The notes under the pieces: generated by a model | The model's input: only the letters and a program-made list of their open reading frames with translations | Told to the model about the DNA's origin: nothing | Database searches by the model: none | From: a virus | Length of the DNA stretch: 27,560 nt | IMG/VR virus record: IMGVR_UViG_3300021959_003822 | Span: 1 to 27,560 of that record | Direction: 5' to 3' (one strand) | Translations under genes and position numbers: made by a program | Part shown: positions 1 through 27,560 of the stretch, piece after piece | Position numbering within the stretch: position 1 is the stretch's first letter | Layout: every line of letters begins with the position of its first letter

Positions 1-180
1 GGAAGTGTAGAAGCTAATAACAAAGCGCAGCGCGAACTTAATGTAAAAGGTTGGAAGAAAAACTCCGAGATGTTGCCGGATAATGCTTTTGCCGATGATG
101 TTCCTGATGATCTTGATCGTGATGGATATATACCAAGAAGCGTAACCCATGTTGCAAGCAAGAGCGTGTTGGAAGAATAG
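1..180 (+). CDS. C-terminal fragment of an unidentified protein
   Basis: An open frame runs from base 1 to the TAG at 178-180 and encodes the last 59 residues of a protein whose start lies outside the window. The fragment is hydrophilic, with a basic, tryptophan-containing part (VKGWKKNSEMLP) followed by an acidic stretch (ADDVPDDLDRDGY). I do not recognise a family. It reads in the same direction as the next gene, 13 bases downstream, so it is probably the end of an upstream member of the same early operon. Confidence 0.6.
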   Translation, partial: GSVEANNKAQRELNVKGWKKNSEMLPDNAFADDVPDDLDRDGYIPRSVTHVASKSVLEE

Positions 181-193
181 CAGGGAGTTCGTG

Positions 194-556
194 ATGGCGA
201 AGGGCAACCGAAGAGAGGTTCAGCAAAGGTCACGGGCTAAACTGCGAGGTCAGGCTAGGGATGCTTTAGGCGGGTGTTGCAAAAATTGTGGTTTTGATGA
301 TCACAGGGTGCTAGAATTTGACCATATAGTGCCGGTACTATGGCGCACCAACGAATTAAAAAGAATGAATGGGCAACATAATACTAACGAAATAAATAGA
401 ATGGTAAGAAATGGGGAGGATCCGCGCACGGTGTACCAACTTTTATGTGCTAATTGCCATAGAATAAAAACACTGGAAAATCGAGCGCATGAAATACATT
501 ATAAACTAAAGAAGGAGCAAGAATCGTGCAAATCAGAGAAGGAGCAAGAATTATGA
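194..556 (+). CDS. HNH endonuclease
   Basis: A 120-residue HNH-family nuclease. A zinc-knuckle pair C29-x2-C32 is followed by the EFDHIVP signature (D43, H44) and a second pair C85-x2-C88 running into HR, the usual layout of small HNH endonucleases in which the histidine and a bound metal cut DNA. The N-terminus is basic (KGNRREVQQRSRAK), suited to DNA contact. I chose the ATG at 194 because GGGAG lies six bases upstream; a GTG at 191 is an alternative. Its stop overlaps the next start (ATGA at 553-556), so the two are probably translationally coupled. It may be a free-standing homing nuclease or a packaging-associated nuclease; the sequence does not decide. Confidence 0.85.
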   Translation: MAKGNRREVQQRSRAKLRGQARDALGGCCKNCGFDDHRVLEFDHIVPVLWRTNELKRMNGQHNTNEINRMVRNGEDPRTVYQLLCANCHRIKTLENRAHEIHYKLKKEQESCKSEKEQEL

Positions 557-1086
557 ACTACTATAATAAGAATCTTAACTATAAAGAGCGTAACGAAGAA
601 ATTTATCACAAGCGCGAAGTGGAAGGACGCACACTAAAATCTATTGGAGATGAATACGGTTTATCGTCTGAGAGGATCCGGGGCATTACGGCAAAGATAT
701 GTCGAATGAAGTTTATGGAAAAAGAAATGGGATCACGGTGGTTAAACCCTAAAGTAATGGGTGATATCCAGTGGAGTAGTGTTCGCATTGCGAATTGTCT
801 TATCAATGAAGGCGCTATAGAAATGTCTATTGAAGAGTTTATAGAAATCTTCAGCTTTCATAGGTTAATGCGTGTCCCAAATTTTGGCAGAAAGGCCATG
901 CAAGAAGTTTGTGAAAAATTGGAACAACACGGATATAAAGACATTGACCATTTTCGGTCAGCTAAACTTGCCACTAATCGAGGGTATAAAAGAGGGTATA
1001 AAAATAGATGGCTTAAAAGAGGGTATAAAAAAACTTCCGTATATAAAGGGGAAGAAAGGTTAAAAGCTTGGGGTCTGACGCTATAA
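553..1086 (+). CDS. Sigma-70 region 4-like HTH fused to RNA polymerase alpha-CTD-like domain
   Basis: A 177-residue protein with two RNA polymerase-like modules. Residues about 25-53 (GRTLKSIGDEYGLSSERIRG) resemble sigma-70 region 4.2, which reads the -35 box (the sigma-70 TLEEVGKQF...RERIRQI pattern). Residues about 76-127 resemble the alpha-subunit C-terminal domain: SVRIANCL corresponds to VRSANCL, and VPNFGRKA to TPNLGKKS. R78, N81, C82, G112 and K114 fall where E. coli alpha has its UP-element-binding residues (R265, N268, C269, G296, K298). The C-terminal tail is basic with three RGYK units. The ATG at 553 has GGAG eight bases upstream and overlaps the HNH stop. By inference it is a phage transcription factor or promoter-recognition mimic; it lacks sigma region 2, so it is not a full sigma factor. 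Confidence 0.72.
   Translation: MNYYNKNLNYKERNEEIYHKREVEGRTLKSIGDEYGLSSERIRGITAKICRMKFMEKEMGSRWLNPKVMGDIQWSSVRIANCLINEGAIEMSIEEFIEIFSFHRLMRVPNFGRKAMQEVCEKLEQHGYKDIDHFRSAKLATNRGYKRGYKNRWLKRGYKKTSVYKGEERLKAWGLTL
980..1030 (+). repeat. Three 12-bp GAGGGTATAAAA repeats inside a CDS
   Basis: The 12-mer GAGGGTATAAAA occurs at 980-991, immediately again at 992-1003, and at 1019-1030. In frame it encodes three RGYK units in the basic tail of the sigma4/alpha-CTD-like protein. It looks like slippage-type expansion of a DNA-binding tail. Confidence 0.85.
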
Positions 1087-1112
1087 CGCTATAACGTCAC
1101 GGTGTACTGGAA

Positions 1113-1138
1113 GGGGGGTGTTGTACACCCCTCTTTTT
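1113..1138 (+). terminator. Rho-independent terminator
   Basis: GGGGTGT (1115-1121) pairs with ACACCCC (1125-1131) across a TGT loop, followed by TCTTTTT. It lies 27 bases after the stop at 1086, ends the first operon, and sits directly before the next promoter, so its T tract also lies just upstream of that promoter's -35. Confidence 0.8.
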
Positions 1139-1142
1139 CTTG

Positions 1143-1171
1143 TTGACATACTGTGCAATCATTGCTATATT
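1143..1171 (+). promoter_or_regulatory. Promoter P1 with GCAATNATTGC operator
   Basis: TTGACA (1143-1148), a 17-base spacer, then TATATT (1166-1171). The last 11 bases of the spacer are the palindrome GCAATCATTGC (1155-1165). A CTTAACA element follows at 1181-1187, near the expected transcription start. It drives the genes from 1200 to 2039, including the cyclotransferase-like enzyme. Confidence 0.82.
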
Positions 1172-1199
1172 AAGTTATTGCTTAACAAAGGAGGTCAGT

Positions 1200-1433
1200 A
1201 TGACTGTCAAAAATTTCTATCAAAACCTTGCCGAATACTGGGATGCACCGAATGACAATCACATGCAGGAATTTCAGCCAGAAGCTGACTGTATGGATGA
1301 GGTTGTTGCTGGTGTAAGTAAAGCGTGGGCAGCAGTTGATGCCTATTGCAAGGCTAAAGGCATGTCACAAGATGACATGGAAGATTTTGCCGATGAGTTA
1401 ATTGGTAAAGTATTAAGAGAAGGAGAGTTTTAA
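1200..1433 (+). CDS. Small acidic hypothetical protein
   Basis: A 77-residue acidic protein of unknown function, first gene of the P1 unit. It begins MTVKNFYQNLAEYW and has two probable amphipathic helices, the second ending DMEDFADELIGKVLREGEF. I chose the ATG at 1200 because AAAGGAGG lies just upstream; a longer frame from 1140 would start inside the promoter. Its stop overlaps the next start (TAATG). No catalytic or metal-binding motif is visible. Small acidic early phage proteins often bind host proteins, but nothing here shows that. Confidence 0.7.
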   Translation: MTVKNFYQNLAEYWDAPNDNHMQEFQPEADCMDEVVAGVSKAWAAVDAYCKAKGMSQDDMEDFADELIGKVLREGEF

Positions 1434-1627
1434 TGTACGAGGTACGCATTACAAAAAGTATTGAACGAGGAATGTTCAATGTGGATTTAGTTGCATGGGA
1501 GCGTAATGGAAGTGGCGTTGCTCATGGAAAGGCATTCAAGGTCAATAGACAAGCGGCAGACAAAGAGGCCGCTAGGGTTGCTGATCTTTATAAGGCAGAA
1601 ATTGTCGATAAGACGAAGGGAGATTAA
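1433..1627 (+). CDS. Small hypothetical protein
   Basis: A 64-residue protein that starts within the previous stop (TAATG at 1431-1435) behind AGGAGAG at 1421-1427. The sequence (YEVRITKSIERGMFNVDLVAWERN) suggests a small beta-sheet followed by one helix rich in Ala, Lys and Glu. No family is recognised. It sits between two P1-driven genes and is almost certainly co-translated with them. Confidence 0.65.
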   Translation: MYEVRITKSIERGMFNVDLVAWERNGSGVAHGKAFKVNRQAADKEAARVADLYKAEIVDKTKGD

Positions 1628-1628
1628 A

Positions 1629-2039
1629 ATGTTGTATTTTTCTTATGGATCAAATCTTGATGTGCTGCAAATGCAGCACCGATGCCCAAATGCAGAGCCG
1701 TTAGGTGCGGCTTACTTCCCGAATTGGAAGTTAGTATTCCGTCACGTTGCCGACATTGAGCCGGAAGATGGCGCGATGTTGCCAGTTGGCATCTGGGATG
1801 TGACAGATGATTGCTTGAAAGCTTTGGATCGTTACGAGGGTGTAAAGCATGGTTTGTACCGCAGGGTATTTATCAATGGTCTTTTGACGTACCGCATGAA
1901 TAATACCGACATTGCGCCGCCAGCCAAAGGCTACTTTGACACGATCATGAGGGGCTATAAAGATTTCGATCTTGATGAAACCTATCTGTGGGGGGCTGCT
2001 CTTGATGCCCAAAACCACATGACTGAAAAAACTGCTTGA
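1629..2039 (+). CDS. Gamma-glutamylcyclotransferase-like (GGCT/AIG2) enzyme
   Basis: A 136-residue protein with the hallmarks of the GGCT fold. The N-terminal YFSYGSNL motif (Y6-L10) forms the substrate-binding loop, and LDRYEGVKHGLYRR places E70 where the catalytic glutamate of human GGCT lies (DEQEGVKSGMY). A later APPAKGYFDTIMRGYKDFDL segment also matches the family's order. Such enzymes release 5-oxoproline from gamma-glutamyl amines or dipeptides. The ATG at 1629 has AGGGAG six bases upstream; a longer frame from 1491 would overlap the previous gene. It is the last gene of the P1 unit and shares its operator with the amidoligase promoter at 7495, which suggests related chemistry. The actual substrate is unknown. 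Confidence 0.8.
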   Translation: MLYFSYGSNLDVLQMQHRCPNAEPLGAAYFPNWKLVFRHVADIEPEDGAMLPVGIWDVTDDCLKALDRYEGVKHGLYRRVFINGLLTYRMNNTDIAPPAKGYFDTIMRGYKDFDLDETYLWGAALDAQNHMTEKTA

Positions 2040-2064
2040 CAATGATTGCAATCATTGCTTGAGT
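2036..2064 (+). promoter_or_regulatory. Promoter P2 with GCAATNATTGC operator
   Basis: TTGACA (2036-2041) overlaps the cyclotransferase stop. After a 17-base spacer the -10 is weak (TTGAGT, running into ATATG). The operator GCAATCATTGC (2048-2058) fills the end of the spacer and lies in a longer perfect palindrome, AATGATTGCAATCATT (2042-2057). CTTAACA follows at 2073-2079, as in P1 and P3. Confidence 0.72.
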
Positions 2065-2099
2065 ATATGTGTCTTAACAAACAAAACGAGGTAACAACG

Positions 2100-2300
2100 A
2101 TGTTTGAGTTAATTGATCCAGCGTATCCAGATGCCGCAAGTGACGAGCGTCTGGTTCCGATTTTGTCTGAAATTATGAAGTTGCAGACTGAGATCCAAAG
2201 CGCACAGTGGGAAGGCCGCGATGCTACAGCATTGTCGCAGCGGCTGCGGTCTTTAAACAAGTCTTACATGGATGGAGCGGTTTATGAGCCACAATTCTGA
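2100..2300 (+). CDS. Small hypothetical helical protein
   Basis: A 66-residue protein, first gene of the P2 unit. After an N-terminal DPAYPDAASDERLVP stretch it is mainly helical (ILSEIMKLQTEIQSAQWEGR), possibly a short coiled coil. The ATG at 2100 follows GAGGT at 2088-2092; the in-frame codon at 2046 lies inside the promoter. Its last 17 bases overlap the metallopeptidase gene. No family is recognised. The coiled-coil character would suit a partner or adaptor protein, but this is only suggestive. Confidence 0.62.
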   Translation: MFELIDPAYPDAASDERLVPILSEIMKLQTEIQSAQWEGRDATALSQRLRSLNKSYMDGAVYEPQF

Positions 2301-2673
2301 AAACGTAAAGCGTATTGATATGGCGCTTCATGTGCAGCAGCTATGCGCTGAGAATAATATCACGGTAACATACCAGTCTATGCATGACGAGGTTCCGCGT
2401 TACTATGCTCAACCAGCTAGGCGGTTGATCTGCATTAGGCCAACGAAAAACACAGGGTACTATGTTAGTGCGCTGCATGAGTTGGGGCATATTCTTGGCG
2501 ATAAACAAAATAACGATAATACAGTGCTTGAAAGAGAGTTGTATGCGTGGATTTGGGCTAGACAAAAGGCTCTTGTATGGACTGAAACAGCGGAGCGCAT
2601 TATGCGCCGTGCTATGGATAGTTACGGCTGGAAAGCGCACCAAAAGCAAGTGTGGGAAAGGACGTTTGTGTAA
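2284..2673 (+). CDS. ImmA/IrrE-like zinc metallopeptidase
   Basis: A 129-residue protein with a zincin motif H65-E-L-G-H69 (ALHELGHILG), followed about 15 residues later by ERELYAW, where E83 or E85 could be the third zinc ligand. This HELGH...E arrangement in a short cytoplasmic protein is typical of the ImmA/IrrE group. In ICEBs1 of Bacillus, ImmA cleaves the XRE-type repressor ImmR. The ATG at 2284 has GGAG five bases upstream. The gene overlaps both neighbours. An XRE-type regulator is encoded at 9295 under the same operator family, so a repressor-protease pair is a reasonable inference. No signal peptide is visible, so it acts in the cytoplasm. Confidence 0.75.
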   Translation: MSHNSENVKRIDMALHVQQLCAENNITVTYQSMHDEVPRYYAQPARRLICIRPTKNTGYYVSALHELGHILGDKQNNDNTVLERELYAWIWARQKALVWTETAERIMRRAMDSYGWKAHQKQVWERTFV

Positions 2674-3461
2674 TGCAAGTAATTACGAGAAAAGAGGCCA
2701 TTGCGCAGGGGTTGGTGCGGTACTTTACTGGCAAGCCTTGCAAGCATGGTCACGTTGCCACAAGACGAGCATCAACAGGTTACTGTGATGAATGTTTCCA
2801 AATTAAGTATGAAGCTAATAGGCAAGATAAGGAATATCTTCGTAAAGAGCGTGAGCGTGGCAGGCGTTGGAAGCGGGCTAATAAAGATATTATCAACGCT
2901 AGGCGAAGAGTGCGTGATAAGGAATGGTACTTACCGCCGCCGCCTAGTCCAAGGCAAATTGCAAAAAGTGCAGGGGAGAATTTTTACTTTACCGGCAAGC
3001 CTTGTCCAAATGGTCATATTGATTATAGGAAGGTAAGTTGCGGCAGTTGCGTAACGTGTAAAAAGGAATATGGAAAAAATGATGATCGCCGCGCTGCAAA
3101 CACTGAAAGCGCAAGGCGATATAGAAAAAATAATCCTGAGGCTGAAAGAGCAAAAAGCAGACGTTGGGCAGAAAAAAATAAACCGCTTCTTTTGGCTAAA
3201 GCTGCGCGAAGAAGGTGCGCCCAAGTTAATGCAACGCCTTCATGGGCTGATCATGATAAAATCCTGACAAAATATAAAGAGCGCGATGCCATGCAAAAAT
3301 TAACCGGCCTTCAGTATGATGTTGATCACTACTATCCAATCCAAAGCGATTTTATTTGCGGTTTGCACATTTCAGCAAATTTGCGTGTTATTTTAAGCAA
3401 AGATAACAAAAGGAAAAGCAACAAAATGCCAGAAAATTTTTATGGAAGGATTGCAGCATGA
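2673..3461 (+). CDS. HNH endonuclease with duplicated zinc fingers
   Basis: A 262-residue protein. Two copies of a finger-like unit sit at about residues 17-41 (YFTGKPCKHGH...CDEC) and 105-129 (YFTGKPCPNGH...CVTC), separated by a highly basic linker. The C-terminal 50 residues form an HNH-type core: DVDHYYPI (D218, H219), CGLHISANLRVI and a final KSNK, the pattern of small phage HNH nucleases. It starts in the previous stop (TAATG). The fingers probably bind DNA and position the nuclease, as in homing endonucleases, but the gene interrupts no obvious coding sequence. Confidence 0.82.
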   Translation: MQVITRKEAIAQGLVRYFTGKPCKHGHVATRRASTGYCDECFQIKYEANRQDKEYLRKERERGRRWKRANKDIINARRRVRDKEWYLPPPPSPRQIAKSAGENFYFTGKPCPNGHIDYRKVSCGSCVTCKKEYGKNDDRRAANTESARRYRKNNPEAERAKSRRWAEKNKPLLLAKAARRRCAQVNATPSWADHDKILTKYKERDAMQKLTGLQYDVDHYYPIQSDFICGLHISANLRVILSKDNKRKSNKMPENFYGRIAA

Positions 3462-3667
3462 GAAAGCACGGTAGTCCGATGGATCGCGGGGCGGCAGACA
3501 GATACTATGGTCGCTCTTATGATCCGCATTGGTACCCAGATGGCACATACAATGGGGAAAGGGTCGAGTTAAAAGACATGACACCCGATGAAATTGTGTC
3601 TTACACTAAAGGCTACAAAGAAGAGGATAGCCGCAAAGATTGGGGCGAAGGAGTTAAAAATGTCTGA
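3458..3667 (+). CDS. Conserved-looking small hypothetical protein
   Basis: A 69-residue protein beginning MRKHGSPMDRGAADRYYGR and continuing with DPHWYPDGTYNGERV and a C-terminal helix (MTPDEIVSYTKGYKEEDSRK). The SP-DRG-AD-YYGR...PHWYPDGT pattern resembles small uncharacterised proteins I associate with many tailed phages, function unknown. It overlaps the HNH stop (ATGA) and runs eight bases into the next gene, so it belongs to the same operon. Its aromatic and arginine content suggests nucleic-acid or protein binding, without proof. Confidence 0.7.
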   Translation: MRKHGSPMDRGAADRYYGRSYDPHWYPDGTYNGERVELKDMTPDEIVSYTKGYKEEDSRKDWGEGVKNV

Positions 3668-3956
3668 GCAAAATAGAATGTATTGGGGTCTAAAAGAGTT
3701 GCGGTTTTTGATGGACGAGGACGTTGCTCTTGATCGGATCAAGGAAAAGGTCGATGCCTTGATGAATGTATCGCTTGGCTGTCAGTGCAGCGAGCGGTAT
3801 AACTATATTGTTGACCAGCAGAAACGGGTTGTAGAGGTGGACGGGAGCGAAATTGTTCGGCTTACTACAGCAGATGTGAAGTGCCACTGGAACGTGGATC
3901 TTCACATGAGGCCAGGAACCAGTGAAATTGTTCGCATTGAAGCAAGGAGGGTATAG
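3660..3956 (+). CDS. Hypothetical protein
   Basis: A 98-residue protein. The N-terminal half is helical (YWGLKELRFLMDEDVALDRIKEKVDALM) and the C-terminal half is beta-rich, with two Cys in SLGCQCSE. The ATG at 3660 has AAGGAG well placed upstream. It overlaps the preceding gene by eight bases and the following GTG start by one base. I see no known domain. Confidence 0.62.
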   Translation: MSEQNRMYWGLKELRFLMDEDVALDRIKEKVDALMNVSLGCQCSERYNYIVDQQKRVVEVDGSEIVRLTTADVKCHWNVDLHMRPGTSEIVRIEARRV

Positions 3957-4162
3957 TGGGAGTTCCATCAAGAGAAGATATTATTGCGGCGTTGCGTCTG
4001 CCGGAAGTCGCGCCAGCAAAACATAGAGTTCATGTTAGAACAGATGTTATAACACCAGCGCAAAAGGCGGTGAAGGATCGGCTTAAAAGGTCTTGGGCTG
4101 CTAGCCTAGAAGATCAGTTGCGTAGGAAGGCTGGTGTGAAAAGGTCAAAATGGGATGGGTGA
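3956..4162 (+). CDS. Small basic hypothetical protein, GTG start
   Basis: A 68-residue basic protein starting with GTG at 3956, within the previous TAG, and preceded by a strong AGGAGG. The C-terminus (AQKAVKDRLKRSWAASLEDQ and a final KRSKW) is a positively charged helix. It is the last gene before the iteron-like block, so its stop probably marks the end of the P2 unit. No family is recognised. Confidence 0.6.
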   Translation: MGVPSREDIIAALRLPEVAPAKHRVHVRTDVITPAQKAVKDRLKRSWAASLEDQLRRKAGVKRSKWDG

Positions 4163-4209
4163 TCGTGTGGTAAATAAATACCACATTAACCAGAATTCGG
4201 TTAACTTTT

Positions 4210-4325
4210 ACTTACCTACTTACCTAGTTACCTATAGGTAAGTAAAACGTAGGTAAGTAATAAGTTACTGAATATATTAACGAAATCGGTTTACTTACCT
4301 GCCCCGATTTCTTCTGTAGGTAAGT
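4210..4325. repeat. Iteron-like cluster of ACTTACCTA / TAGGTAAGT
   Basis: Six 9-mers and one shorter copy lie in both orientations. Forward copies are at 4210-4218, 4218-4226 (sharing one base) and 4293-4301 (ending in G), plus a partial GTTACCTA at 4227-4234. Reverse copies TAGGTAAGT are at 4235-4243, 4250-4258 and 4317-4325. The centre is the perfect palindrome TTACCTATAGGTAA. An AAATCGG/CCGATTT inverted pair (4283-4289, 4304-4310) brackets the lone forward copy. Clustered short repeats in AT-rich, gene-free DNA are typical of replication origins or multi-site operators; which applies is not visible. Confidence 0.85.
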
Positions 4326-4354
4326 TAAGAGTTGGTTGTAAGTCATTGAAAAGG

Positions 4355-4425
4355 CCTATGGTTACAAAGTTTCCTATGGTTACATATATATATATATGGG
4401 TAGGTAGTGTAACCTACCCCATATA
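4355..4425. repeat. Direct repeat, AT tract and hairpin next to the iterons
   Basis: CCTATGGTTACA occurs at 4355-4366 and 4373-4384. It is followed by an alternating TA tract (about 4382-4397) and then a hairpin pairing GGGTAGGT (4398-4405) with ACCTACCC (4412-4419); the stem can extend into flanking TATAT/ATATA. The hairpin lies upstream of the gene at 4449 and has no T tract. An easily melted TA tract next to iterons fits a DNA-unwinding element, but it could also be the leader of the next gene. Confidence 0.65.
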
Positions 4426-4448
4426 CGAAAGTTAGAAAGACGCGCAAC

Positions 4449-4754
4449 ATGCAACAAGACGGACTGAGTTCTTGCTCGATATGCAGCAAGCTTCATGATG
4501 CAGAAAACCTGATTGAGTTGAACGGCAACCCTATCTGCTTTCCGTGTTCGATGTATGTGCAGTGGGAAGATATTGATGAGGTGCGTAGACCAAGCGATTA
4601 CGATGATGCTTTGGATCAGCAACACGAAAATAAAATCATTTCACTTATGCTAGAATTTGCAGGGCTTCAAGAAACAGCGTCAGGGGTGATATACTACCCA
4701 GACGAACACCACGATAATGTTTACCATTTAGTGGGAACGAACAGAGAGGATTGA
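4449..4754 (+). CDS. Small CxxC...CxxC zinc-ribbon-like protein
   Basis: A 101-residue protein. Its first 35 residues carry two CxxC pairs (C9/C12 and C30/C33) separated by 17 residues, a likely single zinc-ribbon or LIM-like knuckle. The rest is acidic (YVQWEDIDEVRRPSDYDDAL) and ends in a histidine-rich stretch (YPDEHHDNVYH). The ribosome-binding site before the ATG at 4449 is weak (AGAAAGACG). It ends just before the small terminase subunit start, so the two are probably co-expressed. No known function is recognised. Confidence 0.65.
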   Translation: MQQDGLSSCSICSKLHDAENLIELNGNPICFPCSMYVQWEDIDEVRRPSDYDDALDQQHENKIISLMLEFAGLQETASGVIYYPDEHHDNVYHLVGTNRED

Positions 4755-4756
4755 AT

Positions 4757-5296
4757 ATGCCAAAGGTCGGAGAAGATTTGCCAAAAGAAATGCGTCTTGC
4801 GGGATACAAAAGGCTAAAGCCAATACAGCAGGAGTTCTTGAACAATTACTTGCACAAGGATATGACACAGACAGAAGCAGCGCGGCAGGCAGGCTACAAG
4901 AACGCCTCGGTGTCCGCTGTACGGCTGTTAAAGAGTCCAGTGGTAGCAGAACGCCTGCAAGAGATGCGTCTAGAGACACAGGCCAAATATGGGGTAACAA
5001 TCGACAAGTCTATTCGGGATTTAAAAAAGCTTCGGGATCAAGCGTGGGAGAACGGGCGATTTAGTGAGGCTATTCGTGCTGAAGAGCTGCGTTTGAAGGC
5101 AGCAGGACTACTTATTAACAAGCAGCACGTTGTCAAGGAGGATATTACAGCGCAAACAAAAGATCAGATCGCTGACAAACTGGCGGAATTCAAGCGTTTA
5201 GCTGAGTCACGCATGGTAAACGTAACACCAGATGTAGACGTTATCGAGCATGAGGCACAAGATATAGTTCAAGATAAGCAGGATACGGTAAAATAG
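4757..5296 (+). CDS. terS: Terminase small subunit
   Basis: A 179-residue protein with the layout of the Terminase_2 small subunit family. Residues about 20-70 include QQEFLNNYLHKDMTQTEAAR followed by QAGYKNASVSAVRLLKSP, the typical helix-turn-helix that binds the packaging site on phage DNA. A long helical oligomerisation part and a charged tail follow. The protein forms a ring that recognises DNA and hands it to the large subunit. The ATG at 4757 has GAGAGGA seven bases upstream; an in-frame TTG at 4751 is too close to it. Unusually, TerL is about 7.2 kb away at 12499. Confidence 0.82.
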   Translation: MPKVGEDLPKEMRLAGYKRLKPIQQEFLNNYLHKDMTQTEAARQAGYKNASVSAVRLLKSPVVAERLQEMRLETQAKYGVTIDKSIRDLKKLRDQAWENGRFSEAIRAEELRLKAAGLLINKQHVVKEDITAQTKDQIADKLAEFKRLAESRMVNVTPDVDVIEHEAQDIVQDKQDTVK

Positions 5297-5579
5297 TACC
5301 ACACACCCCGTGCGGGGGGAGCGGGCGGTGTTCGGGGCCTGCTCGGGGCCTTATAGGCGTAGATTTGTTCGGGTTCGGGGCCTGAATCGGGCCTTTTCGG
5401 GGCCTCGGGGTAGGGTTTCTGCGGGTTTGCGGCTGCTCTTCTCCGATGACAAACGGGGCCTGCTCGGGATCGGGCCTCGGGAACCGTGTAATTGTTCGGG
5501 ATCGGTCCGGGAAGCAGCAGCTCGTACGGGAAAACGTACGCATAGACACTAACGGCAATGTAGGCATCGGGACGGGACA

Positions 5580-5591
5580 GAACAATTGTTC
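5580..5591. promoter_or_regulatory. GAACAATTGTTC palindrome
   Basis: A perfect 12-bp palindrome, extended by one base each side (AGAACAATTGTTCT). It is one of three perfect copies in non-coding DNA of this window. It lies in the GC-rich repeat region and is a probable protein-binding site, protein unknown. Confidence 0.55.
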
Positions 5592-5649
5592 TAATCGGGG
5601 TTGACTTCCTGGCCTGAATCGGGACATTATTGAGTCCTCCCTTGATCTG

Positions 5650-5681
5650 CCCCCGGTGTTCCTCCATTCGCCGGGGGTTTT
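5650..5681 (+). terminator. Probable terminator hairpin
   Basis: CCCCCGG (5650-5656) pairs with CCGGGGG (5671-5677) across a 14-base loop, followed by TTTTCTCC. It would stop transcripts entering the P3 promoter region from TerS or from the repeat block. The T tract is short, so strength is uncertain. Confidence 0.6.
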
Positions 5682-5702
5682 CTCCTCCCCGGGCCTGAAC
5701 AC

Positions 5703-5714
5703 GAACAATTGTTC
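5703..5714. promoter_or_regulatory. GAACAATTGTTC palindrome upstream of P3
   Basis: A perfect 12-bp palindrome 88 bases upstream of the P3 -35. Related copies sit upstream of P4 (6529-6540, GTACAATTGTTC) and P5 (7431-7442). Confidence 0.6.
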
Positions 5715-5802
5715 TGCTTGTCCCCGGCCCGCAGCTCGTACAGCAACGGCAATGTAGGTATTGGGACAACAAAACTTTTTTTATTTTTTGTTGTTTTTCT
5801 TG

Positions 5803-5831
5803 TTGACACTGCTCGCAATAGTTGCTTATAT
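5803..5831 (+). promoter_or_regulatory. Promoter P3 with GCAATAGTTGC operator
   Basis: TTGACA (5803-5808), 17-base spacer, TTATAT (5826-5831). The operator variant GCAATAGTTGC (5815-5825) fills the end of the spacer, as in P1. A long T-rich tract (about 5774-5800) lies directly upstream, where an UP element would sit. CTTAACA follows at 5841-5847. Confidence 0.85.
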
Positions 5832-5859
5832 ATAGGTGTGCTTAACAGAGGAGGCCAAA

Positions 5860-6084
5860 ATGAAAACACCGCAAGTAAAGCCTGATTGGAAGACTGGCAT
5901 CTATATTGGCAACGGCGTAGTTGCCGTACCTACCGTAGATCAGAAGGTGCAGGCAGTGGTAGACTCTATCAACTGTGTGATGGAGGGGATTGGTGTAGAC
6001 GAAGGGGACAACCAAGAAGCTATGTTGCACGAGTTGGCATGGCAGTTGGTTAATGTGACGAGGGGAGAAGGCAATGAAGACTAA
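5860..6084 (+). CDS. Small hypothetical protein
   Basis: A 74-residue protein, first gene of the P3 unit, preceded by a strong AGAGGAGG. It starts MKTPQVKPDWKTGIYIGNGV, with a small beta-like segment followed by helices and an acidic end. A short HELAW sequence (MLHELAW) is not a full HExxH zinc motif. It overlaps the next gene by 11 bases. No family is recognised. Confidence 0.65.
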   Translation: MKTPQVKPDWKTGIYIGNGVVAVPTVDQKVQAVVDSINCVMEGIGVDEGDNQEAMLHELAWQLVNVTRGEGNED

Positions 6085-6262
6085 AACATATGATGTGCAG
6101 ATTGAAGCCATTGTCACCAAGACAATTCGCGTCAATGCGATTGATGAGGATGCTGCCTATGAACTGGCGCATGAGATTTTCACTGTCGCCAATGATGATC
6201 ATGAAGAGCGTTACGAGCAGAATGAAAAAAACATCTGGGAAGTGGAGGAAGAAAATGCGTAA
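6074..6262 (+). CDS. Small acidic hypothetical protein
   Basis: A 62-residue acidic protein starting at the ATG at 6074 behind GGGGAGAAGG. The N-terminal strand-like KTYDVQIEAIVTKTIRVNAI is followed by DEDAAYELAHEIF and a charged tail. This strand-helix pattern with an AxDEDAAYELA segment resembles small single-sheet domains found in many phages, function unknown. It overlaps both neighbours. Confidence 0.65.
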   Translation: MKTKTYDVQIEAIVTKTIRVNAIDEDAAYELAHEIFTVANDDHEERYEQNEKNIWEVEEENA

Positions 6263-6425
6263 GGTCGGTAACACATTAATCGGGATCGGGTTCATCGGGC
6301 TGTGCTTTGCATCGGCTATGGAGCCAGACCCAGCAGTAACGGGATCATTCTTCGTTCACGCGGGCATCGTTATGATCTTCGCGTTGACTATGGTAACGGG
6401 AGTCGCGGCGACTCGGGCCAAATAA
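6255..6425 (+). CDS. Small two-segment membrane protein
   Basis: A 56-residue protein with two hydrophobic helices, LIGIGFIGLCFASA (about 8-21) and a second at about 32-51 (FFVHAGIVMIFALTMVTGVA), separated by a short acidic loop (MEPDPAVTG). GGAGGA precedes the ATG at 6255, which lies eight bases before the previous gene's end. It should sit in the inner membrane. Size and topology would allow a holin-like or superinfection-exclusion role, but no family motif supports either. Last gene of the P3 unit. Confidence 0.68.
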   Translation: MRKVGNTLIGIGFIGLCFASAMEPDPAVTGSFFVHAGIVMIFALTMVTGVAATRAK

Positions 6426-6440
6426 CACGAACAATTTATG

Positions 6441-6473
6441 ATCGGGGATGACCGGACGAGTCCCTGATCCGGT
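6441..6473 (+). ncRNA. Possible H-type pseudoknot in a 3' UTR
   Basis: ATCGGGGA (6441-6448) can pair with TCCCTGAT (6461-6468) using one G-U pair. The loop contains ACCGGA (6451-6456), perfectly complementary to TCCGGT (6468-6473) just after the stem. Together they could form a pseudoknot directly before a strong terminator. The structure is inferred from complementarity alone. Confidence 0.35.
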
Positions 6474-6512
6474 GGCAGCACGGGTTCTGGTTCCTGTGCT
6501 GCCATTTTTTTT
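6474..6512 (+). terminator. Strong rho-independent terminator
   Basis: GGCAGCAC (6474-6481) pairs perfectly with GTGCTGCC (6496-6503), followed by ATTTTTTTT. It ends the P3 unit. Confidence 0.92.
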
Positions 6513-6596
6513 GCCCCGGGCCTGAACAGTACAATTGTTCGTAATTGGCCCCGGATTCAGCTCGTAAATCTTTTTTATTTTTTTGTGTTTTTATTG

Positions 6597-6625
6597 TTGA
6601 CAGTGTTTGCAATAGTTGCTTATAT
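6597..6625 (+). promoter_or_regulatory. Promoter P4 with GCAATAGTTGC operator
   Basis: TTGACA (6597-6602), 17-base spacer, TTATAT (6620-6625), with GCAATAGTTGC at 6609-6619. The upstream sequence repeats that of P3: a GGGCCTGAACA stretch, an ACAATTGTTC palindrome half, CAGCTCGTA (6558-6566), then a T-rich tract. The leader carries CATAAACCAG (6631-6640), shared with P5. Confidence 0.85.
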
Positions 6626-6654
6626 ATAATCATAAACCAGAAGGAGGGCATACA

Positions 6655-7257
6655 ATGCTTACAATTTCAAACATGACCGGCAAGCTTGAAGGCTTCAAAG
6701 CCATTAGTACAAACACACTAACAAACCCATTTTGTCAGAAGATGTATAATAGCAAGAAAGAGAACATCATTTGCACGAAGTGTTATAGCATGGATATGCT
6801 GCAAGGCATGCGTAAGAATTGCGCCCCAGCATGGCAACGGAACAGTGACGCTTTGTCCCTTGGCATTATCTCGCAGCATTTACTTCCAACAATTTTAGAC
6901 GCATTTTTTCGTTTCTCGGCTCATGGGGAGCTGATTAACCTAACGCATTTGGAGAATTTGCATAACATCACGTTGCACAATCCCCATTGTTCATTTGCTT
7001 TGTGGACAAAAAGAAAAGATCTTATCCGTAAGTTTTATAGCAAGAACGAAAAGCCTAGTAATCTAATCTTGATCTACAGCAACCCCAAAATTGACTCTGT
7101 TATGGATAACGTGCCTGAGTTTTTCGACCGCACGTTTAACAATGTTAGCAAGGGGAGCGAAGTAAAACAAAATTGTACTGGTCAGAAATGCAAAGATTGT
7201 CTGCTGTGCTATATTCCAAACAACGGAGTAACCCAGATTGTCGAAGCCGTGAAGTGA
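6655..7257 (+). CDS. Gp88-like cysteine-rich phage protein
   Basis: A 200-residue protein preceded by AAGGAGGG. It has an N-terminal cysteine group (C27, C40, C43 in ICTKCYSM, C56), a central RFSAHGELINLTHLENL followed by NPHCSFALWTKRKDLI, a NLILIYSNP strand, and a C-terminal cluster CTGQKCKDCLLCY. This order (CxxCY, an R-x-H-G-[DE] helix start, a P...FxxxTK strand, CxxCxxC end) resembles the phage Gp88-like family, whose biochemical role is not established. The Cys pattern suggests a bound metal or iron-sulfur cluster. It is the only gene of the P4 unit. The assignment rests on pattern memory. Confidence 0.55.
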   Translation: MLTISNMTGKLEGFKAISTNTLTNPFCQKMYNSKKENIICTKCYSMDMLQGMRKNCAPAWQRNSDALSLGIISQHLLPTILDAFFRFSAHGELINLTHLENLHNITLHNPHCSFALWTKRKDLIRKFYSKNEKPSNLILIYSNPKIDSVMDNVPEFFDRTFNNVSKGSEVKQNCTGQKCKDCLLCYIPNNGVTQIVEAVK

Positions 7258-7280
7258 ATCGGGAGAAATTGTTCGGGAAA

Positions 7281-7307
7281 AGCACGGGTTCGCCCGTGCT
7301 TTTTTTA
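7281..7307 (+). terminator. Strong rho-independent terminator
   Basis: AGCACGGG (7281-7288) pairs with CCCGTGCT (7293-7300) over a TTCG tetraloop, followed by TTTTTT. It lies 23 bases after the Gp88-like stop and ends the P4 unit. Confidence 0.95.
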
Positions 7308-7347
7308 TGATCGGGCATCTTTTTATCGGGCATCACTTTATCGGGGA
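7307..7347. repeat. TATCGGGCATC short tandem repeats
   Basis: TGATCGGGCATC, TTATCGGGCATC and TTATCGGGGAT follow one another with short T-rich gaps between two terminators. They belong to the ATCGGG words that recur in the non-coding DNA from 5330 to 7350. No gene is supported here. Confidence 0.6.
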
Positions 7348-7355
7348 TTTGCATA

Positions 7356-7379
7356 GGGGCCATAATAGGCCCTCTTTTT
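7356..7379 (+). terminator. Second terminator-like hairpin
   Basis: GGGGCC (7356-7361) pairs with GGCCCT (7368-7373, one G-U pair) over ATAATA, followed by CTTTTTG. With the hairpin at 7281 it makes a double stop after the Gp88-like gene. Confidence 0.6.
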
Positions 7380-7430
7380 GCAGGCCCCCCCACATACACC
7401 CTCGCATACGATCAATTAATAAAAAAACCC

Positions 7431-7442
7431 GAACAATTGTTC
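7431..7442. promoter_or_regulatory. GAACAATTGTTC palindrome upstream of P5
   Basis: A perfect palindrome flanked by CCC upstream and by a single G then a T run downstream (CGAACAATTGTTCG), 52 bases before the P5 -35. The rest of 7258-7578 holds two terminators, short repeats and P5. Confidence 0.6.
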
Positions 7443-7494
7443 GTTTTTTTTTCTCGATGCCAATTTATCCAGCAAAAACAAAGAGATAAAGTTG

Positions 7495-7523
7495 TTGATT
7501 GCAATGATTGCCTGTGGTATAAA
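7495..7523 (+). promoter_or_regulatory. Promoter P5 with GCAATGATTGC operator
   Basis: TTGATT (7495-7500), 17-base spacer, TATAAA (7518-7523). Here the operator GCAATGATTGC (7501-7511) starts the spacer instead of ending it, so it would still block polymerase. The leader holds a perfect hairpin GAGGCC/GGCCTC (7532-7550) and CATAAACCAGA (7550-7560), shared with P4. Confidence 0.75.
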
Positions 7524-7578
7524 CTAGACAAGAGGCCGGAGGTAGGCCTCATAAACCAGAAAAAAGAGAGTAAAAACA

Positions 7579-8841
7579 ATGACTTACTATTTTACAATTG
7601 GATGCGAATTCGAGATTGTCAATAAAGAGCCACTTTCCAGCCCACGCGGCATAGCGCAAAACGCCTACGCCAATAGCGACTTTACCCCATTCAATGAAAA
7701 TTGGGATTATTCCAGATGGGCTGATGAATTGAGCCAAGCTGGTTTCGATTGGGTGCAATGCAAATACGAAAGCACAAGAGGCATAGCCGCTGAGATAATC
7801 ACCCCGCCTATGGCTGATTGTCCAGACTGCCGTGACGATATCGCGCGGCTGTTAACTTGGATTGATCAAAAGGGTGGCCGTGGCCAGCGACAGTTTAGAG
7901 CGCAACAAGACATAACAGCCGGTTTGCATATCCATGTTGGCGTCAATATGCAGGATGGCGATATTCACCCGCCATCAGAATTCTGGCGTTCATCCAAGCG
8001 GCACATGGCCGCGACTGGCAATCATTACGCTGGCCGCGACTTTAAAGTCATGGATTTAATGCTGGCCAAAGACGTTATCACAAGATGGGCTGATAATTGG
8101 GACACCATCCAATCAATGCTGCCGCAAAAACGGCGCGACAGGCATGGCAATTGGATGGCCACTAGCATTGCCCATGTGGCAGAGGGTGGACGCCATCATG
8201 ATGCGTTTATGGCTGAAACAGACGCCAAAGCGGCCAAGCTTATTCTGGCAGGGGATAGGGATGGCAAGTTTGCTGCCGTCTCTCTCGATACTTGGACGCG
8301 GCTTGGCACTGTAGAATTCAGACAGCCATCATGCACCCTTGACCCTAAAAAGCTATGGGGATGGATTGACATCATCACAACGGCATTTAAAACGTCTATG
8401 GATGGCCGCATAACGCCAATGGCATCAGCTCAGACACTTGAGACACCCGCGCAATTGTTCAGGCGCGGCAGCCGCGTGGCAGTGCTTTACAGCATGATGC
8501 GCGTTGCGGGTGGCGCAACCACCCGCGCTCTAATATCTGCCACTGGATGGGACGCTGATACCATTCGCGCTAGAGCCAGCGAGATTAGAAGCAAGCTGCA
8601 TGCTCTTGGCATCAATGGTGACGTTGCAGTCGAAAACCATAGCCAACAAGAATACGGCCACCGGTATGGTTCAAGCGCTGGCCAGTATGACCTAGGCGGC
8701 TATGAGGTATTGCGTGAGGTGACAGCCGCCCGCCCATGCGAATTATTGCCAGCCAATAGACGCGCACCGGCCAGCATATGGTATGGCATATCAGATGAAT
8801 TGTTTGAATTCTGGCAGGCGCGCATTGAGGCATTGCGCTAA
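7579..8841 (+). CDS. Amidoligase family (Amidoligase_2) ligase
   Basis: A 420-residue protein with the motif series of the putative amidoligases related to glutamine synthetase and glutamate-cysteine ligase: GCEFE (residues 8-12), AEIITPP (71-77), GLHIHV (115-120) and GTVEFRQP (243-250), followed by LDPKKLWGWI. The acidic, histidine and arginine residues of these motifs are those expected to hold metal-ATP. Such enzymes join a carboxylate to an amine, making peptide-like bonds on small molecules or proteins. The C-terminal third is not recognised. Codon use is richer in GCC/GGC than in neighbouring early genes, hinting at separate acquisition. It is alone in the P5 unit, with its own terminators. 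Its substrate is unknown; the cyclotransferase at 1629 is the likely functional counterpart. Confidence 0.82.
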   Translation: MTYYFTIGCEFEIVNKEPLSSPRGIAQNAYANSDFTPFNENWDYSRWADELSQAGFDWVQCKYESTRGIAAEIITPPMADCPDCRDDIARLLTWIDQKGGRGQRQFRAQQDITAGLHIHVGVNMQDGDIHPPSEFWRSSKRHMAATGNHYAGRDFKVMDLMLAKDVITRWADNWDTIQSMLPQKRRDRHGNWMATSIAHVAEGGRHHDAFMAETDAKAAKLILAGDRDGKFAAVSLDTWTRLGTVEFRQPSCTLDPKKLWGWIDIITTAFKTSMDGRITPMASAQTLETPAQLFRRGSRVAVLYSMMRVAGGATTRALISATGWDADTIRARASEIRSKLHALGINGDVAVENHSQQEYGHRYGSSAGQYDLGGYEVLREVTAARPCELLPANRRAPASIWYGISDELFEFWQARIEALR

Positions 8842-8853
8842 CACAAACGGCAG

Positions 8854-8874
8854 CGGCCTAGGTACCCTAGGCCG
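8854..8874 (+). terminator. Perfect hairpin after the amidoligase
   Basis: CGGCCTAGG (8854-8862) and CCTAGGCCG (8866-8874) form a perfect 9-bp stem with a TAC loop, followed by TTGTATTTATT. It is probably a terminator with a moderate T tract. Confidence 0.75.
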
Positions 8875-8895
8875 TTGTATTTATTCAGAATAATC

Positions 8896-8929
8896 GGGGT
8901 GGGGCGGGTATGCCACCACCCCTTTTTTT
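8896..8929 (+). terminator. Second rho-independent terminator
   Basis: GGGGTGG (8896-8902) pairs with CCACCCC (8916-8922), followed by TTTTTTT. It backs up the hairpin at 8854 and isolates the amidoligase unit from P6. Confidence 0.85.
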
Positions 8930-9002
8930 ATATTGTGATGGGCGAATGGCTGCGCCAAGTTCCACATTAACAATCACCAAAAAATTTTATAATATTTTTT
9001 TC

Positions 9003-9031
9003 TTGAACTTTTGCAATCATTGCCCCATATA
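9003..9031 (+). promoter_or_regulatory. Promoter P6 with GCAATCATTGC operator
   Basis: TTGAAC (9003-9008), an AT-rich tract upstream, then CATATA (9026-9031) or TATACT (9028-9033). The operator GCAATCATTGC occupies 9013-9023. It drives the XRE-type regulator, so this copy could serve autoregulation. Confidence 0.68.
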
Positions 9032-9059
9032 CTACATATAGACAGACAAGGAGGGTTCT

Positions 9060-9305
9060 ATGACTAAGTATAGACTTAAAATCGGCGGTGATCCTATTGA
9101 GTTCACCTCTACAGGCCCAGAGGGTTTCATTGATGCGTGGAGATATGTCTCTCGTTGCGCATCTGAAGATAACAACGAATGGATCAAGACAGCGGCAGCG
9201 CTTGCTTGTGACTGGTGTGGCAAGCCTGTTAGGTATGACACGCTTGCTGCTTTTGCCAGTGACATGATGCGTCATGGGATGCTGGAGGTTGTAGATGCCA
9301 AGTAA
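9060..9305 (+). CDS. Small hypothetical protein with a CxxC
   Basis: An 81-residue protein behind AGGAGGG, first gene of the P6 unit. It starts with a beta-like segment (KYRLKIGGDPIEFTSTGPEG) and then helices. One CxxC (CDWCGKP) plus an earlier Cys could hold a metal, but a full zinc site is not evident. It overlaps the XRE gene by 11 bases, so the two are coupled. Function unknown. Confidence 0.66.
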   Translation: MTKYRLKIGGDPIEFTSTGPEGFIDAWRYVSRCASEDNNEWIKTAAALACDWCGKPVRYDTLAAFASDMMRHGMLEVVDAK

Positions 9306-9687
9306 GGCTAAAACATCCCACAGCATGTGGGGCGGCAAAGACCTTGAGGGTATGAGGCGGGATCTGAATAAAAGCCAAGCTGCTTTTGCTAGTATTCTTG
9401 GTTTAAGCCCTCGTATGTATTGTTATTACGAAAGTGGGGAGAAAAAGATACCTCGTAGTGTAGAGTTAGCTATTCGTTATGTAATCAAGCGCGGTGATAT
9501 CGAGCCTCCGGCTGCGCCTAAGATAGAGCCTGAAGGTACCCTGACCCAGTTTCAGGAAACCAGAATAGAAATCTTGATAGATGCAGCGGAAAAAGCAGCC
9601 CAGTCTGTTTCAGATCCACTTGTGAAAAAAATTTTACAACAAAGTTCTGAGGAGCTTTCCTTCCTGTTGTCAAAATTCGATAAATAA
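9295..9687 (+). CDS. XRE (Cro/CI-type) helix-turn-helix regulator
   Basis: A 130-residue protein. Residues about 17-65 form a Cro/CI-type helix-turn-helix: LEGMRRDLNKSQAAFASILG, then LSPRMYCYYESGEKKIP and a closing helix. The rest has a proline-rich linker (about 68-80) and a long helix near the C-terminus that could dimerise. GGAGG precedes the ATG at 9295. It is transcribed from P6, which carries the shared GCAATNATTGC operator, making it the best candidate for the protein binding all six promoters. It lacks a LexA/CI-type autocleavage domain, so release would need another signal, perhaps the metallopeptidase at 2284. Confidence 0.8.
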   Translation: MPSKAKTSHSMWGGKDLEGMRRDLNKSQAAFASILGLSPRMYCYYESGEKKIPRSVELAIRYVIKRGDIEPPAAPKIEPEGTLTQFQETRIEILIDAAEKAAQSVSDPLVKKILQQSSEELSFLLSKFDK

Positions 9688-9695
9688 ACTATCAT
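9667..9695 (+). promoter_or_regulatory. Possible promoter for the head module
   Basis: TTGTCA (9667-9672), 17 bases, TATCAT (9690-9695), overlapping the end of the XRE gene and just before the 9726 start. It has no GCAAT operator. It could start the late transcript, but the match is modest and there is no other support. Confidence 0.3.
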
Positions 9696-9725
9696 TGGCC
9701 CTATGTAATCATAAAGGGTATGTCC

Positions 9726-12494
9726 ATGTCCAATTTCATGGGGCCAATGGCACCACCTCCGGCAGCACCAGCGCAGCCACAGGCACTAGACTTTCAAACT
9801 GATCCTAATCAGCGTCAGCGATTTAAACAGTTTATGCAGCAGCGTATGCAGCCGCCTATGCCGCAGATGCCTGCGCCTATGCCGCAACCTATGCCGACTG
9901 TTCCGGCTGGATCTTATATTCTTCCTGACATGGATATATTTGCACCGCAGCAATTTTATGATGGGGGAATTGTTGGCGGGTTAAATAATTTGGGTGAGAT
10001 GTCTGGCCAGATGGTTGAGGCGCTAAATCAGGTTGTTTATGGTGGTGATCCTATGGGCGGTGGTATGCCGTCTGCTCCATCTGGTCCGCCTTCTATGGGC
10101 GGTGGTGGGTTTGGTGGTGGCAACATGCCTCCTCCTTTGCCGCCTGTTGATACTTCTGTTTATCAGCCCGGTGGTAGTACAGATTCTTCAGGCCCAGTTG
10201 CCAACATCGGCAGCGGAGTTCCTACTGCACAGCCTTACAATCATGTGGGTGCGAGTGCTATAAACACTAGCGACATGTATGGCGGCATTCCCGGAGCGGA
10301 TAACTCCATGACTATGGGTACTGGGTTAGCAGCAGACGGTGACGTAAGGTCGGCTTATGAGGCAGCAGTCAAGTCCGCCCAAGAGCAGCGCAAAAACGGA
10401 TTTATGGGGCGAGTAATGCTTCCGGGTGAAATGGGTTTTGATCGGTTCGCCGAAGGTTACAACTATAGGCTAAACAACCCAAACTTACAGCCTTTGACCT
10501 CAGTAGGAAATGACGGCTTTGGTAGTATTTCACAAGGTCCGCTAGACTTTTTAGATGGATCAAACATAGCGCAACCAACGCTTGGTGGAAACGTAGGCGG
10601 AGACAAACTTATGGGCGTACTCCCGAATGGCGGAGTAAGCTCTGGTCAAATGCCTCCCGGATTTACGCCTCTTCCGCCCGGTGAGCTAGGCTTTACTGAA
10701 AATATGATGGGTCCATTTGAAGCCTATGCAGGTGGCTCAAAGTATTTTGATGAAAGCACGGGTCTTTATACAGGGCCGGAATCTTATCGCAACCAAGATC
10801 CGCTTTATAAGTTTGCAGACGGCGGTTCTGTGCCGCCTCGTGAGACCGATATTCGTGGCATGCACCACGAGCTTTCTTACATCACCCCAGACGAAGCTGA
10901 CATTCTGATGGCCTTGGGCGGTACGGGCGAAGCTGGCCCTATGGGTATTCCTTCTTACAGGCCTGGTGGAGACGATGTGGGTTCAGAAAACGCCGGTTCT
11001 GGCGACCACAGCGGTGGTTCCGACAGTGCAAGTGGCGCTAATAGCGGCAATGACGGCGGCGGTGGCGGCAACGATGACGCTTCTGATGACGATATGGGTG
11101 ACGTAGGCGTTATGAGTGGCCCCGGATCCAGTAGCGCTGATTTCTCCGGTGAAGAAGGTGACGATTTCAGTGATCCTGATCAGAATTATGGCAATGACGA
11201 TGGTTCATTTGATGCCAATGATTTTGCAGACTTTGGTGTTGATGCGGCAAAAGAAAATGCAATTAAGTCTGCTTTTGTTACCGATACAAGTGGCAAGCCT
11301 ATTGGGACTAGCTCAGGCTATGTCACGCAGGGCAAAGCAACCGATGCTGAACTAGCGGCTGGTTACAAAGCGCTTGGTCTTCCCGATCCTAACTCAGACT
11401 TAGCTTCAGCAGATGTTGAGGCTTCTTATGGTGTTCCAGTAAACGCTATTGAGACTGTATCTTCTGGGGTTCCTAGCAATGCCAACAAATCTGGCCTGTT
11501 AGGTTTTAATTACGATCTTCTTAAAGCTAACATAGAGAAGGCTACTGAAGCCAAAAAAGGCCTGCCCACTCAAGTATCACCATTGCCTACCTCGCCTTTT
11601 AATGCACGAAATCAAGCTGCGGCCAAGGCTGCCCCTTCATCCAATGTTGATCCCAACTATTCCCAATCAACTGTTGATCAGTTAAGTAATATGTATGGTA
11701 TTGATTATGGTCTTCTTGATGCGGCTGTAGACGATGATTTTGCTTCCATAGGAAATCGTCCAGGTCCCGGAGTCGAGGGTCCTGGCACAGGATACACGGA
11801 TCAGGGTCTTCCGGTAGGTTTAGACTTTGCGACCAACCCGCAGACTGGCGCTCAGATTACAACGAACCTAGCTGGTTTGACGGAGCAGCAGAAGGCAAAT
11901 CAGCCGTTTTCGATGGATGTTGCTCAGTTTATAGGATCTAACCCTTATGGGTATGAGCTTGATCCAGCTACAGGTAATCCTATTGGTCAGGTTGGCACTG
12001 CGCCATTTGGTATATTAGGGGGTCTATCGAATTTTGCTCAAAACCTTATCATGGGCAAGCCTCAAACCGTTCAGGATCTTATAGAGCGCGGCGCATATAC
12101 TGGGATGACAGGACAAGATGGTGGTGACGATATCTTCGGCGGTGGAAGGGATGACCCTATTATTGTCCCGCCAGAGCCAGAAGAGGTTGTTCAAGAGCCT
12201 AGCGAGCCTAACCAGATTGGCGGTATCAACACCCCTGCTGACCCTCTTGCGCCTGCTGGCCCTGTTTTGGTTCCGTCCAATCGCACATCTACGCCATTCT
12301 CTGGCCAGATGCCTGTTGGTTATGGTTCGCCACAAACTGGTCAGATCAACCCATATGCTTTGTCAGAGATGAAGCGTTATCAGCAAATGTTGGCGCGGCT
12401 AAATCAGCCAAGATCTCCTATCGGTTTAGCTCAAGGTGGGTCTGTTTTGGATGCGGCGGCGGGAAGATTTTTGGAGTCGTTAACAGCGGCGTAG
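9726..12494 (+). CDS. Large low-complexity disordered protein, probably virion-associated
   Basis: A 922-residue protein with no recognised domain. The N-terminus is rich in Pro, Met and Gln (MQQRMQPPMPQMPAPMPQPM), followed by Gly/Pro-rich stretches. Residues about 418-508 are nearly all Gly, Ser, Asp and Asn. The motif (D/Q)GG(S/I)V recurs (YDGGIVGG, FADGGSVPP, LAQGGSVLDA), and the protein ends in a short amphipathic helix. I chose the ATG at 9726 because AAAGGG lies seven bases upstream; the ATG at 9720 is too close to it. It ends four bases before TerL. Its place at the front of the packaging module suggests a virion or assembly role, but nothing proves it. Confidence 0.75.
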   Translation: MSNFMGPMAPPPAAPAQPQALDFQTDPNQRQRFKQFMQQRMQPPMPQMPAPMPQPMPTVPAGSYILPDMDIFAPQQFYDGGIVGGLNNLGEMSGQMVEALNQVVYGGDPMGGGMPSAPSGPPSMGGGGFGGGNMPPPLPPVDTSVYQPGGSTDSSGPVANIGSGVPTAQPYNHVGASAINTSDMYGGIPGADNSMTMGTGLAADGDVRSAYEAAVKSAQEQRKNGFMGRVMLPGEMGFDRFAEGYNYRLNNPNLQPLTSVGNDGFGSISQGPLDFLDGSNIAQPTLGGNVGGDKLMGVLPNGGVSSGQMPPGFTPLPPGELGFTENMMGPFEAYAGGSKYFDESTGLYTGPESYRNQDPLYKFADGGSVPPRETDIRGMHHELSYITPDEADILMALGGTGEAGPMGIPSYRPGGDDVGSENAGSGDHSGGSDSASGANSGNDGGGGGNDDASDDDMGDVGVMSGPGSSSADFSGEEGDDFSDPDQNYGNDDGSFDANDFADFGVDAAKENAIKSAFVTDTSGKPIGTSSGYVTQGKATDAELAAGYKALGLPDPNSDLASADVEASYGVPVNAIETVSSGVPSNANKSGLLGFNYDLLKANIEKATEAKKGLPTQVSPLPTSPFNARNQAAAKAAPSSNVDPNYSQSTVDQLSNMYGIDYGLLDAAVDDDFASIGNRPGPGVEGPGTGYTDQGLPVGLDFATNPQTGAQITTNLAGLTEQQKANQPFSMDVAQFIGSNPYGYELDPATGNPIGQVGTAPFGILGGLSNFAQNLIMGKPQTVQDLIERGAYTGMTGQDGGDDIFGGGRDDPIIVPPEPEEVVQEPSEPNQIGGINTPADPLAPAGPVLVPSNRTSTPFSGQMPVGYGSPQTGQINPYALSEMKRYQQMLARLNQPRSPIGLAQGGSVLDAAAGRFLESLTAA

Positions 12495-12498
12495 GGCA

Positions 12499-13983
12499 AT
12501 GGACGATACATTTGATATACCAACAGAGTATCTAACTGATGCAGAGTTAGAGGCTTTGGCGAAGCACTTGGATAAATTCAAGGAGCTTCATGAGCGTGAT
12601 GAGTATCAGGGAAACTTTTTAAAGTTTGTCAAGCATGTATGGCCTTCTTTCATTGCTGGAAACCATCACAGAATATTTGCAGAGAAGCTTGAAAAGGTTG
12701 CGCGTGGTGAGCTAAAGCGTCTGATCGTCAACATGCCGCCGCGACATACGAAGTCAGAGTTTGCGAGTTATCTGTTCCCTGCGTGGGTTATGGGGCAAAA
12801 GCCTGAGACGAAGATCATTCAGGCAACGCATACGGCTGAGTTGGCAGTTGGTTTTGGACGTAAGGTTAAAAACCTAATTGACAGTGAGGTTTATCGTGAT
12901 GTGTTTCCTGAGTTGGCGTTAGCCAAGGATGCGAAGGCATCTGGTCGCTGGTCAACTGACAAGGGTGGTGAGTATTACGCTGTTGGTGTGGGTGGTGCGC
13001 TTGCTGGTCGTGGTGCGAATTTATGTATTATTGATGATCCTGTATCTGAGCAGGATGCCTTGTCTCCAACTGCATTGGATAATATATACGAATGGTACAC
13101 ATCAGGACCAAGACAGCGACTACAGCCGGGCGGCGCGATTATAATTGTGATGACGCGGTGGTCGATCAGGGATCTGACGGCGAAGGTATTACAGAAACAG
13201 GCCGAGGGCGGCGCGGACAAGTGGGAGGTCGTGGAGTTCCCAGCGATATTTCCCGATACCGACAAGGTGTTGTGGCCAGAATTCTGGAGCAGGGAAGAGC
13301 TAGACGGCGTTAGGGCGTCTATTCCTGTTGCTAAATGGAACGCGCAGTATTTACAGAATCCAACCGCCGAAGAAGGCGCAATTGTAAAAAGGGAGTGGTG
13401 GAATGTTTGGGATAGCGATGAGCCACCTACCTGCTCATACATCATACAATCGTATGACACCGCGTTCACGAAAAGCGAGAGGTCGGATTACTCGGCAATT
13501 ACGACTTGGGGTGTGTTTCATCCAGACGATGGTGATGAGGCTGCCATCATATTGTTGGATGCCGAAAAGGGCAGATGGGAGTTTCCCGAGCTTAAAGACG
13601 CGGCGTTGCGTTTGTACGGAGAGTACGAGCCGGATCTCGTTTTAATTGAGCAGAAGGCGTCTGGTACGCCGCTCACACAAGACTTACGAAAAATGGGTAT
13701 ACCTGTCAGCGGCTTTACGCCGGGTCGTGGCGCGGATAAATTTTCTCGTATGAACGCCTGTGCGCCGGTCTTTGAATCTGGTATGGTATATGCTCCTGAA
13801 GCACGTTGGGCTGAAGAGGTCATAGAGGAGTGCGCGGCATTCCCGAATGGCGAACATGATGACTTGGCGGATAGCATGAGTCAGGCTATACTAAGATTTC
13901 GGCAGGGCAATTTTATCCGCACCCGCTCAGACGAAGAAGATGAAGATTTTTATAATTATCGCAGCAAGAGAGAGTATTACTGA
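12499..13983 (+). CDS. terL: Terminase large subunit
   Basis: A 494-residue DNA-packaging motor protein. The N-terminal ATPase has a Walker A-type loop PPRHTKS (80-86), a Walker B LCIIDD (175-180) and a coupling-type VMTRW motif (217-221). The C-terminal RNase H-like nuclease shows acidic residues in QSYDTAF (D320), LIEQK (E384) and GEHDDLADS (D454/D455). It pumps DNA through the portal and cuts it to length. The length is normal for the family. The ribosome-binding site is weak (AGGGC). The stop overlaps the next gene (TGATG). The cognate small subunit is encoded far upstream at 4757. Confidence 0.96.
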   Translation: MDDTFDIPTEYLTDAELEALAKHLDKFKELHERDEYQGNFLKFVKHVWPSFIAGNHHRIFAEKLEKVARGELKRLIVNMPPRHTKSEFASYLFPAWVMGQKPETKIIQATHTAELAVGFGRKVKNLIDSEVYRDVFPELALAKDAKASGRWSTDKGGEYYAVGVGGALAGRGANLCIIDDPVSEQDALSPTALDNIYEWYTSGPRQRLQPGGAIIIVMTRWSIRDLTAKVLQKQAEGGADKWEVVEFPAIFPDTDKVLWPEFWSREELDGVRASIPVAKWNAQYLQNPTAEEGAIVKREWWNVWDSDEPPTCSYIIQSYDTAFTKSERSDYSAITTWGVFHPDDGDEAAIILLDAEKGRWEFPELKDAALRLYGEYEPDLVLIEQKASGTPLTQDLRKMGIPVSGFTPGRGADKFSRMNACAPVFESGMVYAPEARWAEEVIEECAAFPNGEHDDLADSMSQAILRFRQGNFIRTRSDEEDEDFYNYRSKREYY

Positions 13984-14390
13984 TGTCAGGTAAAAAATAC
14001 AAAGGTCCACTGCCGAAGTCGAAGATGACAAAGGCTCAAAGAGACGCTAATAACCGCGAAGCAGGCGCTGGTAATCTTGGTGAGCAGGATCAAAAGATGA
14101 TGTATGGCGGCAAGGTCAAAGGTTACGAAGAAGGCGGAAATATTATATCTGAAGCCGATGCAAAGCGTCTAAGGAAGACTCTTCCGTATGTGCCGAAGGA
14201 AACAATTTCAGACGCCGATGCAAAGCGGCTGAGAAAGACTCTTCCGTATGTGCCGAAGGAAACAATTTCAGGCTCCGATTTAGAAAAGTTAAAAAAGCTT
14301 ATGAAGCCAGCAAATTTTGAGGGCGGCGGTGAAGTCCGTGGCATGGGTAGAGCATACCAAGGCAAGAAAAGAGGTTGCAAGATCCGGTAA
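13983..14390 (+). CDS. Small basic protein with a 20-residue tandem repeat and CKIR tail
   Basis: A 135-residue basic protein. After a lysine-rich start (MSGKKYKGPLPKSKMTKAQR) and a GGKVKGYEEGG stretch come two nearly identical 20-residue units, S(E/D)ADAKRLRKTLPYVPKETI, and the start of a third. It ends GGGEVRGMGRAYQGKKRGCKIR in short pieces of Gly and basic residues. The ending GG-V-RGMG...CKIR is shared with the protein at 17642. It begins in the TerL stop. Similar glycine/basic tails occur in small proteins of marine phages. Function unknown; a virion or DNA-associated role is guessed from charge and position. Confidence 0.7.
   Translation: MSGKKYKGPLPKSKMTKAQRDANNREAGAGNLGEQDQKMMYGGKVKGYEEGGNIISEADAKRLRKTLPYVPKETISDADAKRLRKTLPYVPKETISGSDLEKLKKLMKPANFEGGGEVRGMGRAYQGKKRGCKIR
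14148..14267 (+). repeat. Two 60-bp tandem repeats in a CDS
   Basis: Units 14148-14207 and 14208-14267 are in frame and differ at only a few bases, mostly silent (for example GCGTCTAAG against GCGGCTGAG). They encode the 20-residue repeat of the protein at 13983. Confidence 0.93.
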
Positions 14391-14800
14391 TGAAAACGAT
14401 TAAGATCGAAATAAACGTAGATGACATAATTCCAGAAGAAGGCTTTGAGCCTGAAGATATGGAATTTGTCTGCCCTATATCCACTGAAGATTCAAAGGTG
14501 AACGATGAGAACCGTCAGTCGGCTATGGAAAACTACGCTTACGGTCCGTCCACTGAAACGTGGGAAAACAAAAACGCTCGTTGCGGTACTTGTGAGTATT
14601 TTGACATTCGATCCAAAATGATTGGTTGCATGGAAGAGGGAATTGGTTACAAGGATGGCATGGGCTATTGCGGCGAGCTTAACTTTGCTTGCAGTAAAGA
14701 GAATGTTTGCAACCTATGGGAGCTAGGCGTCCCCTTGAGCGATCACATGGATTCAGAAATGAATCCTGAAGATGATGGTAATCAAAGGGACATCATGTAA
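14390..14800 (+). CDS. Cysteine-rich hypothetical protein
   Basis: A 136-residue acidic protein starting in the previous stop (TAATG). The N-terminal half is acidic (INVDDIIPEEGFEPEDMEF). The C-terminal half has seven cysteines: RCGTCEYFDI, then MIGCMEEG, then GYCGELNFACSKENVCNLW. This CxxCxYF...C...CG...C...C pattern suggests bound zinc or an iron-sulfur site. It lies between the TerL-linked gene and the portal, so it may be a late accessory or structural protein. No established family is recognised. Confidence 0.68.
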   Translation: MKTIKIEINVDDIIPEEGFEPEDMEFVCPISTEDSKVNDENRQSAMENYAYGPSTETWENKNARCGTCEYFDIRSKMIGCMEEGIGYKDGMGYCGELNFACSKENVCNLWELGVPLSDHMDSEMNPEDDGNQRDIM

Positions 14801-14925
14801 TGAAAAGAGAAGCTGGGCGCTGGATTTGCGGTCTGCCCTTCTACCGCGCTCGCAACGTGCATGCTTCCCACACTGGCACAGTTGCGCCGCGCCCAGCTTC
14901 ACCCAGTAACAAGACAAAGGAATAA
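14800..14925 (+). CDS. Possible 41-residue small protein
   Basis: An ATG at 14800, overlapping the previous TAA (TAATG), opens a frame of 41 codons ending at TAA 14923-14925, three bases before the portal start. The product begins MKREAGRWICGLPFYRARN and is basic. It fills the whole gap between two genes and follows the window's TAATG coupling habit, which favours a real gene. Against it, the sequence is GC-rich and built around a 12-bp inverted repeat, so it could instead be a structured non-coding element. Confidence 0.42.
   Translation: MKREAGRWICGLPFYRARNVHASHTGTVAPRPASPSNKTKE
14809..14900. repeat. 12-bp perfect inverted repeat before the portal gene
   Basis: GAAGCTGGGCGC (14809-14820) and GCGCCCAGCTTC (14889-14900) are perfect complements separated by 68 bases. 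The interior is GC-rich. There is no T tract, so it is not a standard terminator. Confidence 0.75.
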
Positions 14926-14927
14926 TT

Positions 14928-17372
14928 ATGGCTATTGAAAGAGGAATAGGGGCAGGGGGAGATCTTGCAATCCCAGAAGAGGCGCTTCAGGCCGCAATTG
15001 ATGTTGTAGAGTTACCTGCCCAGCCTGGAATCATGGAGATGGAAGACGGCTCTGCGATTGTTGGTGAGCTTATGCAAGACGATGCAATGGCCGCAGAGGA
15101 CATTCCTTTTGATGCCAACTTGGCTGAGTATATTGATGATTCAGATTTAGGCTCTATCGCTTCAGATCTCATCAACGAAATTGAAGAAGACATGTCCGCT
15201 CGTCAGGACTGGGAAGACACATATAAGCGCGGCATTGAGTTGCTTGGTATGAACTACGAAGAGCGTTCTCAGCCGTTTGAGGGTGCGTCTGGTGTTGTTC
15301 ACCCGCTTCTTGCTGAGTCAGTAACGCAGTTCCAAGCGCAGGCTTATCGTGAGATGTTGCCAGCAGGCGGCCCTGTTCGCACACAGGTTATGGGTGTTGA
15401 TAACCCAGAGGTGTCTTTACAAGCCCAGCGCGTTAAAGACTACATGAACTACATGATTACCTACGAGATGGAAGAGTATGATCCAGAAACAGATCAGATG
15501 CTTTTCTATTTACCGATCATTGGTTCTACTTTCAAAAAGGTTTACTTTGATCCGCTTCTGCAACGTGCAGTAAGCAAGTTTGTGCATGCTGAAGATTTGG
15601 TTGTTCCTTATGGCGCGACAGATCTGGTCACATCTCCTCGTCTTACGCATGTTATTCGCATGGACAAGAACGAAGTCCTGAAGCTACAGCTTTCAGGCTT
15701 CTATATTGAGACAGATATTAGCGGCAGCATGGAGTCAGAAGATTACAGCGAAGTCCAAGAGTCCGTTGATAAGGCACAAGGCGTACAATTGTCCGGTTCT
15801 GGCTCTGAAGAAGTGGTGCTTTACGAAGTTCACACCTCTCTTGATCTGCCCGGCTTTGAAGATACCCGTGAAGACGGAGATCCTAGCGGTCTGAAGCTTC
15901 CATATATCGTGACAATCGTTGAATCTACAGGCGAAGTTCTTTCTGTGCGTAGAAACTACGCTCAAGAAGACCCGCTAATGCGTCAAAAGCAGTATTTTGT
16001 GCATTACAAGTTCCTTCCTGGCCTTGGTTTCTACGGTTTTGGCCTAACACACATGATTGGTGGCTTGTCGCAGGCATCTACAAGCATTTTGAGGCAACTT
16101 ATTGACGCTGGAACGCTGTCTAACCTTCCAGCAGGCTTTAAAGCGCGTGGCGCTCGCATTCGTGATGAAGATGAGCCTCTACAGCCCGGTGAATTCCGCG
16201 ATATTGATGCCGCAGGCATGGACATCCGGCAGTCTCTTATGCCATTGCCGTTTAAAGAGCCTTCACAGACCCTCTACAGCCTTCTAGGCTCCTTGATAGA
16301 GTCAGGTAGGCGTTTTGCCTCAATGGCCGACATGAAGGTCGGAGAGATGAGTGGCGAGACCCCAGTTGGCACGACTATGGCCATCATGGAGCGTGGCACC
16401 AAGGTCATGAGTGCCATTCACAAGCGCTTGCATTATTCGCAGAAGATAGAGTTCAAGCTTCTGTCTAATGTATTTGCTCGTTATATGGCTCCTATGTATC
16501 CATATGCTGTTCCGGGCGCACCGCCAGAGATCAAGCAATCTGACTTTGATGATCGTATTGATGTATTGCCTGTTTCTGACCCGAACATCTTTTCTATGTC
16601 ACAGCGCATTGCGTTGGCTCAGACACAGCTTCAGCTTGCTCAGTCAAACCCAGAGATTCATGGTGGTCCGCAAGGTCTTTATCAGGCGTACAGAAAAATG
16701 TACGAGGCTCTTGGCGTAACAAACATCGACAGCATTTTGCCTGCCCCGCCACAGCCACAGCCGATGAACCCTGCAAAGGAAAATCAGGAAGCTTTACGCA
16801 ACCAGCGTTTGCAGGCATTCCCAGAGCAAAATCACGCAGCCCATATTGAGGCTCATTTGGCTATGTTGTCCACTCCTGTGGCTCAAGCAAACGCCAATAT
16901 CATCATGACAATTCAAGGACACATTTCAGAACATATTGCGATGATGTCAGAGTTGCAGGCACAGCAAGAGGTTATGGCAGAAATAGCACCTGAAGCCCAG
17001 ATGATGATGCAACAGAATCCACAGATGATGCAGCAAGTTCAGAATGAAATCCAAAATCGAGCCGCAGAAATTGCTGGCGAGATGACTGAACAATATGCAC
17101 AAGCAGTTGCTCCTGCTGACCAATCTGATCCGTTGGTAGCAATCAGACAGCAGGAGCTATCTTTACGAGGTGCCGAGATTCAAGAAAAGGCTCGGCAGTT
17201 TGAGGAGAAGCAGCAGTTGGAGCGAGAGAAAGAGCGTAATGATATTCTCTTGAATCAGCAGCGTATTGATCTTTCTGAAGAGGCAAATGCGGACAAGGTT
17301 CGTGTTGCTGAAGAAAGAATACAGACCCAGCGTGAGATCGCTGCGGCAAACTTACGGAGTAAAATGCAATGA
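14928..17372 (+). CDS. P22-like portal protein
   Basis: An 814-residue portal, somewhat longer than P22 gp1 (about 725). After an acidic N-terminus come RQDWEDTYKRGIELLGM, a GASGVVHPLLAESVTQFQAQ segment, and VRTQVMGVDNPE...AQRVKDYMNY, the usual opening of this family. The middle carries the wing/stem part (ASTSILRQLIDAGTLSNLPA) and GETPVGTTMAIMERGTKVMS. The last ~150 residues are glutamine-rich and helical, a probable coiled-coil barrel. Twelve copies form the ring at the DNA entry vertex. AAAGGA lies eight bases before the ATG. Its stop overlaps the next gene (ATGA). Confidence 0.9.
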   Translation: MAIERGIGAGGDLAIPEEALQAAIDVVELPAQPGIMEMEDGSAIVGELMQDDAMAAEDIPFDANLAEYIDDSDLGSIASDLINEIEEDMSARQDWEDTYKRGIELLGMNYEERSQPFEGASGVVHPLLAESVTQFQAQAYREMLPAGGPVRTQVMGVDNPEVSLQAQRVKDYMNYMITYEMEEYDPETDQMLFYLPIIGSTFKKVYFDPLLQRAVSKFVHAEDLVVPYGATDLVTSPRLTHVIRMDKNEVLKLQLSGFYIETDISGSMESEDYSEVQESVDKAQGVQLSGSGSEEVVLYEVHTSLDLPGFEDTREDGDPSGLKLPYIVTIVESTGEVLSVRRNYAQEDPLMRQKQYFVHYKFLPGLGFYGFGLTHMIGGLSQASTSILRQLIDAGTLSNLPAGFKARGARIRDEDEPLQPGEFRDIDAAGMDIRQSLMPLPFKEPSQTLYSLLGSLIESGRRFASMADMKVGEMSGETPVGTTMAIMERGTKVMSAIHKRLHYSQKIEFKLLSNVFARYMAPMYPYAVPGAPPEIKQSDFDDRIDVLPVSDPNIFSMSQRIALAQTQLQLAQSNPEIHGGPQGLYQAYRKMYEALGVTNIDSILPAPPQPQPMNPAKENQEALRNQRLQAFPEQNHAAHIEAHLAMLSTPVAQANANIIMTIQGHISEHIAMMSELQAQQEVMAEIAPEAQMMMQQNPQMMQQVQNEIQNRAAEIAGEMTEQYAQAVAPADQSDPLVAIRQQELSLRGAEIQEKARQFEEKQQLEREKERNDILLNQQRIDLSEEANADKVRVAEERIQTQREIAAANLRSKMQ

Positions 17373-17593
17373 GCGCAAGTTCAATTAGTCGAAAAGTAGC
17401 CGAGGTAGAAAAGGCTAAAAAAGTGGAGCGTAGAAATGCCCGTAACAAGCAAGAGGCCCCAGTTGCCCCCGCGCCAAAGCCAGTCGAGGCCAAGGTCATC
17501 GAACAGCCAGTCATTATCGACAGCGGTTCGATCAAAGCAAAGCCAGCCGCTTCAAAAGGCTTCTTTAAAAAGAAAGCCAAAAAAAGTAATTAG
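17369..17593 (+). CDS. Small basic hypothetical protein
   Basis: A 74-residue basic protein overlapping the portal stop by ATGA. It has an N-terminal helix (SSISRKVAEVEKAKKVERRN), a proline-rich linker (APVAPAPKPVEAK), and a lysine-rich end (FFKKKAKKSN). It is probably largely disordered. Translation coupled to the portal suggests a head-associated role. No family is recognised. Confidence 0.62.
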   Translation: MSASSISRKVAEVEKAKKVERRNARNKQEAPVAPAPKPVEAKVIEQPVIIDSGSIKAKPAASKGFFKKKAKKSN

Positions 17594-17641
17594 CCGCTTT
17601 TCATCTATTGCTAGGCCGCAGCGGTTTACAGGAGTTTTTTG

Positions 17642-17857
17642 ATGTCAGATAAAAAAGGCACTCCTCCCTTAAAGGACGTTATGGCTGGTTTAACTGATGA
17701 GCAACTCGCGGCTTTAAAAGAAGCTGTGAAAGCAGGAAAGAAAGGATACACATATGATCACAAAACTGGTCAATATGGTTTTAAAATGCGTAACGGCGGT
17801 GTTGTCCCTCGTGGAATGGGTGCTGTCATCCGCAACAGATCTTGTAAGATCCGCTAG
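17642..17857 (+). CDS. Small basic protein with RGMG...CKIR tail
   Basis: A 71-residue protein behind GGAG seven bases upstream of the ATG at 17642. A helical part (LTDEQLAALKEAVKAGKKG) is followed by YTYDHKTGQYGFKMR and the ending NGGVVPRGMGAVIRNRSCKIR. The last ~20 residues match the ending of the protein at 13983 (GG-V-RGMG and CKIR). The shared tail on otherwise unrelated proteins suggests a common binding or targeting function. Role unknown. Confidence 0.68.
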   Translation: MSDKKGTPPLKDVMAGLTDEQLAALKEAVKAGKKGYTYDHKTGQYGFKMRNGGVVPRGMGAVIRNRSCKIR

Positions 17858-17868
17858 AGAGAAAATTG

Positions 17869-18195
17869 ATGACGCCATCGAAAAAGACTTTGGAATCTGG
17901 TAGCAGATACGAGAGACATGACCTGGATGGTGATGGCATAGTATCTGACGAAGAGATTGCAAGAGAAAAGGAAATGGTTGAAATGGAGCTTCGTGAAGAA
18001 AAAAGCGAGGCTCAAAAGCGTATGGCGTGGATTGCCATGATTAGTATGATCGCATTCAGCATTTTTCTTTTTTTGCCGATTGTGTCTGACAGCAGAGTGA
18101 AGGCTCTGGCTGATTTGCTTGGTTTGTTTTACATAGCGCAAGCTGGTGTAGTTGGCGCTTATATGGGAGCGACTGCTTGGATGAGTAAGAAGTAA
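17869..18195 (+). CDS. Two-helix membrane protein with an EF-hand loop
   Basis: A 108-residue protein. Residues 18-29 (DLDGDGIVSDEE) form a textbook 12-residue EF-hand calcium loop with D at 1, 3 and 5, G at 6, a hydrophobic residue at 8 and E at 12. A charged helix follows, then two membrane helices (about 52-72 and 80-102). The loop should lie on one side of the inner membrane near a long amphipathic helix. A TTG at 17866 precedes the chosen ATG. It sits beside the holin-like gene, so a calcium-sensing lysis or virion-exit role is possible, but only as inference. Confidence 0.78.
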   Translation: MTPSKKTLESGSRYERHDLDGDGIVSDEEIAREKEMVEMELREEKSEAQKRMAWIAMISMIAFSIFLFLPIVSDSRVKALADLLGLFYIAQAGVVGAYMGATAWMSKK

Positions 18196-18401
18196 TGTAT
18201 CAGGCTCTTGTACTTGCTTGTATGGTTTTTCAGCCAACTGTATGCTGGCAACTGGAAGATCAGCTTGGGCCATACAGTTCTTATGAAAGATGCGAAGCCA
18301 GGGCTATGGAAATGTCTAGAGATATCCACCTTCATATGAGGGATTATCGGCCTATTTCTTGGAAATGCCAGGCACTGCCAAAAGGGAAATTAAGCACATG
18401 A
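18195..18401 (+). CDS. Small possibly exported Cys-containing protein
   Basis: A 68-residue protein starting in the previous stop (TAATG). The first ~17 residues (MYQALVLACMVFQPTVC) are hydrophobic and could be a short signal or lipoprotein-like segment. The rest (QLEDQLGPYSSYERCEARAM ... SWKCQALPKGK) has two further cysteines that could form a disulphide. It ends in an ATGA overlap with a tiny frame at 18398. Its place next to a holin-like gene fits a lysis-accessory role, but no family is certain. Confidence 0.6.
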   Translation: MYQALVLACMVFQPTVCWQLEDQLGPYSSYERCEARAMEMSRDIHLHMRDYRPISWKCQALPKGKLST

Positions 18402-18460
18402 TGATGTGGGACATGCACGACAGAACAACAAAAGAGCAAGCAGAGAAGAACAGAAAATGA
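18398..18460 (+). CDS. Possible 20-residue peptide linking two genes
   Basis: ATG at 18398 overlaps the upstream TGA (18399-18401), and its own TGA (18458-18460) overlaps the holin ATG (18457). It encodes MMMWDMHDRTTKEQAEKNRK. AAAAGGGA lies upstream. The double ATGA overlap fits a leader peptide that couples translation of the holin gene to the previous gene. It is very short and could be chance. Confidence 0.35.
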   Translation: MMMWDMHDRTTKEQAEKNRK

Positions 18461-18843
18461 TTCAAGCACTGATAGGGCCTATTGCCAATCTCGCTGGAAC
18501 TTGGTTAGAAGGTAAAGTCGAAACTAAAAAAGCAGAGACTGGCGCGAAGGTAGCTAAAGCAAAAGCTGAAGCTGTTATTATGGAGAAGAAGGCCACTGGA
18601 GAGATTGACTGGGATCTCAAAATGGCTGATGCTTCTGCAAACAGTTGGAAAGACGAGTGGTTAACAATTTTGTTTTCAGTACCGCTTATCCTAGCCTTCT
18701 GTGGAGAGTGGGGCAGACAGATTGTAACGGATGGATTTTCTGCATTAGACGCTATGCCGGAATACTACCGTTATACTTTAGGAATAATCGTTAGTGCCAG
18801 CTTTGGTACAAGGGCAGCAAGTAAGTTTTTTGGGAAGAAGTAA
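18457..18843 (+). CDS. GTA-type 3TM holin-like protein
   Basis: A 128-residue protein resembling the 3-TM holin family of gene transfer agents. An N-terminal hydrophobic/amphipathic start (IQALIGPIANLAGTWLEG) is followed by a charged Ala/Lys/Glu helix, then NSWKDEWLTILFSVPLILAF (membrane helix about 66-82), a short loop with MPEYYRYTLGIIVSASFG (second helix about 104-118) and a basic tail. Holins open the inner membrane at lysis. I chose the ATG at 18457; the GTG at 18406 would add a polar stretch not expected in the family. It is embedded in the head gene cluster. Confidence 0.72.
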   Translation: MIQALIGPIANLAGTWLEGKVETKKAETGAKVAKAKAEAVIMEKKATGEIDWDLKMADASANSWKDEWLTILFSVPLILAFCGEWGRQIVTDGFSALDAMPEYYRYTLGIIVSASFGTRAASKFFGKK

Positions 18844-19041
18844 ATGGACGCTATACAGCTAGCGGAGTATATGTTGAAAGACATACGCCAGTATAAGGCT
18901 GATTTAAGTCAAAGACTGGCGGATGGTTCGGTAGGCGATTGGAACGACTACCGGTTCATAGTGGGGCAGATACGCGGATTGACCTACTCTGAAGACCTTA
19001 TTAAATCCGCGATGAAAGGCATAGAGCTAGAAGATGGCTAA
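18844..19041 (+). CDS. Small helical hypothetical protein
   Basis: A 65-residue, mostly helical protein directly after the holin stop. It begins MDAIQLAEYMLKDIRQYKAD and continues LADGSVGDWNDYRFIVGQIRGL. Proteins with this LADG...DW..Y...VGQI.GL pattern seem to occur in many phage head clusters, function unknown. It overlaps the GroES-like gene by eight bases. Confidence 0.68.
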   Translation: MDAIQLAEYMLKDIRQYKADLSQRLADGSVGDWNDYRFIVGQIRGLTYSEDLIKSAMKGIELEDG

Positions 19042-19513
19042 AAAACTATTCGTCCCTGAGAGGATGGCAAAAAGCGCTGAATCCAGTCCGGTTCCAGCGG
19101 CAATATCAAAAGGTTTTGACACTCCGATAGACCCAAATGAAAAGAACACAGAAGACCCATCTCAGATGGATCTTTCCGCAATTGACCGGTTGCCACAACC
19201 TGTAGGCTACCGTTTGCTTGTAATTCCTTATTACATGAAGAAGAAGTCTGCTGGTGGAATCATTATTCCTGACTCAGTTAGAGAGCGTGAGAGCTTTGCT
19301 ACTGTTGCGGCTTATGTCGTGAAAGTAGGCCCTGACGCATATCGAGACGCAAACAAGTTTCCTTCTGGGGCTTGGTGTAATGAGAAGTCTTGGGTATTGA
19401 TGGGAAGATATGCGGGAAACCGGTTCAAAGTTGATGGTTTAGAGGTAAGACTTATCAATGATGACAATATTATCGCTACAATACTTGACCCAGCCGATAT
19501 TTCTTATGTATAG
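19034..19513 (+). CDS. Phage GroES-like co-chaperonin
   Basis: A 159-residue protein. Residues about 54-153 follow the GroES fold: QPVGYRLLVIPYYMKKKSAG, a GGIIIP mobile-loop tip (74-79, like GGIVL in GroES), FATVAAYVVKVGPDAY, then WVLMGRYAGNRFKVDGLEVRL and IIATIL. The first ~53 residues are an extra, probably disordered, extension not found in the 97-residue bacterial GroES. Like T4 gp31, it would cap host GroEL and help fold the major capsid protein; the scaffold and capsid genes follow. The gene overlaps its neighbour upstream. Confidence 0.85.
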   Translation: MAKKLFVPERMAKSAESSPVPAAISKGFDTPIDPNEKNTEDPSQMDLSAIDRLPQPVGYRLLVIPYYMKKKSAGGIIIPDSVRERESFATVAAYVVKVGPDAYRDANKFPSGAWCNEKSWVLMGRYAGNRFKVDGLEVRLINDDNIIATILDPADISYV

Positions 19514-19527
19514 TGGGAGACATGAAC

Positions 19528-20457
19528 ATGAATGAAATTCAAGAAAATATTCCTGAAGATCAGGAAACCGTATCGTTTGATTTAGATGACGACAATCAAG
19601 CGAGTGTTGTTGCTGTAGAAACTTCTGAAAAAGAAGAAACCCGAACAATTGTACGGGATTCTGATGACGGCGCAAATGACGATGATCTAGAGAACTATAG
19701 TGAAAATGTTCAAAAGCGCATTAATCAGCTAACAGCAAAGCGTAAGCAGGCCATTGAAGAGGCAGAAGCCGCTTATCAGTATGCCCAGCAAGTCCAGACA
19801 CAGAACGAAGAGATGAAGAAGAAGCTCTCCGATTTGGACAAGGGCTACATCAACGAGTACGGATCGCGTATTGAAAGCCAATCAGCCGCTGCCAAAAGAA
19901 TGCTTCAAGAGGCATATGACAACGGCGACATGGAAAAAATGGCTCAAGCACAGGAAATCATTTCTGGCCTGACTATTGAAAAAGAGCGTTTGCGCATTCA
20001 AAAGCATCGCTCAGAGCGTCAGACGGCAGCAGAGCAAGCTCAAGCTGCACAGCCTCGTCAACAAGCTCCCCAGCAGCCACGCCAGATTGACAGAAAACTC
20101 TCAGGATGGATGGAGAAAAATCCTTGGTTTGGTGACGGCGGTGATCGCGTTATGACCGTTAGTGCGCAAGCCATACATGAACAGATTGTTGCTAATGAAG
20201 GCTTTGACCCTAATAGCGATGAATATTATCAGGAAATTGATCGCCGCATGCGGAGAGAGTTTCCTCACAAGTTTCAGGAGAAGCGGCAAAACGCCCAAGC
20301 CGTTACTCCTGCGTCAAATGGACGGTCAGCTACCAAAAGTGGGCGGAAAAAGACGGTGGAACTAACGCCGGGGCAAGTGAATTTTGCCAAGAAAATGGGA
20401 ATACCTCTAGAGCGTTATGCCCAAGAGGTTGCTAAACTGGAAAGGAAGCAAGCGTAA
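19528..20457 (+). CDS. Head scaffolding protein
   Basis: A 309-residue protein with the typical scaffold profile: an acidic N-terminus (EIQENIPEDQETVSFDLDDD), a long coiled coil (about 65-180), a Gln/Pro-rich spacer (QPRQQAPQQPRQ), and a C-terminal part ending LTPGQVNFAKKMGIPLERYA, which would contact the coat protein. It directs capsid assembly and leaves before DNA packaging. GGGAG is well spaced from the ATG at 19528; an ATG at 19522 and a GTG at 19513 are alternatives. A GAACAATTGTAC near-palindrome lies in the coding sequence at 19643-19654. Confidence 0.8.
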   Translation: MNEIQENIPEDQETVSFDLDDDNQASVVAVETSEKEETRTIVRDSDDGANDDDLENYSENVQKRINQLTAKRKQAIEEAEAAYQYAQQVQTQNEEMKKKLSDLDKGYINEYGSRIESQSAAAKRMLQEAYDNGDMEKMAQAQEIISGLTIEKERLRIQKHRSERQTAAEQAQAAQPRQQAPQQPRQIDRKLSGWMEKNPWFGDGGDRVMTVSAQAIHEQIVANEGFDPNSDEYYQEIDRRMRREFPHKFQEKRQNAQAVTPASNGRSATKSGRKKTVELTPGQVNFAKKMGIPLERYAQEVAKLERKQA

Positions 20458-20921
20458 TGTCTGATCGCACAAACCGGGATTCGCAAACCCGTGAAAAACA
20501 AGCGAGAGTTGCCGATTGGAGACCGCCTTCAGCCCTTGAGGCACCAGAAGCACCTATTGGTTATAAGCATCGGTGGATTCGTGAATCTGTTATGGAATAC
20601 GATGATCGTAACAATGTTCACAAACGCCGCCGTGAAGGATGGGAGCTTGTAAAAGCAGAAGACTATCCTGATTTTGATGCCCCTGTCGTTGACGAGGGTA
20701 AAAACGCAGGCGTAATTGGCGTTGGTGGTTTGGTTCTAGCCAGAATACCAGAAGAAATTGCGGATCAGCGTAATTCTCATTATCAGAATACCGCCCAAAA
20801 CCAAATGGAAGCTGTGGATCGTGATTGGATGAGAGAGTCCAATGCCGCGATGCCAAAGCTTAAACCACAACGTAGCTCCTCTGTGTCCTTCGGTGGACCC
20901 AAAGGGGTAGCTGACAACTAG
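20457..20921 (+). CDS. Conserved head-module protein of unknown role
   Basis: A 154-residue protein starting in the scaffold stop (TAATG). The sequence includes GYKHRWIRESVMEYDDRNNV and REGWELVKAEDYPDFDAPVV, then a short Gly/Val-rich part (GVIGVGGLVLARIPEEIA) and a polar tail. Proteins with this HRWIRES...EGWE.V...DYP pattern appear between scaffold and capsid genes in marine phages. It is probably a minor head component or assembly factor. No enzymatic motif. Confidence 0.7.
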   Translation: MSDRTNRDSQTREKQARVADWRPPSALEAPEAPIGYKHRWIRESVMEYDDRNNVHKRRREGWELVKAEDYPDFDAPVVDEGKNAGVIGVGGLVLARIPEEIADQRNSHYQNTAQNQMEAVDRDWMRESNAAMPKLKPQRSSSVSFGGPKGVADN

Positions 20922-20932
20922 GAGAAAGAAAG

Positions 20933-21517
20933 ATGGCGAACAAAGACGCTTCTTTTGGCCTGCGCCTTTCGCGTTCAGGCAACGGCTCCGATCTGCAAAA
21001 CATGCAGAACAAGTACCGGATTGCATCTGGCTACAACACAACCATTTACCAAGGCGACCTCGTAGCGGTTGTTACTGGTGGTGGAATTGAACGTGTTGCC
21101 GCTGGCGGCTCTGGACTTATTCTGGGTGTTTTCAACGGAGTAAATTACACTGACTCAGACGGCAAGCCGCGCTGGTCAAACAAGTGGACTGCTGGTACAG
21201 TTGCATCAGATGCTGAAGCATCAGTAATTGACGCACCTCATGCTGTCTATGAAATTCAGGCTGACGCTGCAATGCCAGTAGCAGACCTGTTCGGTAACTT
21301 TGACATTGTAGATCAGTCGCCTGTTGGTGATAATGCTTCTGGCATCTCACGGATGGAAATGGCTGTGTCTACTGGTGCAACAACCGCAACTCTTCCTCTG
21401 AAGGCGATTGATATCTCCACAGATCCAGAGAACAGTGATGTAGCATCAGCCAACACAAATGTCATCGTCATGATCAACAATCACCTGTTCTCAGGTGGCA
21501 CACTTGGCTTGGCATAA
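20933..21517 (+). CDS. Probable head decoration / stabilisation protein
   Basis: A 194-residue, beta-rich protein just before the capsid gene, the usual place for a decoration protein. It is Gly, Ala, Ser and Thr rich, with segments such as ASGYNTTIYQGDLVAVVTGG and LILGVFNGVNYTD, typical of small beta-barrel coat-stabilising proteins. GAGAAAGAAAG precedes the ATG. Thirteen bases separate it from the capsid start. The assignment rests on position and composition. Confidence 0.65.
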   Translation: MANKDASFGLRLSRSGNGSDLQNMQNKYRIASGYNTTIYQGDLVAVVTGGGIERVAAGGSGLILGVFNGVNYTDSDGKPRWSNKWTAGTVASDAEASVIDAPHAVYEIQADAAMPVADLFGNFDIVDQSPVGDNASGISRMEMAVSTGATTATLPLKAIDISTDPENSDVASANTNVIVMINNHLFSGGTLGLA

Positions 21518-21529
21518 GGAGGCTGAATA

Positions 21530-22438
21530 ATGGCTATTTCTCGCGCACAACTAGCGAAAGAGCTAGAACCCGGCCTAAACGCTCTATTCGGAATCGAATA
21601 TGATCGTTATGAAGCCGAGCATGCCGAAATCTACGACACCGAATCTTCAGATCGTGCATTTGAAGAAGAGGTAATGCTCGTTGGTTTTGGAAATGCACAA
21701 ACCAAAGCTGAAGGCGCTGGCGTCAATTTTGACAACGCCTCAGAGGCTTACACAGCACGTTATACGCATGAGACAATTGCTCTTGCGTTTGCGCTGACTG
21801 AAGAAGCAATGGAAGACAACCTGTATGACCGTCTGGGCGCACGTTACACACGCGCACTCGCACGTTCAATGGCTCACACCAAGCAGGTTAAAGCTGCCGC
21901 AACTCTTAACAACGCCTTCAACTCTGCCTTCTCTGGCGGTGACGGCAAAGAGCTTTGTGCAACTGATCACCCACTGGCTGGTGGCGGTACATTCCGCAAC
22001 GAGCCATCAACTGCTGCTGACCTCAACGAAACATCACTTGAGAATGCCTTGATTGACATCTCAACATTCGTTGATGAGCGGAACATGATCATTGCTCTTC
22101 GTGGCATGAAATTGATCATTCCACCACAGCTTCAGTTCGTAGCTGATCGTCTTCTTGAGTCCACACTCCGCGTTGGCACATCCGACAACGATGTGAACGC
22201 AATCCGCAACATGGGTATGCTGCCAGAGGGTTACACAATTAACCACTTCCTGACAGACCCTGATGCGTTCTTCATCAAGACAGACGCTCCAAACGGCTTC
22301 AAGCACTTTGAGCGTACTCCGCTTTCAACCAACATGGAGGCTGATTTCGATTCAGGCAACATGCGGTTTAAGGCTCGTGAGCGTTACAGCTTCGGCTATA
22401 GTGACCCACGCGCAGTGTTCGGTTCACCGGGCGCATAA
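21530..22438 (+). CDS. Major capsid protein
   Basis: A 302-residue protein preceded by a strong AAGGAGG and followed by a terminator, suiting the most abundant virion protein. The layout is that of an HK97-fold coat protein of the Mu-gpT/marine phage type: a helical N-arm (AQLAKELEPGLNALFGIEYD), ETIALAFALTEEAMEDNLYD, a central ATDHPLAGGGTFRN loop, and MKLIIPPQLQFVADRLLES with a C-terminal FKARERYSFGYSDPRAVFGS. No protease gene was seen nearby, so maturation by cleavage is not evident. Confidence 0.88.
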   Translation: MAISRAQLAKELEPGLNALFGIEYDRYEAEHAEIYDTESSDRAFEEEVMLVGFGNAQTKAEGAGVNFDNASEAYTARYTHETIALAFALTEEAMEDNLYDRLGARYTRALARSMAHTKQVKAAATLNNAFNSAFSGGDGKELCATDHPLAGGGTFRNEPSTAADLNETSLENALIDISTFVDERNMIIALRGMKLIIPPQLQFVADRLLESTLRVGTSDNDVNAIRNMGMLPEGYTINHFLTDPDAFFIKTDAPNGFKHFERTPLSTNMEADFDSGNMRFKARERYSFGYSDPRAVFGSPGA

Positions 22439-22459
22439 GCGAACAATTATACGGAAAAG

Positions 22460-22484
22460 GGCGGCTATTCAGCCGCCTTTTTTT
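22460..22484 (+). terminator. Rho-independent terminator after the capsid gene
   Basis: GGCGGCT (22460-22466) pairs with AGCCGCC (22471-22477) over ATTC, followed by seven Ts. A GAACAATTATAC element (22441-22452) lies between the capsid stop and this hairpin. Confidence 0.93.
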
Positions 22485-22502
22485 GTTGTACAATACGTTA
22501 TC

Positions 22503-22543
22503 CCTGACAGTCGCATGGTGCGGCTGACACTAGCCACGACAGG
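22503..22543 (+). promoter_or_regulatory. Structured leader that may mask a ribosome-binding site
   Basis: CAGTCGCA (22508-22515) pairs with TGCGGCTG (22519-22526, one G-U). An outer stem CCTG (22503-22506) with CAGG (22540-22543) would cover part of the AGGAG of the next gene. GGCT/AGCC (22522-22525, 22532-22535) gives an alternative fold. No clear promoter was found between the capsid terminator and this gene. Confidence 0.45.
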
Positions 22544-22551
22544 AGATAATC

Positions 22552-22761
22552 ATGGCTCTATCTACTTTTTCAGGACCAGTTCGTTCAAACGCTGGTTTTC
22601 AGATCCCCGTTGTAACCACCGCTAATCTGCCAGCCTTTGCAGACGTTGCTGTCGGAACCGTTTACATGGTTAGCGACAATGGTGCCGGTGACAATGAATA
22701 TTGTATTGTTATTAATACAGGTGCCGCTTGGGTAACAGCAGTAGGCGCAGCACTTAGCTAA
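22552..22761 (+). CDS. Small virion-like protein
   Basis: A 69-residue protein behind CAGGAG. It starts MALSTFSGPVRSNAGFQIP and ends with INTGAAWVTAVGAALS. The FSGPVRS..GF start and AW...G ending resemble short structural proteins I associate with marine phage tail or head-fibre regions. It is beta-rich with no membrane segment. It precedes two related small proteins and may belong with them in the virion. Confidence 0.68.
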   Translation: MALSTFSGPVRSNAGFQIPVVTTANLPAFADVAVGTVYMVSDNGAGDNEYCIVINTGAAWVTAVGAALS

Positions 22762-22774
22762 ACAGGAGGCTTAG

Positions 22775-23056
22775 ATGGCTGGTCCAGTAAAAGCCTATAA
22801 TTTTGCTCAAAGCGCTTCTGCCGCAGTGGTGGGTCCTGCGCGTTCTCGTGTACGTCAAATTGTGATTTATGCGGCAGCGGCTGGTGCCTTTACCGTAAAA
22901 AATGGAAGTGCTTCTGGTGAAACATTGATTACGCAAAAGTTCCCAACCGGCATTCATCATCTAAACATTCCTGATGATGGGATTCTGGCTACAGGAGGCG
23001 CGTACATTTCTGCTTTCACAGGCGCAAGCAATGAACTGACAATCTTTTTGTCATAA
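22775..23056 (+). CDS. Small beta-rich protein, paralogue A
   Basis: A 93-residue protein behind CAGGAGG. It has strands (RVRQIVIYAAAAGAFTVKNG), then HHLNIPDDGILATGGAYISA and LTIFLS at the end. Strand order and the IP-DGI...G...LT-F ending match the next gene's product, so the two arose by duplication. Likely a virion surface or connector protein; no known family is assigned. Confidence 0.68.
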   Translation: MAGPVKAYNFAQSASAAVVGPARSRVRQIVIYAAAAGAFTVKNGSASGETLITQKFPTGIHHLNIPDDGILATGGAYISAFTGASNELTIFLS

Positions 23057-23065
23057 GGAGTCAAA

Positions 23066-23353
23066 ATGGCTGGGAATGAAGTCAAAGCGGTTCACAGACA
23101 CGATTCTGGATCGTTTGCTTCAGGCCGTGGTCGTTTGATGGGCTTTATTATAAATCACGATACAGGCGCGACAGGTCAAGCACTTATTTATGACAATGCT
23201 TCTGCCGCGTCTGGTACTATTGTTTTGGAGTTAGATGAGTCCGGAAAAGGCGCTTTTGGAATGGAGATTCCTGGTGATGGAATAATTTTTGAGAATGGAC
23301 TTTTTGGAAATATTCCTAGTGATGTAACTCTAACTTTATTTGTGCAGAGATAA
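23066..23353 (+). CDS. Small beta-rich protein, paralogue B
   Basis: A 95-residue protein nine bases after paralogue A, behind AAGGAG. It shares the same layout (GRLMGFIINHDTGATGQALI, then EIPGDGIIFENGLFGN and VTLTLFVQR). The IP-DGI...G...LT.F ending aligns with paralogue A while the rest has diverged. Probably a second subunit of the same virion part. Confidence 0.68.
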   Translation: MAGNEVKAVHRHDSGSFASGRGRLMGFIINHDTGATGQALIYDNASAASGTIVLELDESGKGAFGMEIPGDGIIFENGLFGNIPSDVTLTLFVQR

Positions 23354-23354
23354 C

Positions 23355-23648
23355 ATGGCTCGTAAAAAAGAGAATCCAATACGCAAAACCACTGGTAAAG
23401 GCGGTAACTACCGCAAAACTAAGTCAGGCGCTGGCATGACTGAAAAGGGTGTCAAAGCTTACCGCCGTAAAAACCCTGGTAGCAAGCTAAAAACAGCCGT
23501 AACCGGCAAGGTTAAAAAGGGCAGTAAGGACGCAAAGCGGCGTAAGTCATTTTGCGCTCGCTCCGCTGGTCAAATGAAAAAGTTTCCAAAGGCAGCGAAG
23601 GATCCAAATAGCCGTTTGCGCCAAGCCAGACGGAGGTGGAAGTGCTAA
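23355..23648 (+). CDS. Small very basic Cys-containing phage protein (DUF6321-like)
   Basis: A 97-residue, highly basic protein: GMTEKGVKAYRRKNPGSKLK, TGKVKKGSKDAKRRKSFCAR, then KDPNSRLRQARRRWKC. This pattern is widespread in phages and corresponds to what I remember as DUF6321. The charge suggests it binds DNA and may be packaged. AGAGA precedes the ATG at 23355. It is the first of three basic proteins in this stretch. The family number is from memory. Confidence 0.75.
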   Translation: MARKKENPIRKTTGKGGNYRKTKSGAGMTEKGVKAYRRKNPGSKLKTAVTGKVKKGSKDAKRRKSFCARSAGQMKKFPKAAKDPNSRLRQARRRWKC

Positions 23649-23650
23649 CT

Positions 23651-23884
23651 ATGGATCAAAAGATTATTTTAGCTATTGCTGGTGTACTCAGCACAGCAAT
23701 CATTGGTGTTTTAGTTACCTTCTTATACTGGGTGGGTAACAATGTTGTTGATTTAAAGACAGACACTGCTGTGATTACTGTGAAGGTGGAAGAAAACCAC
23801 AAGATGTTAAGCGTCCTATGGGATGATTTTTTGGAGAAGAAAAATGGCAATCTCGCGCAGTTCTATGTCCAAGCAAACAAGTAA
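23651..23884 (+). CDS. Small membrane-anchored protein
   Basis: A 77-residue protein with one N-terminal membrane helix (about 4-27, IILAIAGVLSTAIIGVLVTF) and a hydrophilic C-terminal helix (KVEENHKMLSVLWDDFLEKK). That is the shape of an i-spanin or haemolysin XhlA-like lysis accessory, but no family motif confirms it. GGAGG at 23632-23636 is far from the ATG at 23651 and nearer a GTG at 23642, so the start is uncertain. It overlaps the next gene by about 40 bases. Confidence 0.62.
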   Translation: MDQKIILAIAGVLSTAIIGVLVTFLYWVGNNVVDLKTDTAVITVKVEENHKMLSVLWDDFLEKKNGNLAQFYVQANK

Positions 23885-24056
23885 GGGCGGTTCTAAAAAA
23901 GACGCCTGTTATAGTAAGGTAAAGGGCAGGTATAAAGTCTGGCCCTCCGCGTATGCGTCTGGCGCATTAGCGAAATGCCGCAAGGTTGGTGCTAAAAACT
24001 GGGGGACAAAATCAAAGAAAGGAGGCAGCAAGGGCAGGGCTACCAAAAAGCGGTAA
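23844..24056 (+). CDS. Small basic KDACYxKV protein
   Basis: A 70-residue basic protein: GGSKKDACYSKVKGRYKVWP followed by SAYASGALAKCRKVGAKNWG and a lysine-rich tail. The KDACY.KV..RYKVWPSAYASGAL..CRK signature is frequent in phages and large viruses, function unknown. GGAGA lies before the ATG at 23844. Its two cysteines and charge fit a small DNA-binding virion protein. Confidence 0.75.
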   Translation: MAISRSSMSKQTSKGGSKKDACYSKVKGRYKVWPSAYASGALAKCRKVGAKNWGTKSKKGGSKGRATKKR

Positions 24057-24533
24057 ATGATAGCTGAAGTTTTAACCGGCATTGCGCTTGTTCAAAAGTC
24101 CGTTGAATTCATAAAAAGCAACATTTCTACGGTTCAGGATATTAGCCAAATAGCTGGTCAGATTGATGATCTGTTTCGTGGAGAAAAAGAGGCACAGCAA
24201 GCCAGAAACAAAAAAGCCGGTGGCGGATTGGGCGATCAATTTGGCGTAGACACTGTTGCAAAAGAAATGATAGACGCCAAAATTGCGGCGGAAAAGTTGC
24301 AAGAAGTAGCTACTTTAGTCGATATGAGATTTGGTCACGGAACGTGGAAAGGTATTGTTGCTGAAAGAGCTAAACGTATACAAGAAGCTAAAGAGGCAGC
24401 GGCGGCTGAACGTAGAAAAAAGATACAAGAGGCTAAAGAATTTGAAGAAACAATGAAGCAAATAGTCCTTGTCGCTGGCGTTTTGATTATGTCTATTGGA
24501 ATGTTTGTTTATTTGTTCGCAGTTGTTTTGTAG
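24057..24533 (+). CDS. Helical protein with a C-terminal membrane anchor
   Basis: A 158-residue protein starting directly after the previous TAA. It has an N-terminal hydrophobic helix (MIAEVLTGIALVQKSVEFIK), a long charged coiled coil with the repeated KRIQEAKE/KKIQEAKE (about 107-128), and a C-terminal membrane helix (QIVLVAGVLIMSIGMFVYLF). Similar proteins occur in marine phage structural regions. It could be an internal virion or ejection-related protein that spans the host membrane; this is inferred from topology only. Confidence 0.66.
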   Translation: MIAEVLTGIALVQKSVEFIKSNISTVQDISQIAGQIDDLFRGEKEAQQARNKKAGGGLGDQFGVDTVAKEMIDAKIAAEKLQEVATLVDMRFGHGTWKGIVAERAKRIQEAKEAAAAERRKKIQEAKEFEETMKQIVLVAGVLIMSIGMFVYLFAVVL

Positions 24534-24546
24534 GTATGGACGAAAT

Positions 24547-24822
24547 ATGGCAGTACGAAAAACTAAAAAAGGAGCGGCCCTCAAACGGTGGTTCAAAGAG
24601 GAGTGGAAGGATGTTCGCACGGGGAAAGCGTGTGGGCGTAGCAAGGGTGAAAAACGGGGTACTCCATATTGCCGCCCCTCCAAGCGCGTGTCTTCTAAGA
24701 CCCCGAAAACAAGCGGAGAGATGACAGCAGCAGAAAAGCGTAGTAGAATATCGCAGAAGAAGCGTCTAGGTCAACCGGCAGGAAAGCCAAGGCGCGTTAA
24801 GCCTTTGAAGAGGAAAAAGTAA
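24547..24822 (+). CDS. Small very basic Cys-containing phage protein (DUF5872-like)
   Basis: A 91-residue, highly basic protein: KKGAALKRWFKEEWKDVRTG, KACGRSKGEKRGTPYCRPSK, then EMTAAEKRSRISQKKRLGQP and a KRKK end. The W-F-K-E-x-W...CGR...Y..C pattern resembles a domain I remember as DUF5872. No clear ribosome-binding site precedes the ATG at 24547. It is the third basic Cys protein in this stretch and leads directly into the neck genes. Confidence 0.72.
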   Translation: MAVRKTKKGAALKRWFKEEWKDVRTGKACGRSKGEKRGTPYCRPSKRVSSKTPKTSGEMTAAEKRSRISQKKRLGQPAGKPRRVKPLKRKK

Positions 24823-25488
24823 ATGGCCGTATCTGGGTCTACTAATTTTGAGCTTGATGTAAGTGATTACATTGAAGAGGCTTTTGAGCGTTGCGGCCTT
24901 GAAGTCCGCACTGGCTATGACTTAAAAACAGCTCGCAGATCTTTAAACCTGATGCTTGCTGATTGGGCAAACCGTGGTTTAAATCAGTGGACAATTGAGC
25001 AGCGCACACTAGCTCTTGTTCAGGGAACTGGAAACTATACTCTTGGCGCAGATGTTATTGATGTATTGTCAGCATCGTTGCGCAGAAGCGGCACAGACTA
25101 CTCAATGGATAGAGTTAGCCGAGATGAATATCTATCCATTCCATCAAAGACAACAGAGGCTCGCCCTACTCAGTTTTTTGTAGATCGTCAAATAACGCCG
25201 ACTATAAAGCTGTGGCCAGTTCCAGAGAATAGCACAGATATTATCGTTTATGATTGTTTGACTAGAATGGACGATGCTGACGATTATAATAACACATTGC
25301 AAATGCCCTTTAGATTTTACCCATGTCTAGCTGCTGGCCTTGCTTACTATCTTGCAATCAAAAAAGCACCTGATCGTATTCAAATGCTAAAAGCTATTTA
25401 TGATGAAGAATTTGATCGTGCGCAGGCAGAAGATCGTGACAGAGCGTCATTTAGCATAACTCCTAACCTTCAATATTATAGGATTTAA
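24823..25488 (+). CDS. P22 gp4-like head-tail connector (tail accessory factor)
   Basis: A 221-residue protein right after the basic gene. The start (YIEEAFERCGLEVRTGYDLK, then ARRSLNLMLADWANRGLNQW) and a middle VLSASLRRSGTDYSMDR resemble the neck proteins of P22-like phages (gp4, tail accessory factor) that extend the portal ring after packaging. This agrees with the P22-like portal at 14928. GGAAAAAGT precedes the ATG. The assignment is by layout. Confidence 0.68.
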   Translation: MAVSGSTNFELDVSDYIEEAFERCGLEVRTGYDLKTARRSLNLMLADWANRGLNQWTIEQRTLALVQGTGNYTLGADVIDVLSASLRRSGTDYSMDRVSRDEYLSIPSKTTEARPTQFFVDRQITPTIKLWPVPENSTDIIVYDCLTRMDDADDYNNTLQMPFRFYPCLAAGLAYYLAIKKAPDRIQMLKAIYDEEFDRAQAEDRDRASFSITPNLQYYRI

Positions 25489-25490
25489 TA

Positions 25491-25997
25491 ATGGCTAGGT
25501 TCGCTTCTGGCAAAGACGCATACGGAATATCAGACAGGTCTGGTTTTCGTTATCGTCTTCGTGATATGCGCAAAGAGTGGAACGGCTTGCTTGTTGGAAA
25601 AGATGAGTGGGAAGCAAAACACCCACAGCTTGAAATTACACGGCGTCCACCTGATGCGGAAGCTTTAAGAGATCCGCGCCCTGACAATAGAACGGCTCCA
25701 GAAGTTGAACATCTTTTGGGTTTGAACGCATTTTTAACCGGCGCTTCTGGAAGCAATGTAATAACTGTTACAGAGCCGTCTCATGGACGAACAACCGGAG
25801 ATGTAGTAAGATTTCGCAGCGTAAAACCATTTGACGGTTTTTTGGCTTCAGATATTGAGTATGCTTCTGGTAACAGCATTACGGTAGTAAGCGTGGACAG
25901 ATACACATTTGTTGCTAATTCAGGCACAGCGACAGAGGGTGGGCAAAGAGGCGGCGGCGGTTCCGCTACGTCTGGGCCTGTAACATTGGTGATATAA
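25491..25997 (+). CDS. Structural neck/tail protein of unknown detail
   Basis: A 168-residue protein starting MARFASGKDAYGISDRSGFR and continuing RDMRKEWNGLLVGKDEWEAK with HPQLE. This N-terminus seems common among marine podovirus-like phages. The C-terminal half is beta-rich, with ASGSNVITVTEPSHGRTTGD and a Gly-rich end, possibly an exposed loop. It lies between two connector-like genes and is likely a neck or tail-hub component. Confidence 0.7.
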   Translation: MARFASGKDAYGISDRSGFRYRLRDMRKEWNGLLVGKDEWEAKHPQLEITRRPPDAEALRDPRPDNRTAPEVEHLLGLNAFLTGASGSNVITVTEPSHGRTTGDVVRFRSVKPFDGFLASDIEYASGNSITVVSVDRYTFVANSGTATEGGQRGGGGSATSGPVTLVI

Positions 25998-26645
25998 ATG
26001 AGCTTTACATACGCACAACTGCAAACTGCAATACAGGATTTTACAGATAACTCTGAAACATCCTTTGTTAACAATCTTCCTGTTTTCATTAGATCATGTG
26101 AAGATAGAATACTGACTGTTGTTGATCTTGAGCTTTTTAGAAAAAACGCAGTATCTCAATTGACGATTGGGGATCCTTATTTAAATGTTCCGACTGACTA
26201 CTTAGCTCCGTTTTCTATGCAAATTACAACTGCTAATTACAAGGAATTTTTAGAGTTAAAAGACGTTAACTACTTGCAGGAATACTATAATTCTATTAAT
26301 GCACCGGCTACTCCAAAATATTATGGAATATTTGATGTAGACAATTTTATTTTAAGCCCAACACCAAACCTCGCCTATGACGTTGAGCTGCATTATTATT
26401 ATAAGCCCACAAGTATCACCGCAGGATTGCCTGCTGGCACGACTTGGCTTAGTGAAAACGCTCCAAATGCCCTTCTTTACGGTTCACTCGTTGAAGCGTA
26501 TACTTACATGAAAGGCGAGCAAGATATGATGCAGTTGTATGAGCAGCGGTTTATGCAGGAAATACAAAGATTAAAGGATTTGGCTGAAGCTAGAGAGAAT
26601 AGCGATGCCTACAGGAGAGGTCTACCTGATAGGCCACGCACTTAA
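25998..26645 (+). CDS. SU10-adaptor-like neck protein
   Basis: A 215-residue protein. The N-terminus (TYAQLQTAIQDFTDNSETSF, then FIRSCEDRIL) is followed by a beta part (LTIGDPYLNVPTDYLAPFSM) and a C-terminal helix that ends ARENSDAYRRGLPDRPRT. This order resembles adaptor proteins of the SU10/phiEco32-type neck. Gene order portal...gp4-like...adaptor-like supports a short-tailed virion. It starts directly after the previous stop. Confidence 0.66.
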   Translation: MSFTYAQLQTAIQDFTDNSETSFVNNLPVFIRSCEDRILTVVDLELFRKNAVSQLTIGDPYLNVPTDYLAPFSMQITTANYKEFLELKDVNYLQEYYNSINAPATPKYYGIFDVDNFILSPTPNLAYDVELHYYYKPTSITAGLPAGTTWLSENAPNALLYGSLVEAYTYMKGEQDMMQLYEQRFMQEIQRLKDLAEARENSDAYRRGLPDRPRT

Positions 26646-26661
26646 ACAGGAGTAAGGAACG

Positions 26662-27560
26662 ATGGCAACATCAAACGCAGCAACCACCTATCTGGAAAGG
26701 AGAGTTCTGGACTACTTGTTCAAAAATGATTCTCTTTCCTTTGCTTCGCCGGGTAATAGTATTTATGTCGGCTTGGCAACCGCAGCAACAAATGCGGAAG
26801 GTCAGAAAGTCACCGAAGTACAGGTTGACACAGATGACGCTAACTATACACGCCAGCAAGTCAACGCGGCGGGATGGAAGCAATCGACCACAACTGTGGC
26901 GGTAACTTTCGCGCAGGGTGACACAGAGTTGATCTTAGCTGACGCAGAAGCCTTTCCTTCCGCTGGTTCAGTAACGATTGACGATGAGATCATTACATAC
27001 ACAGGCAAAGATGCTACTGCTACCGCTGATGTGAACGGCGCAGTTAGCTCTTCGACCAGTGTGGCCGTGGATGGCAACTCAGGAACACTCACTGTTGGTA
27101 TGGTTGTCACTGGCACAGGGATCAGTGGCACAGTTCGGATAGCTACAGTTACTAGCCAAAACGCGATCGTTCTGGACACGGCTGTAACTTTGTCAGATGA
27201 CACTGCCCTGAACTTTGACGGGACAAGCACCTTGACAGGTTGTACACGCGGAACATCTGGAACGACAGATTACGCACACGCCGTTTCCGATGTTGCTGTT
27301 TCAGATGCACAGCGCGTTATTAACGACAATAACATTGAGTATGCGGCAGCGGCAGGAACAGCGGCCTCATACACAGTCACACACGCTTTCGTGGCAGATA
27401 AGAACATTGCCACCGCAGATGTAAATGGTGCCGTAAGCGCTTCAACTGCTGTAACACTTGACGGCAACAGCGGCACAATTGTTGTGGGTGATGTGGTTAC
27501 TGGAACAGGCATTACTGGCGCGACCAGCGGCGTGGTTCGTGTGGCTACAGTAAACTCACA
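26662..27560 (+). CDS. Repeat-containing tail or fibre protein, truncated at the window end
   Basis: An open frame from the ATG at 26662 (AGGAGTAAGGAA upstream) runs to the window end: 299 codons, no stop. The start (TYLERRVLDYLFKNDSLSFA, then IYVGLATA) is typical of phage tail-associated proteins. Two copies of a ~45-residue beta unit (TADVNGAVS...VDGNSGTLTVG...GTGISG...RIATV and TADVNGAVS...LDGNSGTIVVG...GTGITG...RVATV) occupy about residues 120-163 and 250-298. Such repeats are usual in fibre shafts or baseplate decorations. The true C-terminus is outside the window. Confidence 0.75.
   Translation, partial: MATSNAATTYLERRVLDYLFKNDSLSFASPGNSIYVGLATAATNAEGQKVTEVQVDTDDANYTRQQVNAAGWKQSTTTVAVTFAQGDTELILADAEAFPSAGSVTIDDEIITYTGKDATATADVNGAVSSSTSVAVDGNSGTLTVGMVVTGTGISGTVRIATVTSQNAIVLDTAVTLSDDTALNFDGTSTLTGCTRGTSGTTDYAHAVSDVAVSDAQRVINDNNIEYAAAAGTAASYTVTHAFVADKNIATADVNGAVSASTAVTLDGNSGTIVVGDVVTGTGITGATSGVVRVATVNS
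27021..27555 (+). repeat. Duplicated beta-unit in the tail protein
   Basis: Units of about 130-145 bases start near 27021 and 27411. They encode the two TADVNGAVS...IATV/VATV segments. They are clearly related as protein but diverged at many codon positions, so the duplication is not recent. Confidence 0.8.

Follow-up and report, generated by a model that had tools for sequence, protein, structure and literature searches.

An inverted repeat shared by six promoters of an uncultured marine phage, and the XRE-type protein proposed to bind it

Six promoters with one operator word

The window analysed here, by which we mean the whole stretch of DNA, is the IMG/VR virus contig IMGVR_UViG_3300021959_003822, which at 27,560 bases covers about half a phage genome. 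Its accessory genes and the operon of a proposed XRE-type regulator lie behind six promoters, P1 to P6, as follows:

1109-1137, + strand: intrinsic-terminator-like hairpin immediately before P1
1143-1171, + strand: P1; TTGACA (1143-1148), N6, operator GCAATCATTGC (1155-1165), TATATT (1166-1171)
1200-2039, + strand: P1 unit; two small genes and a gamma-glutamylcyclotransferase-like gene (1629-2039)
2036-2069, + strand: P2; TTGACA (2036-2041), operator (2048-2058), weak -10, either TTGAGT (2059-2064) or TATATG (2064-2069)
2100-4162, + strand: P2 unit; small genes, a metallopeptidase-like gene (2284-2673) and further genes without assigned function
5803-5832, + strand: P3; TTGACA (5803-5808), operator GCAATAGTTGC (5815-5825), then TTATAT/TATATA
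5860-6425, + strand: P3 unit; small genes without assigned function
6597-6626, + strand: P4; TTGACA (6597-6602), operator GCAATAGTTGC (6609-6619), then TTATAT/TATATA
6655-7257, + strand: P4 unit; Gp88-like gene (PF17338, score under the family cut-off)
7495-7523, + strand: P5; TTGATT (7495-7500), operator GCAATGATTGC (7501-7511), TATAAA (7518-7523)
7579-8841, + strand: P5 unit; Amidoligase_2-like gene
9003-9031, + strand: P6, own promoter of the regulator operon; TTGAAC (9003-9008), operator GCAATCATTGC (9013-9023), CATATA (9026-9031)
9060-9305, + strand: conserved partner gene (80-81 aa), directly 5' of the XRE gene
9295-9687, + strand: XRE-type helix-turn-helix protein (130 aa), proposed repressor of P1 to P6
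9667-9695, + strand: TTGTCA-N17-TATCAT, a promoter without the operator that lies in the 3' end of the XRE gene and precedes the structural genes

An exact-pattern scan of the entire record found GCAATNRTTGC, an 11-bp inverted repeat (a mirror-symmetric word), at 1155, 2048, 5815, 6609, 7501 and 9013, exactly where a sequence-only reading of this DNA had placed it. There is no seventh exact copy in the 27,560 bases; that reading had noticed none in the head and tail region. A first-order Markov model (300 runs) gave a mean of 0.22 copies and a maximum of 3, versus the 6 observed. All six copies are intergenic, in a record of which only 8.5% is intergenic, and all six are flanked by -35-like and -10-like hexamers, with the promoters and their genes on the same strand. 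One-mismatch copies at 8018, 23696 and 26785 lie inside coding sequence, and a further one in P2 (2039-2049, ACAATGATTGC) overlaps the copy at 2048 to form a 20-bp inverted repeat. The cyclotransferase-, metallopeptidase-, Gp88- and amidoligase-like genes and the XRE gene, proposed by the same reading to form an accessory-gene regulon, do all lie behind operator promoters.

The spacing in P1 to P4 had been described as identical. This is correct for the phase of TTGACA-N6-operator, but a good -10 hexamer at exactly 17 bases is present only in P1. In P3 and P4, TTATAT stands at spacing 17 and TATATA at 18, while P2 has TTGAGT at 17 and TATATG 5 nt further on, which makes it a weak promoter at the spacing claimed. 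P5 (TTGATT-operator-N6-TATAAA) and P6 (TTGAAC-N4-operator-CC-CATATA) keep the spacer of 17 with an operator phase unlike that of P1 to P4. Note that P3 and P4 are 87% identical over 63 nt and are not independent. Terminator-like hairpins precede P1 (1109-1137), P4 (6471-6506), P5 (7356-7373) and P6 (8850-8878), so these promoters probably begin separate units. A generic sigma-70 scan listed only P1 among the six, and its total of 21 hits does not exceed chance (19.4); the case for P2 to P6 as promoters is therefore made by their conservation, by how far they stand from the gene starts and by the hairpins before them.

The operator and the XRE gene in related phages

Three scans with terminase queries and one with the promoter pattern yielded about 300 loci, and about 90 related genomes were compared. 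By terminase, the nearest named phages are 023Pt_psg01 (59%), DSL-LC04 (62% across a shorter alignment) and Pelagibacter phage HTVC027P (58%). The sequence-only reading had called for a scan of related phages, and in these the operator indeed recurs in promoters, in the same phase behind TTGACA: TTGACA-N6-operator was found in at least 119 IMG/VR stretches and, among the matches listed, 88 are followed by a TATA-like box, and TTTT.TTG usually precedes them. In the corresponding promoters of relatives the N6 before the operator varies while the operator is constant; CTGCTC, CTATCT, CCATCT and TGGTAC, for example, all stand before GCAATAGTTGC. The same reading would fail if copies were similarly dense outside promoters. 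No such density turned up in the window or in 23 whole records: the far-off copies examined in the 23 records were either of promoter type or box-less and mostly coding.

P1-like operator promoters were found in four relatives (L018, L051, L076 and L094), P2 is retained in L006, L018 and L064, and the amidoligase homologues of relatives have operators in front, as at P5. The cyclotransferase-like, amidoligase-like and 81-aa genes recur in many relatives, and the presence of most other accessory genes is variable. The operator-free TTGTCA-N17-TATCAT-type promoter is present in its strict form at the same place in 49 of 87 relatives.

All uncultured TerL relatives whose sequence extends 5 kb or more upstream of TerL have an XRE gene. 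In the relatives it is preceded by the 81-aa gene, which is nearly as conserved, and in most of them the promoter of the two genes lies about 265-310 nt 5' of XRE and carries the operator. Five diverged contigs (L056, L063, L074, L084, L087) have the operator 281-295 nt before XRE. Among the matches listed that were found by pattern only, an XRE gene accompanies 26 of the 28 promoter-like ones with more than 5 kb downstream and 1 of the 12 box-less ones; since many contigs come from one phage group, these counts are not independent events. In the cultured phages HTVC027P and 023Pt_psg01, the XRE and 81-aa genes are absent even at a relaxed threshold, no operator lies upstream of TerL, and the operator copy examined in HTVC027P is without promoter boxes. 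Neither protein had a match among 50,697 named phages.

The XRE protein matches the families HTH_19 and HTH_3 weakly, under the Pfam cut-off, and its N-terminal part has the helix-turn-helix fold of the XRE/Cro-CI family. A profile search of solved structures matched Aca2, PezA and 434, with the Aca2 autorepressors as the best (E 5e-6). In the AlphaFold2 model (pLDDT 84, pTM 0.45) the helix-turn-helix matches HigA2, C.Kpn2I and P22 c2. Arg40 is invariant and aligns with Arg30 of Aca2, which is a DNA contact (PMC9410881).

Operator classes and the recognition helix

The promoter of the 81-aa/XRE operon keeps its place in the relatives, whereas its operator word varies by clade. The words found are GCAAN3TTGC; GAAAN4TTTC or GAACN4GTTC; GTAATATATTAC; GYAATNATTRC; and GGCAMTSAN3CC. 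Half-changed forms such as GAAATCATTGC exist, and the outer G...C pair is retained in nearly all. XRE proteins of the GAAA, GTAA and GGCA classes are those of L175, L182 and L188, for example. Promoters kilobases away from XRE bear the operator class of their own genome. Thus, in genomes with an RMYxYYE-like helix the distal promoters have 76 GCAA-type operators versus 1 GAAA-type, in those with [ST]YR[QM]YxYYE or SLRMLQYYE helices 0 GCAA-type versus 10 GAAA-type, and the SHRMWNHYE genomes have 18 GYAATNATTRC hybrids. At the XRE position aligned with Aca2 Arg39, Glu is found in 33 of 38 GCAA-type genomes, and Arg, His or Lys in 19 of 19 GAAA-type ones. Columns 44, 49 and 41 rank 2, 6 and 7 among 120 columns by how strongly they associate with operator class, and columns 44 and 49 align with DNA contacts of Aca2. 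In the same column-by-column test the helix-turn-helix as a whole showed no enrichment among the class-associated columns, and the association between residue and operator class, taken column by column, is only suggestive.

The classes of operator and helix track the phylogeny, and part of their association is therefore due to descent. The operator labels cluster both on the XRE tree (14 changes) and on the terminase tree (13 changes), and phylogeny alone therefore cannot separate the two. One locus, L188, is the only clear phylogeny-breaking case: its TerL is 97% identical to that of L191 and L200, its XRE only 35-39%, and its two distal operators have the extra G that all 26 operators of its XRE class show, versus 3 of 22 of the other class. 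This pattern may reflect the exchange of a whole accessory block.

When single spacers were compared with shuffled ones, the GCAA class was significantly palindromic (p 1e-5); the non-GCAA classes pooled were not significant (p 0.16), nor were the operator-free late promoters (p 0.67). The palindromy of the non-GCAA classes thus rests on recurrence across promoters. The simple-class operator pattern is absent in 11 of 47 non-redundant genomes, and 6 of these 11 have the GGCA type.

Proposed regulation and comparison with known systems

The sites, their position and conservation, their linkage to XRE and the way in which site and recognition helix change together can be read directly in the sequences. 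We consider it rather probable that the 11-bp inverted repeat serves as operator for the XRE protein that the phage itself encodes (9295-9687), which would repress P1 to P6, its own promoter included. The XRE protein had been named as a candidate binder by the sequence-only reading, and independent support for this comes from the conservation of the protein, from the operator in the promoter of its own operon and from the clade-wise change of operator and helix. Since the symmetric site lies in sigma-70-type spacers, including that of the regulator, and the structural promoter is operator-free, we propose an early burst of expression followed by shut-off. The host-type sigma-70 promoters P1 to P6 would fire on entry of the DNA into the cell and express the dispersed accessory genes together with the partner-gene/XRE operon. 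XRE would then build up, and we infer that it dimerises and that the dimer sits on the operator between -35 and -10, blocking RNA polymerase, so that the accessory promoters and its own promoter would be shut and the polymerase left free for the operator-free structural-gene promoter at 9667. XRE would thus likely be a negatively autoregulated repressor of the Aca or Cro kind. A wider reading is speculative: the 81-aa protein and XRE could form a virulent-phage module, an Aca-like master shut-off of dispersed early counter-defence genes, whose operator and recognition helix switched together several times across the marine phage group, distal promoters included.

It is unlikely that the element is instead a positive promoter feature, recognised by a phage-altered RNA polymerase or a sigma-like factor. 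The protein encoded at 556-1086, with its matches to Sigma70_r4 and RNA_pol_A_CTD, would be one candidate, and the phase of the element to the boxes is fixed in many promoters. However, where TTGACA and TATA boxes are both intact and spaced 17 bp apart, a symmetric site between them suits blocking better than activation. Moreover, among the loci compared, a relative of the 556-1086 protein was found only in the window and, weaker, in L127, while the other genomes keep the operator, although some contigs end short upstream. As few relatives have such a protein, it was rejected as the binder.

We also doubt that the operator is bound by a different phage protein, for instance by the 81-aa partner (9060-9305) with or without XRE. 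The partner adjoins XRE and its conservation is nearly equal, but its confident AlphaFold2 model (strands and helices in the order E-E-H-H-H-E) matched nothing in the PDB, DNA-binding folds included, and the protein has no family match. In addition, its gene was not recognised by BLAST in four loci with XRE and operator (L142 and L174 among them), although L174 has one by profile position.

Borrowing of a host operator, with a host repressor as the binder, is very improbable: the phage promoters are host-type, but the operator sequence shifts by phage clade, and a scan of 84,980 bacterial and archaeal genomes found the operator-promoter with TATA at only 3 places, which lie in unrelated bins of Firmicutes or Tenericutes. 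On this pattern scan a host regulator was rejected. Least probable of all is that no regulator is involved and that the copies merely came along with duplicated promoter cassettes or with the base composition of promoters: P3 and P4 are near copies, but P1, P2, P5 and P6 have little in common except the operator, the surrounding bases vary in relatives while the operator stays constant, and composition predicts only the 0.22 copies given above.

To our knowledge, almost nothing is known of gene regulation in abundant marine phage groups. In the 2025 transcriptome of HTVC027P, every early gene is reported to be of unknown function (PMC12753301). With a defined operator, sequence alone is enough to predict which genes are co-regulated, and probably early, in uncultured phages. 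Such an operator also singles out small genes (e.g. 1200-1627, 2100-2300, 5860-6425 and 9060-9305) that may serve in host take-over or counter-defence, and the natural series of operator classes and recognition helices is material for studying helix-turn-helix specificity and for making independent repressors. The regulator type is already known; what seems new is a multi-operon regulon with clade-wise operator switching in a probably virulent phage. In the literature searched we came across no account of this operator or its regulon, which does not prove that there is none.

Among known systems, the HTVC023P-type pelagiphages are near by terminase. HTVC027P, a lytic phage of this type (PMC12753301), is among the nearest named phages (terminase 58%), but it is without the XRE gene, the 81-aa partner and the operator promoters, and its accessory region differs. 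The mycobacteriophage L1-type repressor (PMC1934351) likewise is one phage protein that has several sites spread over the genome; those sites, in temperate phages, are many, dispersed and asymmetric, whereas ours are symmetric and lie within promoters. Lambda-type Cro/CI and P22 c2 share the helix-turn-helix fold and symmetric operators that overlap phage promoters. Unlike them, the window has no divergent promoter pair and no clustered OR1-3 sites; no integrase was seen in the record, about half a genome, and no prophage was matched by the operator pattern in 84,980 cellular genomes.

A close likeness is with the Aca proteins, autorepressors of anti-CRISPR operons that always have one repeat inside the core promoter (PMC9410906). 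We did not file XRE as Aca2, because it has no Aca2/YdiL-type Pfam domain, with similarity limited to profile positions 10-76, because a known anti-CRISPR gene is absent upstream, where the 81-aa gene matches no family or PDB fold, and because the whole-protein superposition with Aca2 is poor (Foldseek probability 0.9, TM about 0.4, rmsd 18). The Aca2 probe, which contains GTTCGCAATTGCGAAC (PMC9410881), has the same GCAA/TTGC half-sites as the window operator, in gapless form. As in the Aca systems (Aca2 of phage ZF40, Aca1, Aca10), a small XRE-type protein lies behind a small gene, the promoters are consensus-like, and an inverted repeat stands within the core promoter of the protein's own operon, here P6 and the equivalent promoter of the relatives. 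The Aca proteins act on one operon, whereas here one operator is shared by several separate promoters.

Repeated elements among the accessory cassettes

Besides the operator GCAATNRTTGC, which lies between the -35 and -10 boxes of six promoters (the operator promoters), a second palindrome was observed, GAACAATTGTTC together with variants sharing the ACAATTGT core, and its copies punctuate the accessory cassettes. Across 127 loci with the XRE gene, this palindrome occurs 237 times (some copies overlapping), and 89 copies have an operator promoter 61-298 bp downstream. It could be the site of a second regulator, a cassette boundary or part of a terminator.

A further motif, CTTAACARA, is conserved in three operator promoters that precede accessory-gene units (P1, P2 and P3), a short distance 3' of their -10 boxes. 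It also follows the -10 box in relatives, as TTAACAAA or TTAAACAA, and is possibly part of the 5' leader.

Repeated elements in the window
5580-5593, second palindrome
5703-5716, second palindrome
6529-6542, second palindrome
7431-7444, second palindrome
19643, second palindrome
1181-1189, CTTAACARA (P1)
2073-2081, CTTAACARA (P2)
5841-5849, CTTAACARA (P3)
4190-4340, cluster of GTAGGTAAGTAA-type repeats, some direct and some inverted, within the gap preceding the small terminase gene region
5290-5760, repetitive GC-rich stretch of TCGGGGCCTGAATCGGG type, in the interval separating the small terminase gene from P3
14151-14275, in-frame 60-bp tandem repeat encoding ADAKRLRKTLPYVPKETIS, inside gene 13983-14390

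The GTAGGTAAGTAA-type cluster is a possible packaging or replication site.

Proteins encoded near the operator promoters

The gene at 556-1086 encodes a 176-aa protein that combines sigma-70 region 4-like and RNA polymerase alpha C-terminal-domain-like stretches in one chain; few relatives have one. Upstream of XRE, the helix-turn-helix protein proposed to bind the operator, an 81-aa protein (9060-9305) is kept in nearly all relatives. Its AlphaFold2 model (pLDDT 94) has a predicted fold that matched none in the PDB, and the protein weakly matches two unnamed viral proteins, A0A516M232 and A0A516M4C6.
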